From assembly GCA_016841265.1 (NCBI GenBank), contig JAENZL010000001.1:102603-160768 (forward strand): 58,166 bases of DNA, in the 5' to 3' direction. The notes under the pieces were generated by a model. It ran no database searches, was not told where the DNA came from, and saw only the letters and a program-made list of their open reading frames with translations. Below, piece by piece: positions 1 through 58,166 of the stretch (its first letter is position 1; each line of letters opens with the position of its first letter). Source of the DNA: Methanobacteriota archaeon. GTDB taxonomy: Archaea; Halobacteriota; Methanosarcinia; Methanosarcinales; Methanosarcinaceae. A program made the translations under genes and the position numbers.

Positions 1-112
1 CAAAACCTTCAACACGAGCGATTCCGTCTCCCTGGCGGGCAATATCTTCAATAGTAACATCGTAGACTTCGCCCTCTTCGATAGGGACAGAGCGACTTTC
101 ATCTCTAAACAT
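1..112 (-). CDS. TRAM domain protein, N-terminal part only
   Basis: Only the first 37 residues are inside the window; the gene runs off the left edge. The visible protein starts MFRDESRSVPIEEGEVYDV and continues with VTIEDIARQGDGIARVEGF, the opening strands of a TRAM (TRM2/MiaB) beta-barrel. Small stand-alone TRAM proteins are common in methanogenic archaea and bind RNA, with chaperone-like roles proposed. The start is the ATG at 110-112, preceded by a purine-rich AAAGGAATGAT ribosome site. A TATA-like stretch lies about 80 bases upstream (around 193-202). The family call rests on the IEDIARQGDGIAR-type motif; the rest of the gene cannot be judged. Confidence 0.8.
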   Translation of the reverse strand, partial: MFRDESRSVPIEEGEVYDVTIEDIARQGDGIARVEGF

Positions 113-630
113 AAAAGATCATTCCTTTAATTTAATTGCTTAATTTCTCTAACTCTTATTAATCAACTCAAAAAAGCTCCATGCGCCAGAAAAGTATAAA
201 ATAGTACTTAGCAAACCAAACTTGAGGAAATCAAATTTAGGAAGTACGCCTCCAACTTTATTAACTGAGCCCCAACAGAGCTTCGGATAAGTCAACTAAC
301 TGGTCATATTCAGATGCACTTGTATATAAGAGTTTGCTTTAACGAAGACAGAATGAACAAATTGGATAATTATGTAAGGCATCGTGAAAATTCCAAACCC
401 TGAAGTTCTGGTTGCCCACTTAATAAAAATATGGAGACATGTGTGAGGGGAGATCTTCCAAAATAAATACAGGTTTAATAAAGATTTCATCCATGAAAAG
501 TCAAATTTCAGACATGAGAAGTAAATTTTCTAACTTGTATATGAAAAAGATGGAGAAAGTGCAGGGAAAAAACAACTATTATACCTGAAAGAACCCAAAG
601 AAATCACAGGTTTTGACATTCGTACCGAAA
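113..630. other. Gene-free stretch between TRAM gene and tRNA
   Basis: This AT-rich stretch holds the promoter side of the leftward TRAM gene and leads up to the tRNA promoter. One 64-codon frame on the minus strand has no ribosome site and no protein-like composition. I see no other feature. Confidence 0.5.
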
Positions 631-638
631 TTTATAAA
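631..638 (+). promoter_or_regulatory. TATA box of tRNA-Lys gene
   Basis: TTTATAAA lies 51 bases before the first base of the tRNA, a plausible archaeal box A position for a tRNA with a short 5' leader. The assignment is by spacing and sequence only. Confidence 0.55.
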
Positions 639-688
639 TAATGGAGATACGTTATGAGGTTCGTTCATTCAGGCAGGAAACAAAGCGT

Positions 689-762
689 GGGCCCGTAGCT
701 TAGTCAGGCAGAGCGACGGACTCTTAATCCGTAGGCCGGGGGTTCAAATCCCTTCGGGCCCG
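689..762 (+). tRNA. tRNA-Lys (anticodon CUU)
   Basis: A full cloverleaf can be drawn. The acceptor stem pairs GGGCCCG (689-695) with CGGGCCC (755-761) and G762 is the discriminator base. The anticodon arm is ACGGA-CTCTTAA-TCCGT, giving anticodon CUU, which reads lysine codon AAG. The T arm GGGGG-TTCAAAT-CCC.. contains the usual GGTTCAAATC box. CCA is not encoded. No intron is present. A T-rich tract (about 784-793) follows after a short GAAGG stem and probably ends transcription. Confidence 0.95.
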
Positions 763-830
763 CTAATTTACTTCCTTTTCTGAAGGGTTTTTTATCAAAA
801 TTACTTTTTTGGCAGAAAGCCTCGTTTTTA

Positions 831-910
831 CTTTCGTTTATCTTTTTGTGTATTTTTGCCTATCTTTTCGTTTATCTTTTTGTGTATTTTTGCTTATCTT
901 TTCGTTAATC
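831..910. repeat. 34-bp T-rich tandem repeat, about 2.4 copies
   Basis: Copies start at about 831, 864 and 898. The unit contains CTTTTCGTTTATC followed by TTTTTGTGTATTTTTGC. It lies downstream of the tRNA and may help termination; no other role is visible. Confidence 0.75.
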
Positions 911-1092
911 CATTATCTGTCTTTTTCCTTCAACTACCGCCCCAAAAAACCTTTTTGAGGAAAAATCAATCTGAAATATAAATAGAAGAAGTGCATTTTA
1001 TCCCACAATCTCATGGAAATTCATTGAATTTTCAAGAGGGAGACTACGGTTTAATAATTTATATTCTTAAACAGCGTCTCAATGAAACTGGA

Positions 1093-1148
1093 CACTATCA
1101 CTTTAAACACTATCACTTTAAACACTATCACTTCAAACACTATCACTG
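1093..1148. repeat. 15-bp tandem repeat before the RHH regulator
   Basis: The unit CACTATCACTTTAAA occurs 3.7 times (1093, 1108, 1123 with one change, 1138 partial) and ends in the ribosome binding site of the following regulator gene. It could be an operator array for that regulator or simple slippage. Confidence 0.85.
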
Positions 1149-1161
1149 GAGCGTGACCCTG

Positions 1162-1332
1162 ATGCCAAAAGTAAGCGTTGAAATCCCCCAGGAACTCCTG
1201 GAAGACCTGAACAAACATGTGGGAGAAAACAAAAAATTCGTGAACCAATCCGATGCTATTCGAACCGCTATCCGGAAAATGCTTGACCTGATGGACGAAA
1301 TCGATCGAAGGCACGGCAGGTTGAATGACTGA
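1162..1332 (+). CDS. CopG/ribbon-helix-helix transcriptional regulator
   Basis: This 56-residue protein, beginning MPKVSVEIPQELLEDLNKHV, matches the ribbon-helix-helix fold. An N-terminal beta strand (VSVEIP) is followed by helix A (ELLEDLNKHVGEN) and helix B (NQSDAIRTAIRKMLDLMDEID). Such proteins dimerise and insert the paired strands into the DNA major groove. I chose the ATG at 1162 because GGAG (1148-1151) lies ten bases upstream and residues before it are only translated repeat (HYHFKHYHFK). A longer open frame back to 991 has no family similarity. Targets are unknown; four copies of a 15-bp repeat lie immediately upstream. No partner toxin gene is adjacent. Confidence 0.85.
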   Translation: MPKVSVEIPQELLEDLNKHVGENKKFVNQSDAIRTAIRKMLDLMDEIDRRHGRLND

Positions 1333-1506
1333 AAAAAGAATGAAAACGAGAGTGAAAAAACATAATTTTAAAAACCTGTTAAATATTTAAAACTTCACCC
1401 CTTTATTTCCACTGTGTTTCGGTAACCAGTGCCTAATTTTTCAGAGAAGATGCAAATATGCAAGGTTTCCACTGGAAAAAATAAGTATTCAGAGGAACGT
1501 GCATCG

Positions 1507-2541
1507 TTACAGGCATTCCCTGAAATCATTGATACCCTGAGCCACGTTTGAGAGCAGCATGAAAGCTATCTTCTGGTTCGGCCAGGAACCGAGCCCGCAG
1601 TCGGGCCCGACGTATTTGATAAGGTCTCCGAAACGCCTGTAAGCAATCCTGAGCCGCTTTGTAATCACCTGTGGGGTCTCAAGTTCCGTGACGATTTCGG
1701 ACAGGTACTCCTGCTCCTTCCAGACGTTTGTGTTGTACTTTTCATTCAGGGCTCCTGCAAGGGTGTATATATCAGTCCTGGCAACCCCGACGCGCAGGAA
1801 AGAGTCCGTGTCTTCAAGAACTTTTTTGTATATAAGGTCCATATAAGAAGGCGTACCTGCAGATTCCATACCGATGACATTAATGGTTGGGGTCTCACAG
1901 GCAAGGTTGTAGTAGAGGGCAGAATGGAGGTGGATTTCCACGTCAGCACCCCATTTGCTCGCAGCCTTCGAGCAATCGGTGAGGGCAGAAATGATCTGAT
2001 CATTATCAAAAGCAAGTTCAGGGTTCAGCCCGATGCTGGGCTCGTCAATGGAGACCGTGGCAATTTTGAAGTTCTTTGCCGATTTCATGGAATTGCGGAC
2101 GAATTTATTAACATTTTTTGCAAAAATAGAGTAAATATCCGCATAATTCGTCCCCCCGAATTCCTTGAGGTAGAGTTCGGCAGGCCCGGTCACGCAGATC
2201 CTGACCTGCAGGGTTTCCCCGAATTTTTCTTTGTAAGCCTTTGCAACACTTTCTATGGCATCAAGCTCTTCGATCCTGGCACAGTCAAGCTTTACTTCAA
2301 AAGGCCCATCGCAGCAGCTCTCATCCCGGATCACCTTCAGAAACTGCTCATTCATGTCCTGGTACTGGGGATAGGTGGGGACCTGCACTCCCGCATCAAT
2401 TTTCTGCTGGAAAGCGTTATTAATAACCGCAAAAAGTTTTTCATCATCCTCCCTCGTCTTAAAGGCGTTCTGGACCCATTCCTTACTCACGCCATCGGGG
2501 AGGGGGTAACTCCCGATATCGTCAAAGATGATTTCTTCCAT
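1507..2541 (-). CDS. MetE-core-like methyltransferase, paralog 1
   Basis: This 344-residue protein is a stand-alone version of the catalytic half of cobalamin-independent methionine synthase. Landmarks are GSYPLPDG near residue 10, SIDEPS at 165-169, EIHLHS at 203-207, VIGMES with Glu226 and GPDCGLGSWP with Cys315. In E. coli MetE the zinc is held by His641, Cys643, Glu665 and Cys726. Here His, Glu and the last Cys are found, but the Cys two residues after the His is Ala. Core enzymes of this kind in methanogens are thought to take methyl groups from corrinoid proteins. Whether this one makes methionine is uncertain because of the missing ligand. It is downstream of, and clearly paralogous to, the gene at 2707-3750 on the same strand. 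Confidence 0.8.
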   Translation of the reverse strand: MEEIIFDDIGSYPLPDGVSKEWVQNAFKTREDDEKLFAVINNAFQQKIDAGVQVPTYPQYQDMNEQFLKVIRDESCCDGPFEVKLDCARIEELDAIESVAKAYKEKFGETLQVRICVTGPAELYLKEFGGTNYADIYSIFAKNVNKFVRNSMKSAKNFKIATVSIDEPSIGLNPELAFDNDQIISALTDCSKAASKWGADVEIHLHSALYYNLACETPTINVIGMESAGTPSYMDLIYKKVLEDTDSFLRVGVARTDIYTLAGALNEKYNTNVWKEQEYLSEIVTELETPQVITKRLRIAYRRFGDLIKYVGPDCGLGSWPNQKIAFMLLSNVAQGINDFRECL

Positions 2542-2636
2542 GCCCAGTTAGTATGCCTTGAAGGATTTAAAATTATTGGGAAAACGTCATAATTATAAAA
2601 AAAAGGATGTGGAAATAGAAAAGCCCTGAAAATCCG

Positions 2637-2694
2637 AAAAAGCGAAAAAGAAAAAGAAAAAGCGAAAAAGAAAAAGAAAAAAAGAAAAAAGGAA
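2637..2694. repeat. Purine-only low-complexity tract
   Basis: Runs of AAAAAG and AAAAAGC fill the gap between the two MetE-like genes. Read from the minus strand it is a pyrimidine tract following the stop of the upstream paralog and could act as a T-rich terminator. Confidence 0.6.
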
Positions 2695-2706
2695 GGATTG
2701 GAAATT

Positions 2707-3750
2707 TTATTCCTTGCCCCTGTTTTCAGCGTTAAACGCATCAATTCCTTTTGCCGTATTCTCAAGCAATTTGAACGCAAGTTCCTGGTCCGGCCAGAAA
2801 GCAAGGCCGCAATCCGGGCTTGCGTACCTGATCCGGTCCCCAAGGACAGCCCAAGCTGTATCAAGCCTCTTCTTTATGACTTCCGGGGTTTCCATTTCAG
2901 TGACGATCTTTTGCATATGCTCCTTTTCCTTCCAGGCATTGACCTCATACTTTTCGTTGATGGCACCGATGAGGTTTCCAATATCGGTCCTAGAAACCCC
3001 TAGCCTGACATAGGTACCTGAAGCCTCCAGATACTCCCTGTCGAAGAGGTCAAGATAAGAAGGAGTTGCTGCATATTCCACCCCGATAACGTTTATCGGA
3101 GTTTCACAGACGACCTTATACTTTAAGGGAGAATGCAGGTGGATCTCCACATCAGCTCCCTGCTGCCTGGCATAGGTGGAAGCCAGGGTAAGCGCAGAAA
3201 CGATGTCAGGATCAAAGAACTGGATCCGGTCGTTCATCCCCAGGCTCGGTTCGTCCAGGGCAACGACCTTGATCTTGAAATTCTTTGCAGTCTCAAAAGC
3301 CTTCCTGACAAAGCGGTCAATATTCAGGGCCATGTAGTGGTAAGCGTCCCTGAACATGGTAGCTCCGAAAGCCTGGAGATAAAGGTCAGTGGGGCCCGCC
3401 ACGCAGACCCTGACTTCCAGGGTTTCGCCTGTCTCCTCCTTATACCGCTTTGCGACCTCGTCAATGATCTCAAGCTCAAGGAGCTTAGCGTTCTCCTCTT
3501 TTAGGACATAGGGCTCATAGCAGTTCTTTTCATCCTTGATGATATCCAGGAACTGCCCGATCATGTCCCGGTACTGGGGATAAGTGGGGACATGGATTCC
3601 TATATCGATTTTCCTCTGGAAAGCCTCCCTGACAAGGGAAAAAAGCTTTTCATCTTCAGCCCTTGACTCCGCAGCAGCCTTGAACCAATCCCTTGTAACA
3701 CCCTCAGGGACCGGGAGGCTGCCTCCGTCGATAAATGTGACGTCCTGCAT
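2707..3750 (-). CDS. MetE-core-like methyltransferase, paralog 2
   Basis: This 347-residue protein shares its whole length and all landmarks with the downstream neighbour: a GGSLPVPEG start in place of GSYPLPDG, ALDEPSLG, EIHLHSPL, VIGVEYA and SPDCGLAFWP. As in its partner the first His, the Glu and the last Cys of the MetE zinc site are present, but the Cys expected two residues after the His is Pro. Gene order on the minus strand puts it first of the pair, 165 bases ahead of the second. The start ATG at 3750 is preceded by an AT-rich stretch. The protein is probably cytoplasmic and a corrinoid- or pterin-linked methyltransferase; the substrate cannot be named from sequence. Confidence 0.8.
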   Translation of the reverse strand: MQDVTFIDGGSLPVPEGVTRDWFKAAAESRAEDEKLFSLVREAFQRKIDIGIHVPTYPQYRDMIGQFLDIIKDEKNCYEPYVLKEENAKLLELEIIDEVAKRYKEETGETLEVRVCVAGPTDLYLQAFGATMFRDAYHYMALNIDRFVRKAFETAKNFKIKVVALDEPSLGMNDRIQFFDPDIVSALTLASTYARQQGADVEIHLHSPLKYKVVCETPINVIGVEYAATPSYLDLFDREYLEASGTYVRLGVSRTDIGNLIGAINEKYEVNAWKEKEHMQKIVTEMETPEVIKKRLDTAWAVLGDRIRYASPDCGLAFWPDQELAFKLLENTAKGIDAFNAENRGKE

Positions 3751-4086
3751 ATTTAGTATTTAATATGTTAGCCTGTATTATAACTATTGGAATTGTTCCG
3801 GCCAAGAAGTGTGTCGTGAAAGTTTAGAAGTGGAGAGACTTTGTTCAGGGAATCCGTTAAAGCATCCGTTTTAAAATATTCTGACCAGTTTCCGGTCCAA
3901 ACTTCCCGGAAATCATATAAGTTTGATTATTTTTCGTTAAGGAATTGGTCTGCAAAGCCATCAGTCATTTCAATGAGAGTGTCTCTTTTTTGTTTGACCA
4001 GTTCTCGATAGCTCGTGCCCAGCGTTCTCCATAAAAATTGACTGAAATAACCTGAAAAGCCGCATAAAAAACGTTACATCAAGCTT
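3751..4086. other. Intergenic, promoter side of MetE-like pair
   Basis: AT-rich stretch between the MetE-like pair and the toxin gene. It must hold the promoter of the leftward pair. I see no repeat, RNA or coding signal. Confidence 0.4.
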
Positions 4087-4338
4087 TCATTTGTAAATTT
4101 CCCTTCGGTGCCCGACTTTAAGTACGAGTATCACCAGAATGCTGCCCTGAATCTCCAGAACCACCCTGTAGTCACCTACTCTCAGCCGGTAATTTGGAGA
4201 CCCAACAAGTTTTGTCACATAACGGTAAGGATCTTCCTGAAGCTCCGAAACTTTACGGAAAATTCGTTTTGCTAGCTGACGGTCCAGTTTTCTAAGCTGC
4301 TCTGCCGCAGGTTCGGACCAGATGATTTGAAAACGCAT
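4087..4338 (-). CDS. RelE/ParE-family toxin
   Basis: This 83-residue basic protein begins MRFQIIWSEPAAEQLRKLD and has the RelE pattern: strand, two helices (AAEQLRKLDRQLAKRIFRKVSEL), then strands ending with YRLRVGDYRVVLEIQ and LVLKVGHRREIYK. RelE proteins cleave mRNA in the ribosome. The conserved RVGDYRV and the C-terminal GHRREIY are typical of archaeal and bacterial members. I chose the ATG at 4338 over an in-frame TTG at 4362 because it has GGGG a few bases upstream and starts at the family's first strand. It begins 13 bases after the antitoxin stop codon, so the two are translated from one message. Confidence 0.88.
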   Translation of the reverse strand: MRFQIIWSEPAAEQLRKLDRQLAKRIFRKVSELQEDPYRYVTKLVGSPNYRLRVGDYRVVLEIQGSILVILVLKVGHRREIYK

Positions 4339-4351
4339 CAGAACCCCATTC

Positions 4352-4576
4352 TCAGAATCCAAGTTCTTCTTTCAGTTTTTCGTGCGTTATGTACCTGCCT
4401 TCTTCAACCGCTTTTCGGGCAAGTTCGATTTCTTTTTTTGTCTCTTCGTTCAGTTCCTGGACCTCTTCTATCAGCCTTTCCAGGACGTCATTGTAGGTTT
4501 CCCGTTTGTAGATTTTCATGCGTTCCAGAACTTCTTTCGTGCTCTGTTTAACCTGGATGGTCGTCGTTTCAGCCAT
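4352..4576 (-). CDS. Antitoxin of the RelE pair
   Basis: This 74-residue acidic protein begins MAETTTIQVKQSTKEVLERM. The N-terminal strand TTTIQVK followed by two helices fits a ribbon-helix-helix or related DNA-binding arm, and the rest is a charged helix (EEVQELNEETKKEIELARKA) that would wrap the toxin. Antitoxins of this layout normally repress their own operon. The start codon lies only about 27 bases from a TATAAG-containing palindrome and no ribosome site precedes it, which suggests a leaderless or near-leaderless transcript. The toxin gene follows directly. Confidence 0.82.
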   Translation of the reverse strand: MAETTTIQVKQSTKEVLERMKIYKRETYNDVLERLIEEVQELNEETKKEIELARKAVEEGRYITHEKLKEELGF

Positions 4577-4601
4577 ATTTAGTTTTATGCAAGGTTTTTA
4601 C

Positions 4602-4627
4602 TTATAAGTTGCTATAGCTGCTTATAA
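4602..4627 (-). promoter_or_regulatory. Nested palindrome over the toxin/antitoxin promoter
   Basis: TTATAAG and CTTATAA are inverted copies placed 2 bases either side of a perfect GCTATAGC palindrome; only the two-base spacers break the symmetry. The left arm contains the likely TATA box, 26-32 bases before the antitoxin start. This is the expected place and form for an autoregulatory operator. Confidence 0.6.
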
Positions 4628-4676
4628 CAAATTATAGCTGGAAAAGGAATAAGGCAATTTAAGATTGATTGGAGAT

Positions 4677-4770
4677 CTTATCCAAAGCTACCAAAATGCC
4701 GCACTTAACCGTTTTTGTCCCGTTCGCTTGCGAACGGTCTTTCCCACGCCAAAAACTAAAATGAAAAAAG
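4677..4770 (+). repeat. Dispersed hairpin element, copy 1
   Basis: A perfect 8-bp stem CCGTTCGC / GCGAACGG with TT loop lies at 4720-4737. It is preceded by a conserved ACCAAAATGCC..CCGTTTTTG block and followed by CTTTCCC and an A-rich tail. It aligns over about 80 bases with copy 2 at 7384 and, inverted, with copy 3 at 11151. It sits just 3' of the last of the three recombinase-like genes. Confidence 0.8.
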
Positions 4771-4829
4771 AGGATACCGACATACCGGAAAACAAAATTT
4801 GCAGCTTACACACGAAACCTGACAAACGA

Positions 4830-5579
4830 TCAATACTCAGAAAGCGGATACACACCCGTGCTCCCACTGATCCTCCACACATCCCCTTGCTTTCCTATCC
4901 TGAGCACAACCGTCCAGCCAACCCTGGACATGGAACTGATTTCTCCGGAGACGAAAACAGGCCCTATAAGTTCCCCTGAACCCAGAAAATCCTCAAGCCA
5001 TAATTTTCCGGGCTCGATTTTTTTGATGGTGAAGCGGCTGTTCAGCTCTTCCGTGTACTTCCCGCGCGGAGACTTGGTGGCATACTCTGACATCAGCTTG
5101 CTCACTTCCATTGTTGCCGGGAGATCGGCCTTGAGCTCGTTTACACGCTCGTTTGTTTTCTCATACACTTCATCGGCCATGTAACCCTTCTCATGCATCC
5201 ATTGCACCAGCTTGTGCATGACCCTGCCCACAACTTTCAGGAAGTTTTTGCTGGTTGCCGCGTTCAGGATGACGTATTCACCGAGGAAGCTCTCTATTTC
5301 CCTGAACCCTATGTGCCCGGGGCCGAAGATTTCACAGTACTCAGTGCCTCCCTCTTCATAAAGTTCCTCGAACAGTTCCCGATCTTCCTCTGTCAGGCCC
5401 TCCTCTTCCAGACGCTCCATGCCGTAAAAGTCGAGGAAACGCTCAAAATATCTCATCGCAGTTTCATATCCGGAATAGGACTGAGGCTTAAGGTTTTGTT
5501 TTTGCTCGGCCAGGAATTCCTCTAGAATTTGCTTTATTTTCGGCTCACTTTCCGAAGAATTTTCAGATTTACAGGTCAT
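4830..5579 (-). CDS. Recombinase N-terminal-domain-like protein, paralog A
   Basis: This 249-residue protein is of an uncharacterised family; three tandem copies lie in this window. Residues 13-50 (IKQILEEFLAEQKQNLKPQ then SYSGYETAMRYFERFLDFYG) and about 95-145 (IESFLGEYVIL to VQWMHEKGYM) resemble the two halves of the core-binding domain of tyrosine recombinases, separated by an acidic insert. The C-terminal 80 residues do not contain the catalytic Arg/His/Tyr domain. They carry a conserved module: KIEPGKLWLEDF, IGPVFVSGEISS, VGW, then a Trp-Arg-Ile strand. The ATG at 5579 was chosen because GGAGGT lies five bases upstream; a TTG at 5603 is open but unneeded. No function is claimed. Confidence 0.78.
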   Translation of the reverse strand: MTCKSENSSESEPKIKQILEEFLAEQKQNLKPQSYSGYETAMRYFERFLDFYGMERLEEEGLTEEDRELFEELYEEGGTEYCEIFGPGHIGFREIESFLGEYVILNAATSKNFLKVVGRVMHKLVQWMHEKGYMADEVYEKTNERVNELKADLPATMEVSKLMSEYATKSPRGKYTEELNSRFTIKKIEPGKLWLEDFLGSGELIGPVFVSGEISSMSRVGWTVVLRIGKQGDVWRISGSTGVYPLSEY

Positions 5580-5647
5580 ATTACCTCCATTTCCACTGCC
5601 CAAGATCCTTTATTTACTGTATCTGTTGTGAACTATAAAAACTTCAA

Positions 5648-6358
5648 TCACATAGGATAAATAAACCCGGCCTGCTGAATCCTCCACCCCTTTTCGGTCT
5701 TCAAAAGCCGGAGCGAAATCCTCCAGCCCACCTTGCACCCGGAACTGGCCTCCCTGGGAACAGGAACCGGCCCAATACAGTGCATGGGAGTCGGATAGCC
5801 CTTGAGCCACAACTTCCCGGGTTCAATTTTTGCGATTTCGAAAAAATCCCCGATATCCTTTGTATAAGGGACCTTGACCGGATGGGCCTCCGCGTAATCA
5901 TAGATCAGATCAGACACTCCTATGACCTTCGGTAGATCGGCCTTAAGCTGCTTTACAAGCGGTTCAGCATATTCATACCCTTCATCCATCATGTAGCCAC
6001 TTTCGTGCAACCATTTAAACAGTTTGTACGTGACCCGGCCAACAGACTCCATGACAGTCCTGATGCCTGCAATTCTCCGAACCATGAATTCTGCAAGAAA
6101 ATCGGATATTTCCGTGAAGGTGAGATGTTCAGACCCAAAAATATCACAGAACTCCCTGTCTTCATTAAGGTTAAGATCTTCGTAGCGTTTTTCTTCTTCG
6201 CTACTCAAAAAATGATAGGCATACTCATTGAGGTACATCTTGAGATAATCGACTGTATCCACATATTCGGAATATGTTCTGGACTTGAGACGGTTTCGAT
6301 GTTCACCCAAAAACTCCTCTAAAATTTCCTGAATTGTTTTTGCAGATTCGGTTTTCAT
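5648..6358 (-). CDS. Recombinase N-terminal-domain-like protein, paralog B
   Basis: This 236-residue protein is the middle member of the tandem triplet. It opens MKTESAKTIQEILEEFLG and continues with RLKSRTYSEYVDTVDYL, the integrase-like first helix pair. FCDIFGSEHLTFTEISDFL and VTYKLFKWLHESGYM correspond to the second half. The C-terminal module is conserved (AKIEPGKLWLKGY, IGPVPVPREASS, KVGWRISLRL, WRIQQAGFIYP). A good ribosome site GGGAG lies just before the ATG. The tyrosine-recombinase catalytic residues are absent. It is probably co-transcribed with its flanking paralogs, spacing 68 and 89 bases. Confidence 0.78.
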   Translation of the reverse strand: MKTESAKTIQEILEEFLGEHRNRLKSRTYSEYVDTVDYLKMYLNEYAYHFLSSEEEKRYEDLNLNEDREFCDIFGSEHLTFTEISDFLAEFMVRRIAGIRTVMESVGRVTYKLFKWLHESGYMMDEGYEYAEPLVKQLKADLPKVIGVSDLIYDYAEAHPVKVPYTKDIGDFFEIAKIEPGKLWLKGYPTPMHCIGPVPVPREASSGCKVGWRISLRLLKTEKGWRIQQAGFIYPM

Positions 6359-6447
6359 ACACTCCCTCTTTCGGTTCTTTCCGTTCTCCCTTTTCCCTCG
6401 AATATCTGAAGGGCAGCGTTCAACAATTCAGAAAGGACACGAACTTT

Positions 6448-7161
6448 TCAGTAAGGACAGCGCGAAAAAACCTTTTCGACATAAGTTATCTGCCAGAAAT
6501 CCCCGGTTTTTACTATTCCGAAATTAAGGTACCAGCCTACCTTTGCCAGCGAACTTGCCTCTTCCGAAACAATGACAGGCCCGATTTCCCTGTGAGGGTC
6601 CAGGTAATCCTCCACCCACAGCTTTCCGGGTTCAATCCTCATGATCTCGAAGTCTCCTGCTTTCCAGTCGGGATTCTCTTCGACCGGATGTGCATCCACA
6701 TAATCGCAGAGCTCAAGCCCGAATTCCCGGACCTGGGAAGTAGCTTTTTTCTTCTTTTCCCTGATACCCCCTACAACTTTGGCAAGTTCACTGTAATGGT
6801 CAGGCTCAACGTAAGCTTTTTCATGAGCCCAGGGCAGGAATTTACGGAAAAAACGCCTGGAAGTTTCAACAAAAGTTGCACTCGCTCCAAAATCGTTAAT
6901 CAGATAGTCCTCAAGGAGGTATTCAATATCATAAGCTGAGATGTAAGCAAGGTCAAAAATCTGGCAGTATTCTTTGTGCTCGTTCTTCTGCTTCTCTTCA
7001 TAGAGAATCTTATCTTCTTCATATAGCTCGTCAGGGACACAATCATCCAGATACTCCTCGAAAAGCGAGATTAAATTTTCATAATCCCGACAGGTCCGGG
7101 GACTCCTGCTGCGCCTCTGCTCTGTTAAAAATTCCTGGAAAGCTTCTTTTATCGTCTTCAT
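6448..7161 (-). CDS. Recombinase N-terminal-domain-like protein, paralog C
   Basis: This 237-residue protein is the first gene of the triplet in transcription order. It starts MKTIKEAFQEFLTEQRRSR followed by SPRTCRDYENLISLFEEYL, the best match of the three to a recombinase core-binding start. The middle has YCQIFDLAYISAYDIEYLL and RRFFRKFLPWAHEKAYV. The C-terminal module again has RIEPGKLWVEDY, IGPVIVSEEASS, KVGW and WQITYVEKVF. It is the most diverged copy. No transposase or catalytic recombinase gene is nearby. The family is unrecognised beyond these motifs. Confidence 0.78.
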   Translation of the reverse strand: MKTIKEAFQEFLTEQRRSRSPRTCRDYENLISLFEEYLDDCVPDELYEEDKILYEEKQKNEHKEYCQIFDLAYISAYDIEYLLEDYLINDFGASATFVETSRRFFRKFLPWAHEKAYVEPDHYSELAKVVGGIREKKKKATSQVREFGLELCDYVDAHPVEENPDWKAGDFEIMRIEPGKLWVEDYLDPHREIGPVIVSEEASSLAKVGWYLNFGIVKTGDFWQITYVEKVFSRCPY

Positions 7162-7383
7162 GGCATCTCTAAAGGGTTATCGTCTTTTCTGCTTTTTCAG
7201 GGTTTGGATGATTTTGGAAGTTTCGGGCCTTTCAGCCATCGCAAGAACAACAGGAACGCCTTTTTGAAACTTCCGGCCAGCTTTTTACCAACAAACCTGC
7301 AAGCCTATCTATAAACTTTAAACTGCCCTTTGTTTCGAGTGGAACTTCAAGCCAACACTGCGTTGACAGATTGCTTTTTGATC

Positions 7384-7490
7384 TTTACCGGAACAACCAG
7401 AATGGCGTATCTGGCCGTTTTTGCCTCCGTTCACTTGTGAACGGCCTTTCCCGATATAAAACAAAAAGAGTTAAAATAAAAAAAGAATAA
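7384..7490 (+). repeat. Dispersed hairpin element, copy 2
   Basis: The stem CCGTTCAC / GTGAACGG with TT loop is at 7427-7444. Against copy 1 the stem differs by one base on each arm, and the two changes restore pairing (G-C to A-T). The upstream block ACCAGAATGGCG..GCCGTTTTTG and the downstream CCTTTCCC plus A-rich tail also match copy 1. It lies just 5' of paralog C. Confidence 0.82.
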
Positions 7491-7542
7491 AATTTTCTGG
7501 CATCTAAACAGATAAGCTTTATTGGTATATATTTTGATAAAA

Positions 7543-7550
7543 TTTATAAA
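7543..7550 (+). promoter_or_regulatory. TATA box of the 7600 gene
   Basis: TTTATAAA lies 50 bases before the chosen ATG, with a purine-rich ribosome site (GGTGGG) in between. Spacing fits an archaeal promoter with a short leader. Confidence 0.5.
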
Positions 7551-7599
7551 CTTTAAAAGTGTTTGTTATAGAAATTGTCAGCGAGCATAGGTGGGAACC

Positions 7600-8196
7600 A
7601 TGGAATTATTTAGCAAAGAAATTTACACTCTTGTAATCCCTATTAAACCCGAAAAAGATCAGCCTAACGGATATTTCCCGGGTCCTTGCGTTGGAAGTTA
7701 TGAGGCACATAAAGAATATCTTGACAACAAAGGCAAAGTTTTCTGGTCATGGCATTTAAGAAATGCCGGGATAAAGAAAAATATAAAAAAAAAAGTTCCT
7801 GATTTGACCAAAAAGCTCGGCTCTTTTCAAGAAATAAATGGGAAAATGGTAAAAATAAATGACCATGGTCTCTTCTATTCATCTGAAGACAAATCAATTA
7901 GATGGAAATTCAGAGCAAGCACAATAAAAGCAACGGATGAAATCAAGAAGAAAGAAATCAAATACATACCAGAATTCCGAAAAGTCCACCTTGGTCCCAA
8001 TTCTACAAATTCCTGGCTCCTAATCGAAGAATTGGAAGAGATGGATGAGCCTGTAAAAGGAAAAAAGATCCGAAACTCAAATGCATACAAATTCCCAGAG
8101 CTTTACTTCTACAGCAATCCAAATAATGCAAAGGAAGTATTCAACACAAACCACCTGACTTCCGGAAACGCATTCTTAATCGAAGAGTGCCTTTAA
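7600..8196 (+). CDS. Unrecognised protein beside type I restriction locus
   Basis: This 198-residue soluble protein begins MELFSKEIYTLVIPIKPEKD. It contains GKVFWSWHLRNAGIKK, HGLFYSSEDKSIRWKFRAS and NSWLLIEELEEMDEP. The order of an early Trp-rich strand, a central strand-turn segment and a late W-LLIEELEE strand recalls PUA-like barrels (EVE, ASCH, YTH relatives), several of which read modified bases. This similarity is weak and by eye only. Start: the ATG at 7600 has GGTGGG directly upstream; a GTG three codons earlier is possible. It converges on hsdM with 22 bases between the stop codons, so it may belong to the restriction island. No confident function. Confidence 0.7.
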   Translation: MELFSKEIYTLVIPIKPEKDQPNGYFPGPCVGSYEAHKEYLDNKGKVFWSWHLRNAGIKKNIKKKVPDLTKKLGSFQEINGKMVKINDHGLFYSSEDKSIRWKFRASTIKATDEIKKKEIKYIPEFRKVHLGPNSTNSWLLIEELEEMDEPVKGKKIRNSNAYKFPELYFYSNPNNAKEVFNTNHLTSGNAFLIEECL

Positions 8197-8218
8197 AAGT
8201 TGAATTTGGATTTACTTT

Positions 8219-9772
8219 TCAGGAAATCTCCTTCAACTTCTGCAATCCTTCATTGATCTTAACCTGCGCTTCTTCGATGATCTTAATAAGCTCTTCAGGC
8301 TTCGGAATCACTTTCTCCTTGATATTGGGATTGACAGCCTTGATGTCATAATTATTCTTTTTGACCTTATCAATTTCCACAAACCAGCTCTTCTCACTGA
8401 TTTTATCCTCTTCTTCGTCAGAGTGCAGCCTGTTCAGGAAATCATCAAACTTATTGAGGGTCATGGGGCTCTTCTTCAGCACCTTGATGTCCGACATATC
8501 ATAGTACCAGATCTTCTCGGTAGGCTTTCCTTTGGTGAAAAAGAGCAGGTTCGTCTTAACACCCGCCCCTGCGTTTAGGAAGACATTTTGGGGCAGGCTC
8601 AAGATACACCAGAGGTTACATTCGTCCAGCAGTTTCCTCTTGGTCTGCCCGAAAGCCGTTTCATTTGTCCTGAAGAGCACGCCTTCATCTATGACCATAG
8701 CACAGGTGCCGCCTTCCTTCAGGTGGTCGATGATATGCTGCAGGAAAAGGATCTGGGTGTTTCCTGTCTTGTATGTGAAGTTGACCTTTGCATCGTCCCC
8801 TTCCCTCCCGCCAAAAGGAGGATTCGTGAAGATATAATCGAAACTCTGCGGAGCCCCTTCGAAAAGGTCCATGTAGGTGGGCCTGCCGGAAAGCGTATTC
8901 TTAAGCCCGATATGTGGGTAATCGATCCCATGCAGGACAAGGTTTGCAAGCGAAATGGGAAATGCCGTGTCGCTGTTGTCAAGCCCCCAGAAAGCATCAT
9001 GCTTCAGGTGCTCGACCTCAGTTGCAAGCCTTGTCCCGGAAAGTCCGGGGTTCATGAAATAAGTGTAATTTTCCGCCAGGAAACCGCCTGTACCGCAGCA
9101 GGGATCGTAAAAGGTTTTCATTTCCCCTCCCTTCCCGCTGATTTCCGGCTTAACCGCCCGGATCATTGCCCTTATGACTTCCCTCGGCGTAAAGAACTGC
9201 CCACCGTCATTGTTTTTCTCACCCATTTTCAGGAGCAGCCCTTCGTAGATCTGGGAAAGCGGGAATTGGTGGGTCTCATCGATATTTTCGGCACTGAGCT
9301 TATCAACTTTATCAAGCACATCAAGCAAGTTTTTTTCACTTGCAAGCTTCGTCTGGCTCAGGTTCCTGAAAATCTGTGAAATTATTTTCTGCCTGACCGT
9401 AGCATCCGGTTTATCTTCAAAACCCTTAAGGTAGGGAATAAGCTCTCCGTTCACGAAATTCAGGAAGGCGTCCACCTCCCCTTTCTGGAGCTCGGCTCTT
9501 TTCTCCCCTTTCGGACTCCCCCAGTCCCTCCACCTGTAAGGCTCTTCAAGCGAAGGCACAAACGTTTTCCCGAAAAACGGATACATCTCCGCCTCTTCAA
9601 CCTCCTTCTCCTCCAGAATCCTCAAAAACATCATCCAGGTGAGTTCAGGGATATACTCAAGTGCCCCCTTGGTCCTGTCCCTGCGCATGATGTCACAGAC
9701 CGACTTGATGTAAGAATTCATGCTGGACTGGCCGTTTACTGCTTTGCCATTGTTTTTCTTTGCCATGCTCAT
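8219..9772 (-). CDS. hsdM: Type I restriction-modification DNA methyltransferase subunit HsdM
   Basis: This 517-residue protein carries the N6-adenine methyltransferase signature. Motif I is FYDPCCGTGGFLAE (about 221-234) for S-adenosylmethionine and the catalytic NPPF is at 317-320. The N-terminal all-helical domain (YIKSVCDIMRRDRTKGALEY and on) is the HsdM_N type, and NNDGGQFFTPREVI precedes motif I as in the family. Two HsdM with one HsdS form the methylase. The gene overlaps the end of hsdS by four bases (ATGA), so they are translationally coupled. All motifs are intact. Confidence 0.95.
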   Translation of the reverse strand: MSMAKKNNGKAVNGQSSMNSYIKSVCDIMRRDRTKGALEYIPELTWMMFLRILEEKEVEEAEMYPFFGKTFVPSLEEPYRWRDWGSPKGEKRAELQKGEVDAFLNFVNGELIPYLKGFEDKPDATVRQKIISQIFRNLSQTKLASEKNLLDVLDKVDKLSAENIDETHQFPLSQIYEGLLLKMGEKNNDGGQFFTPREVIRAMIRAVKPEISGKGGEMKTFYDPCCGTGGFLAENYTYFMNPGLSGTRLATEVEHLKHDAFWGLDNSDTAFPISLANLVLHGIDYPHIGLKNTLSGRPTYMDLFEGAPQSFDYIFTNPPFGGREGDDAKVNFTYKTGNTQILFLQHIIDHLKEGGTCAMVIDEGVLFRTNETAFGQTKRKLLDECNLWCILSLPQNVFLNAGAGVKTNLLFFTKGKPTEKIWYYDMSDIKVLKKSPMTLNKFDDFLNRLHSDEEEDKISEKSWFVEIDKVKKNNYDIKAVNPNIKEKVIPKPEELIKIIEEAQVKINEGLQKLKEIS

Positions 9773-11016
9773 GCCCCATCTGGAATTTCGTATTTGCCAA
9801 AAACTTCGTTAAGGAAGGAGTTTGGAAGCTGGTTTATTGCTTCAAGCTGAATGTTCATATAATCTAATAATTCCTGAGTGAATTTCTTTTTTTGATCCAT
9901 CTGACTTACTAATTGCTCCTGAACCTCAATTGGTGGGATTGGAACTTCAAAATTTTGAATCTGTGATTTCGTTAGAGCCTGCCTGGTCGCTCCAGATTCA
10001 GAATCCATTATGAACTTTTGAAAATTAGGATTTGAAATATAGTAGGATAGATATTTAGAGTTTAATTTATCCGTTGCCCGAATAATGCTTACATGCTGAT
10101 TAACATTGGCTGGACATATTTCATCAGGAACCACACACACCCTGCCTATTGAAGCCCCTGTAATATTGAGTAAAACATCTCCTTTTTGTACTCTGGTATT
10201 TTTCATGGATTCATCAATTTCCGGAGAAATATGAGCCAAACCATCAGTTTTGAACTCATTTAAATGAACATTCATGCTTCTTATGAAAGGTATCCCCTCA
10301 TTTTGATAAACAGACTGCCCACCTTTAGGGGTTGACCCACTACCAACTTTTGTTGTAAGATGGATAAATTTCATTTGTTGATATTTTTTAAATGCATCAG
10401 CTGAAAATTTTTCTTTCAAATATGCATCGAATAAATCTCTGGCATCTTCCATGTAGCTTTCAGCTTCTTTTTTCATCACCTCAATTTGAGCCATCTGCCT
10501 GTCAAGTTTTGAGACGATTTTTTCTTGTTCTGGAATTGGAGGAACAATTATTGGATAGTTTTCAAGAAATGTTTTAGGAACACGCTGTTGCCCGACTGCG
10601 CCTGTGAAGTTTTTTTGAGCTTCATCAACGAAACGCTGATTTCTCACGAAATAATAGATCCATTTGAGGATTACTCTTTCTTTACACCTCAAAACATGGA
10701 ATTCAGTCGTCCCGAAACCGAAACCATTGATTAAACCATTTGCAATTGCACTTTTCTTATTCTGCATGCAGGGAGTGATTTTGGCAAACAGAACATCATT
10801 TTCTTCGAAATAAGTGTAGCCCTTTTTTATATTTGAAAAAGGAGAGACTTTCATATCAAGTATTATCCCCAGATCTCCATCCACGCTTTCCATTGGAACA
10901 AAAGAAGTATCCTGGGCATCTTCAGCTTCCAATTTACCTGGTCTACGTGGGTTAATTTCGCAAACCTGTCCTAAAGTGCTCCATTCCCAACCATCAGGCA
11001 ATTCGTTTTTACTCAT
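9769..11016 (-). CDS. hsdS: Type I restriction specificity subunit HsdS
   Basis: This 415-residue protein has two target recognition domains. The first opens LPDGWEWSTLGQVCEINP and ends with FLENYPIIVPPIPEQEKIV. The second runs from KFIHLTTKVGSGSTPKGG to FEVPIPPIEVQEQLV. Each is followed by a conserved helix (SKLDRQMAQIEVMKKEA and SQMDQKKKFTQELLDYM) that spaces the two half sites and binds HsdM. The protein defines the bipartite DNA target of the complex; the target cannot be read from sequence. It overlaps hsdM by four bases. Full length, no frameshift seen. Confidence 0.94.
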   Translation of the reverse strand: MSKNELPDGWEWSTLGQVCEINPRRPGKLEAEDAQDTSFVPMESVDGDLGIILDMKVSPFSNIKKGYTYFEENDVLFAKITPCMQNKKSAIANGLINGFGFGTTEFHVLRCKERVILKWIYYFVRNQRFVDEAQKNFTGAVGQQRVPKTFLENYPIIVPPIPEQEKIVSKLDRQMAQIEVMKKEAESYMEDARDLFDAYLKEKFSADAFKKYQQMKFIHLTTKVGSGSTPKGGQSVYQNEGIPFIRSMNVHLNEFKTDGLAHISPEIDESMKNTRVQKGDVLLNITGASIGRVCVVPDEICPANVNQHVSIIRATDKLNSKYLSYYISNPNFQKFIMDSESGATRQALTKSQIQNFEVPIPPIEVQEQLVSQMDQKKKFTQELLDYMNIQLEAINQLPNSFLNEVFGKYEIPDGA

Positions 11017-11232
11017 TTATAACAACTTCTTAACAATTTTGTACGTTCAAAAATCTGGTTATTCTTGTTCCTGCTCTTATATTATTGAATCGATATTTTT
11101 CCGGCCAGATCAAGCACAGAAGTTCATTTTTCAGTTTTAAATTAATAACAGCACTAACCGCTCGCACGCGAGCGGAAACAAAAACAGTAAAAGACACCAT
11201 TCCAGTTATTCCGGAAACATCTAAGCAATAGC
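11017..11232. other. hsdR-hsdS gap with inverted hairpin element
   Basis: The 216-base gap in the middle of the restriction operon holds copy 3 of the hairpin element. A 68-codon minus-strand frame across the gap is just read-through of the element and the AT-rich flank and is not called. Confidence 0.6.
11151..11214 (-). repeat. Dispersed hairpin element, copy 3 (inverted)
   Basis: The stem CCGCTCGC / GCGAGCGG is at 11158-11175, a perfect 8-bp pair with a two-base loop. Read on the minus strand it is preceded by CCGGAATAACTGGAATGG and a GTTTTTG block, matching copy 2. One further stem position has changed on both arms (T-A to C-G) relative to copies 1 and 2. Confidence 0.75.
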
Positions 11233-13584
11233 TCAAACCGCAAGCAGGCCCATTTTAACCTCGGTCAGCAAATCCTCTACATCCATACCGACTTTTCCTA
11301 GAGCCTCGGTCCCGCCAGCTTTTTTGATTTCAGGGACATAGAAAATCATGCGAGTTTCAAGTTCTTGAATACCGTTTTCTTTAAACTGGTTGGCGACGGC
11401 TTTGATGACTTCAGAGGAATCGGAGGGGAGGGACAGGAGCCAGGTTTCGTTTTTGTAGGCAAAGTCGGAGGCACGCTGTTCGCGGGTTTTGGCGGGGACA
11501 CCGAAGCCGATTTCGGCAAAGAGGTCAAAGAGGTCGCATTCTTTCAGGTCCAGGAGGTCGCGGAGGAGGAGAGCGCCGCTTTCTCCGCCGGGGAGGGCTG
11601 AGATGAGGTGTTTCCGGTCATCGGGATGGACCCACATTTCACGGAGGAGGTTGAGGTTTTCGACCTGTTCCATCAGGGAGGCTGCGAGTTTTTCTTTGTA
11701 TTCTTCGAGGGGGACGAGGCGATCTCTGCCTGTGGCGTCATCCCGCATGAGGATGAACTTGCCTTCGTCTCTGATTTCGATTTCGTAGCCGTGGACTTTT
11801 GCTATTTTGCGCTTTTTTCCTTCTTCTTTCGGGGTTGAGGGTTCGTGCCGGGGGGATGAGATGAACTCCTCGCCGAAGAGGTCGCTTGCATTCGTGTAAT
11901 CGTAAATCCTGAACATGTACTTGTCGAAAGTTTCATCAATCCGGGTTCCCCGGCCTACCATCTGGTAGAATGAGATGGGGGAGGTCACGTAGTTGAAAAA
12001 GACGATATTCTGGATGCAGGGGATATCCACGCCTGTTGTCAGGAGGTCAACGGTTGTTGCAATAAAGTGGGAATTCTTGTTCCCGCTCATGTTTGCGATG
12101 AGGGTTTCCTGGTTTTCCCCGAGGATACCGCAAGCGATTCCTTTCTGGGTGCATTTAAAGGCGAACTTCTCACATTCCGGATATCCTCTTTCAATGTAGA
12201 GGTTGTTAAGTTCGTTTGTGACATCTTCGGCGTGTTTGTCGTTTACGCAGAAAATGATAGTTTTCTGCTTTGGGCCTCCGGTTTTTTCGAACTGGTCGAA
12301 GAGGTCGGAGCACATGGCTTTCCTTCGGTCGGGGAGGATGAGTTCCTTTTCAAAATCAGTCCTTACGTAAGCGTCTTTTACATCCCCGTAAATCAGGGTC
12401 TTTCCGGTCTTCGCTTCATAAATTCCCTTTTTCACAAGTTCGTCCCTGCCAAGCAAACTATCGTCAATGCTGACGTGCCGCTTTACGATCTCGCAGGCAG
12501 CAAGATAGCCGTCTTCCCAGCCTTTGGCATAGGGGTATTCGTAAACGGGCTCCCCGAAATACTTAACGTTGTTGCGGGTGATCTCTTCGTCCCTGTCCTT
12601 ACCAACAGTCGCCGCTCCTTTTATTTTGCGGGGGGTTGCGGTAAGGCCGATCTGGACAGCATCGGGGTTGTTTGTGAGCACAAGGCTCCACTTATCCCAG
12701 GCGCTCCTGTGGCACTCATCGATAATAATGTGGCTGAAGTAGTTCTTCGGGTAGTTTTGCAGGAAAAAAGACTGGTCTCCGTCTTCGTCAATGCCAAGAG
12801 CCTGATATGTGGAAACAATAACCCTTGCATTGGTCTGCGGGTTTTTGTTCTCAACAATTGCAACGTTGTCCCCGAAAGCTGAAAACATCCGACCATAGCC
12901 CTGGGTTTTAAGCTGGTTCCGGTCGCAGACGAATAAAGCCTTACTTAAATGACCTGTTTTGGCGAGTTTTTCCAGAAGCTGAACTGCAATTCTGGTTTTT
13001 CCGGAACCGGTAGCAAGGGAAAGCAAGACCCTGTTCCACTTTTCTTTTTTCGAAGCGATCTTTTCAAGGACAGACCTGATTGCAGCGTCCTGGTAATACC
13101 TGCGCTCCGACTGGCCGCCGCTATAGGGTACAAAAAGAGGTTTAGCTACTTCTGAATCAAGGGCAAAGCCTTTTTTCTCCTCATAGAGCTTCCTGAGAGT
13201 TTCAGGCTTCGGGAATTTTTCAAGAACCATGTCTTCATTGACAGTGCCCTCAAAAGAATCATACTCAGCGAATAGGTGCCCGTTACTTGAAAACACAAAA
13301 GGAACATTTAGATATTTGGCATACTCTTTTGCCTGCTCCAATCCCAGGGTTTCATGTTCATCTTCCTTTTTTGCCTCGAGGACTGCGACAGGTAAGGGAT
13401 TTCCACCTTCACCCGGCAGGCACAAAAGGTAATCTGCCTTTCCCCGCCTTCGTTTGGTCCTCCCACTGATGATTTCAATGGTACCCGCAGTAACTTCCCT
13501 TCTGATCAGGTCCTCAGTCCAGCCAAGGGTATGGATGACGGGATCAATCAGTTTAGCCCTGGTATCTGCTTCGTTATGCCCCAT
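11233..13584 (-). CDS. hsdR: Type I restriction endonuclease subunit HsdR
   Basis: This 783-residue protein has a PD-(D/E)XK nuclease N-terminus (Asp51, then Glu70-Ala-Lys72 in VAVLEAKK) followed by a superfamily 2 helicase motor. Motif I is LATGSGKT (190-197), motif II DECH (289-292), motif III GLTATPR (313-319) and motif VI QMVGRGTR. It translocates DNA and cuts away from the recognition site. The C-terminal part is the helical HsdR_C-like region. It is shorter than the about 1000-residue enzymes of the EcoR124 type but within the range of this subfamily. It is the first gene of the operon, 216 bases ahead of hsdS. Confidence 0.95.
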   Translation of the reverse strand: MGHNEADTRAKLIDPVIHTLGWTEDLIRREVTAGTIEIISGRTKRRRGKADYLLCLPGEGGNPLPVAVLEAKKEDEHETLGLEQAKEYAKYLNVPFVFSSNGHLFAEYDSFEGTVNEDMVLEKFPKPETLRKLYEEKKGFALDSEVAKPLFVPYSGGQSERRYYQDAAIRSVLEKIASKKEKWNRVLLSLATGSGKTRIAVQLLEKLAKTGHLSKALFVCDRNQLKTQGYGRMFSAFGDNVAIVENKNPQTNARVIVSTYQALGIDEDGDQSFFLQNYPKNYFSHIIIDECHRSAWDKWSLVLTNNPDAVQIGLTATPRKIKGAATVGKDRDEEITRNNVKYFGEPVYEYPYAKGWEDGYLAACEIVKRHVSIDDSLLGRDELVKKGIYEAKTGKTLIYGDVKDAYVRTDFEKELILPDRRKAMCSDLFDQFEKTGGPKQKTIIFCVNDKHAEDVTNELNNLYIERGYPECEKFAFKCTQKGIACGILGENQETLIANMSGNKNSHFIATTVDLLTTGVDIPCIQNIVFFNYVTSPISFYQMVGRGTRIDETFDKYMFRIYDYTNASDLFGEEFISSPRHEPSTPKEEGKKRKIAKVHGYEIEIRDEGKFILMRDDATGRDRLVPLEEYKEKLAASLMEQVENLNLLREMWVHPDDRKHLISALPGGESGALLLRDLLDLKECDLFDLFAEIGFGVPAKTREQRASDFAYKNETWLLSLPSDSSEVIKAVANQFKENGIQELETRMIFYVPEIKKAGGTEALGKVGMDVEDLLTEVKMGLLAV

Positions 13585-14004
13585 TTTGAATCAGATTCTT
13601 TTACAGTTTTCAATGATATTTAAAGTTGACAACTAATTACACTCCACATATTTTAATATATTTCGAATATAATCAAAAAAGAGTGTTGATTATCAGGTTT
13701 GCAATGAAGGACAAACAAAATATTTGCCTACTATTCTTGCTCTAATTTTTAAATCACTGTCATGCAAAGGCCGGCTGCCTTCGGTGCCCGGTGAGAGCCC
13801 CTTTTTCTGAAAATCCAGCCGAAAAAAGGTACCCTGGAGTGAAAAGAGAGAAAATGAACCAAAAAAACAGGGTACAAAAATAAGAAAGAAAGCCAAAAGA
13901 AAAGGAAATTGAGAGAGGAATTGTCCTCTCGATCTGATTTTCTCTTTTTTAACACCGATTCTTCAAACAGATTTCTTCACACCGGTTTTTTCAAACCGCT
14001 TTCT
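13585..14004. other. Intergenic region hsdR-argS
   Basis: This holds the promoter side of hsdR (AT-rich around 13630-13680) and the 3' end of argS. About 13950-14004 has diffuse repeats built on TTCTTCACACCG and TTCAAACCG. Nothing else is seen. Confidence 0.45.
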
Positions 14005-15714
14005 TCACATCGATTCCGGCGCACCGATTCCCAGGGTATCCAGGGCGTTTGCGATCACAATCCTTGCGCAGTCCGCGAGAACCAGCCTGGCAGCCCTTAC
14101 CTGCTCGTCTTCTGCGGCAATCACGGGGACGAAGCGGTAGAACTGGTTGAAGGCGTCGGCGAGTTCCCGGGCGTAGATGGCGAGGGTATGGGGCTTGAGG
14201 TCCCGGGCGCAGTTGTCGATGATGCTGTCAAAGAGTGCCATCTTCTTTATAAGGGCAATCTCGCTATCCTCGACAAGGAGAGAGGAATCGATTTTGGCGT
14301 TGGGGTCCCAGGCAACCTCTTCTTTTGCTTTTTCGAGAATGCTGCAGGCGCGGGCGTGGGAGTACTGGATGTAGGGGGCACCCTGCTTTTCGAAGTCCAT
14401 GGCTTCTTTCCAGTTGAAGACCGTGGACTTTTCGGGGGAAACCCTGACAATGTCGTAGCGGACGGCACCCATACCAACCATCTCGGCGACCTCGCGCTTG
14501 AACTCCTCAGAGGTATCCGGGCGGCGGGACTCGACCTGCTCGAAGGCCTCTGTGGTTACTTTGTCAAAGAGGTCGTCGGCACTGATGAACTGGCCACGGC
14601 GGGTGCTCATGGAACCTTCGGGAAGGGAGACAAACTCGAAGATAACAACTTCGGGTTCCTGGATCCCGATAGCGTTCAGGGTAGCCCTGAGCTGGCCTGA
14701 GATCAGTTTGTGGTCGGCCCCGAAGACGTCGATTACGCGGTCAGCCCGGGTGGCTTTCCACTCGTGGTAGGCAAGGTCCCTTGTCGTGTAAAGGGAGGTC
14801 CCGTTCGAGCGCTGGATGACCAGGGTCTTTTCAAAACCGTAGTCTAAAAGGTCTACCACAAGGGCTCCTTTGTCGATGTCAGTCCTGCCGGTGGCCTTGA
14901 TACGTTCCACGATATCGTGCACGGCTCCGGATTTCAGGAAGGTGGATTCCTTTACGAATTTGTCGTGGGAAACGTTCAGGCGCAGCAGGGTTTCCTTGAT
15001 ACCTGCAACGGAAAGGGAAACGGCCTTATCAAAGCTCTCGATGGTCCCGACATCCCCGGCCTCCACTTTTTCCATGAGGGAATCGATAAAATCCACATAT
15101 TCCGGGTGCTCTTCAAGGGCGGCGTTGGCTTTGATGTAGACCTCGGCAATGGCAGAGTCCGACTTTTTAGAAAGGTCCAGCTCGAAGCGCTCGCAGGCCC
15201 AGGAAACCACAGCAATCTGGCGGCCCATGTCATTAACATAGTACTGGACTTCTACTTCGTAGCCTGCGCGCTTCAGAATCCTGGCGAGGGTGTCCCCGAT
15301 AATGGAGTTGCGGATGTGCCCCACATGGAGGGGACCGTTCGGATTTGCGGAAGTATGTTCAAGGAGGATTTTGTCCTTCGGGGCTCCGCAGCCGAACTTT
15401 TCCTGCTCTGTCAGGATCGCAGCCACAGTGCCGTCCAGATAGTTCCTGGAAGCCCAGAAGTTGATATAGGGGCCAACAGGTTTTATTTCCCCGATATAGG
15501 AACCGTCAGGGATTTCGATCTTCGAGGCGATGAGGGCGGCAAGGTCTTTAGGGCTTTTTTTGGCAAGACTGGCCAGCTTGAAGGCAGCCCTGCTCGCAAG
15601 GTCGGCATGGGGAGAGGTTTCGAAATAGAGTTCGGAATCCTCGATTTCAAACCCGGCACTCTGGATCGCGTCTTTTAAGATTAATGCAGCCTGAATTTTA
15701 AGTTCAAGGAACAA
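14005..15714 (-). CDS. argS: Arginyl-tRNA synthetase
   Basis: This is a class I synthetase of about 569 residues that charges tRNA-Arg. The HIGH-type motif is in TSANPNGPLHVGHIRNS. The DALR-type anticodon-binding C-terminus starts near ARACSILEKAKEE and ends AFNQFYRFVPVIAAE and further. The N-terminal ArgS domain (SPHADLASRAAFKLA, GPYINFWAS) is present. Start choice: an in-frame GTG at 15723 lies inside AGGTGAT, a near-perfect ribosome site, so I place the start at the TTG at 15714, giving MFLELKIQAALILK, the usual family start. Zinc motifs are not expected. Monocistronic by spacing. Confidence 0.93.
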   Translation of the reverse strand: MFLELKIQAALILKDAIQSAGFEIEDSELYFETSPHADLASRAAFKLASLAKKSPKDLAALIASKIEIPDGSYIGEIKPVGPYINFWASRNYLDGTVAAILTEQEKFGCGAPKDKILLEHTSANPNGPLHVGHIRNSIIGDTLARILKRAGYEVEVQYYVNDMGRQIAVVSWACERFELDLSKKSDSAIAEVYIKANAALEEHPEYVDFIDSLMEKVEAGDVGTIESFDKAVSLSVAGIKETLLRLNVSHDKFVKESTFLKSGAVHDIVERIKATGRTDIDKGALVVDLLDYGFEKTLVIQRSNGTSLYTTRDLAYHEWKATRADRVIDVFGADHKLISGQLRATLNAIGIQEPEVVIFEFVSLPEGSMSTRRGQFISADDLFDKVTTEAFEQVESRRPDTSEEFKREVAEMVGMGAVRYDIVRVSPEKSTVFNWKEAMDFEKQGAPYIQYSHARACSILEKAKEEVAWDPNAKIDSSLLVEDSEIALIKKMALFDSIIDNCARDLKPHTLAIYARELADAFNQFYRFVPVIAAEDEQVRAARLVLADCARIVIANALDTLGIGAPESM

Positions 15715-15793
15715 GAGAATCACCTATGAAAATTATTAAATTTGACCTGCTAAATCTGATATTAAACCTGAAATCTGATATTTCATATCTTTT

Positions 15794-15849
15794 GGGATAA
15801 TCCTGATGGGATGATCCGAATGGAATGATCCGAATGGAATGATCCTATC
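15794..15849. repeat. 14-bp tandem repeat upstream of argS
   Basis: Four copies of GGAATGATCCGAAT with small changes begin at 15794, 15808, 15822 and 15836. They lie 80-135 bases upstream of the argS start, in or near its promoter. Confidence 0.8.
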
Positions 15850-16013
15850 TAATTTGATCTAATAGAATAATGATTTGATTAAAAATTATTGGATGAATAA
15901 GGAATTATTGGGCAGTTTTAGGCAAATTATCCGATGATCAGGAAATTACCGGGTAAATTATCAGATTTGGAACCCGGATCCGCGTCAAAAAGAGAGGAGA
16001 AAGGTAGAAGGGC

Positions 16014-17261
16014 TCAGATTCCCGTGTTGTACCTCAAGATTGCGGTAATTCCGCCAAAGGCAGTCATGAGCTGAGCCCCCTCCTCGAAGTCCGTGGACAC
16101 GAAGAAAACTTTTGTCCCGCTCTGGTCACAGAGTTCGGAGAGTTCGTCTACAATGTCCGTTACGTCCGTGACTTCCAGGGAGGAGCCGCATTCAGGGCAG
16201 TTCCCTGTGGTTGGAGCCGCTTCTCCGGGTTTCCAATGTCGTGTCCACTTGTTTTCAAATCCGCAGACACTGCAATTAACGGTCACCCTTTCAGCCCTCA
16301 GGTCTTCGGAGAGCAGGAGCTTTTCCACAGACCCGATTTCAAGGTTTGCCCGGACCTGGTCTTCCCCGTAAGCCACCTTTCCGGAATCGGAAATCAGTTC
16401 CTTGAAAAAATCCTGGACCACGTTTTTCTGGGCCGTTAGCTCAAGGTCCTGGAGCTTATCCGTAGCTGCGTTTACAAGCTCAGAAAGGCCCGATTCGTCG
16501 GTGTAGGCAACATCAAAGAGCCCGAGGATCTTTTTCAGGATCTCGTGGTGGAAAAACTCCCCGTCGTAGAACTCTTCTTTTGTAGGGGAAGGCCCGCCAA
16601 TCAGGACGCCTTTAAAGTCCTTGTGATCGACCGACATGAATATATCACTTGCAGCGTCCCCGATCCGTTTGTAGAACTCGTGGATCGCAATGAGCCTGAG
16701 CTGCTGGAACCTGTGTGCACTCTGCCCACCTTTCCTCTGCTTGCCCGGGACCGTGGAGGTCAGGCGGCGGAAGGCCTGGATCTTCTTTCCGGTAAGCAGA
16801 CCAACGGTAGCCTCCCTGCGGTCCAGGACCAGAAGCCCGAAAGTGCTCTTGTCCTTGAGCATATCCTCGAGGGGTTCGAGGTAAAAAGCAGAGTCACAGT
16901 GGTACTTGTAAGTGATAAGGGGGTCAGGCGGGTAAATGACCTCGCTTTCCATACTGGTCTTGTTCGCTCCGATGTCCACCGCCCCTGTAAAGTAGACGAT
17001 CCCGTTTTCAGGCACCTTGTCCAGATATCTGAGCCTTGATAATAGGGACTCGATTGCACCCTGCACGTTTGTCTTGGTTAGCTTGGACTTGATATTCGAA
17101 GCCTGCCCGTGTTCATCCTTGAGCTGGTTTGTGACATCCGAGATCTGCTTATCATGAGGGATATAAAGGGAGATCAGTTCAGTACCTCTCCCCCGTTTAT
17201 CCCGGAGACCCTCAAGTTTCTTTTTGAACTCGTATTTTTCGTGTGCTGATTGTTCAGTCAT
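16014..17261 (-). CDS. prf1: Peptide chain release factor aRF1
   Basis: This 415-residue protein recognises all three stop codons and releases the peptide. The NIKS stop-codon reader is at residues 56-59 and the GGQ tripeptide that enters the peptidyl-transferase centre is at 178-180 (KQRKGGQSAHRF). The C-terminal domain has a zinc-ribbon-like pair CSVCGFENKW and NCPECGSS. Length and domain order are those of archaeal aRF1 and eukaryotic eRF1. The ATG start at 17261 precedes MTEQSAHEKYEFKKKL. It lies between argS and taw1, all on the minus strand but widely spaced. Confidence 0.96.
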   Translation of the reverse strand: MTEQSAHEKYEFKKKLEGLRDKRGRGTELISLYIPHDKQISDVTNQLKDEHGQASNIKSKLTKTNVQGAIESLLSRLRYLDKVPENGIVYFTGAVDIGANKTSMESEVIYPPDPLITYKYHCDSAFYLEPLEDMLKDKSTFGLLVLDRREATVGLLTGKKIQAFRRLTSTVPGKQRKGGQSAHRFQQLRLIAIHEFYKRIGDAASDIFMSVDHKDFKGVLIGGPSPTKEEFYDGEFFHHEILKKILGLFDVAYTDESGLSELVNAATDKLQDLELTAQKNVVQDFFKELISDSGKVAYGEDQVRANLEIGSVEKLLLSEDLRAERVTVNCSVCGFENKWTRHWKPGEAAPTTGNCPECGSSLEVTDVTDIVDELSELCDQSGTKVFFVSTDFEEGAQLMTAFGGITAILRYNTGI

Positions 17262-18017
17262 TTTTAAAATTCCCCGATGAAGAAAGTGATCGAACGATAG
17301 TTGATCTAAGTACTAATCTAATAATCTAATTATTTAGTCAGTTTACTTTTCAGGTAGATAACTCAGTCAATTTAATAATTAATTAGACAATTCGGTCAGT
17401 TTGATCATTAGTTGGATAATTCAGTCAGTTTAATTATTTCAGTTAACATTTCTATGAGCATGAGGCAGATACCCGGTAAATACCAGGCAGCAGATAAGAA
17501 ATATACCAAGGATTTGATGCCTAGGTATTTGATGCAACAATAACTGCAAAAAGTTGTCTTATTGCCCGGATCCCAGGCACAAAAAACCGTTCCGAACGCT
17601 AAAAACCCGCGGGTAAGAAGCATACAACTTTGCCTGCAAAAACCTTTAGACAGGCATCTGGCATGCTACTGAAAAACCTTTTATTAAATAGCAAAACCCC
17701 GCTCAGGTTCGCATCCCGGAAATCGCACTAGATGTGAGACATGTTATACTCAAATTAGATACTCGTTGGATTAAAGTAAATAACCCTGATAGGTTAGTAC
17801 CTTATTGAAACTTGAGTTTATATGTGTTTCCATTCTCCAGACAGGAATTATATATCAAACGTATTATAAAAATGTATCCTATTATAAAAATTTATCTTTA
17901 TTTTTCCGACCATACCTTGAAAAAAAGGAAAAGGGGAAAGGAAAAGGAAAAGAAAAAAGGAAGAGAAAGAGAAAAAAGGAAGAGAAAGAGAAAAAAGGAA
18001 AAGGAAGAGAAAAATAA
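17262..18017. other. Long intergenic region upstream of prf1
   Basis: This 756-base AT-rich region holds a 29-bp repeat near the prf1 start, the prf1 promoter, and a purine-rich low-complexity tract (about 17920-18012) beyond the taw1 stop. Small frames here are not protein-like. Confidence 0.5.
17352..17438. repeat. 29-bp tandem repeat, three copies
   Basis: Copies begin at 17352, 17381 and 17410, sharing GATAACTCAGTCA-like and CAGTTTAAT-like blocks; each differs by several bases. They lie 90-180 bases upstream of prf1. Confidence 0.7.
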
Positions 18018-19031
18018 TCAAGTATCCTCATGTTCCCCTAATGTTTTCTTTCTAACCGGAGACTTCTTCCCGTCCTTTGAAAGCAGGACCACCCGACTTA
18101 TCTCAGATTCATCTGCAATTTCATAACCCAGGTGTTTGGCGACCTGCTCCGAAAACTCCAGAACCTCCGCATGGGCCGGCATGGCAGAGCGTTCGAGACG
18201 GAGCCTGGAAAAGCCCAGATGCATATAGGCCTTGATTTCCACGAAATCAGGGGAGGCTTTTTTGATAAGTTTGGCATAGCCTTCGGGATTGAACATGTTC
18301 ACTCCCTTGACAAGGGTTATTCTGATAACTGTCCTTGAGCTTTTCTCCTTCATAAGAGCAAGGGACTCGGAAATTTTGTCCCAGAGAGCGGGAGATTTCG
18401 GCTGGCAGACTTTAATGTAGGTCTCCAGGTCCGGGGCGTCAAGGCTCATGTAGAGCTGGCAGGGATTTACTTTTGCAAACATCCCGGGAATTGTCCCGTT
18501 TGTGACCAGAAAAGTAGTAAAGCCCCTTTTCTCGTATTCCTCGATAAGTTCGGGAAGGTAGGGGTACATCGTCGGCTCTCCGGAAAGGGAGATGGCAACG
18601 TTGTTAGGGTCGTTTCCCTCAAGCCAGCGTTCCCGAAGAGCATTTGGAGAGCCTCCGAACCCCGTGATCAGCTTTCGCTGGCAGGCAATGCTTTCTTCCA
18701 CGATTTTTTCAGGGGAATCCCATTCTCCGGGTGCCGGGACAGGAACCTCTGTCGGGCGCCAGCAGAAAAGGCAGCTCTGGTTGCAGAGCAGGGTAGGAGT
18801 CATCTGGAGACAGCGGTGGGATGCAACCCCGTAGAACTTTCCCTTATAACAGAAACCTTCGTCATTCATGGCTTTTTTGAGCCAGAGACAGGTCTTTACC
18901 GCGGAATGGGAGCCTGCAAGGGCATAGCCCTGTTTTTTCAAAAGGGTTTTAAAATCCGGGATGTCGAAGGGGAGAGGGGGTTTGCCCGATGATTGGTCTT
19001 GATTCTGGTTTTCCATTGACATTTCCGCCAT
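18018..19031 (-). CDS. taw1: tRNA 4-demethylwyosine synthase Taw1
   Basis: This 337-residue radical SAM enzyme builds the tricyclic ring of wyosine on tRNA-Phe from N1-methylguanosine and pyruvate. The SAM cluster motif is CNQSCLFC with Cys83, Cys87 and Cys90. Three further cysteines at 48, 61 and 74 have the same 13-residue spacing as the second-cluster ligands of the M. jannaschii enzyme (26, 39, 52). ISLSGEPTMYPYL and FLVTNGT are family hallmarks. The C-terminal lysine-rich tail is variable. The start ATG at 19031 could also be Met4 or Met6; the difference is trivial. Confidence 0.95.
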   Translation of the reverse strand: MAEMSMENQNQDQSSGKPPLPFDIPDFKTLLKKQGYALAGSHSAVKTCLWLKKAMNDEGFCYKGKFYGVASHRCLQMTPTLLCNQSCLFCWRPTEVPVPAPGEWDSPEKIVEESIACQRKLITGFGGSPNALRERWLEGNDPNNVAISLSGEPTMYPYLPELIEEYEKRGFTTFLVTNGTIPGMFAKVNPCQLYMSLDAPDLETYIKVCQPKSPALWDKISESLALMKEKSSRTVIRITLVKGVNMFNPEGYAKLIKKASPDFVEIKAYMHLGFSRLRLERSAMPAHAEVLEFSEQVAKHLGYEIADESEISRVVLLSKDGKKSPVRKKTLGEHEDT

Positions 19032-19091
19032 ATTAATCCGTTGTCGTATATATAAGGTTCGGAAAATAATTTTGGAGAAAGAGTGGAAGAG

Positions 19092-21035
19092 TTATTCATC
19101 AAACTTCAGAATCGTGACCCCGAAGTCCGCAAGGTCCACAACAGGCACCTGAGCCGGCATGGGCATGAGGTTAACGCGCTTCTGGAACTCGGTCTGGGCC
19201 TGCCAGGTCCCGGAGTTGACCAGGAGGACGTTTTTGTAGCGCTGTACCCCCAGAGTGTGTACGTGGCCGGTGTGGATGATATCCGGTACCGGGTCGATTA
19301 TGAAATAGTCCTTCTTTTCAGGGGATATGGATACCCTGCTCCCGTAGGTAGGAGCAAGGTGCCTGCGCTTGATCATCTCGAGGACAGCCCCTGCAGGTTC
19401 CTGGTAAGACACTCCGGGAACACTTGCCACAAGGTCATCGATCGAGCGCCCGTGGTAGATCAGGATGCTGACCCCGTCCAGGTCCACAAGGGAAGGGTTG
19501 CCTACAAAAGTAACGTTTGGAGGGAAATGCTCCCGGATTCGCACCGGAAGGGCGGGCTGGGGCTCTGCCTGGCGGACAGCGTCGTGGTTACCAGGGCTGA
19601 TGATGATCTGGATGTGTTTTGGGATTTCCCAGAAATATTCGGCGGCTTTAATGTACTGCTCGTAGACGTCCAGGATAGTGAGTTCCTTTTCCTGGTCAGG
19701 GTAGATCCCGATCCCGTCTACCAGGTCCCCTGCGACAACCAGGTAGCGGACTTCCTCCGCCATTTTCTTGAGGGCTTCGGAATCTGAGTCTCCTTTCAGA
19801 AAGTCCAGGAAATTTAGCCAGGCATCTTCCATGAACTGAGCACTTCCCACATGTACGTCCGAGATCAGGACAGCCTTTCCTTTTGCCCCGGTCCTCCGAA
19901 GCGCACTGTTAGGGACATCGGGCTGGATTATCTTACTGGCCATCATAAGGCCTCCGTCATTGGTGACCGAACCAGTGACCCCTATGACCTCGTCAAGGAT
20001 AATACGGGAAGCCAGTTCGAAGAGTTCCTTCTCACTGTTCCGCACGAGGACGGGAAAAGAGCCAGTCGGGTCTTCCAGGGAAATGATCCTGTGTCCGTTG
20101 GTTGTGGTACTGGTATCGGAGACCATCCCGATTATCGAGATTTCCTCAGAGCCTTTCTCCCCTCCTCCCCGCCTGAAACTCCGGCCTTTCAGGCTCTCTA
20201 TGGGCCGCGCATTGATCCTGCCCCGGATGATCTCGGAGAGCCTGCTGTACCTGTCCCTGAAGTACTGCACAAACTGCATATATTCTCCCACGCAGGTGGA
20301 ATGCCCGGTGATATCGGAGAGCACAGTCACAGGGTTCGGACCCCCGATAGAACGTACAACTGAGGTAGAGGAAGAAGAACCTGACCCCCTCCCTGAAGCA
20401 GCGGAAAATGGCCTGCCCCTCGAAGCCGGAACCGGAACCGAAAAGGAAAGCGAATTCCCAGTCCCTGAAGCTGAATTTATCCTGCCGGCAGAGCCAGAAG
20501 GTACCGATAAAACCGGATCTGAGCCAACACCTGAAGCAGGGACGGAATCAGAGAAAGCTCCCGGAACTGAACCGGAAACAAGAACAGATTCGGAACCAAC
20601 GGCAGAATCAGGAACAGGATCTGAAATTGAGTCCGAAACAGCGTCCGAAACAGGATCAGAAACAGGGTCTGAAACAGCGTCCGGAAGGAAAAGGTCCCCG
20701 GAAACGGAAAGCTTCTCAATTTCATCAGAAACCAAATCACGGCCAAAGTCGGAGCCCGGAGAATTCCTGTCCTCTCCCAAAATAGCAGGTTCTGAAGAAG
20801 CGCCTGTAGCGCCTGCAACATCTGTGATCCCTGCAACCCCTTCAACTCTCGAGGCTGCAAAGCCTGCCAGGTCAATGTGCTCAGCTTCAATGACAAAAAC
20901 AGATTCATCAATGGTCGAAAGGACGTATTCGAGCAGGAGCCCGGAAACATCACTTGCTTTGATGAGTTCCGCGGCTTCCGGGCTAATCTGATACCCTTTC
21001 TCTGCAACCGCCCTTATGATATTGATTTCATTCAT
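19092..21035 (-). CDS. polB: DNA polymerase D small subunit (DP1)
   Basis: About 647 residues, the exonuclease subunit of the archaeal replicative polymerase D. The C-terminal Mre11-like phosphoesterase has the metal motifs LISDVHVG (about 391-397), VAGDLVDG, SPGNHD, YHGRS and GHVHTLG, all intact, as expected for active 3'-5' proofreading. An OB-like domain (about 296-380, IGMVSDTSTTTNGH, LEDPTG) precedes it. The first 55 residues form a helical domain. Between about 75 and 225 is a Ser/Asp/Pro/Val-rich linker with repeated SDPVSDPVSDAV units. I chose ATG 21035 (MNEINIIRAVAEKGYQ) over the open frame to 21077, whose first 14 residues are not family-like. The large subunit is not in this window. 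Confidence 0.94.
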   Translation of the reverse strand: MNEINIIRAVAEKGYQISPEAAELIKASDVSGLLLEYVLSTIDESVFVIEAEHIDLAGFAASRVEGVAGITDVAGATGASSEPAILGEDRNSPGSDFGRDLVSDEIEKLSVSGDLFLPDAVSDPVSDPVSDAVSDSISDPVPDSAVGSESVLVSGSVPGAFSDSVPASGVGSDPVLSVPSGSAGRINSASGTGNSLSFSVPVPASRGRPFSAASGRGSGSSSSTSVVRSIGGPNPVTVLSDITGHSTCVGEYMQFVQYFRDRYSRLSEIIRGRINARPIESLKGRSFRRGGGEKGSEEISIIGMVSDTSTTTNGHRIISLEDPTGSFPVLVRNSEKELFELASRIILDEVIGVTGSVTNDGGLMMASKIIQPDVPNSALRRTGAKGKAVLISDVHVGSAQFMEDAWLNFLDFLKGDSDSEALKKMAEEVRYLVVAGDLVDGIGIYPDQEKELTILDVYEQYIKAAEYFWEIPKHIQIIISPGNHDAVRQAEPQPALPVRIREHFPPNVTFVGNPSLVDLDGVSILIYHGRSIDDLVASVPGVSYQEPAGAVLEMIKRRHLAPTYGSRVSISPEKKDYFIIDPVPDIIHTGHVHTLGVQRYKNVLLVNSGTWQAQTEFQKRVNLMPMPAQVPVVDLADFGVTILKFDE

Positions 21036-21940
21036 GGTTCCGACCCGATTCTGGAAATGATTCCAAACACGATCCAAAAGTAATTTGAAGTTGAACTGAA
21101 GTTGTTTGAAGCTGAACTGAAGCTGATTTGAAGTTGTTTGAAGCTGATTTGAAGCTGAACTGAAGCATTAATCCTCAAACTTTAACCGAACAAAGCCTCA
21201 AGGCAAAGACCTGCTTAAAATATAAAAATTAATGTGATACAAAATTAGTCAATTGCCCCACTAAAAGTGAGAGTCTTGAAGATAACGGTTAAACTGTTTC
21301 CGTATTTGGCTGATTGACAGACAGCCTACTCAGGCAAGGTATACCAGCCTGATCAATGTTACGAGAATCATTTAGATCAGGCAGATATGAAGAATGTTGA
21401 CGCATTCTTTCCACGACTGAACCGTGAGTATCCTGCTGAGGTATCATGAAATATTATGCTGAAGAGTTTGATGAAATTTTTGATCATCAAAGAACCTTAG
21501 CCTCCTTAAGTATAATATTAAAAGGTACATAAATATTAAAAGTTACATATCAAAAGTTAAAAGTTACATACCAAAAGGCACAGGTGGACGGGCTATGTGC
21601 CATTAAAATGAACGGGACTAGTTCTCTGTCGGAGTATCTGTTCATCGTTAGAAGGTAATAACTATATAAATATCATGACTGAATGAATAAATTGAAAGTT
21701 AATATATGATAAAAACAAATTGTAGTTACGTTAAAAAGAATAGGGTGGGGAAAATTAAGACAAAGATATAAATTGTATGAGATGGACAGGGGTTGCCAAT
21801 AAAAATAGTAATAGAAATATAATAAAATAAAAAATTAAATAGAGAGCCAAACGAAACTGATGAACCAAATAAAATATAAAACAACATCAGAAATAAAACG
21901 GCATTAAAAATTAAAGCGATATAAGGGAAAAAGACTGATT
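21036..21940. other. Long divergent intergenic region
   Basis: This 905-base region separates leftward polB from the rightward signal peptidase gene. It holds a 10-11 bp repeat next to polB, a GTTACATA-rich stretch (about 21520-21580), and an unstarted 44-codon open frame ending at 21449 that may be a relic. The last 200 bases are AT-rich and must hold the signal peptidase promoter. Confidence 0.5.
21084..21166. repeat. 10-11 bp tandem repeat upstream of polB
   Basis: Eight units alternate TTTGAAGTTG, AACTGAAGTTG, TTTGAAGCTG and AACTGAAGCTG. They begin about 50 bases upstream of the polB start, where a promoter would be expected. Confidence 0.8.
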
Positions 21941-22498
21941 ATGAGCGAAGCTAACAAGGAAAACAGGACTCAGGGAGAAGAAAACTTCTGGGTTTCCCTA
22001 GGAAAGGACATGCTCTCAGTTGTGGCTGTCCTGATCGCTTTCATGATTCTGTCCAAACTGGCATTCGGGCTCTGGACTCCCATGGTAGCTGTGGAGTCAG
22101 GAAGCATGGAGCCTCACATGCAGGTAGGAGACATCATCTTTATCAAGAATATCGATAGGGTAGAACTGGTCACCAACGAAGATGGGGAAAGTTCCGGGTA
22201 TGAATCTTTTGAAAACTACGGGGACGTTATTCTCTACCGGCCCTACGGGCAAGAAGGGGTAACCCCAATCATCCACAGGGCCATGTACCACGTCGAGGCC
22301 GGGGAGCCAATGTGGGAAAACGGGCCAAATGCCCCTTATTCAGGGTACATCACCAAAGGGGACAACCCTGTAACGAACAAACACTTTGACCAGGAAGGAC
22401 AGATCAGCTACCATGTGCCCATAAAGGAAGAATGGATAATAGGAACCGCAAAGTACAGGATTCCTTACCTGGGGCATGTCAGGCTGTTCTTTTCGTGA
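21941..22498 (+). CDS. Signal peptidase I (archaeal type)
   Basis: This 185-residue membrane protease removes signal peptides at the outer face of the membrane. An N-terminal transmembrane segment (MLSVVAVLIAFMILSKLAFG, about 24-43) is followed by SGSMEPHM with the nucleophile Ser55, GDIIF, GDVILYRP, and IIHRA with His112. As in archaeal and ER Sec11-type enzymes, the base is His in place of the bacterial Lys. GDNPVTNKHFD supplies the conserved aspartates. A second hydrophobic end (IPYLGHVRLFF) closes the protein. The stop codon overlaps an ACTACCC-hairpin element. Confidence 0.92.
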   Translation: MSEANKENRTQGEENFWVSLGKDMLSVVAVLIAFMILSKLAFGLWTPMVAVESGSMEPHMQVGDIIFIKNIDRVELVTNEDGESSGYESFENYGDVILYRPYGQEGVTPIIHRAMYHVEAGEPMWENGPNAPYSGYITKGDNPVTNKHFDQEGQISYHVPIKEEWIIGTAKYRIPYLGHVRLFFS

Positions 22499-22537
22499 AC
22501 TACCCGCTAAATCTAAAGATTTAACGGGCTTCTTGCC
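22494..22537 (+). terminator. Hairpin after signal peptidase; IS200/IS605-end-like
   Basis: CCCGCTAAATCT pairs with AGATTTAACGGG (22503-22528) with one mismatch and a two-base loop. It is preceded by CGTGAACTA, which includes the stop codon of the peptidase gene, and followed by CTTCTTGCC. It can act as a terminator. The wording GTGAACTACCC-stem-GGGCTTC resembles the subterminal hairpins of IS200/IS605-type elements, so it may be a solitary relic. Confidence 0.6.
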
Positions 22538-22912
22538 TCATTTTCCCCAGTATCCTGGACGAATCCACAAGCTTAACCCCACGTTCCGCAGGGAAGATTA
22601 GATTACTATCAAATTTTGCTCTTAATCCATTATTTTCATTAATCCATTATTTTCATAATCCACGAATCTTACGCATCCATGACCTTTTTAAAGGAGCATG
22701 CTCTTTTCAAAACTTAATTCGAAATCTTTTTGAATTTTCAATAGATCACAGGTAAATCAGAATTTTGAAATAAGCGCAAAAAACAGAAGCTTCCTAAAGA
22801 AAAAATAAAGGCATCAAAAGAAGTACGGGCATCAAAGACAAAGTAGCTGCAAAATAACGGCAAAATAACAGCAAAGTAGCAACAAAATAGCAGCAAAATA
22901 AAACCACGAAAA
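22529..22912. other. Intergenic region before dus gene
   Basis: AT-rich 384 bases. CATTATTTTCATTAATC repeats loosely around 22625-22665, and AGCAAAATAACGGC-like units repeat at about 22850-22900 just before the dus start. No other signal is seen. Confidence 0.4.
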
Positions 22913-23884
22913 ATGAAGCTCAAAAAACTAACAATTGGCAGGACCGAACTTCCGGGAAACCTTCTTCTTGCGCCCATGGCGGACGTGACGAACCTGGCTT
23001 TCAGACTGCTTTGCAGGCAGTACGGGGCCGATCTTACTTATACTGAGATGATCAATGCAGATGCCCTGCTCAATGAGAACCGGAAAGCAATCATGAAGGG
23101 GCTGGCAACCGCAGAAGACCGACCTTTCGGGGTCCAGATTGTGGGAAATTCCCCGGAGTCCCTGCGGGAGGCTGCGCTCTTTGTGGAAGAGGAGTACGGG
23201 CCTGAGGTGATAGACGTGAACATGGGCTGCCCTGCAAAGTGCATCATCAGAACAGGCTGCGGCTCAGCCCTTCTTCGCTCCCCTGAGCTCGTTTACAGGA
23301 TAGTATCAGGGCTTGTCGATGCCCTGGAGACCCCGGTTAGCGTGAAGATCCGCATCCTGGAAAGAGAGGAAGAAAGTCTTGAAATAGCCAGACTGCTCGA
23401 AGCCGCAGGAGCTTCGACCCTGACCGTTCATGGGAGGACTGCAGGGCAGATGTATTCCGGAAACTCGGACCTGAGGCAGATCCGGGCAATCAAAAACGAA
23501 CTTTCAATTCCCGTGATTGCAAACGGGGATATCAGGGATGAGGAGTCTGCGGAAAATGCCCTGGAGTTTACGGGCTGCGACGGGATCATGGTAGGACGTG
23601 CGGCAATGGGAAACCCCTTTATCTTCCGGCGGATCAGGCACTACCTGGAAACCGGAGAAAAGCTGGAAACTGACCCCCAGGCCCAGCAGTTCGGGGACTT
23701 TGAAGCCTATATAACCCTCCTGGAAGAGCACGGACTGCTCTCTTCCATCAATCTCCGGATGCATGCCCAGTGGTTTACAAAAGGACTGCACGGCTCGCGG
23801 CATATCAGGGAAAAAATTAGCAGTTTGAAGGATGCAAATTCTATAATTGAGCTGATGAAAACTTCCTGTAAGGAAAAAGCTTGA
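22913..23884 (+). CDS. dus: tRNA-dihydrouridine synthase (DusB-like)
   Basis: This 323-residue FMN enzyme reduces uridines in tRNA loops. The TIM-barrel start LLLAPMADVTNLAFR and the catalytic NMGCPAKC with Cys106 are clear. VKIRI, LTVHGRTAGQMYSG, VIANGDI and CDGIMVGRAAMGNP are the FMN phosphate and tRNA-barrel motifs. The loop after the catalytic Cys reads CPAKCIIRTGCGSALL, with two extra cysteines where bacterial DusB has lysines or neutral residues. The C-terminal helical domain is short but present. Start ATG 22913 opens MKLKKLTIGRTELPG. Monocistronic. Confidence 0.93.
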   Translation: MKLKKLTIGRTELPGNLLLAPMADVTNLAFRLLCRQYGADLTYTEMINADALLNENRKAIMKGLATAEDRPFGVQIVGNSPESLREAALFVEEEYGPEVIDVNMGCPAKCIIRTGCGSALLRSPELVYRIVSGLVDALETPVSVKIRILEREEESLEIARLLEAAGASTLTVHGRTAGQMYSGNSDLRQIRAIKNELSIPVIANGDIRDEESAENALEFTGCDGIMVGRAAMGNPFIFRRIRHYLETGEKLETDPQAQQFGDFEAYITLLEEHGLLSSINLRMHAQWFTKGLHGSRHIREKISSLKDANSIIELMKTSCKEKA

Positions 23885-24100
23885 AACTTGTTTGTTTTTT
23901 TCTAGAGAGAGGTTTGTTTACGGAAAAAGTAAGAAAAAACGGAATTGTAAGGAAGGTTAACCCGGAAAAAAGCAAATTGAAATCATCTAAAAAATAATTA
24001 TAATTGATAAATATTTAAAAATAACTTCCGAAAATTCACCGAAAAACTAATAATAAACTACACTATTATCCATGAAATACAGGACATCAAACGGCGTGAA

Positions 24101-24109
24101 TATATAAAT
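24101..24109 (+). promoter_or_regulatory. Candidate TATA box of porCDAB
   Basis: TATATAAAT is the best box in the region but lies 517 bases from the first start codon. Other AT-rich candidates exist closer (24140-24165), so the choice is tentative. Confidence 0.35.
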
Positions 24110-24444
24110 GGAAATATGTTTTAGACAGTTGTCAAATAAATATAATAATTACATAATTATAATATTAGTGGGTTAACAAAAGCCTTCCAGAAAGGTTAAC
24201 TCTATATAGATGCCTGTGGTGTCCGAAGATTAAAGCAGATTCGAACCTGGGTCTGACCAGCATCAAGATAATTGAATCTACGGTAGTGGTAGTTATAAAA
24301 ACTGCAGAGTAACTGCCTGAAGAGCAACTACTATAAAGTAAATGCTTGCCAAGCAACTACCGCACAGCAATTCCCGAAAACCAGCTACCAAAAACTACTT
24401 AGTGAAAATCACCTACCAAAAACTACTTACTAAAGCCATTTATT

Positions 24445-24556
24445 AAAAATCCCTAAAAACCACTTACAAAACCCATTTATTAAAAATCCCTAAAAACCAC
24501 TTACAAAAACCATTTACTAAAAATCCCTAAAAACCACTTACAAAAACCATTTACTA
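24445..24556. repeat. 37-bp tandem repeat in the por leader
   Basis: Three copies begin at 24445, 24482 and 24519. The unit reads AAAAATCCCTAAAAACCACT followed by TACAAAAACCATTTACT. Related degenerate units with ACTACTTACTAAA extend from 24383 to about 24595, ending 30 bases before the first por gene. Confidence 0.8.
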
Positions 24557-24625
24557 AAATTACTTACTAAAAATCACTTATTAAAAACCAGAAAAGCAAA
24601 TTCGAATTTTAGAAGGAGAGCTCAG

Positions 24626-25174
24626 ATGAAGGAAATCAGAATACACGGCCGAGGAGGTCAGGGTTCTGTCACTGCGGCTGAGATGCTTTCTGTCGCAGCT
24701 TTTGAAGACGGGAAGTTCAGCCAGGCTTTCCCCGCCTTCGGGGTAGAACGCAGAGGTGCCCCAGTGCAGGCCTTTACCAGGATCAGTGACGTCCCTATCA
24801 GGCTCCGCAGCCAGATCTACGCACCAGATTACGTGATTGTCCAGGACGCTACCCTGCTTGAAACCGTTGACGTTGCAAGCGGGATAAAAGATGACGGGAC
24901 CATTATCATCAACACAAAGGAAACCCCTGAAGAACTCAAGCTTGAGACAAAAGCAAAGGTCATGACCGTTGACGCAACGAAGGTCGCAATGGAAATCATA
25001 GGCCGCCCCATTGTAAACACTGTCCTCCTGGGAGCTTTCGCAGGGGCAACCGGAGAGGTCAATGTGGATTCCATCAGAAAAGCAATCAAGGAGCGCTTTA
25101 GCGGGAAAGTAGGGGAAAAGAACGCGGAAGCCATCCAGAAAGCTTATGACCTGATCAGGGAGAGAAAAGCATGA
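24626..25174 (+). CDS. porC: Pyruvate:ferredoxin oxidoreductase, gamma subunit
   Basis: This 182-residue subunit is the domain III homolog of pyruvate:ferredoxin oxidoreductase. It opens [20 protein letters not shown], the invariant GRGGQG start of gamma subunits, and continues [20 protein letters not shown], which contacts the thiamine site. The enzyme interconverts pyruvate and acetyl-CoA with ferredoxin; in methanogens it runs in both assimilation and pyruvate use. GGAGAG lies upstream of the ATG. It overlaps porD by four bases (ATGA). First gene of a tight four-gene operon. Confidence 0.95.
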
Positions 25175-25431
25175 AGATCACAATTGGAGGAGTCTGCGAG
25201 CCGGGGTCTACCCTGGTGAACAAGACCGGAGGCTGGAGAAACTTCCGCCCCGTTTACGACTACGACAAGTGCACCAAATGCGGCATCTGCGAGATGGTGT
25301 GCCCTGACATGTCCGTTCTCCCCGGGGAAGACGGCTTTTTCAAATACAACTACGACTTCTGTAAGGGCTGCGGGATCTGCGCCAACGAGTGCCCTGCGGA
25401 TGCAATTGAAATGGTCCTGGAGGAGAAATAA
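25171..25431 (+). CDS. porD: Pyruvate:ferredoxin oxidoreductase, delta subunit (ferredoxin)
   Basis: This 86-residue subunit carries two 4Fe-4S clusters. The motifs are [12 protein letters not shown] and [12 protein letters not shown]. It passes electrons from the thiamine-bound intermediate to external ferredoxin. The N-terminal [18 protein letters not shown] is the usual PorD leader contacting the other subunits. Its stop TAA shares its last base with the ATG of porA. Confidence 0.95.
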
Positions 25432-26642
25432 TGGCAATTAATGTTGCAGACAAGGACAGAATGGTTGTTGTGGAAGGTTCGTATGCAGTTGCCCACGCCG
25501 CAAAGGTCTGCCGACCAAACGTTATTTCCGCATACCCGATCACTCCCCAGACCCATATCGTGGAAGACCTCTCCCAGTTCATTGCGGACGGGGAAATCCC
25601 GAACTGCGAGTACGTCAACGTGGAGTCCGAGTTCTCGGCAATCTCCGCCCTGGTAGGATCTTCAGCAACCGGGGCAAGGAGCTATTCCGCAACCACTTCC
25701 CAGGGACTTTTGCTCATGCACGAGGTGCTCTTCAACGCTGCCGGAATGAGGCTTCCAATCATCATGACCGTGGCAAACAGAGCAGTAAGCGCCCCGATCA
25801 ATATATGGAACGACCACCAGGACGCTATCTCCCAGAGAGATACCGGCTGGCTCCAGCTCTATGCCGAAGACCTCCAGGAATCTGCGGACATGCTTCCCCA
25901 GATCTTCAAAGTCGCTGAGGACAAGGACGTCCTCCTGCCGGGCATGGCCTGCATGGACGGGTTCATCCTTTCCCACGTTTACGCACCCCTGGTGCTTCTG
26001 GAACAGGACCTGACCGACGAGTTCCTGCCGACATACGACCCTGAAAACGTGCTCGACCCTGCAAACCCGATGAGCTTTGGCGCCTTTGCAGCCCCTGACA
26101 CCTACGAGGAGTTCAGGTTCCTGCAGGAACAGGCAATGCAAAAAGCCCTCCCGAAGATCGAGGCCGTGGCAAAGGAATTCGGAGAAATCTACGGCAGGTT
26201 CCACGGTGGGCTTATCGACGAGTACCTGACCGACGACGCAGAGGTCATTATCATGGCCATGGGCTCGATTCTTGGCACTATCAAGGACGTTGTGGACGAG
26301 TATAGAGCAAGAGGCGAGAAGATCGGCGTCCTGAAAGTCAGGTCCTTCAGACCGTTCCCACAGGAGCAGATCAGAAAAGCCATCAAGGATGCGGCAGCCG
26401 TTGCCGTGTTCGACAAGAACATTTCTCTCGGGACAAACGAGGGCGCGCTCTTTACGGAGACCAAGTCCTGCATGTACAACAGCAGGTGCGACATCCCGAT
26501 CATCGGTTACACCGTCGGCCACGGAGGCCGGGACATCCCCAAGGAAAGCGTTGCAAAGATCATCGAAGAAGCCAAGAAGGTCGCAAGTTCCGGGATCACG
26601 GTTGAAAGCCAGTTCCTGGACGTCAAGGAGGAATTGCTATGA
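25431..26642 (+). CDS. porA: Pyruvate:ferredoxin oxidoreductase, alpha subunit
   Basis: This 403-residue subunit is the large pyrimidine-binding and substrate half. Hallmarks are [44 protein letters not shown] with the conserved Glu that activates thiamine, [15 protein letters not shown], and [17 protein letters not shown], the pattern of pyruvate-specific enzymes. The C-terminal domain has [15 protein letters not shown] and [11 protein letters not shown]. It overlaps porB by four bases. The pyruvate assignment over other 2-oxoacids rests on the NDHQD segment and operon order gamma-delta-alpha-beta. Confidence 0.95.
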
Positions 26643-27529
26643 GCAAACCCGCACCCAAAACTTACCTCTCTCCGGGGCACAGGGGCTGTGCAGGCTGCTG
26701 TGATGCCCTTGCCGCAAAGTTCATGCTCATGGGCACAGGCCCCAACACGATCGTGATCAACCCCACTGGCTGCCTGGAAGTCATGACAACTCCCTTCCCG
26801 GAGTCTGCCTGGCAGGTCCCCTGGATCCACTCCCTCTTCGAAAACGGAGGCGCAGTAGCCTCAGGCGTGGAAGCTGCCCTCAAGGCTCTCGGCAGAAAGG
26901 AAGGCACCAAGGTCATCGGAGTCGGCGGAGACGGCTCGACCATGGACATCGGGATCAGGTCCCTCTCAGGCGCCTTTGAGCGCGGCCACGACATCACCTA
27001 CGTCTGTGTGGACAACGAGGCCTACATGAACACCGGGATCCAGAGAAGCTCCGGAACCCCCTTCGACGCCTCCACAACCACAACCCCTGCAGGAAAAGTC
27101 TCTTTCGGGAACCCACGCCCGAAGAAGAACATGCCCGCAATCATGGTAGCCCACGGCTCCCCTTACGTTGCCACCACCTCAATCGGCTACCCCAGGGACA
27201 TGATAAGGAAAGTGAAGAAGGCAACCGAAATAGAAGGACCGGCCTACATCCACGCCCACGCCCCCTGCCCGACCGGCTGGGGTTTCGACGGCTCCAAGAC
27301 CATCGAGATGGCAAAACTCGCAGTCGAGACCTGCCTCTGGCCCATGTACGAAATGGAAAACGGCGAACTCACCCAGGTCAGAAAGGTAAAGAACCCGAAA
27401 CCCGTCGAGGAGTACCTCCGGGCCCAGAAGCGCTTCAAACACCTCTTCACAATGGAAGGCGGCGAAGAAGAAATCGCAAAAATCCAGGCCACTGCAGACT
27501 GGAACATCGACTACTACGGGCTTCAGTGA
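26639..27529 (+). CDS. porB: Pyruvate:ferredoxin oxidoreductase, beta subunit
   Basis: This 296-residue subunit binds thiamine diphosphate. The motif [12 protein letters not shown] to [11 protein letters not shown] is the GDG-to-N Mg/ThDP signature. Cysteines in [21 protein letters not shown] and HAPCPTGWG are placed to hold the proximal 4Fe-4S cluster. [11 protein letters not shown] matches 2-oxoacid oxidoreductase beta chains. It is the last gene; a CTTCAG/CTGAAG stem spans its end and is followed by T-rich sequence. Confidence 0.95.
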
Positions 27530-27560
27530 AAACTGAAGTTCCTTTTTTCTTTTCTTTTTT
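27521..27560 (+). terminator. Terminator of the por operon
   Basis: CTTCAG (27521-27526) pairs with CTGAAG (27533-27538), enclosing the porB stop codon, and is followed by TTCCTTTTTTC and more T runs. Both the stem and the poly-T fit an archaeal terminator. Confidence 0.6.
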
Positions 27561-27816
27561 GGATCTTTTTTGAGTTTTGGTTCCTGAATCTTTTTTAGCT
27601 TAAACTTTTAGCTTAAACTTCTTTTTGCCAGATTTTTGATATTCAGGGCTATTTTTAACATCTGATACTGCTTTTTTGACCGTGAACAATTTGTGAGCTT
27701 TCACTTTTGTGCTGATAGCCAAGATTGCGTGAATAGTGTATTTTAGACTGTCTTGTCCCGCGCCTGTGGCGCGGCTGGAGCAAGTCAAACATAGAAAAAA
27801 GAGCTGAAATCAAATT
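27561..27816. other. Intergenic stretch with GC hairpin
   Basis: A hairpin CCGCGCC-TGT-GGCGCGG lies at about 27758-27774, unusual against its AT-rich surroundings. A 62-codon minus-strand frame crosses it; its composition is Lys-rich and no family is recognised, so it is not called. Confidence 0.45.
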
Positions 27817-27987
27817 GCGGGCGGCCACCCCACCTTAAAGAGGCTGTCCGACAATTCAATTTCAGGGCAAAATCATGTAAAAAAAAAGGCATTTAAAGCA
27901 TTTAATTCGAAAAAGAAGGAAATTGAAAATTACTACTGGTAATTATCGGACAGCCTGTAAAGGTGGGGTATGCTTCGGGCCGCCTGC
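27817..27987. repeat. Palindromic repeat split by a miniature inverted-repeat element
   Basis: The outer arms GCGGGCGGCC..ACCCCACCTTAAAG and TAAAGGTGGGGT..GGCCGCCTGC would form a hairpin if joined. Between them lies the element at 27842-27955. The outer palindrome shares its core (CCCC-ACCT-AAAG-T-GGGGTAT) with the palindrome at 28133-28187. Confidence 0.7.
27842..27955. mobile_element. 114-bp miniature inverted-repeat element
   Basis: The ends are GGCTGTCCGACAATT and, inverted, GGCTGTCCGATAATT (14 of 15 matching). The inside is AT-rich and non-coding. Flanking TAAAG on both sides (one base offset) could be the target duplication. No transposase is present, so this is a non-autonomous or decayed element, probably moved by an insertion sequence with the same ends elsewhere in the genome. 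Confidence 0.65.
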
Positions 27988-27989
27988 TC

Positions 27990-28080
27990 GGTTTCTTGGG
28001 AACAGTTAAGTATCATTTAACAAGGTTTCCTCAATATAGAGTAGCATTTCCAACTCCTGTAACCATGATACCAAGAAACC
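27990..28080. repeat. Short inverted repeat pair, 91-bp span
   Basis: GGTTTCTTGG at 27990-27999 and CCAAGAAACC at 28071-28080 are perfect inverted copies. The element abuts the palindrome at 27817-27987. It could be a further small relic element. Confidence 0.5.
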
Positions 28081-28132
28081 TCACTTTAAAACGAAGTAAT
28101 GTTTTATCAATTTAAAGGAATACAAAAAACGT

Positions 28133-28187
28133 GCGAGGGTTCACTTCATCCCCGACCTGAAAGATCGGGGTATTCGTGACCCTCCGC
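28133..28187. repeat. Palindromic repeat, second family member
   Basis: A long hairpin pairs GCGAGGGTTCAC with GTGACCCTCCGC and, inside, TCCCCGACC with GATCGGGG. The loop is about TGAAA. The shape and the core TCCCCGACCT..GGGGTATTCG resemble right-end structures of IS200/IS605 or TnpB elements. Confidence 0.65.
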
Positions 28188-28189
28188 GC

Positions 28190-28363
28190 TCCCATAGTAA
28201 TAAAAATACCAATGAGACCTGCAAAGAGAAATATTGTAACAGTCCAAAATTCGAAATCCGGGATTAGACCAACTATATGGAAAAAAAAGCTGCCCTTGTT
28301 TTTATTTAAGATACAATTCAACAAAAAAAGCCAGAAGTAGAGATATAAACATAGTAGACACAA
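28190..28363 (-). pseudogene. Possible remnant of a membrane-anchored surface protein
   Basis: On the minus strand a short open frame reads VGLIPDFEFW then TVTIFLFAGLIGIFITM, like a C-terminal sorting or anchor segment of archaeal surface proteins, and then runs into the palindrome at 28133-28187. There is no start region upstream. This is a weak call; it could be chance. Confidence 0.25.
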
Positions 28364-28410
28364 GTGAAATTGAGGAAAGATTTTTGTGTTGAAGGGGTAG
28401 GCATCTGCGT

Positions 28411-28597
28411 AGATACCGTTTTTAAAGATACCGTTTTTAAAGATACCGTTTTTAAAGATACCGTTTTTAAAGATACCGTTTTTTAAGACACCGTTTTTTA
28501 AGACACCGTTTTTTAAGAATCGTTTTTTAAGAATCGTTTTTAAAGAACCGTTTTTAAAGAACCGTTTTTAAAGAACCGTTTTTAAGACACCGTTTTT
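28411..28597. repeat. 15-bp minisatellite, about 12 copies
   Basis: The unit AGATACCGTTTTTAA repeats with drift to AGACACCGTTTTTTA and AGAACCGTTTTTAA. It is one of the largest tandem arrays in the window and lies in a gene-free region downstream of the TPR gene. Confidence 0.9.
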
Positions 28598-28885
28598 CAC
28601 AGATGCCTTGCATGCAAAATACTTTTTACTGAATATAAGACTAAGGGTGTACTGAGATTTTTCACAAAATTGGAGAAGTGCCGTAAATTATAAAGACAGT
28701 GTGTTTTCCACATAAAATCAGCTTCATGTTCCTGAAATACAGAATTTCCGGGTTTCATGTTCAGCCGGAAACCTGCAACTTACAGGAGGGTTTTCCCTGA
28801 GGTAAGAGCAAAAGGAAAGGAAAATGGGCGGAAAGCTTTCGGTAATTATGACTTTTTTAACGTTGTTTAATTTGTGCATCCTAAC

Positions 28886-29497
28886 TTATTCCGACTCTCT
28901 TTTACGCAAATTTCTACGGATATCCGCCGCTTCCGTATGAACCACACAAGCTTCATCTATCTGGCCCCTACTGGAAAGCAAATTACCCACGTTGTCTTTG
29001 ACTTTTGCCAGAGAAGAAAGGTGCTGCACATTTTCGGGATCTACTGAAAGCAACTTTTCATAAAGCACAAATGCCCGGTTAAACCTTATTTCTGCTTCTC
29101 CCGTTTGCCCTAACCGGAAAAGGAGCTTTCCGATCTTGTTTTCATTTAACGCAGACCATTCAGTAAAAACAAGGTCTGCACCGCCATCTTCGGCAACATC
29201 AGCATCTTCGGCAACATCAGCATCTTCGGCTTCAAACAGCTTTATTACCTGAAGAGATTTTTCAAAATATCTCAGGGACCTTTCAAAGTCTTCAAGGCTT
29301 GAAAAGACATCCCCTACCACGCTATAAATAACAACCAGGGATTCGGGTTTTCTGGACGCGAAGGCAGAGTGCTCGGCCCGGACAAGCAAGTCGAGGGCTT
29401 GTTCAAGGTTTCCCTGATTGCGAAGATTGGTGGCTTGCCGCAGTAATTCGAATGGGTCTTCTGATGAATCAAAAATGTCTAAGGTGTCTTGTTGCAT
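28886..29497 (-). CDS. Tetratricopeptide repeat protein
   Basis: This 203-residue soluble protein is made of TPR-like helix pairs: ELLRQATNLRNQGNLEQALDL, VYSVVGDVFSSLEDFERSLR followed by YFEKSLQVIKL, a pair around NKIGKLLFRLGQTGEAEIRF, and a last one at VKDNVGNLLSSRGQIDEACV. TPRs bind partner proteins; no partner is evident. The central acidic loop has a tandem duplication (AEDADVAEDADVAED), produced by an 18-bp DNA repeat. The gene stands alone. The exact start is the ATG at 29497, with GGAAAC upstream. Confidence 0.85.
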   Translation of the reverse strand: MQQDTLDIFDSSEDPFELLRQATNLRNQGNLEQALDLLVRAEHSAFASRKPESLVVIYSVVGDVFSSLEDFERSLRYFEKSLQVIKLFEAEDADVAEDADVAEDGGADLVFTEWSALNENKIGKLLFRLGQTGEAEIRFNRAFVLYEKLLSVDPENVQHLSSLAKVKDNVGNLLSSRGQIDEACVVHTEAADIRRNLRKRESE

Positions 29498-29681
29498 TTT
29501 GTTTCCTTACCATTAAAAAGAATGTTTGGGTATAACCATATACAAAAATAAAAGTGAAGTTTTTTTAATCGGATATATACGGACATCTTATAAGATTTGC
29601 CTGCAATCTGACATACAACCCGCTATTATTTAACTCATGTTTTCTCAGTAATCAATAAACATCTTTTCCAGAGATGGTTCC

Positions 29682-30491
29682 ATGCCCTCAAGCAGCTCAG
29701 TCTTCAACAACCTCCCTTCCCGTTACGACACCCTCCAGAAACAATGCCTCCCCAACTGGCAGGCCTTCTTCTCCACAGTAAGCGAATTTATTCCTGAGTC
29801 AATCCCAGAATCAATTCCTCAATCAATCCCCAAATCGATCCCTGGGTCAATTCCTGAAGAAACGGAAAGAAAGAAGCGAGAAATCAAGATCCTCGAACTT
29901 GGAAGCGGGACCGGTTTTCTTACAAGCCTGATAAGGAAAGAAAGGCCCGATGCCAGAATCATCTGCATCGACAGGAACCCGGAAATGCTGGATGTGGCAA
30001 AGGAGAAGCCAGGACTGCAGGAGAATGTCACCTTTATTGAAGGAGATATTCTGGAAGAGTGTGAAAAGTGGAAGGAAAAGCCCGGGTGGCAGAAAAAACC
30101 TGGGTGGAAAGAAGGTCTGGAGGGAAAAGGAAAGTTTGATGTCGTGGTTTCCACCCAGTGCCTCTGCTTCCTTCCCCCGGATGCAAAAGCCCGGATTTTC
30201 AGGTGGATTTATGAGGCTCTCAAGCCGGAGGGAAGCTTTATTGAAGGGGACATCTTCAGGCCCGAGAGTGAGTGGGAAGAGAAGATTTACAGGGCTCACT
30301 GGAAAAGGTACATGGTTGAGCAGGAGCTCACTGTTCAAGAAGCTGAAGAGATGCTACAGACGTTTGACGACATTCAGGAAAAAATCGATACTCCTAAGAG
30401 GTTCAGGGAGAGGATGGAAGAGGCAGGGTTCGAGCGGATTTTCTGTCCTTACTGGTACGAGATGTACGCTGTTTTTGTGGCCCGCCGGTGA
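29682..30491 (+). CDS. Class I SAM-dependent methyltransferase
   Basis: This 269-residue protein has the Rossmann motif ILELGSGTGFLTSLI (about 68-82), the acidic ribose ligand IICIDRNPEML, and FDVVVSTQCLCFLPPD as the motif IV region. It looks like the UbiE/Methyltransf_11 type; the substrate is unknown. The N-terminus has an in-frame 12-bp repeat giving IPESIPESIPQSIPKSIPGS (about 37-56), probably a flexible linker. A second charged repeat-like stretch (KEKPGWQKKPGWKEG) sits near 125-140. Start ATG 29682 is preceded by a purine-rich AGAGATGG. Confidence 0.85.
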   Translation: MPSSSSVFNNLPSRYDTLQKQCLPNWQAFFSTVSEFIPESIPESIPQSIPKSIPGSIPEETERKKREIKILELGSGTGFLTSLIRKERPDARIICIDRNPEMLDVAKEKPGLQENVTFIEGDILEECEKWKEKPGWQKKPGWKEGLEGKGKFDVVVSTQCLCFLPPDAKARIFRWIYEALKPEGSFIEGDIFRPESEWEEKIYRAHWKRYMVEQELTVQEAEEMLQTFDDIQEKIDTPKRFRERMEEAGFERIFCPYWYEMYAVFVARR

Positions 30492-30660
30492 AAAATAATA
30501 ATTGAGTTATATTTTGATAGTGAGCTTTTCTGAACTTGTTTTCGAGTGGAAATGGAGGGGTTGAAAACTTTTTAGCTAAGCTGCCTATTTACTCATTTTA
30601 TATTTTAACCTTTCGGGCTGCAGGCAAATTGCGGTAAATTTAATCCCTGATAACTTAAGT

Positions 30661-30786
30661 GAAAAAAAATGAAAAGAAATGAAAAGAAATGAAAAGAAAT
30701 GAAAAAAAATGAAAAAAAATGAAAAAAAATGAAAAAAAATGAAAAAAAATGAAAAGAAATGAAAAGAAATGAAAAGAAGTGAAAAA
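30661..30786. repeat. 10-bp minisatellite
   Basis: GAAAARAAAT repeats about 12 times and stops just before the stop codon of the minus-strand gene at 30793. Read on the minus strand it is a T-rich tract and may double as a terminator. Confidence 0.9.
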
Positions 30787-30792
30787 AGCTGA

Positions 30793-31248
30793 TTAGATAT
30801 CAGCTAATGGCAAATTCCTTCTAAGATCTGGCAAAAATCCGTCCCTGTGTAAAGCTATTTTGTAATCGTTTATTGCTCTGCACATCTTTTGCGTATGTTT
30901 TATGCAATCGGAACTTGCTCCCCCTTTGAAAAGCAGCTTTTCCGTTTTTTCTATAAAATCCGGGTAAATTAATACCAGGTCTTCTTTGGTATGCAGAAAT
31001 AGGGCTGCAAAATCCCTGTGAATGCTCATACTTCTTTTTAGCAGTTCAACGTTGAGGTGGCCCTCAGAAAGATAATGATTGAATTTCATAAAAGTATAAA
31101 AATCTGCAATGTTCTGATTTAAGGAGTTTAAAATAGAATGCAAGACGTTGTCGGTTTCAGGAAGGCAAATGTTCGGAAGGTTCAGACGTTCACCTTCGAA
31201 ATGTTTGTTTTCTTCTATGTTTTGATCCTGGGTTGTATCATGGTCCAT
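30793..31248 (-). CDS. Unrecognised small helical protein
   Basis: This 151-residue soluble protein begins MDHDTTQDQNIEENKHFEGE. Most of it is predicted helical by eye: NVLHSILNSLNQNIADFYTF, ELLKRSMSIHRDFAALFLHT, DFIEKTEKLLF and CIKHTQKMCRAINDYKIALH. No catalytic or metal motif stands out. The start ATG has GGTGATAAA upstream, a good match to the archaeal ribosome site. It does not appear to be in an operon; znuB ends 380 bases upstream. Function unknown. Confidence 0.7.
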   Translation of the reverse strand: MDHDTTQDQNIEENKHFEGERLNLPNICLPETDNVLHSILNSLNQNIADFYTFMKFNHYLSEGHLNVELLKRSMSIHRDFAALFLHTKEDLVLIYPDFIEKTEKLLFKGGASSDCIKHTQKMCRAINDYKIALHRDGFLPDLRRNLPLADI

Positions 31249-31628
31249 TTTATCACCCTGGGGTTGTTTTTCTTTTTTTCGTTTTAATAGGTGGCACTGA
31301 TAGTTTTTTTACTACAGAGGGTCCAGGCGTTCAGCCCGTTTTTAGCTGGCGACTCAGTAGGGGATGTGTATTTATATTTTTCGATTTTGTCCGTTTACAA
31401 GTCGAGTTAGTTCCCAACCTGAAGACGAAATTCTCCGTTTTTCCTTATTGTGCCTTAGAGCACTGTTTTTCCTTTCTGGGTTTAATGCTGGGGCTTTGTT
31501 TACGGAAGTTATCTGAAGTAAACTGAATACGTATAAAGAAGTCTTGCATTTCACTCTATATAACATTTTGGTTATATGCCCGAAATTTTATAATTACACA
31601 TAAATAAATATTCGCCGTGAAAAGGCAG
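31249..31628. other. Intergenic, no clear feature
   Basis: The gap lies between the start of the unknown helical protein gene and the stop of znuB. It is T-rich. Apart from the promoter that must serve the leftward gene, I see nothing in it. Confidence 0.4.
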
Positions 31629-32450
31629 TCAGTTTAAGACTCCCCTTCCTTCCAGCATCTCCATCACAAAAGCCACCAGCCCGTACACAAAGCTCAGCAC
31701 CAGAATAATCGTGGCCCCCGAAGGAACGTCAAGTACATAGGAAAGCCCGATTCCTGCAACGCTAATCACGGTCCCGAACAGGGTTGAGATCAACATCATC
31801 CGCTTCAGGTCGTGGGTGAATTTACGGCTGAGAGTGGCCGGGATGGTGAGGAGCGCAATTACCAGGATGATCCCGACGACCTTGATCAGCACAACGATGG
31901 TCAGGGCAATGATACAGAGGAGCAGGAGGTAAAGCTTCTGGGTCGGGACACCCTGTACAGTGGTGAACTCCTCATCAAAGCAAAGCGACAGGAACTCCTT
32001 ATAGAAGAGATAGACTGCACCCACAATTACCAGGTCAAGAGCGAGCATCAGGTAAATATCAAAGCGGGGAACCGTTAGAATGTTGCCGAAGAGGTAGGTC
32101 ATGAGGTCGGGGGCATAACCGGGAGTGAGGTAAACGAAAATTATGCCGATAGCCATACCCAGGGACCAGAGGATGCCAATAGCGCTGTCTTCGGGGATTT
32201 TAGATTTCTTGCTCACCGTACCCATTACAAGGGCTGAAAGGATGCTGAAAGGCAGAACCCCGAACATGGGATTGATGTCAAGGTAATAGCCAAGCCCGAT
32301 CCCACCAAAAGAGGCGTGTGCAATCCCGCCGCTGATGAAGACAATCTTCTTGACAACAACGTAGACGCCGATGATCCCGCAGGCGATGCTGGCCAGGACG
32401 GAGGCAGCTAGAGCATTCTGGACAAAGCTGTACTGCAGAAGCTCAAACAT
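31629..32450 (-). CDS. znuB: Metal ABC transporter permease (ZnuB/MntB type)
   Basis: This 273-residue integral membrane protein of the ABC-3 family has about eight hydrophobic segments, including [50 protein letters not shown] and [15 protein letters not shown]. The motif [17 protein letters not shown] is the family signature. It forms the membrane channel for zinc or manganese. It is the last gene of the regulator-znuA-znuC-znuB series. Confidence 0.93.
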
Positions 32451-32525
32451 TTTTTCTATCTCCTTTTTCAGATCGCTCTTTGAGATCGGTCTTTAAATTC
32501 ACTTTTTCAGAGCCGTCCGTGCTCA

Positions 32526-33290
32526 TCAGGACCCCCCGTTGTGCTTATCGAGCACCCTATGAGGCACTCCGTGTGCGATCAATTCGACAGGGCACTGGTA
32601 GGTTGCTTCCAGGTCCTCGACCCGGATTTCCTTGGAGTTGTGGTAGTGCAGTTTGCGGTTCAGGCAAGCTATCTTGTCCACGTAGACGGACACTGCACTC
32701 AAGTCGTGCGTAACCATGATGATTGCCATGTCATTTTTGAGCCGGTCCAGCAGGCGGTAGAGTTCATCCTGCATGTGAGGGTCCAGGCCGGAATTGGGCT
32801 CGTCCAGAAGCAGGAGTTTGGGATTTGTGGCAAGAGCCCGGGCAATAAAGACCCTCTGCCTCTGCCCACCTGAGAGCTGCCCGATCTGCCTGTCCTTATA
32901 CTGGAACATCTCTACGGTTTTCAGGGCTTCCTCGGCAGCCTTCTTGTCTTCATCACCGTATTTTTTAAGGAAACCGGTGTGGCTCATCCTCCCGGTCAAA
33001 ACGACTTCCCAGACACTGATAGGGAAGTCAAAGTCAAACCGCTTGTACTGGGGGACATAGCCTACAAGGTCCCTGCTTTTTTCCGGCGTCTTTCCAAAAA
33101 GTTTCACGTTTCCCCTATAAGGCTTCAAAAGCCCGAGAAATACTTTTAAGAGGGTTGTTTTTCCCCCACCGTTAGGACCGATAATCCCAAGCAAGCCCTC
33201 CGGTTTTTCAATTTCCAGATTCACAGCCTCCAGAATCACCTGGTTTCCGTAGCGAACCCAGACGTCCTTAAGCTCAATTACTTTCTCCAT
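32526..33290 (-). CDS. znuC: Metal ABC transporter ATP-binding protein
   Basis: About 254 residues. Walker A is GPNGGGKTTLL, the ABC signature LSGGQRQRVFIARAL, Walker B LLLLDEPNSGLD, and the switch His is in MVTHDLS. QYKRFDFDFPISVWEVVL is typical of the Mn/Zn branch. I placed the start at the ATG at 33290 (MEKVIELKDVWV), preceded by GGGAAGG; a TTG at 33311 with GGATGA upstream is the alternative and would add seven residues. Drives metal import with ZnuA and ZnuB. Confidence 0.93.
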   Translation of the reverse strand: MEKVIELKDVWVRYGNQVILEAVNLEIEKPEGLLGIIGPNGGGKTTLLKVFLGLLKPYRGNVKLFGKTPEKSRDLVGYVPQYKRFDFDFPISVWEVVLTGRMSHTGFLKKYGDEDKKAAEEALKTVEMFQYKDRQIGQLSGGQRQRVFIARALATNPKLLLLDEPNSGLDPHMQDELYRLLDRLKNDMAIIMVTHDLSAVSVYVDKIACLNRKLHYHNSKEIRVEDLEATYQCPVELIAHGVPHRVLDKHNGGS

Positions 33291-33363
33291 AACCTTCCCG
33301 TCCGCCTTCAATCATCCTTTTTTTCAGCTTTCCAGTTTCTCTTATTCAGCTAAATCTTCTTTC

Positions 33364-33437
33364 TTCCTGACTTCAAGCCCTTCCTGACTTCAAAACCTTC
33401 CTGACTTCAAAACCTTCCTGACTTCAAGCCCTTCCTG
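33364..33437. repeat. 17-bp tandem repeat between znuA and znuC
   Basis: TTCCTGACTTCAAGCCC occurs 4.4 times (33364, 33381, 33398, 33415, partial 33432). It fills much of the 161-base gap between the two transporter genes. Confidence 0.9.
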
Positions 33438-33451
33438 TTCTGGATGAGGAC

Positions 33452-34474
33452 TTAAACGAGGCTTCTGGCAAAGATATCAGACACTTCATCCATATTTGAG
33501 ATGTAGTCTTTTGCCAGAGGATCCACTACAACGACTTCGCCCCCTATTTCCTCGGCAATTGCATCCGCACTGCGGGTGCTGAACTGGGCCTGGACAAAAA
33601 TGACCTTTACGTTCTTTTCCTTTGCTTCGGAGATCAGGTTTGCAAGGTCCTGTACGCTCGGCTCTTTACCTTCTATTTCAATGGTGATCATGGTAAGCCC
33701 GTACTCGGAGGCAAAATAGCCCCAGGATGGGTGGAAGACCATGAAACTCCATTCCTCCTGCCCTTCCAGTTTTGCCCTGGTCCTTGCGTCCAAAGCGTCC
33801 AGTTCTGCCAGGTAAGAGTCTCTATTTTCAGCGTAATAAGCTTCATTTTCAGAGTCCATTTCCACAAGCCCTTCGTAAATATTTTCGACCATGACCTTTG
33901 CATTCACAGGAGAAGTCCAAATGTGCGGGTCCATGCCCACATGAGATTCCGCTTCAGACCCAAGTTCATGCTCAACATCTTCCTCAGCTTCACTCTCTCC
34001 GGCATCTACCCCGGCATCTTCCTCAACACTTCCCCCTTCCTGCTCATCATAGTGATTATGGGCCGCAATTTCCCTTATTTCAACCCCTTCCGAGCAGTCC
34101 ACGATCAGCAATTCACTGTTTACGGCTTCTATTTTATCCATCCAGACTTCTTCAAAAGGAAGCCCGGAACCGACAGCAGCATACATCCTGGCTTCACTGA
34201 CCTCTCTGAGCTGTCCAGGGGTGGGTTCATGGGTTGCAGGGCTTGCCCCCGGAGGGATCATAACAACTACCTTCACCTTCTCCCCCCCGACCTTTTCCAC
34301 AAACTCGGCCTGGGGCAGGATGCTCACTGCCACCACAATAGGCCCTTCATCCCCTTCAGTTTCAGTCCCGGTCCCCATGGAATTATTTTCAGGACCCGTA
34401 TCCGTGCAGCCGCTGGCAAAAAGGGAAAGACCTACCGCAAGCAAAACTAAAATAGGCAAAATTTTAACTTTCAT
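33452..34474 (-). CDS. znuA: Zinc/manganese-binding lipoprotein of ABC importer
   Basis: This 340-residue extracytoplasmic binding protein of cluster 9 has a signal peptide LPILVLLAVGLSLFASGC with a lipobox-like Cys at 23. Metal ligands are the His in SPATHEPT, the His in GMDPHIWTS, the His in MVFHPSWGYF and the Asp in VVVDPLAKD. Between the first two ligands is a long acidic loop (about 144-180) with only a few histidines. In zinc-specific proteins this loop is His-rich, so metal preference is left open. Lies directly downstream of the DtxR-family regulator on the same strand. Confidence 0.93.
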   Translation of the reverse strand: MKVKILPILVLLAVGLSLFASGCTDTGPENNSMGTGTETEGDEGPIVVAVSILPQAEFVEKVGGEKVKVVVMIPPGASPATHEPTPGQLREVSEARMYAAVGSGLPFEEVWMDKIEAVNSELLIVDCSEGVEIREIAAHNHYDEQEGGSVEEDAGVDAGESEAEEDVEHELGSEAESHVGMDPHIWTSPVNAKVMVENIYEGLVEMDSENEAYYAENRDSYLAELDALDARTRAKLEGQEEWSFMVFHPSWGYFASEYGLTMITIEIEGKEPSVQDLANLISEAKEKNVKVIFVQAQFSTRSADAIAEEIGGEVVVVDPLAKDYISNMDEVSDIFARSLV

Positions 34475-34535
34475 GCTCTAATCCCACTCTCGTCATCCTC
34501 AACCTCATCTCATTTTCATTTTACTGCATAAATCC

Positions 34536-34555
34536 GGAATATATCAAGTTTGATA
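34536..34555 (-). promoter_or_regulatory. Palindrome over the znuA promoter
   Basis: TATCAA-GT-TTGATA is a perfect inverted repeat (34542-34555) that touches a GATATATT TATA-like box on the minus strand, 62-80 bases before znuA. It is a candidate operator for the DtxR-type regulator encoded just upstream. Confidence 0.5.
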
Positions 34556-34680
34556 CATTGAAAAGTTTATCCGAAACCAGTTTTTGGAAGCGTTTTCATC
34601 AATGTTTGGTATTCACCCAAATTATCAACCACGGGTCAATCGGCTTATTGATTCAACCAGCTTATTGGATCAATCAGCTT

Positions 34681-35118
34681 TCATCCATGCTTCTGGGCAT
34701 CATGAAAACACTTTTCATGCGTGATTTCTCCACACACTCCGAACATCGGGTGCCCCATTGCACTGCATATCTTGTCCACCGCGTCCTTTGAAACATAGGC
34801 CTCGAACCTTGAGACTTCCTCACAAGCCTCTTCCGAGGAAAAACCGTAGTGACTCAGGAGGAGGCTCATGATCCTGTGTCTCCTGATCAGGAACTCTGCA
34901 TACATTTCCCCATACTGAGTTAAGTCGGCCCCTTTGTAAGGAACATGGTTCAAATAGCCTGAAGCTGCAAGCTCGTTAAGGGTCTTGCTTGTCGTGGAAG
35001 GATCCACTTTAAAGCTGGAAGAAATTTCAGTAGTCTTCACGGTCCTTCCTTTTTTTAAAATGAATTTCAGGTAATCTACTTTCCGGGGAGAAAGTTCGAG
35101 ACCCGTAATCACTGTCAT
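34681..35118 (-). CDS. DtxR/MntR-family metal-dependent regulator
   Basis: This 145-residue protein has a winged helix N-terminus (YLKFILKKGRTVKTTEISSS, VDPSTTSKTLNELAASGYLN) and a dimerisation and metal-binding half: AEFLIRRHRIMSLLLSHYG, EACEEVSRFEAYVS and KICSAMGHP, with His, Glu and Cys placed as in DtxR/MntR. The C-terminal CGEITHEKCFHDAQKHG adds further Cys and His. It probably represses the downstream znuACB genes when metal is sufficient. The ATG at 35118 is preceded by a strongly AT-rich promoter region. Confidence 0.9.
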   Translation of the reverse strand: MTVITGLELSPRKVDYLKFILKKGRTVKTTEISSSFKVDPSTTSKTLNELAASGYLNHVPYKGADLTQYGEMYAEFLIRRHRIMSLLLSHYGFSSEEACEEVSRFEAYVSKDAVDKICSAMGHPMFGVCGEITHEKCFHDAQKHG

Positions 35119-35362
35119 GAAATAGTATAATAAAAAAACAGATATTTATTTCTTTGGAATTTTTTGGTACTACCCCAAATTTTCAGAATTTTATTTGAGA
35201 ATGGAAAAAAGTTGCAAGGAAAAGTATTGAGTTTAAATTATCGAATCCCTACAAAAGTGGAGATCAGTAAACAAGGGATTAAAAAAAGGATTAAAAAAGG
35301 GATTAAAAAAAGGGATTAAGAAGGAAAAAAACTCGCAGATGAACTTCTAAACGCAGTTTTTT

Positions 35363-36694
35363 TCAGTAAGCGATCAAATAGACTCCGCAGACAAGCAGGA
35401 AACTAACAACACCCATCAGGGCTCCTCCCAGGGTATATGCCCTGAATACCTGCTGAGGCTCAATTTCAGCCAGTTCCCCGAAAATCCAGAAAAAGGGGTC
35501 GTTGACGTGTGAGAACAGGAAAGTACCTGATGCCATGGACAGGATGATGATTTCCACAGGAAGCCCGAGTTCTGGTAGTAGAGGCATCATGAGCGAAGGA
35601 GCAACGAGCATTGTCACGACTCTTGAGCCCTGAACGGTCTGGAGGGCAGCAGCAACCAGGAAGGGCACCATAATGTGGGGAAGGTTCAGTTGCATAAAAA
35701 TCTGCCCCAGGGCCTCCCCTGCACCTGTCATGGCAAGAGTTGCCCCAAGAGCTCCACCCCCGCAGAGGTCGAGGATGACAACCCCACCCCTTCTCACAGC
35801 TTTTTCTATAAGAGTTCTGAGCACGTCAAGTCCCAGCCTCCTCCCGGAAAGAAAAGAAAGAAGTACCCCGATCAGAAGGGCTATGTTAGGGTCGCCAAGG
35901 AACAGGAGTAGTGGAGGAGAGATTTCAAAGATCGCGCTGGAGAGAATAAGGATGAGAGGGAAAAAAACAGGAGCATAAGCTTCAAGCCTCCTAAATTTTC
36001 CATTTGTCTTTTCCAGTTCCCCTTTCTTAATTACAGACTCCTTGCGCCCTGACAGCTCCTGTTCACCTTTCCGTGAAGGTCCTAAAATCCCTTCCCCTTC
36101 ACCAGCATTGAATTTCCTGGCATAGAGGTACCCTGCAATGGACGTGGGAACTGAAATCAAAAATCCCAACAGGATCAGGAGGTTAGTATTTGCCCCAAGC
36201 TCTCCTGCTGCCGAGATTATCACGGGAGAGGGGTAGACAAGGTTGAAAGATGCAAGCGTGCCCAGCGCCAGGGCGGTTGCACTAGAAATCGAGGGGTTGT
36301 TGGTCCTGGCTGCCAACTCTCTTGCGATCGGAACAAAGATAACATAGGCCAGGATGCAGCACATCACGGGCACGGAAAAGAGAAAACCAAGGAAATTCAG
36401 AGCCAAAAGAGGTTTTCTGGAAAAACGAATGATGTCGTCGGCAATCACGGAGGTACCCCCGGTCCTCTGGAGTACGATTCCAATGATGCTCCCGCAGGTA
36501 ATGATAATTGCAAAGTGGGAAAATACCCTACCCATACCCAAACTTACAGTTTCCACTGTCTTGAGGGGTTCACCTGCCAGAACTCCCGTGAGGATAGATA
36601 CCGAAACCAGGCTAAGGAAAGGATGAATCCTGAATTTTGCGGTCAGGAGCAGAATGCAGATGAGGGCAAAAAGGAAGATAAGGACCGGATTCAT
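35363..36694 (-). CDS. GntP-family permease (gluconate:proton symporter type)
   Basis: About 443 residues with twelve or so membrane segments. GntP hallmarks include ILLLTAKFRIHPFLSLVSVS at the start, GSIIGIVLQRTGG, RKPLLALNFLGF, SGTFLFSHVNDPFFWIF near the end and VVILDLCGGGALGATL. Substrates of the family are sugar acids and hydroxy acids; the one used here is unknown. I placed the start at ATG 36694 (MNPVLIFLF), about 30 bases from a TATATTTTTATATG box; a TTG at 36715 is open but would sit almost on the box. No sugar-acid enzymes are adjacent. Confidence 0.88.
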   Translation of the reverse strand: MNPVLIFLFALICILLLTAKFRIHPFLSLVSVSILTGVLAGEPLKTVETVSLGMGRVFSHFAIIITCGSIIGIVLQRTGGTSVIADDIIRFSRKPLLALNFLGFLFSVPVMCCILAYVIFVPIARELAARTNNPSISSATALALGTLASFNLVYPSPVIISAAGELGANTNLLILLGFLISVPTSIAGYLYARKFNAGEGEGILGPSRKGEQELSGRKESVIKKGELEKTNGKFRRLEAYAPVFFPLILILSSAIFEISPPLLLFLGDPNIALLIGVLLSFLSGRRLGLDVLRTLIEKAVRRGGVVILDLCGGGALGATLAMTGAGEALGQIFMQLNLPHIMVPFLVAAALQTVQGSRVVTMLVAPSLMMPLLPELGLPVEIIILSMASGTFLFSHVNDPFFWIFGELAEIEPQQVFRAYTLGGALMGVVSFLLVCGVYLIAY

Positions 36695-36845
36695 GCAACT
36701 TAGAATTTCATCCAAACATATAAAAATATAGTTGAAAGGAGAGGTTTATTGGGGAGAGAAAGTTACTGTCCAACAGGGGGTAATCAGGAAGGGAGCGGAA
36801 AGAAAAGAGCAGAAAAAGGGTAATGAAGGACGGAAAGAAAGGAGA

Positions 36846-36936
36846 GGAAAAAAGGTGGAAAAAAGGTGGAAAAAAGGTGGAAAAAAGGTGGAAAAGGGTG
36901 GAAAAAAGGAGTGGAAAAAAGGAGTGGAAAAGGGTG
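36846..36936. repeat. 11-bp minisatellite after cheW
   Basis: GTGGAAAAAAG and close variants repeat about eight times immediately 3' of cheW. On the minus strand it is a T-rich tract with CCAC interruptions and could terminate the receptor/cheW transcript. Confidence 0.9.
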
Positions 36937-36944
36937 TGGTACTA

Positions 36945-37457
36945 TCAGGTAGTTTCTTCAGGCAGGGAGAGCTGATTGAGTTCGTCCGCTTCTTCTTCTC
37001 CAAGAACCTTTGCCAGGTTCAGGAGAATAAGAAGCCGGCCATCCAGTTTTCCGACTCCTTTCAGGTATTCGGAATTTATTTTTGACTTTATCATTTCAGG
37101 TGTAGGTTCAATGGTAGAAAGAGGGAGCTTCATGACCTCTTTCACGGAATTTACGAGCATACCGATGACAGTATTCCCTACTTCCACGATAATGATTCTG
37201 GAGAGCTCATCGCGCTCCTTCGGGCTGAAACCGAGACGGATATTCAGGTCGATCAAGACAATGATTTTTCCTCGCAGGTTGATCAGCCCTTTTACACATT
37301 CCGGAGCCTGGGGAACCCGGGTGATCCTGGGAGCCGGGATGATTTCGGAGACCTGCAGGATATCGACCCCGAATTCTTCTCCCGAAAGCTCAAAGACCAC
37401 AAGCTGAAGTCCCTCATCCAAAACTTCCGAATCCTGTTCTGATGTTTCTCCAAACAT
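36945..37457 (-). CDS. cheW: Chemotaxis adaptor CheW
   Basis: This 170-residue protein couples receptors to the kinase CheA. The CheW fold is visible: LQLVVFELSGEEFGVDILQV, SEIIPAPRITRVPQAPECVK, GLINLRGKIIVLIDLNIRLG, IIVEVGNTVIGMLVNSVKEV and GVGKLDGRLLILLNLAKVL. The Arg/Asn-rich NLRGK loop is the receptor contact. It follows the receptor gene by 21 bases, so the two are one operon. Confidence 0.95.
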   Translation of the reverse strand: MFGETSEQDSEVLDEGLQLVVFELSGEEFGVDILQVSEIIPAPRITRVPQAPECVKGLINLRGKIIVLIDLNIRLGFSPKERDELSRIIIVEVGNTVIGMLVNSVKEVMKLPLSTIEPTPEMIKSKINSEYLKGVGKLDGRLLILLNLAKVLGEEEADELNQLSLPEETT

Positions 37458-37478
37458 GGCAATTCCTCAATAAAGGGC

Positions 37479-39548
37479 TTAATCTTCCGTGTTTTCCGGA
37501 CTTTCTTTGGAATCCCCAAGTTTGAACTTTTCCGTGGCTCTTCTCATCCTTTCCCCGAGCAAAGAGAGTTCATTAGCCATACTGGCAAGTTCTGACATGG
37601 AAGCGCTCTGTTCCTCGAGAGCTGCCGCAGCTTCCTGGGTTCCGGCAGCGGACTGCTCCGAGATTGAAGATATGTCCTCCAGAGTAGAGGTAATCTCTTC
37701 GATGGAAGCAGACTGTTCCTCAGTAGCTGCTGCAACGTCCTCGATCATGTTTGTGATCTCATTGACCGTAGAAACAATCCCGTTTATCATCTCAAGGGCC
37801 TCTTTCACGGAACTGGAACCAACCTCCACGTCACCCTTGCTGGCTTCAATAGACTCTACAGTGTCACCTATAACGGTCCTAATTTCATCGATCAACCCTG
37901 AAATATTCTTGGCAGCACCCCCGGATTCCTCGGCAAGTTTGCGGACTTCATCGGCTACAACAGAGAAACCTTTACCGTGTTCACCTGCCCTTGCAGCCTC
38001 AATTGCCGCATTGAGTGCAAGCATATTGGTCTGGTCTGCAATCCCGGTAATGAGCGCCACAATCTCATTGATCTCCCGTGATTTGGAGTCAAGACCTTTG
38101 ATTACGCTTTCGGTTTCATCTACGGAGGACTGGATACGGCCCATTTTTACCAGGACTTCTTTGGAAACGTTCCCGATGTTGTTAACCGTGTCATTTACAA
38201 AGTTTGTGTTTTTGGAAACTTTCTGGGTATTATCGGCAACTTCCTGGATGTTGTGAGTCATGTCCTGCATTGCATGGGTTATGTCCACTATTTTTGAAGT
38301 CTGCATTTCTGCGCCGTGAGAAATTTCCGTTGCCGTGTCCGAAATCTTTCTTGACGCCGAGGCTACTTCCTCGGAAGAGGCGGACATTTCTTCCGAAAGC
38401 GTGGCAAGATGGAGTGAACTTTTCTGGACTTCCCTGATAAGCTGGCGCAGGTTTGCAACCATGTTGCCGAAGGCTTCGGAGAGAAGGGATATTTCACTGC
38501 GGGAAGTGCCCTTGATTTCAACAGTTAGGTCTCCTTCAGATATTTTTTCGGAGGCATCCAGAAGTTCGTAAATCGGCTTTCTGTAAAGGTTCAAAATCAC
38601 GAAAACGAGTACAGCCCCGAGTAATACCGAAAAGAGAGTTACCAGGAGGATTTCATTGATAGATCCGCGGATCAGGGTGTTCAATTGTTCCCTCTGATCA
38701 GCACTGGCAGCCTTAGTGACGTTTTCGACCTTCTTGGCTATTACCAGCATATTTTCCTCCGCCTCATCTTTCCTATTTTCCAGAGATACCAGCCGCTCGA
38801 AATCTGCACGGATTTTCTCGGTATCAGAAATTACCATCTCTACACGATCAATATTTTCCTGCTTTTCCAGGCGTAAACTTAAATCGGTAAGCTGGTCAAT
38901 GACAGTTCCTGCAATCTGATAATAATTCTCAGCGTGCTGTGGGTCCCCGGTGATAACATAGCTCTGATATTCATTTTTGCCCTGCAGTATCAGTACCATA
39001 ATTTCCTGTGTATCCTCGGCAATGGACAATTTCTCAAGAAGAACCTCATTTGAAGCCCCTTCCTCAGTATATTGTTTATACTGCTCCATCTGGTCGATAT
39101 AAATCTCTTCGACCAGCTGCAACATTTCTCCCCTTCTTACAGTAAACCCACTTTCTAAGGCAGCCTGTTCCTCTTCTGCCTCAACATAATCATCAAACTC
39201 TGCCCCGAAATCACTGGAAGCCTCCAGGGCAAACTCCATTCTGCCTTGATTTACATCGTCGAGATAGTCGGCATATATGTTCTTCGATATTTCTGCCTGT
39301 TCGGGTACAAGATCCAGATACTTATATACATCATCTTTTGCTGCCGGATCTCCACTAATAATATAGTTTTGCTCAGAAATTACAACATATTCCATATTAT
39401 CAATAATAAAGGTCATATTTTCAATGGCCCGGGTCTTTTTCTCAACATCGTTCATGCCGCTGTAACCCGTATACCCAACAAAAAAGATCAAAACCAGAAG
39501 AAGGGCAAATCCTATTACCACATGCCCTATTTTTGTGTTTTTAAACAT
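37479..39548 (-). CDS. Methyl-accepting chemotaxis receptor
   Basis: This 689-residue transmembrane receptor has TM1 at about 8-28 ([20 protein letters not shown]) and TM2 at about 302-325 ([20 protein letters not shown]). The outside domain of about 270 residues is all helical and contains two related halves ([12 protein letters not shown] and [12 protein letters not shown]), which fits the helical bimodular sensor class. A HAMP domain follows ([20 protein letters not shown]), then a long signalling coiled coil with the hairpin tip [20 protein letters not shown]. The ligand is unknown. The start ATG lies at 39546-39548. Confidence 0.94.
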
Positions 39549-39815
39549 CTTTTTTCACCTTCGCCTCCACCTGTCCGTCTTAAAATCTTTTCCACCCTTA
39601 CTTAATCAAATTTCCAGCCCCCCAGCGGCGTTTGCTGGGAAAATAAACTGAATAAAATAAATATCCAAGATCGGCTTGTTAAAGCTTATTTCATCCAAAT
39701 ATCTTGATAAGTATTATTTTTAAAAACTCACAAATTTGTTGATACCCTTGGTAAATCGGCGATTAAAACCGTAAACTCATCCGATATTCACAGGAACCGG
39801 ATTTGGAAACCGGAC

Positions 39816-40181
39816 TTAACCTATCAGAAACTCTTCGATCTGGGATCTGAAAATACCGAAATTTATAGGCTTGGGAAGGACAGCATAGCACCCTGCTTCA
39901 AGAAACTGCTGTTCACTTTCGGGATCGCTGTATCCTGTTACGGCAACCACCCTGATGTCCCTGGTCTCAGAATCACACTTTATTATTTTAAGAAATTCAA
40001 GACCGTTCATCTTCGGGAGTTCCATATCCAGCAGTATCAAATCTACTCTACCCTCATTAAGCACTTCCAGTGCTTCCACCCCGTTTTTTGCCTTCTTCGG
40101 CTTATATCCAAAAGACTTCAGCAGATCTGCCTCAATCATAAGGTTAAGTAAATTATCCTCAACAACAAGGATTTCGGACAT
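39816..40181 (-). CDS. Single-domain response regulator (CheY-like receiver)
   Basis: This 121-residue receiver begins MSEILVVEDNLLNLMIEADL. Acidic pocket residues are Glu-Asp in VVEDN, the phosphoacceptor Asp in LILLDMELPKMNG, the Thr in VVAVTGYSD and the Lys in AVLPKPINF. The DNxxNxxI-type start is closer to receivers of histidine-kinase phosphorelays than to CheY. It has no output domain. The ATG at 40181 was preferred to a TTG three codons earlier. Located upstream of the receptor gene, 267 bases away, on the same strand. Confidence 0.9.
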   Translation of the reverse strand: MSEILVVEDNLLNLMIEADLLKSFGYKPKKAKNGVEALEVLNEGRVDLILLDMELPKMNGLEFLKIIKCDSETRDIRVVAVTGYSDPESEQQFLEAGCYAVLPKPINFGIFRSQIEEFLIG

Positions 40182-40190
40182 ATGACTCAA

Positions 40191-40252
40191 CTCTCAAGAT
40201 TAACGAGCTCTCAAGATAAGAACTCTAAAGATAAGAACTCTAAAGATTAACA
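40191..40252. repeat. 15-bp tandem repeat upstream of receiver gene
   Basis: CTCTAAAGATAAGAA and variants occur four times just upstream of the receiver start. It lies where the promoter or leader must be. Confidence 0.8.
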
Positions 40253-40870
40253 CGTTGTTCCAGAGTAATGATTGTACAGATTGGTTTTAGTACAGACCAA
40301 CCAGCTTTTTCAAACACTTATTTACTATGATTTTACTGCTATGTACACAATTGTTCTGAATTACGTGAATATTGTCATAGTATGTAAATATTTTCATTTT
40401 ATACGAATATTTTATTACACAGTTTCCGGAAGTGTTGTTAATTGGAATTTAGAATAATAGATAAAGGGATAAAACAAAGGGATTAAAACCCCACAGACAA
40501 ATTACCCCAACTTGCAAAGTACTATATAAACTGTAGAAGAATATAAAGTTATTTATCATGACGTATTTCATAATTTTAATATTAAAACAGAAGTTAAAAC
40601 CCCGTTTTCTTAGATACGAGAGACTCTAAGATTGGTTGGCAGCTTGTTTACAAGTCATCAAAAAAGTTTAATATAGTACGCCCCGCATATTATTTACGTG
40701 ATTAGACAAAATTTTGATGATATCACCAAAGACCTCTGATATCTTACACTTTCGATCTCGAAACGAAAAAATTAATCATTTTTCACTCGAGGCAATCATT
40801 CCAGCAATTATACCTTATAGTCTCACTTTCAAAACCTGGGATAAGTTGTAAATCACTCGATTGTAAGTAG

Positions 40871-40950
40871 TGTCGCGTCAAAGGTATAATGTCGTATAAA
40901 ATCGGTTACTACTATTCAGAATCGTTCAATCTTTGATGATTGACGCGACA
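40871..40950. mobile_element. 80-bp miniature inverted-repeat element with 4-bp target duplication
   Basis: The element starts TGTCGCGTCAA and ends with its exact inverted copy TTGACGCGACA. Directly outside both ends is GTAG, a 4-bp direct repeat as left by transposition. There is no coding capacity. It probably derives from a larger insertion sequence by internal deletion. Confidence 0.75.
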
Positions 40951-41279
40951 GTAGTTTATTTTCATAAATTAAGAACTTCATACGTTCAATCAGAGGTTGG
41001 TGAATGCCACCAGCAGTCTGTAAAAAAAGAAATGTGATAATATAAGAAAAAAGATAACTTAACAGATACAGGCAGTAAGAAATTTAGCAAATTAAGGCAA
41101 TTAAGAAAAATAGTTGATCGTAAAAACAATCATTATAAAAGAGACTATAGTAAAAACTAAGTAAAAAACTAAGTAAAAAACTAAGTAAAAACAGCTAATG
41201 CTGGAACTAGCAATAGTAAAAATGGAAAGAAGATAATTTATTGTCGCTCGCTTCATAAAAACTAAAAAAGGGGAAAGAC

Positions 41280-41648
41280 ATGGCAAGGATTATGATCGTG
41301 GACGATGCCGAATTTATGAGAATGGTGATCAGGGACATTCTCGTAAAGCAAGGACACGAAGTGGTAGCTGAAGTAGCTGATGGAGAATGTGCAATTCAGA
41401 AATATCAGGAAGTGAAACCGGACCTTGTACTGATGGATATTATTCTGCCGGATATGGAGGGTACAAAAACCCTGCAAAAGCTTCTTGAACTTGATCCCAG
41501 GGCAAAAGTGGTAATGTGCTCTTCCCTGGGACAGAAGGCTGTGGTGATGGAGTCCATAAAAATAGGTGCAAAAGACTTCATAGTTAAACCCTTTGAACCC
41601 GATAAAGTACTGGAAGTAATCAAAAAAGTCATTGGACCGGATAGTTGA
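41280..41648 (+). CDS. cheY: Chemotaxis response regulator CheY
   Basis: This 122-residue receiver has Asp8-Asp9 in IMIVDDAEF, phosphoacceptor Asp53 in LVLMDIILPDMEG, Ser in VVMCSSLGQ and Lys in FIVKPFEPD, all intact. In archaea CheY signals to the archaellum motor through adaptor proteins. AAGGGG lies eight bases upstream of the ATG. First gene of the plus-strand che operon. Confidence 0.95.
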   Translation: MARIMIVDDAEFMRMVIRDILVKQGHEVVAEVADGECAIQKYQEVKPDLVLMDIILPDMEGTKTLQKLLELDPRAKVVMCSSLGQKAVVMESIKIGAKDFIVKPFEPDKVLEVIKKVIGPDS

Positions 41649-41722
41649 AAAAACACTTTTCGAAAAAGTGCCTTACGGAGTTGCTTCAAGATAAAGACCT
41701 GCTTTAAGATGAAGTGCCTGAA

Positions 41723-42814
41723 ATGACCATCAATGCACTCGTTGTAGACGACTCAGCCCTGATCCGGAAAGTTCTTTCGGATATATTGAACAAAGACCCT
41801 GAAATCGAGGTAATAGGGACTGCATTCGACGGAAAGGATGCACTTGAAAAGGTCAAAAAATTCGAGCCCGATGTCATACTTCTAGATAATGTGATGCCCG
41901 TACTTGACGGGCTTAGAGCCCTTGCCAGAATAATGAAGGAGTACCCGACCCCTGTGATAATGGTTTCCGCACTCGGAGAAAAGGCTGAAGAAATAACCCT
42001 CACGGCACTTGAATACGGAGCCGTGGATGTAATTCCGAAGCCTGAAGGGATCTTCAGTCAGAGCATTCCGGAGATGGCGGAGGAAATCCGCAAAAAAGTT
42101 AAGACCGCGGCAAAAGCCAATCTTGACAACCTGGAATGCATGCGGCACCCGGAAAAAGAAAGGCTGGACAAAATTAAAAAGGCAGAAAGAAAGACAGGGG
42201 ACGAGACTTTTGCAGGCCCTGTAAAAAATGTTATTGCAATCGGCACATCCACAGGAGGCCCCAGAGCCCTGGGAAAGCTTATAAGTGCACTTCCGGCTGA
42301 CCTTCCCGCAGCAGTCCTCATTGTACAGCACATGCCTCCGGGCTTTACAGCATCCCTTTCAAGGAGACTTAATGCGAAGTCAGCCCTCGAAGTCAGGGAG
42401 GCAAAGGAAGGAGATGTGGTGGAAAACGGAGTCGTGCTTATTGCACCCGGGGACTATCATATGGAAATTGTCCGAAAAAAGGTAAAAGGTAGAGAAAAAG
42501 ATGTTGTCCACCTTAGCCGGACACCCAAAGAGCTGGGTACAAGGCCTTCCGTCAACGTCCTTTTCAGGTCCATTGCCCCTCTTTACGGCCCAAAAATAAT
42601 CTCGCTTATCCTGACGGGAATGCACTGTGACGGAGCGGAAGGGGCAGAAGAAATCAAAAAAAAGGGTGGCAAGGTTATCGCCGAAGCTCGAAGTTCATGC
42701 GTTGTATATGGAATGCCGGGAGAAATAGTCAAAAGAAAGCTTGCCGACTTCGTGATCCCGCTGGACAGGATGGCTACGGAACTCTTGAACATGATGAAAG
42801 ATGCTTCTGGCTAA
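41723..42814 (+). CDS. cheB: Receptor methylesterase CheB
   Basis: About 363 residues. An N-terminal receiver (VVDDSALIRKVL, phosphoacceptor in VILLDNVMPV) is joined to the methylesterase domain. The catalytic Ser is in IGTSTGGPRAL, the His in VQHMPPGFTA and the Asp in GMHCDGAEGA. It removes methyl groups from receptor glutamates and may deamidate glutamines. I used the ATG at 41723; a GTG three codons earlier is open. The stop codon lies inside a tandem repeat (AAAGATGCTTCTGGCT). Confidence 0.94.
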   Translation: MTINALVVDDSALIRKVLSDILNKDPEIEVIGTAFDGKDALEKVKKFEPDVILLDNVMPVLDGLRALARIMKEYPTPVIMVSALGEKAEEITLTALEYGAVDVIPKPEGIFSQSIPEMAEEIRKKVKTAAKANLDNLECMRHPEKERLDKIKKAERKTGDETFAGPVKNVIAIGTSTGGPRALGKLISALPADLPAAVLIVQHMPPGFTASLSRRLNAKSALEVREAKEGDVVENGVVLIAPGDYHMEIVRKKVKGREKDVVHLSRTPKELGTRPSVNVLFRSIAPLYGPKIISLILTGMHCDGAEGAEEIKKKGGKVIAEARSSCVVYGMPGEIVKRKLADFVIPLDRMATELLNMMKDASG

Positions 42815-42859
42815 AGATGCTTCTGGCTAAAGATGCGTCTAACTAAAGATACTTCTGAA
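42799..42859. repeat. 16-17 bp tandem repeat spanning the cheB stop
   Basis: AAAGATGCTTCTGGCT is followed by a second identical copy and two weaker copies (GATGCGTCTAACTA, GATACTTCTG). The first copy encodes the last residues DASG of CheB and its stop. Confidence 0.75.
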
Positions 42860-42941
42860 CTTCATAATTTATCACAAAAACAGGGCTAAGTAGAGCAAAA
42901 TAAAGAACTTCCTGCAGTTAAGGAGAGAATGGGAAAAGATC

Positions 42942-45194
42942 ATGGATCTGTCAAAGTATATGGGCATTTTCAGGGAAGAATCCGAAAGAAATCTCAAACA
43001 ATTGAACGATTCACTGCTTGCACTTGAGCAAAACCCCGAAAATACGGAACATGTGAATATAGTGTTTCGTCTAGCCCATACTTTCAAAGGTATGGCAGCG
43101 ACGATGGGATTCAAGGAAATCGTCGAGCTTACTCATGAAATGGAAAATCTGATCGAAAGAATCCGTACCCAGCAGCTCAAGCTAGATGCCTCTTTAATCG
43201 ACCTTCTGTTCGAATGCCTTGATTCCCTGGAAGGGCTTGTGGAAAACGCCTGTAAAAATGCAGGCATCAAACCTAGCAGAGGTAAAACCGGTGAGGAAGA
43301 GAAAAGCAAAACCTATCCTGACCCCGGAGAAGTTTTGAAAGCACTCAGAGCCATAAACACCCCCATAACTGCAAACACAAAAGAAAAAATAATAGGGAAG
43401 AATGTTTTTTCCAGAGAGGAAGAGGAAGAGGCTGAAAAAGAGAGAGAGCCTAAAGGAGAGAGAAATAGTAAAGAAGTGTCCCTGGATCCAGATGAAGAAA
43501 CTTCTCAACATCCGGCAAGAAAAGATTCTCCATGTCCGGGGGTAATAAAAGAAGTTCCGGAGACAGGAGAAGACTCCTCAATAACAGAAAGCTCCTCAAC
43601 AACCTTTTCAATAACAGAAGAAGGCATCCTCACTACAGAAATCGAATTTTCAGAAAAAGAAAGGGCATCAATAGAAGAAGCGGAAATGGATGGGGCAAAG
43701 GTGATGCTCGCCCACATTGCACTGAAAGATACCTGTCTCCTGAAATCTGCTCGTTCAGCCCTGGCAATCCGCAAGATTTCGGAAAATGGGAAGATTATCA
43801 GAACCTTTCCTGGTATTAATGAACTTGAAGAAGAAAATTTCGAGCTTGATTTTGAAGTGGTTTTTTCAACAAAAAAAGATGGATACACCATCAAAACCAA
43901 AATTAGCAACATTCCTGAAATAGAAGACGTGTCAATAAGGAGTTTAAGCTCCGAACATGCCTACAAAGAGGCTTACAGAGAGCCGGACCCTGTACATGAA
44001 AAACCCACTGGAAAAATGCCTTTCTTTTCCAAACCCAACCCGAAAATAAAGAGCATCCAGAGCGTGAGGGTTAGCACTGAACAGCTTGATAAGTTGATGA
44101 ACCTGGCAGGAGAACTCGTGATCACGAGAAGCAGGATCAACCAGCTGACTCTGGACTTTAAATCCAAGGAACTGGAGGAAACACTTTCAGAACTCCGCAA
44201 ACTTACCGGGGAAATGCAAGAAGAAGTGATAGAAGCAAGGATGGTGCCTCTTGACCACATCCTCAATATATTCCCCAGAATGGTAAGAGATCTTGCAAAG
44301 TCAGAAAACAAGAAACTCGATTTCATTATAAAAGGAAAGGAAATCAAGCTTGACAGGACCGTTCTGGACGAAATCGGGGACCCCCTGGTTCACCTCCTGA
44401 GAAATGCAGTAGATCACGGGATTGAGAGCCCGGAAAAACGCCTTGAACTCGGGAAAAAAGAGACAGGGGCGATAATGCTCACGGCTTCAAGACAGGAAAA
44501 TTACGTCATTATAAAAATCGAAGACGACGGGCAGGGGATAGACACGGCAGAACTCCGGAAGGCTGCCGAAGAACAGGGGATTATCTCCCGGGAAGAAGCG
44601 GAACAGCTTCCAGAAAGGGAAGCAATGCAGTTGATCTTTACCCACGGTTTCAGTACTGCCAGCAGGGTCACTGATGTTTCTGGCAGGGGTGTGGGGATGG
44701 ATGTTGTAAAGAACCGGATTGAAAATCTCGGAGGGTCCATAAAAATCGAATCAAAACCCGGGAAAGGAACACGGTTTGAATTAAAACTGCCCCTGACCAT
44801 CGCCCTTTATCAGGCCATGCTGGTAGAAGTCGGGAATGAAAGGTATGCAATCCCCTTCACCAACATAATAAAAAATATAGAAATCCCGAAGGAAGCTGTC
44901 CGGCATATCAACGGCGAAGAAGTTACTATGGAAAGCGGAAAAGTGCTCCCCTTACTGAAGTTGCGCAGTCTTTTTGGGCTGCCCCTTGAAGAGAGAGAAA
45001 AACTCGTTGTCGTAGTAGCGGAAAAAGCTGGACAGGTCATGGGAATTGTAGTTGACAGGCTGCTGGGAAAACAGGAAGTTATAATAAAAACTTTCAAAAG
45101 CAAACTACTGGAAGAGACAAAGGGGTTTGCAGGTGCGACAATTATGGGCGACGGGAATGTGGTCTTGATCCTTGACATCAATACTCTTGTCTGA
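42942..45194 (+). CDS. cheA: Chemotaxis histidine kinase CheA
   Basis: This 750-residue kinase has the Hpt domain with phosphoacceptor His46 (FRLAHTFKGMAATMGF). A charged, low-complexity linker (about 140-215) leads to a P2-like region, the dimerisation helices (LDKLMNLAGELVITRSRINQ), the ATPase core (LVHLLRNAVDHGIE N box, IEDDGQGID G1, SGRGVGMDVVKNRIENLGG G2) and a CheW-like C-terminus (MLVEVGNERYAIPF). It phosphorylates CheY and CheB in response to receptor state. All catalytic boxes are intact. Start ATG 42942 (MDLSKYMGIF). Confidence 0.95.
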   Translation: MDLSKYMGIFREESERNLKQLNDSLLALEQNPENTEHVNIVFRLAHTFKGMAATMGFKEIVELTHEMENLIERIRTQQLKLDASLIDLLFECLDSLEGLVENACKNAGIKPSRGKTGEEEKSKTYPDPGEVLKALRAINTPITANTKEKIIGKNVFSREEEEEAEKEREPKGERNSKEVSLDPDEETSQHPARKDSPCPGVIKEVPETGEDSSITESSSTTFSITEEGILTTEIEFSEKERASIEEAEMDGAKVMLAHIALKDTCLLKSARSALAIRKISENGKIIRTFPGINELEEENFELDFEVVFSTKKDGYTIKTKISNIPEIEDVSIRSLSSEHAYKEAYREPDPVHEKPTGKMPFFSKPNPKIKSIQSVRVSTEQLDKLMNLAGELVITRSRINQLTLDFKSKELEETLSELRKLTGEMQEEVIEARMVPLDHILNIFPRMVRDLAKSENKKLDFIIKGKEIKLDRTVLDEIGDPLVHLLRNAVDHGIESPEKRLELGKKETGAIMLTASRQENYVIIKIEDDGQGIDTAELRKAAEEQGIISREEAEQLPEREAMQLIFTHGFSTASRVTDVSGRGVGMDVVKNRIENLGGSIKIESKPGKGTRFELKLPLTIALYQAMLVEVGNERYAIPFTNIIKNIEIPKEAVRHINGEEVTMESGKVLPLLKLRSLFGLPLEEREKLVVVVAEKAGQVMGIVVDRLLGKQEVIIKTFKSKLLEETKGFAGATIMGDGNVVLILDINTLV

Positions 45195-45262
45195 AAAAAA
45201 CTACTCGCTGAAAAATCGCTGGAAAACTCTCCGGAAAACAATGTTCTTAGATACTGGAAAAT

Positions 45263-46222
45263 GTGGACAAAATGGAAAATGAGAAATTAAGAAACGATGA
45301 AATCCAGGAGGAAGATCCGGATTTGGAGCTGCTGAAGAAAGCCATCAAGAAAAATCTAGGCTTTAACTGCGAGCAGTATAAAGAGTCTCATTTCAGGCGT
45401 AGAATCAACGTACGTGTCAGAGCCACCAATTCAAGTAGCTATGCAGAGTACCTGAAAATCCTGAAAAAAGATCAGGATGAATACAGGAATCTGATTGAAG
45501 CCCTTACCGTAAATGTCAGTGAATTTTTTAGGAACCCGGAAACCTACACAGTGATTGAAAAAGAAGTCCTGCCAGCCCTGATAAAATCCAAATCCAATTC
45601 AATGGTGAAATCAATTCGTATCTGGAGCGCAGGCTGTGCAGCAGGGGAAGAAGCTTATTCCCTTGCAATACTGCTGCACATGCTTCTGAACAAGGACTTT
45701 GGGAAATACAGGATAAGCATAATGGGTACGGACATTGATTCTTCTAGCCTGGAAAAAGCCAGGAAAGGTGTCTACGGTGAAAACGTACTTAAAAACGTGG
45801 ATGAAAAAACAAGGGAACGCTATTTCATAAAGAAAGGCGGGATGTACCAGGTCACCGACCAGTTGAAAAACATCACGCATTTCAAGCAACATGACCTGAT
45901 ATCCGGACCGAAGTTAAGTCATTTTGATATGATTATCTGCCGGAACGTCATGATATACTTTAATAAAGAAATCCAGGAACAACTGCATCTTGACTTTTAT
46001 AAAGCCCTGAGCCAGGGGGGCTTTTTCATAATAGGAAAAGCGGAAACTCTGCTCGGAACAGCAGCCGGTTATTTCAAACCTTACAATACAAGAGAACGCC
46101 TTTACGTAAAGGAAAATAAAGGAGAGATCCATGGGAAAAGAGAAGAGATCCATGGGAAAAGAGAAGAGATCCATGGGAAAAGAGGAGAGATCCATGGGAA
46201 AAGGGATCAGGAAGCTAAATGA
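45263..46222 (+). CDS. cheR: Receptor methyltransferase CheR
   Basis: This 319-residue enzyme methylates receptor glutamates using S-adenosylmethionine. The N-terminal helical domain (FRRRINVRVRATNSSSYAEY, TVNVSEFFRNPETY) is followed by the SAM site IRIWSAGCAAGEEAYSLAIL, MGTDIDSSSLEKAR and DMIICRNVMIYFN. The last 33 residues are an in-frame repeat, EIHGKREEIHGKREEIHGKR, produced by the 21-bp repeat that also carries the starts of cheC. The start may be the GTG at 45263 or the ATG at 45272. Confidence 0.94.
   Translation: MDKMENEKLRNDEIQEEDPDLELLKKAIKKNLGFNCEQYKESHFRRRINVRVRATNSSSYAEYLKILKKDQDEYRNLIEALTVNVSEFFRNPETYTVIEKEVLPALIKSKSNSMVKSIRIWSAGCAAGEEAYSLAILLHMLLNKDFGKYRISIMGTDIDSSSLEKARKGVYGENVLKNVDEKTRERYFIKKGGMYQVTDQLKNITHFKQHDLISGPKLSHFDMIICRNVMIYFNKEIQEQLHLDFYKALSQGGFFIIGKAETLLGTAAGYFKPYNTRERLYVKENKGEIHGKREEIHGKREEIHGKRGEIHGKRDQEAK
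46121..46207 (+). repeat. 21-bp repeat carrying four cheC start codons
   Basis: Four copies of a unit containing GAGATCCATGGGAAAAG place ATG codons at 46131, 46152, 46173 and 46194, all in the cheC frame. Copies one and four have GGAGAG before the ATG; copies two and three have AGAAGAG. The same bases encode the repeated tail of CheR in another frame. Confidence 0.92.
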
Positions 46223-46817
46223 CTTCGAGTATGGAGCACTAAAAGAGATCGGAAATATAGGGATAGGGAATTCTGCAACCTCCCTTTCAAAGCTCACCCA
46301 TACTGGTGTCCACGCCAATATTCTGGGCGCAGGGTTTGAATTTATTGAAAATATACCGAAAATCACAGGTACCTCAGACTCCCTGGTTATGGGAACCTTC
46401 ATGCATGTCAAAAAAGAGTTGAATGGTTATATCCTGATTTTTTTCCCTGAAGACAGCGCCAGAAATCTCTGCCGGGCCGTAACCGGAGAAAGAGAGGTGA
46501 ACCTTGCAGACAGGCTGAACAGGTCCGTGATTGAAGAGGTTAGCCATATACTTGCAGGGACCTATATCACCTCCCTTGCGGATTTTTTACATATGGACGT
46601 TTCCATTTCAACACCTTACAGTGCATACGATATGTTAGGCTCAATCCTCAATTACGTGCTAACCGAGATGTGTTATAAGACGGATTTAGCTCTCATACTG
46701 GATTCCGAATTTTTGGTAAAAGAAAATAAGATAGAAGGAATTTTTGTTACCCTTTTTGATCCGGTTTCCCTGGACTACATGTTAGAAAAGATCAATAGAA
46801 TGTTAAACAAGCCATGA
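46194..46817 (+). CDS. cheC: CheY-P phosphatase CheC
   Basis: From the last repeated ATG the product has 207 residues (MGKGIRKLNDFEYGALKEIG), the usual CheC size; the first repeated ATG at 46131 would give 228. The first active-site helix has ALKEIGNIGIGNSATSLSKL with the Glu and Asn of the CheC/CheX/FliY phosphatases. The second site reads SVIEEVSHILAGTYITSLAD, where the Asn expected after Glu is His, so one of the two sites looks degenerate. CheC also partners CheD. The gene overlaps cheR by 29 bases from this start. Confidence 0.9.
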   Translation: MGKGIRKLNDFEYGALKEIGNIGIGNSATSLSKLTHTGVHANILGAGFEFIENIPKITGTSDSLVMGTFMHVKKELNGYILIFFPEDSARNLCRAVTGEREVNLADRLNRSVIEEVSHILAGTYITSLADFLHMDVSISTPYSAYDMLGSILNYVLTEMCYKTDLALILDSEFLVKENKIEGIFVTLFDPVSLDYMLEKINRMLNKP

Positions 46818-46941
46818 AAATATGAAGTGTGTTTCCATGCTATCTCAAGTTCAGACATTTTCACCCGGCAAGTCTGCCATTAATGAGACCCGGATGAAGG
46901 CAAAAATCAATCATATTCCACACAAAGGAGGGCTTTGAAAA

Positions 46942-47430
46942 ATGCCTGATATGCCTGATTCCAGCTTGATTATTGTGGGAATAGGGGGATTTGCAATAGC
47001 CAGAAGCCCTGCAAGACTAAAAACCTCAGGACTTGGCTCCTGTGTAGGAGTAACGATCTATGACCGGAAAGAGCATATCGGAGGTCTTGTCCATGCCATG
47101 CTTCCGAGTGCAAAAGGGGATCGCCTTGAGAACAACCCTGCAAAGTACGCAGACTCCGGGATAGAGTACATAATAGAAGAAGCAATAAAAACAGGAGCCT
47201 CCAAAAAAAGACTCGAAGCAAAAATCGTCGGTGGAGCAAGCATGTTTCCAAATACCTTTTTGAATATAGGAAAAAGAAACATAAAATGTGCTAAAAAAAC
47301 GTTAGATGAGCTTGGTATTCCGATCGTTGCGGATGACACCGGGAAAAATTACGGACGCACGATAATACTGGACACCTCTACCGGAATTCTTTATGTAAAA
47401 AGTGCCCTCTACGGCTGCAAAGAGATCTAA
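46942..47430 (+). CDS. cheD: Receptor glutamine deamidase CheD
   Basis: This 162-residue protein has the catalytic Cys in GLGSCVGVTIYDRK, the His in GGLVHAMLP and the Thr/Ser region in KTGASKKRLEAKIVGGASMF. It converts receptor glutamines to glutamates and is regulated by CheC. AAAGGAGGGC lies before the ATG, a near-perfect ribosome site. Last gene of the che operon. Confidence 0.94.
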   Translation: MPDMPDSSLIIVGIGGFAIARSPARLKTSGLGSCVGVTIYDRKEHIGGLVHAMLPSAKGDRLENNPAKYADSGIEYIIEEAIKTGASKKRLEAKIVGGASMFPNTFLNIGKRNIKCAKKTLDELGIPIVADDTGKNYGRTIILDTSTGILYVKSALYGCKEI

Positions 47431-47437
47431 GGTTGTA

Positions 47438-47474
47438 CGTGAACTACCCCTCCATGACTCCTTCGGAGTTAAAA
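47438..47474 (+). repeat. ACTACCC motif with small hairpin after cheD
   Basis: CGTGAACTACCC, identical to the block after the signal peptidase gene, is followed by a short stem ACTCC-TTC-GGAGT (47457-47469) and then TAAAAAG. It may be a decayed IS200/IS605-type end or a terminator. Confidence 0.45.
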
Positions 47475-48196
47475 AGCTAACTTATAACCGGTTATTAGCA
47501 CTACTTCTTTACACCACTTCTTTACACCACTTTCTTACTCCACTTTCTTACTCCACTTTCTTACACCACTTTCTTACACCACTTTCTTACACCACTTCTT
47601 TACACCACTTCTTTACACCACTTCTTTACACCACTTCTTTACACCACTTCTTTACACAACTTCTTTACACAACTTCTTTACACAACTTCCTAACACACAT
47701 CACTGAATGGGATTACCAGAATATTTTTACAATTTAGTCCAATGCCCCCAATATTTGTTGGAAGTTTGATTCAGATCCAGTTCTCTGATAAATTATATAT
47801 TTGATATAAATATTATAATTGACATTAATAATACGAGTAGTATTATAAAGTTTAGAATGTACTGCATAAAACGGATTTGGTTGCAATTAAAACCGCAAAT
47901 AATGGGAGAATTTGCAGAGAACTCGCAGATGAACTGCAAATGAACTGCAAAAGATTAAATCTCCATGCGGCTGTGTTCAGGATACTGGCAGGCTGGTAGG
48001 CAGCATCAGACAGTGACAAACAGTGGCGGATAGTGTTGAACAGTACATGCCCTGCTATATCGGCACATGCGATATTATATGTACAGTAAGATATGTACAG
48101 TAAAGAATATCCCAATACAGCAATAGCAACCGAATAACAGTAAAAACAACAACAAAATAACATAAACCTACCGAAAAAAAAGAGCAAGGGATTTAT
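47475..48196. other. Repeat-rich region upstream of ftr
   Basis: After the 13-bp minisatellite comes an AT-rich stretch with a TATA-like ATTATATATT at about 47792-47801 and GATATTATATG at about 48069-48079, and repeats of ACAGTAA-like words. Either box could drive ftr. AAGGGAT lies just before the ftr start. Confidence 0.45.
47502..47690. repeat. 13-bp minisatellite, about 14 copies
   Basis: ACTTCTTTACACC and ACTTTCTTACACC units run without spacers. The array lies between the che operon and ftr. Confidence 0.92.
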
Positions 48197-49090
48197 ATGG
48201 AACTCAATGGCGTAGAAATCGAAGATACATATGCAGAAGCGTTTCCGATCAAGATTGCAAGGGTCCTCATAACCGGTGCAACAAAGCGCTGGGCTCATGT
48301 AGCAGCCAGTGAAGCTACCGGCTTTGGGACTTCCGTTATCATGTGCCCCGCAGAAGCCGGGATCGAAAGGTTTGCAAGCCCCAGCGAGACCCCTGACGGC
48401 AGGCCCGGAGTCTACATCCAGATCTGCACCTTCGGATACAAGGCACTCGACGAACAGCTTCTCGAAAGGATCGGACAGTGCGTACTGACCGCACCCACAA
48501 CCGCAGTATTCAACGGGTTCCCTGAAGCTGAGAAACAGTTCAACATAGGCTTCAAACTTAAGTTCTTCGCGGATGGGACGGAGTCTGAAACCGAAATCGC
48601 AGGTAAAAAGGTCTTCAAGATCCCGATCATGGAAGGAGACTTCCTGGCAGAGGAAAACATCGGAGGCATCAGTGGAATTGCCGGTGGAAACTTCTTCATC
48701 TTCGGAGATTCCCAGATGAGCGCCCTCACCGCAGCCGAAGCTGCCGTGGATGCAATCGCCGAACTTGAAGGTTGCATCACCCCCTTCCCCGGAGGTATCG
48801 TGGCCAGCGGGTCCAAGTCCGGAGCAAACAAATACACGTTCATGAAGGCCACAGCCAATGAAAAATTCTGCCCCTCCATCAAGGACAAGGTAGAAGGCAC
48901 TGAAATTCCGGCCGATGTCAACTCTGTATATGAAATAGTAATCAACGGGATTGACGAGGAAAGCATCAAGAAGGCAATGAAAATCGGAATTGAGACCGCA
49001 GTTACCGTTCCTGGTGTAAAGAAGATCACCGCAGGAAACTACGGCGGAAAACTCGGTAAGTACCAGTTCAAGCTGCACGAGCTCTTCTGA
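48197..49090 (+). CDS. ftr: Formylmethanofuran:tetrahydromethanopterin formyltransferase
   Basis: This 297-residue enzyme of the C1 pathway moves the formyl group between methanofuran and tetrahydromethanopterin (tetrahydrosarcinapterin in Methanosarcina). Recognisable stretches are MELNGVEIEDTYAEAFPIKI, ITGATKRWAHVAASEATGFG, CPAEAGIE, SETPDGRPGVYIQICTFGYK and the C-terminal NYGGKLGKYQFKLHELF. Length matches the family. It is soluble and acts as a tetramer. Stands alone with its own upstream region. It is a firm marker of a methanogenic or related archaeon. Confidence 0.97.
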   Translation: MELNGVEIEDTYAEAFPIKIARVLITGATKRWAHVAASEATGFGTSVIMCPAEAGIERFASPSETPDGRPGVYIQICTFGYKALDEQLLERIGQCVLTAPTTAVFNGFPEAEKQFNIGFKLKFFADGTESETEIAGKKVFKIPIMEGDFLAEENIGGISGIAGGNFFIFGDSQMSALTAAEAAVDAIAELEGCITPFPGGIVASGSKSGANKYTFMKATANEKFCPSIKDKVEGTEIPADVNSVYEIVINGIDEESIKKAMKIGIETAVTVPGVKKITAGNYGGKLGKYQFKLHELF

Positions 49091-49552
49091 GCCCGCTGCT
49101 TTTTCCTTTATTTTTCATTAAATTTCTTTTTTCAGTCATCCTTTATTTTTCCATTAAATTTCTTTTTTCATTTATCATTTAGTTTTATATATACAGTTTT
49201 TCTTTTTTTATAAGGAATTGTTTTTTCGGTTATTTTTTATTAAATTAACCCTGTTTTTCATTTTATTTATTGTCCCTGTTTTATATCTTTTACCCCTTTC
49301 TTTTTTACCCCTTTCTTTTCACTCCTTTACCACTTTCTTTTCCACTTTTTCAGATACTCTTTTTATTTTTCAGATCATATTACTTTTAGAACATACTTAG
49401 ATAAGTGACATGTTGCTTTTCAGGACATACTTGCTGTAAGGATTTTAGGAAGTGTGGTTTTAACACCGGCAATCGTAAACAGAGTGCAAAATTAAACAAA
49501 AACAAAAAAATAAACGGAGTGGAAAAAACTGAACAGAACTAAACTAAATTAC
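49091..49552. other. T-rich intergenic region after ftr
   Basis: Long T runs (TTTCTTTTTT, TTTTTTCTTTT and others) directly after ftr are likely its termination zone. A hydrophobic 60-codon frame here is translated poly-T and is not called. Confidence 0.5.
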
Positions 49553-49840
49553 ATGGTAGACTTTTGTCTGACAATTCTGTTTCTAATTGTTGCCTTCACA
49601 GGCCTTTATATGCACTTTTTCATACCCTCGGGAGTCCCCCGTGGTATGTATGTTGTCTATATGGGGCTCACAAAAGCCACATGGATCTGGATTCACAACA
49701 AATCCGCAATCCTGATGACAATTATCGTAGCTTTTCATCTCATCCTCCACTGGAGATGGATCGTGTGCACAACGAGAAATTTCTTGAGGAGGGAAAAAGT
49801 AAAAACAGAAGTATACGAATCCGTTTGTGAGTCCGAATGA
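49553..49840 (+). CDS. Small membrane protein, DUF4405-like
   Basis: This roughly 95-residue protein has two or three membrane segments: FCLTILFLIVAFTGLYMHFF and ILMTIIVAFHLILHWRWIV. Histidines in GLYMHFF, WIWIHNK and AFHLILHWRW are spaced as in DUF4405 and cytochrome-b-like haem proteins; W-HW is a hallmark. Function unknown, possibly electron transfer at the membrane. The frame stays open upstream of the ATG at 49553 and reads KKLNRTKLNY, which looks like the normal family N-terminus. The only ribosome site (GGAG, 49516-49519) would serve a CTG at 49529, so the true start is unsettled. Confidence 0.7.
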   Translation: MVDFCLTILFLIVAFTGLYMHFFIPSGVPRGMYVVYMGLTKATWIWIHNKSAILMTIIVAFHLILHWRWIVCTTRNFLRREKVKTEVYESVCESE

Positions 49841-49884
49841 ATGTTGTTTTAAGGAAAAAAATTAGGAATAAAAGAAAAAGAGAA

Positions 49885-51423
49885 TCAGAGCCCGAGGGCA
49901 CTGAAACCTGAAAGAATTACTTCCCGCGGGTCGATTCCGGTTACCTGTACCATGACATAGGCACCGATGAAAGTTCCTATCACGCTGCCTACATTTGCAA
50001 AGCTGGCTACCAGAAGGACTCGCATAAACTTGTTTTTGAACATTTCCCCGACGGTATCGATCCCTGCGAGAGCCTTTATGTCCTCGGTGGTCGGATTACG
50101 CTGTTTTGCTTCGACGAGACCGGCAAACCAGCCTGCAGCCATCATGGGGTTCAGGGAAGTTAGCCAGGCCACCAGGAAAGCCGTGGCAATGGAATAGGGG
50201 TGACCGCCCGCAAGCAGAGTCCCGGCTGCACTCAAGGTCCCGTTGATCAGGAACCACCAGCCAAACGCTATTAGCAGAAGTTCCAGGGGTGTACCCGAGA
50301 GGAGCAGGAGCAAAAACACCGCTATGGCCAGGCCGACAATCCCGAAACCAATTACTTTGCCTGCACTGAAGCGCTTTTTAGGGATGTCTATGAGACTACC
50401 CAGGGGGGGAATGCTCTTCGGCTCCTTGAGGTATTTGAGAATCCCGGGCTTGTGCCCTGCCCCTACAACAACAACAATAGTTTTGTTCCCCCCTGCTGCT
50501 GTCCTGAGAATGCTACCTGCAAGGTAAGCATCCCGCTCATCTATCAGGACTTCGGCCGCAGTCGGGGCAAAGTCCCTGAGTTCGCTAACAAGGGCAGTTA
50601 CCACGTCCTGTTCCGTGATACTATCAATATCGATATCTGCTCCTTTCCCGATTCCGATCAGCCCTCCGACAAGAGAACCAAGCATTCTTATTTTTTCAAA
50701 GAACTTCATCCGGCCCCAGAAACGCTGGAGCGTGATCTGGATGTCCCGGTCGATAAGGGCTACCCTGGCTCCTGAAGCCTCAGCCTCCTCAATCGCCATA
50801 AGCATCTCGGAACCCGGTTTGACACCCATATCTTCCCCGATCTTCTTCTGAACATAGGCAAGCAGCCAGTTGATCAGGTAAAAATAGACCTTTCCTCCAC
50901 CCAGGATATCTTTTATCGGGAGTTGCTTCTCCTGAACATTACCCTTCAGAGAATCGTAGCGCCCCCGGCAGAGTTCAACAGCCACAATGTCAGGCTTTAA
51001 CTTCCTGATGGTTGTCTTGACCTCTTCCACGCTCTTCTCCGAAACATGAGCGGTACCTATGATCACTATTTTCGAAGGCTGACGCTCAGCCTCCCTGGTC
51101 TCAACAACCTGAACCCCCGGGGTGGGCTGAAGCTTTGAAACAGGAGTTGAACCGGGAAGAGGTTCTGCAACAAAGCCGGAGCTCAGGTCCAGCTTGCCCT
51201 CAACCACCGTTCCAGCCTCAGCCGCAGATTCAAGTACCTCCGCCTCGGCTTTCTCCGGCTCGGAGGCTGAAGAATTAGAAAGTTCAGACTTTCCTGCGGA
51301 AATATCACCTTCCGCAGATTTAGTAGCAAGTTCATCCACAGAGTATATAGAATCCTGGGAAGAACTCTGAAAGTAGTACTCAGGCTCTCTGTCCTGAGAA
51401 TCTGTGACATCGGATTTTTCCAT
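49885..51423 (-). CDS. TraB-family membrane protein
   Basis: This 512-residue protein has the TraB/GumN core beginning KIVIIGTAHVSEKSVEEVKT (about 118-137) with the conserved GTAHVS and, later, IVAVELCRGRYDSL and VVVVGAGHKPGILKYL. The C-terminal third has four or five membrane segments (IVGLAIAVFLLLLLSG, LAGGHPYSIATAFLVAWLTS, ASFANVGSVIGTFIGAYVMV). The first 115 residues are acidic, Ser/Glu-rich and low-complexity, not part of the family. TraB relatives include the enterococcal pheromone shutdown protein and probable metalloproteases; the archaeal role is unknown. Confidence 0.88.
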   Translation of the reverse strand: MEKSDVTDSQDREPEYYFQSSSQDSIYSVDELATKSAEGDISAGKSELSNSSASEPEKAEAEVLESAAEAGTVVEGKLDLSSGFVAEPLPGSTPVSKLQPTPGVQVVETREAERQPSKIVIIGTAHVSEKSVEEVKTTIRKLKPDIVAVELCRGRYDSLKGNVQEKQLPIKDILGGGKVYFYLINWLLAYVQKKIGEDMGVKPGSEMLMAIEEAEASGARVALIDRDIQITLQRFWGRMKFFEKIRMLGSLVGGLIGIGKGADIDIDSITEQDVVTALVSELRDFAPTAAEVLIDERDAYLAGSILRTAAGGNKTIVVVVGAGHKPGILKYLKEPKSIPPLGSLIDIPKKRFSAGKVIGFGIVGLAIAVFLLLLLSGTPLELLLIAFGWWFLINGTLSAAGTLLAGGHPYSIATAFLVAWLTSLNPMMAAGWFAGLVEAKQRNPTTEDIKALAGIDTVGEMFKNKFMRVLLVASFANVGSVIGTFIGAYVMVQVTGIDPREVILSGFSALGL

Positions 51424-51742
51424 TATCAGTCTCTCTGTTGCGGCGGCCCAAAAAATCGAAAAATTTTTCTGAACTCTGAAACCGCTTCGTTTAAAGATTT
51501 AAAGATCTGGAGTATGGTAATTACCTGCCAGCAATTTATAATTTTTTGCACCTTGAAGTTTTTTCTAGAATATTGAACAGTAAAAACTCATTTGTAAGAA
51601 CCTGGCCAGTTATAGACCCTATAATAACTACATCCTGTAAGAACTCATTTGTAAAAACTCATTTGTAAAAACTCATTTGTAAGAACTCATTTGTAAGAAC
51701 TCATTTGTAAGAACTCATTTGTAAGAACTCATTTGTAAGAAC
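51424..51742. other. TraB promoter region and minisatellite
   Basis: The right part, next to TraB, is AT-rich and should hold its promoter. The left part is a minisatellite that runs up to the stop codon of the M50 protease gene, whose flank reads AAGAACTTACTCACTC, as if derived from the repeat. Confidence 0.5.
51638..51742. repeat. 14-bp minisatellite, about 7.5 copies
   Basis: GTAAGAACTCATTT units (some GTAAAAACTCATTT) run to the 3' end of the M50 protease gene. A single outlying copy is at about 51581-51600. Confidence 0.92.
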
Positions 51743-52837
51743 TTACTCACTCATTAACTTCAGGGTCCGCACAAGATCTGTTCTGGAAAGGATTCCAACC
51801 AGATTCCCGTTATCAATGACAAGGAGCCTTCCGATATTCCGACTTGAAACCAGCTTCAGAGCATCGCTTGCATAGGCATCGGAGGTTATGGATATAATTT
51901 CTTTAGTCATTACGTCCGAGACAAGAAGCACGGGCCGCTCGAGTATGGGAACCCTCTGGACATCGGTAAAGCTCACTACTCCTTTCAGGATACCGCCTTC
52001 CATGACAGGGTAACCCATGTGTTTATTTTCAAACATGAAGTGGACCAGGTCTTCAACACTCATTGAGGGATGAACCGAGACCACAGCCCGGGTCATTATA
52101 TCCCGGATAAATATGTCTTCGAGGGTCACCGAAGCCTGGGTTGACCGTTCTTCTTCCGATGCCCCGACATAGATAAAAAGGGCTATCAGGGGGAACCAGA
52201 GGTTGCCAACCAGGATGCCGAAAATAGCCATCAGGATTGCAAAGAATTTCCCGACAGCTGCCGCACTCTGGGTAGCCTTTACGTACGACATTTTCCTGGC
52301 ATAAAGAGCCCGAAGCACCCTGCCTCCGTCCATGGGAAAAGCAGGCAGGAGGTTAAAGACTCCAAGCACCACATTCATTGCCCCGAGGATCCAGATGGTA
52401 AGGAAAACGGGGTTTGCCGCAAGCGCCGAGTTAGGAGATATGAAGGTTCCGTAAACGAAAAGACAAACAAAACCTATCACCAGGCTCGTTAAAGGCCCTG
52501 CAAACGCCATCTTGGCTTCCTGCGAAGGTACCCTTGGCATCTCTTCCATCGACGAAACGCCCCCGAAAAGGAAGAGCGTAATGCTGTCGATATTGACCCC
52601 GTACCGCATCGCCAGGTAGGAGTGCGCAAGTTCATGCAGAAGAATGGACACAAAGAGCAAGATGGCTGTCAGTGTAGAGAGCACATATCTGGTCAGCGGA
52701 GGCTCAACCCCCGAAAACCCGAAAGGCTGCGGATTGATCGCAAAAACGTACGCAAAAACGGGCAATATCAGGAGAAAGGTAACGTGTAGCTTGATTGGTA
52801 TGCCCATTACGCTTCCGATTTTAAATGAAGATTGCAT
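51743..52837 (-). CDS. Site-2-protease-like M50 metallopeptidase with CBS domains
   Basis: This 364-residue intramembrane zinc protease has HELAH at 68-72 in ILLHELAHSYLAMRYG, and the third ligand in NLLPAFPMDGGRVLRALYA. About six membrane segments make up the first 220 residues. Two CBS motifs follow (IMTRAVVSVHPSMSVEDLVH to GVVSFTDVQRV, and VMTKEIISITSDAYASDALK to GILSRTDLVRTLK), which sense adenine nucleotides in many proteins. It probably cleaves a membrane-bound regulator; no candidate substrate is adjacent. Confidence 0.93.
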   Translation of the reverse strand: MQSSFKIGSVMGIPIKLHVTFLLILPVFAYVFAINPQPFGFSGVEPPLTRYVLSTLTAILLFVSILLHELAHSYLAMRYGVNIDSITLFLFGGVSSMEEMPRVPSQEAKMAFAGPLTSLVIGFVCLFVYGTFISPNSALAANPVFLTIWILGAMNVVLGVFNLLPAFPMDGGRVLRALYARKMSYVKATQSAAAVGKFFAILMAIFGILVGNLWFPLIALFIYVGASEEERSTQASVTLEDIFIRDIMTRAVVSVHPSMSVEDLVHFMFENKHMGYPVMEGGILKGVVSFTDVQRVPILERPVLLVSDVMTKEIISITSDAYASDALKLVSSRNIGRLLVIDNGNLVGILSRTDLVRTLKLMSE

Positions 52838-52958
52838 AAATAAAATCCCCCTCTCATTAAGACAAGTTAATCAGGAAAGCCCTGATCCGAAGATCTTTGA
52901 TCCGAAGACCCCTGATCCGAAGATTATTAACAGGATATCTTTTTAATCCTGAGATACC

Positions 52959-53105
52959 TGATTCGAATATAGTTAAGTTTAAAGTACTTGATTCGAATAT
53001 AGTTAAGTTTAAAGTACTTGATTCGAAGATAGTTAAGTTTAAAGTACTTGATTCGAAGATAGTTAAGTTTAAAGTACTTGATTCGAAGATAATTAATTTT
53101 AATCT
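52959..53105. repeat. 30-bp tandem repeat, nearly 5 copies
   Basis: Units of exactly 30 bases contain TTGATTCGAAGATAGTTAAG and TTTAAAGTAC. They run without spacers, so this is not a CRISPR array. They lie 120-270 bases upstream of the M50 protease start. Confidence 0.92.
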
Positions 53106-53311
53106 TTAAGTTGAAGATACCTGTAGCAATATATTATATTATTTTAGATAGTATAATTATTTTCTCATTAACAGCTAAATCTATATCAATTTAGATATCT
53201 AACCTATATTTAGTAATGGTAAAAATATAACTTCAGATTTTCAGTTCAGGAATTGCTCCGTAAACTCACAAAGGTTGTTTTTTTGTTTGTGGAGACGTTT
53301 GGTGTGTGCCA

Positions 53312-53475
53312 AACCACAGAAAGGCACGGAAAAGCACAGAAAAAAGAAAGGTCGGAAGACGACAATTAAGGTTGTTCTGGTTTTTATGATCAGAAGTATC
53401 AATTGAGGTCAAATATAGTGCTGAGTGTAGATTTCCGGTAAATTCTTTCCGTGTCCTTCCGTGGTTTCCGTGGTT
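53312..53475. repeat. Imperfect inverted-repeat pair
   Basis: AACCACAGAAAGGCACGGAA (53312-53331) and its continuation are matched, inverted, by sequence ending at 53475 (AACCACGGAAACCACGGAAG on the minus strand), about 80 percent alike with one gap. The arms themselves are made of CACGGAAA-like words. Confidence 0.5.
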
Positions 53476-53603
53476 GAAAGTCTTCTTGCAAGTGATTATG
53501 GATAGAGAATTTCAAACTTGTTAACAAAAATCCTTTATATTATATTTGAATCATTCCTTAATAGACATTCAAAGCTAGATCAGCATCATTTCGATACATA
53601 ATA

Positions 53604-53733
53604 TACTCAAATCCCCATGTACTACTCAAATCCCCATGTACTACTCAAATCCCCATGTACTACTCAAATCCCCATGTACTACTCAAATCCCCATGTACTA
53701 CTCAAATCCCCATGTACTACTCAAATCCCCATG
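53604..53733. repeat. 19-bp minisatellite, about 7 copies
   Basis: ACTCAAATCCCCATGTACT repeats almost perfectly without spacers, about 100 bases beyond the mfnA stop. The very low divergence suggests recent expansion. Confidence 0.93.
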
Positions 53734-53834
53734 TTATCACTTTGATAATAATCCTATAGATATTTACTGTGCATAAACTAAAGTCCAAAAACCAGTTAAC
53801 TCAGAGAAAGGCTCTTTCAAAGTTAAGGCTCTTT

Positions 53835-55016
53835 TCAAAGTTCTGCTACTACCTTCTCCAGGGCCTTCAGGAATTCTTCGACGTCCTGAGTTGTAGTGTG
53901 AGGCATGAGGACAAGGCGGAGGGCTCTGGGACTGCGGACGATTGAGACGTTCCAGCCGAATTTTTCATAGAGCTGTGCCCGGACAAGGTCAGGTTCGGGC
54001 ACACTGATGGCGACGACGTTCATGACAGGGGTGAGCAGGGGATAGAAGCCGAGTTTTCTTGCACCTTTTACAAGTTTTTCGGTAAGTTCCATGCAGTATT
54101 CCACGTTTTTCCTGTATCCTTCCCTTCCGAGGTGCTTCATCACGGCATAGGTTGCGGCAGCTGATGCCCCGCTTCGGGTGCCTGTGAGGGTGAACTGGGA
54201 TTTTGTGGTGAGATAAGGAGTTTTGACCTGAAGGGAATCGATGAAGCCGTGCGACCTGAAGAGCAGAGCTCCCGAGGGAATTGTGGAAAGGCCCATCTTG
54301 TGCGGGTCAATGGCGACGGAAGTAACACCTGGCACTTCAAAGTCAAAAGGATATGACTTTTCAAGGAAGGGAATTACAAAACCTCCAAAAGCAGCATCAA
54401 TATGCAGGAAAATGTCCTTTTCAAGCGCAAGTTCAGAGAGACTTTCTATAGGATCTACCTGCCCAAATTCCGTGTTTCCGGCTATTCCCACAAGTCCTAT
54501 GGTATTTTTATCGGTTAGTTTTTTCACGGAAGCCAGGTCAACCCTGAACTCAGAGTCCAGAACAGCCCTTCGAATCTCTATTCCGATCATGTTGGCGATC
54601 TTGTCAAAAGAAAAATGAGCCGAATCCGGGATCACGATATTGGGATTTGTGATCTGCGGTTTTCTGTGAGCACTCAGGTTCTGCATTGCCCTGATTGCCT
54701 GGATATTGGATTCTGTTCCCCCTGTAGTAAGATAACCACAGAACTCTCCGTTGGAAAACTTGCTGGAATTTCTAAGGGAGGGAGCGTGGAGCAACTCACC
54801 CAGCATGCTGATGACTTCCTTTTCAAAACCATAGGTTCCCGGAAAGAGCCCGAGATCCCCCAGGTTGGCCTCAATAAAAAGACTGTGAGCCTCCGCTGCA
54901 ATTGCATGGGGATGAGTACACATTGAACTTAAAACATGATAATAATCCGTATCCTCTGATTTCGCCTTTTTCAGGAGGGATAAAACCTCTTTTTCAGAAA
55001 GACCCTGCTCATTCAT
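53835..55016 (-). CDS. mfnA: L-tyrosine decarboxylase MfnA
   Basis: This 393-residue pyridoxal-phosphate enzyme of the group II decarboxylases makes tyramine for methanofuran; archaeal members can also act on aspartate. The cofactor lysine is Lys240 in [36 protein letters not shown] binds the phosphate, DSAHFSFDK carries the His stacking on the ring, and [13 protein letters not shown] the pyridine-N Asp. Length and spacing fit the family. The start ATG at 55016 opens [17 protein letters not shown]. Together with ftr it ties the region to methanogenic C1 metabolism. Confidence 0.93.
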
Positions 55017-55281
55017 ATGGATTAAGTAAAAACAATTCTATTTAAAATACTTATGGAATGGATTTATGGAAATTTTTACAGGAATGGGAAATGCTCAAAA
55101 CAGTGCTATGTGAACTATTAGACTGTTATAGACTATTATCTATAAAAGCAGGATTATTCCAGTTAGTAATTTTTAATTTGGCATGAAAATTAGTTGTTTT
55201 GATACCTGGAAAAAGAAAAACTAAAAAAGAAATTCGAAGAAGACAGAAATAACTGAAATTTTAAAAGAAGTTTGTAGAGGG

Positions 55282-55543
55282 GGACCCCATTGTTTCCACT
55301 GGAGAACGTTTCTCGTGGAGAACAGAAATTAATAGAATGGAACTAAGCCATATCTTTTTTTATTTTTTTCCTTTTCCCATTTTATCTTAAATTCCTCCTT
55401 AAAATCAACACTTTTTTAACAAACTATATATACAATTAATGTTATAACACAACAACATTGTCTTGTTACCATAACTAAATAAAACTTTGTTTTATTTTGT
55501 TACCCATAATCCAAAACCCCCTCCAGTAGAAATCATGGGGTCC
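55282..55543. mobile_element. 262-bp segment with 21-bp terminal inverted repeats
   Basis: The left end begins GGACCCCAT and runs to CACTGG; the right end is the inverted copy, 18 of 21 matching. The inside is AT-rich and non-coding, with a TATATATAC stretch near 55425. No target duplication is evident. It looks like a non-autonomous element, but a structured leader or terminator pair is possible. Confidence 0.45.
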
Positions 55544-55869
55544 GGGTCCTATTTAAAGGTTGCACTGGAAGTCAAGGGGGGTATACAACATCTATTTTAT
55601 TTTTTCCCTTTATCTTTTTCCGATTAGAAAGATAAACATATAAAAATTGAAAGAGATTAGCAAATAGAATCTTTGATTTTTTTCCCATTTTCCTTTTTTC
55701 TTTTCCTTTTCCCGATTTTTCTTTTCTCATTTTTTCCCATTTTCCTTTTTTCTTTTCCCGATTTTTCTTTTTCATTTTTTTCTTTTCCTATTTTTTTCTT
55801 TTATAGTTCCAAATCTTTCTAGCACTTTTTTAGGCACTTTGTTCAATCTAGGTGAAATTGATATCAGGC

Positions 55870-56045
55870 AGAAATCTCAGAAATCTCAGAAATCTCAGAA
55901 ATCTCAGAAATAGAGTAGACAATAGAGTAGACAATAGAGTAGACAATAGAGTAGACAATAGAGTAGACAATAGAATAGACAATAGAATAGACAATGGAAT
56001 AGACAATAGAATAGACAATGGAATAGACAATGGAATAGACAATAT
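55870..56045. repeat. 9-bp and 12-bp minisatellites
   Basis: AGAAATCTC is repeated about four times and followed by about eleven copies of AATAGAGTAGAC drifting to AATGGAATAGAC. Open reading frames on both strands here are only the repeat translated (NRVDNRVDN and the like). Confidence 0.92.
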
Positions 56046-56521
56046 AATCAAAAAAATCCTTAGGAATTATTCAAAAAAAATATTTCCAGATCCTCTCTTA
56101 TTAATTTATTAATTTATTAATTTCCACCGATATAAATAAATTTTTAATTTAAGTTAATGAACCGAAAAATCTTAACTAATCAAAACTCAAAGCTCTGCAT
56201 GTCTTGGGGACCCTCAGATAAATTTGTTGCAAACATTGTGTTCTTGAGATACATAAAATGTATAATAAAAAGTGAGAGTTAAAACCGATAAAAAACCAGG
56301 AGATAAACTGAAAACTAGGAGAATCCAGGTTGAAAAAAGTTATAAAAATGATCTATCAGTTCATTTCTCCCTGGTTCCATCTTATTTCAGGAAGATTATG
56401 CTGATAGATCAAATTTGCCGTTTTTTTATTTTTTGTTTTCTTTCTATTTTCGTTTTTCAGATAATTGAATATTTATGCTTCGGGGTTCGATATCTTCTTT
56501 TGTGATCTTTGACCAGGTGGT

Positions 56522-58000
56522 TCACATCTGCTTTACACGCTCGAATTCTTTCTGGATTTCTGCTGAGGGGCCTTCCTTGTCCAGGATGGTTATCACGTAG
56601 ATCACGATGCATGAGAGGATAAAACCGGGCACTATTTCATAGAGGTCGAAGATCCCGCCGGAAAGCTGTTTCCAGAGGATGACCATGAGACCGCCGGAAA
56701 CCATTCCTCCCAGAGCTGCGTTCCTGGTGGTCCGTTTCCAGAAGAGGGAGAAGATAATGATAGGTCCGAAAGCTGCTCCAAAACCTGCCCAGGCATAGGA
56801 AACCAGGCCCATGACAGAGTTGTTGGGGTCCCTGGCAATCATGTAGGCGATTGCGGAAATCACGATAACTGCAAACCTGCCGAGCCAGACCAGTTCTTTT
56901 TCGCTTGCGTCCTTTTTCATGGTGATCCTGTAGATATCTTCCGTAAAGGCTGATGCGGCCACAAGGAGCTGGGAGTCAGCGGTACTCATGATAGCTGCAA
57001 GAATGGCTGCAAGGAGAATTCCTGCGATTACCGGGGTGAACAGGCTGTTGACCAGAACCATGAAGATCGTTTCACTGCCCCCGGCTCCCAGGAATTCTGG
57101 GTGAAGGTAAGCCCTTCCTACAAGTCCCACTACCACGGCAAAGATCAGGGAAATAACTACCCAGACCATGGCAATGAGCCTTGCCTGCTTTACCTTATCG
57201 GGTGATTCGATGGCCATGAAACGGACCAGGATGTGTGGCATCCCGAAATATCCGAGTCCCCAGGCGAGGTTTGATATAAGGGGGATTGCGCCTCCGGCAA
57301 GGGCAGTCCAGGGGTTAAGCAGCTGGGGGTCGATGCTCTGGATAAGGTCCACAGTTGAGCCATACCCACCGATTCCCTTTATTGCTGCAGCTGGTACCAG
57401 GACAATGGCGCAGATCATGAGCATGCCCTGGAAGAAATCAGTCCAGCAGACAGCCATGAACCCTCCCAGGAAAGTATAGCTGATGATCACCAGGGCACCG
57501 ATTAGAAGGGCTTGCTGGTAAGGAATTTCGAAAACGGTGTTAAAGAGCTTTCCTCCGGCTACCAGTCCCGAGGAAGTATAGAGCAGGAAGAAGACCAGAA
57601 TCAGGATGGCTGAAATAATCCTGAGGGCATGTGTATCATCCCTGAACCTGTTTTCGAAGTACACGGGGATAGTGATCGCGTCGCCTGCAACCTGGGTGTA
57701 CTGGCGCAATTTCTTAGCCACAAACTTCCAGTTAAGGTAAGTCCCGACAGCCAGACCAATCCCAATCCAGATGGCTTCCATCCCGGCCAGATAGGCATAT
57801 CCGGGAAGCCCGAGCAACAGCCAGCCGCTCATGTCCGAGGCCTGGGAACTTAAAGCTGTAACCCAGCTATTCAGTTTTCTGCCTCCCAGGATATAATCAG
57901 CGAGATTCTCCGTTTTTCGATAATAGAGAACCCCAATAGAGATCATGAAGAGCAGATATAACGCAAAAATAAGTACGATATTAAAACTATCCGATACCAT
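56522..58000 (-). CDS. putP: Sodium/proline symporter (SSF family)
   Basis: This 492-residue membrane protein has about 13 hydrophobic segments. Family hallmarks are YILGGRKLNSWVTALSSQAS, DMSGWLLLGLPGYAYLAG, SYTFLGGFMAVCWTDFFQGM, NLAWGLGYFGMPHILVRFMA and IMSTADSQLLVAASAFTEDI, the last carrying sodium-site residues. The match to PutP is close, so proline is the likely substrate, perhaps as an osmolyte; other solutes cannot be excluded. The short C-terminal tail is charged. It stands alone; its upstream region carries a 30-bp repeat at the window edge. Confidence 0.92.
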   Translation of the reverse strand: MVSDSFNIVLIFALYLLFMISIGVLYYRKTENLADYILGGRKLNSWVTALSSQASDMSGWLLLGLPGYAYLAGMEAIWIGIGLAVGTYLNWKFVAKKLRQYTQVAGDAITIPVYFENRFRDDTHALRIISAILILVFFLLYTSSGLVAGGKLFNTVFEIPYQQALLIGALVIISYTFLGGFMAVCWTDFFQGMLMICAIVLVPAAAIKGIGGYGSTVDLIQSIDPQLLNPWTALAGGAIPLISNLAWGLGYFGMPHILVRFMAIESPDKVKQARLIAMVWVVISLIFAVVVGLVGRAYLHPEFLGAGGSETIFMVLVNSLFTPVIAGILLAAILAAIMSTADSQLLVAASAFTEDIYRITMKKDASEKELVWLGRFAVIVISAIAYMIARDPNNSVMGLVSYAWAGFGAAFGPIIIFSLFWKRTTRNAALGGMVSGGLMVILWKQLSGGIFDLYEIVPGFILSCIVIYVITILDKEGPSAEIQKEFERVKQM

Positions 58001-58070
58001 TGTTTAACTCCAGTTTTTTAAAGGGTTTAAAGGGTTTTGAAGATTTTTAATGAATCTTTAGAGGTTTTAA

Positions 58071-58166
58071 TTTCCAACTCCTTTTCTTTCAATTGTTCCA
58101 TTTCCAACTCCTTTTCTTTCAATTGTTCCATTTGCAATTTTTTTCTTTCAATTGTTCCATTTGCAA
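58071..58166. repeat. 30-bp tandem repeat at the right edge
   Basis: Just over three copies of a unit containing TTTCCAACTCCTTTTC and TTTCAATTGTTCCA, running off the window. It lies 70 bases upstream of putP. Confidence 0.9.

Follow-up and report, generated by a model that had tools for sequence, protein, structure and literature searches.

A previously undescribed family of short, tagged palindromic repeats in Methanosarcina-like archaea

Within a 58,166-nucleotide stretch of a Methanosarcinaceae genome (termed here the window), a short hairpin recurs three times, with differences in one arm of the stem matched by differences in the other. What kind of element is this, and does the preserved pairing reflect selection on a structure formed in RNA or in single-stranded DNA? 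The three perfect 8-bp stems described by the first-pass annotation are found exactly where it had placed them, and the pattern that captures them (CCGYTCRCNTGYGARCGG) matches at these three hairpins only and never in 100 dinucleotide shuffles. Their features, together with the genes of a surrounding insertion, are as follows, where R1 denotes a covariance model introduced below.

4695..4719, plus strand: body of copy 1 (subtype IV), from a diverged box A (AATGCC) through GTTTTTG (4711-4717)
4720..4737, plus strand: copy 1 hairpin, CCGTTCGC-TT-GCGAACGG (R1 match 4714-4746, 41.6 bits)
4738..4745, plus strand: copy 1 tag, TCTTTCCC, with an A-rich tail after it (from the tag profile)
7388..7405, plus strand: copy 2 box A, CCGGAACAACCAGAATGG
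7417..7423, plus strand: copy 2 GTTTTTG block, 5' of the hairpin
7427..7444, plus strand: copy 2 hairpin, CCGTTCAC-TT-GTGAACGG (R1 match 7421-7453, 41.3 bits)
7445..7452, plus strand: copy 2 tag, CCTTTCCC (from the tag profile)
8219-9772: hsdM
9769-11016: hsdS
11150..11157, minus strand: decayed tag position of copy 3, TTAGTGCT (from alignment with the other copies)
11158..11175, minus strand: copy 3 hairpin, inverted, CCGCTCGC-GT-GCGAGCGG (R1 match 11149-11181, 27.0 bits)
11179..11185, minus strand: copy 3 GTTTTTG block
11197..11214, minus strand: copy 3 box A, CCGGAATAACTGGAATGG
11233-13584: hsdR

The stems differ at two pair positions, and both differences are mirrored on the opposite arm, as had been claimed: copies 1 and 2 have T-A at pair 4 where copy 3 has C-G, and at pair 7 copy 2, with A-T, departs from the G-C of the other two. 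Copy 3 is indeed inverted. Among the flanking blocks reported as shared, GTTTTTG occurs in all three copies and CTTTCCC in copies 1 and 2 (it has decayed in copy 3), but AATGG is confined to copies 2 and 3, with AATGCC in its place in copy 1. The body of copy 1 is conserved in two relatives (G001 and G003) and can be aligned with copies 2 and 3; the box A of copy 2 is also present at four other sampled loci (L007, L015, L020 and L024). By themselves, two covarying pairs among three paralogs are weak evidence of structure; it is the wider family that makes the covariation strong.

A type I restriction-modification insertion (approximately 7271-13709) contains copies 2 and 3 but not copy 1; three sister genomes lack the insertion and have a short intergenic region instead. 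This island also carries a small gene whose Pua-like match is weak. Between copies 1 and 2 (4830-7161) are three tandem minus-strand genes of 257, 236 and 237 aa that look like diverged duplicates, the third of which matches a phage-integrase SAM-like domain weakly, at a score below the Pfam cut-off. The window also encodes a tRNA-Lys (anticodon ctt; 689-763) and has an unusual abundance of short tandem repeats whose units are 10-19 bases long (e.g., 28411-28590, 30657-30792, 47461-47733, 51622-51757, 53585-53755 and 55873-56084, among others).

A scan of the genome with the strict pattern returns only the three window hairpins. A similarity search within the genus, however, revealed diverged relatives. 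Scanning this genome and its relatives with R1, a covariance model of 34 positions, a check proposed beforehand, found many further copies, so that the initial count of three was a large underestimate: at E<=1 there are at least 105, 130, 79 and 119 matches (the last in G003) in the four genomes of the genus. Among 61 genomes of the family searched at E<=0.001, every genome of the window's own genus has 39-87 matches, three other genera have up to 20, a fourth has one and the rest have none. Across the phylum, at E<=1e-4, 4 of 148 genomes match, all belonging either to the same genus or to a sister genus, g8, whose members carry the same subtypes at low copy. A search of named genomes with box A (CCGGAACAACCGGAATGG) returned 25 records, two of them in the MAG Euryarchaeota archaeon BL5_bin.6; the others are scattered and look like chance. 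Rfam 15 yields no gathering matches in eight loci, and within positions 4000-12000 of the window its matches up to E=5 all fall far below gathering scores, so that the scan turned up no relative among Rfam families. Literature searches found no paper that describes these hairpins, and the one survey found to cover archaea does not extend to Methanosarcina (PMC12306157). The hairpins belong to a family not described before, short palindromic repeats of which each genome of these Methanosarcina-like methane-making archaea has about 100.

The loci sampled for comparison are stretches around R1 matches and are therefore biased toward well-matching hairpins. Each unit consists of a perfect stem of 7-9 bp (mostly 8-9 bp), a two- or three-base loop, a 3' tag, an A-rich tail and a variable 5' body. 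The tag, as aligned over 108 non-redundant copies, reads GCYTTTCC on the 3' side of the stem (on the opposite strand, GGAAARGC on the 5' side), and its TTTCC is nearly invariant despite differing stems and bodies; the A-rich stretch occupies positions 9-40 after the stem. About six subtypes of body can be distinguished, of which the window copies represent subtype IV. Subtype I has some 50 conserved bases with the 3' end CAGGTACCGGCRYTCTCA, and the body of subtype III runs to some 200 bases, its 5' end occupied by a second hairpin; a long-range helix GGCCGC/GCGGCC is possible in subtype III, though the two segments are nearly invariant and covariation therefore lends it little support. Some elements are adjoined by further kinds of repeated hairpin module, for example GCCCGAGTTCCGCTTCGGGAGCACGG (downstream in L063, L064 and L145), and several repeat families seem to be interspersed as a mosaic in the intergenic regions.

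Within 109 non-redundant copies there are 35 distinct 5' arms, and only 16 of 896 stem pairs depart from Watson-Crick pairing, G.T and A.C each accounting for one of the 16. The loops are most often GAA (35 of 109) or TT (26 of 109) and are strand-asymmetric, with 71 of the TT or GNA type versus 2 of the reverse-complement equivalents. The two strands cannot be told apart by their predicted folding energy, and the loop bias therefore comes either from a factor outside the energy model or from the shared ancestry of the subtypes.

Orthologous loci allow constraint on the stem to be viewed in place. The copy 1 hairpin is identical in two of three relatives, the third having lost its left arm. 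Neither of the two outcomes named beforehand as refuting a selected structure, a lack of further genomic copies and a stem that is not conserved at orthologous loci, was thus observed. More broadly, the fetched loci form 47 orthologous groups, and in 66 ortholog comparisons (which favour conserved stems, because the loci were picked by R1 matches) site differences amount to 2.9% in stems, 5.3% in tags, 13.8% in loops, 13.9% upstream and 19.1% downstream. Once a few paralog-mixed groups had been split by hand or omitted, 21 changed pairs remained: both bases had changed in 9, one base had changed without loss of pairing in 7, and 5 were broken; 16 thus still pair. These patterns support a stem structure under constraint. 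The earlier view that covariation marks a selected structure accordingly stands as regards constraint, inasmuch as stems vary less than flanks and changed pairs mostly still pair; the covariation calls for caution, for it partly reflects exchange among about 35 stock arm sequences. Both kinds of change occur: L091 differs from L014 by a point-wise compensated change, and some orthologous copies differ by a swap of the whole stem tip (GTC-GAA-GAC versus AGC-TT-GCT in L085 and L088 relative to their relatives), both tips being common elsewhere in the family.

Whole-locus DNA searches at three loci (starting from copies in G000 that were R1 hits) found relatives that lack the unit or have a different module in its place, from which it follows that copies are gained and lost. 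No clean insertion with target duplication was seen at orthologous loci, where intergenic DNA diverges too fast for junctions to be defined. Of 106 checks on neighbouring units, which are not independent of one another, 78 found the unit shared between orthologous loci. Species have at least 47 groups of copies in common, and hence current mobility is low.

The explanation that we favour, albeit with reserve, is that these units are archaeal REP/BIME-like extragenic palindromes, spread in trans by a putative enzyme acting on single-stranded DNA. The hairpin and tag would be recognised as single-stranded DNA by a putative endonuclease or transposase; such an enzyme would have spread the units, and copies would persist mainly where promoters stay undisturbed. 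Long residence in tolerated sites would follow, during which some copies may come to double as 3'-end RNA hairpins of the upstream gene. Counting for the REP-like reading are the copy number, the tag, the extragenic placement (none of the 109 copies falls within a predicted gene, gene positions here being those of a simple gene caller written for the purpose), the tag-facing pairs, the gain and loss, and the preserved pairing. Pairs of copies no more than 700 nt apart comprise 27 inward (tag to tag), 1 outward and 7 in the same direction, orthologous pairs being counted more than once. What counts against the spread of such palindromes is that no clean insertion was seen, that current mobility is low, and that stems are constrained in place, which could reflect host use instead of selfish spread. 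No mobilising enzyme was found. A Y1 (IS200/RAYT) transposase was sought as the partner but did not turn up: PF01797 is absent from G003 despite the at least 119 R1 matches there, and Y1 genes in other genomes yielded no convincing element, the sole model match at a Y1 locus being a weak one of 14.1 bits. More tentatively, and as something possible rather than probable, the units may form a new class of archaeal palindromes with its own tag and a putative non-Y1 single-strand DNA enzyme, partly recruited as gene-end structures.

As to which nucleic acid forms the hairpin, the commonest loop, C-GAA-G, is that of GCGAAGC, an unusually stable DNA mini-hairpin (PMC4686876). Near-absence of G.T pairs (1 in 896) is unlike a typical RNA helix. 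Together these two features lean toward single-stranded DNA over RNA, though CTTG loops are good in RNA too.

The main rival, possible for part of the copies, is a role in 3'-UTR RNA. It assigns to the stem-loop and the CUUUUCC after it the stabilisation or termination of the upstream transcript, and it reads inward pairs as the two ends of converging transcripts; as an account of the family we consider this unlikely, but several observations speak for it. Where the body-side gene was called, it runs toward the element in 53 cases and away in 26 (n=79; binomial p 0.003), that is, toward it twice as often, with the stop codon often 120-230 nt from the matched hairpin stretch; the orientation bias of the tag-side gene is not significant. 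Divergent intergenic regions are the rarest location (5 of 109), and the stem is constrained at orthologous sites. In Haloferax, moreover, hairpins occur upstream of termination sites, and one terminated transcription in vivo (PMC7237163). Yet in about a third of the called cases (26 of 79) the body-side gene runs away from the element, inward pairs are found in tandem as well as convergent gene regions, and G.U pairs, which RNA helices tolerate, are nearly absent. Nor does the resemblance to archaeal terminators and 3'-UTR hairpins (a GC-rich stem and then a short T run, 3' of many genes) extend far: archaeal terminators are T stretches (PMC7237163), whereas the units have no U-tract other than the three or four T within the tag, an A-rich stretch following at positions 9-40, and over positions 9-50 after the stem 85 of 108 copies have no T run longer than 3; and, unlike terminators, they occur in both orientations relative to genes and have a long conserved body. 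Since the T tract is missing and orientation is mixed, a simple terminator is rejected as the sole explanation.

It is quite improbable that mutation alone made the stems perfect, through template switching or gene conversion between copies that repairs imperfect palindromes and changes both arms together. The whole-tip replacements in L085 and L088, which use tips common in the family, and the small number of distinct 5' arms (just 35) speak for such a process; template switching alone, however, leaves unexplained the fixed tag, the biased loops and the fact that tag and stem diverge less than the loop between orthologs, and the point-wise compensated change in L091 argues against it. Least plausible is a double-stranded DNA site for a protein that organises the chromosome or acts on supercoiling (gyrase has been proposed in such a role at bacterial REPs), for although strictly extragenic palindromes at about 100 copies per genome would suit it, 35 arms in which only pairing is kept suit a sequence-specific duplex binder ill, and the loops are strand-asymmetric.

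How, then, do these putative REP-like palindromes compare with known systems? Like GTAG REPs, REPINs and BIMEs, they are short, high-copy, extragenic palindromes, tagged at one foot by a constant sequence, with pairing-preserving stem variants and a predominance of inverted doublets, such as are described for bacterial REPs and REPINs, and are rare between divergent genes (PMC3733652, PMC3116915). They differ in their archaeal host, in lacking a linked Y1 transposase, in doublet spacing (90-549 nt versus mostly 20-100 bp in the bacterial repeats) and in the rarity of G.T stem pairs, which are often seen in bacterial REPs (PMC3733652). The foot of the palindrome carries GCYTTTCC / GGAAARGC rather than GTAG, and because the GTAG tag and the link to a RAYT (Y1) are both missing, the units are classified as a separate REP-like family and not as a known REP. 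CGTC-tagged REPs (RPE/dRS3 type) are likewise tagged palindromes, found mainly as inverted dimers, with 8-9 bp stems and no dedicated transposase (PMC3733652); here, though, the CGTC tag is lacking in the 108 aligned copies, the loops are of 2-3 nt rather than 4-5, and there are long conserved 5' bodies. As in IS200/IS605-derived elements, a hairpin with recognition bases flanking it on one strand would suit single-strand transposition; unlike those elements, the units lie at the ends of no Y1 gene, and G003 has no Y1 at all.

So far, the definition of REP-type repeats has come mainly from bacteria and has linked them to RAYT transposases. An archaeal family that is well populated, has another tag and lacks such a transposase offers a clean system in which to study how palindromes originate and are maintained, and its orthologous loci provide a ready set for telling selection from copying. 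If these units do form a separate archaeal class, REP-like systems would have arisen outside the RAYT lineage. For the methanogens themselves, the family bears on how intergenic regions and the 3' ends of genes are to be read.
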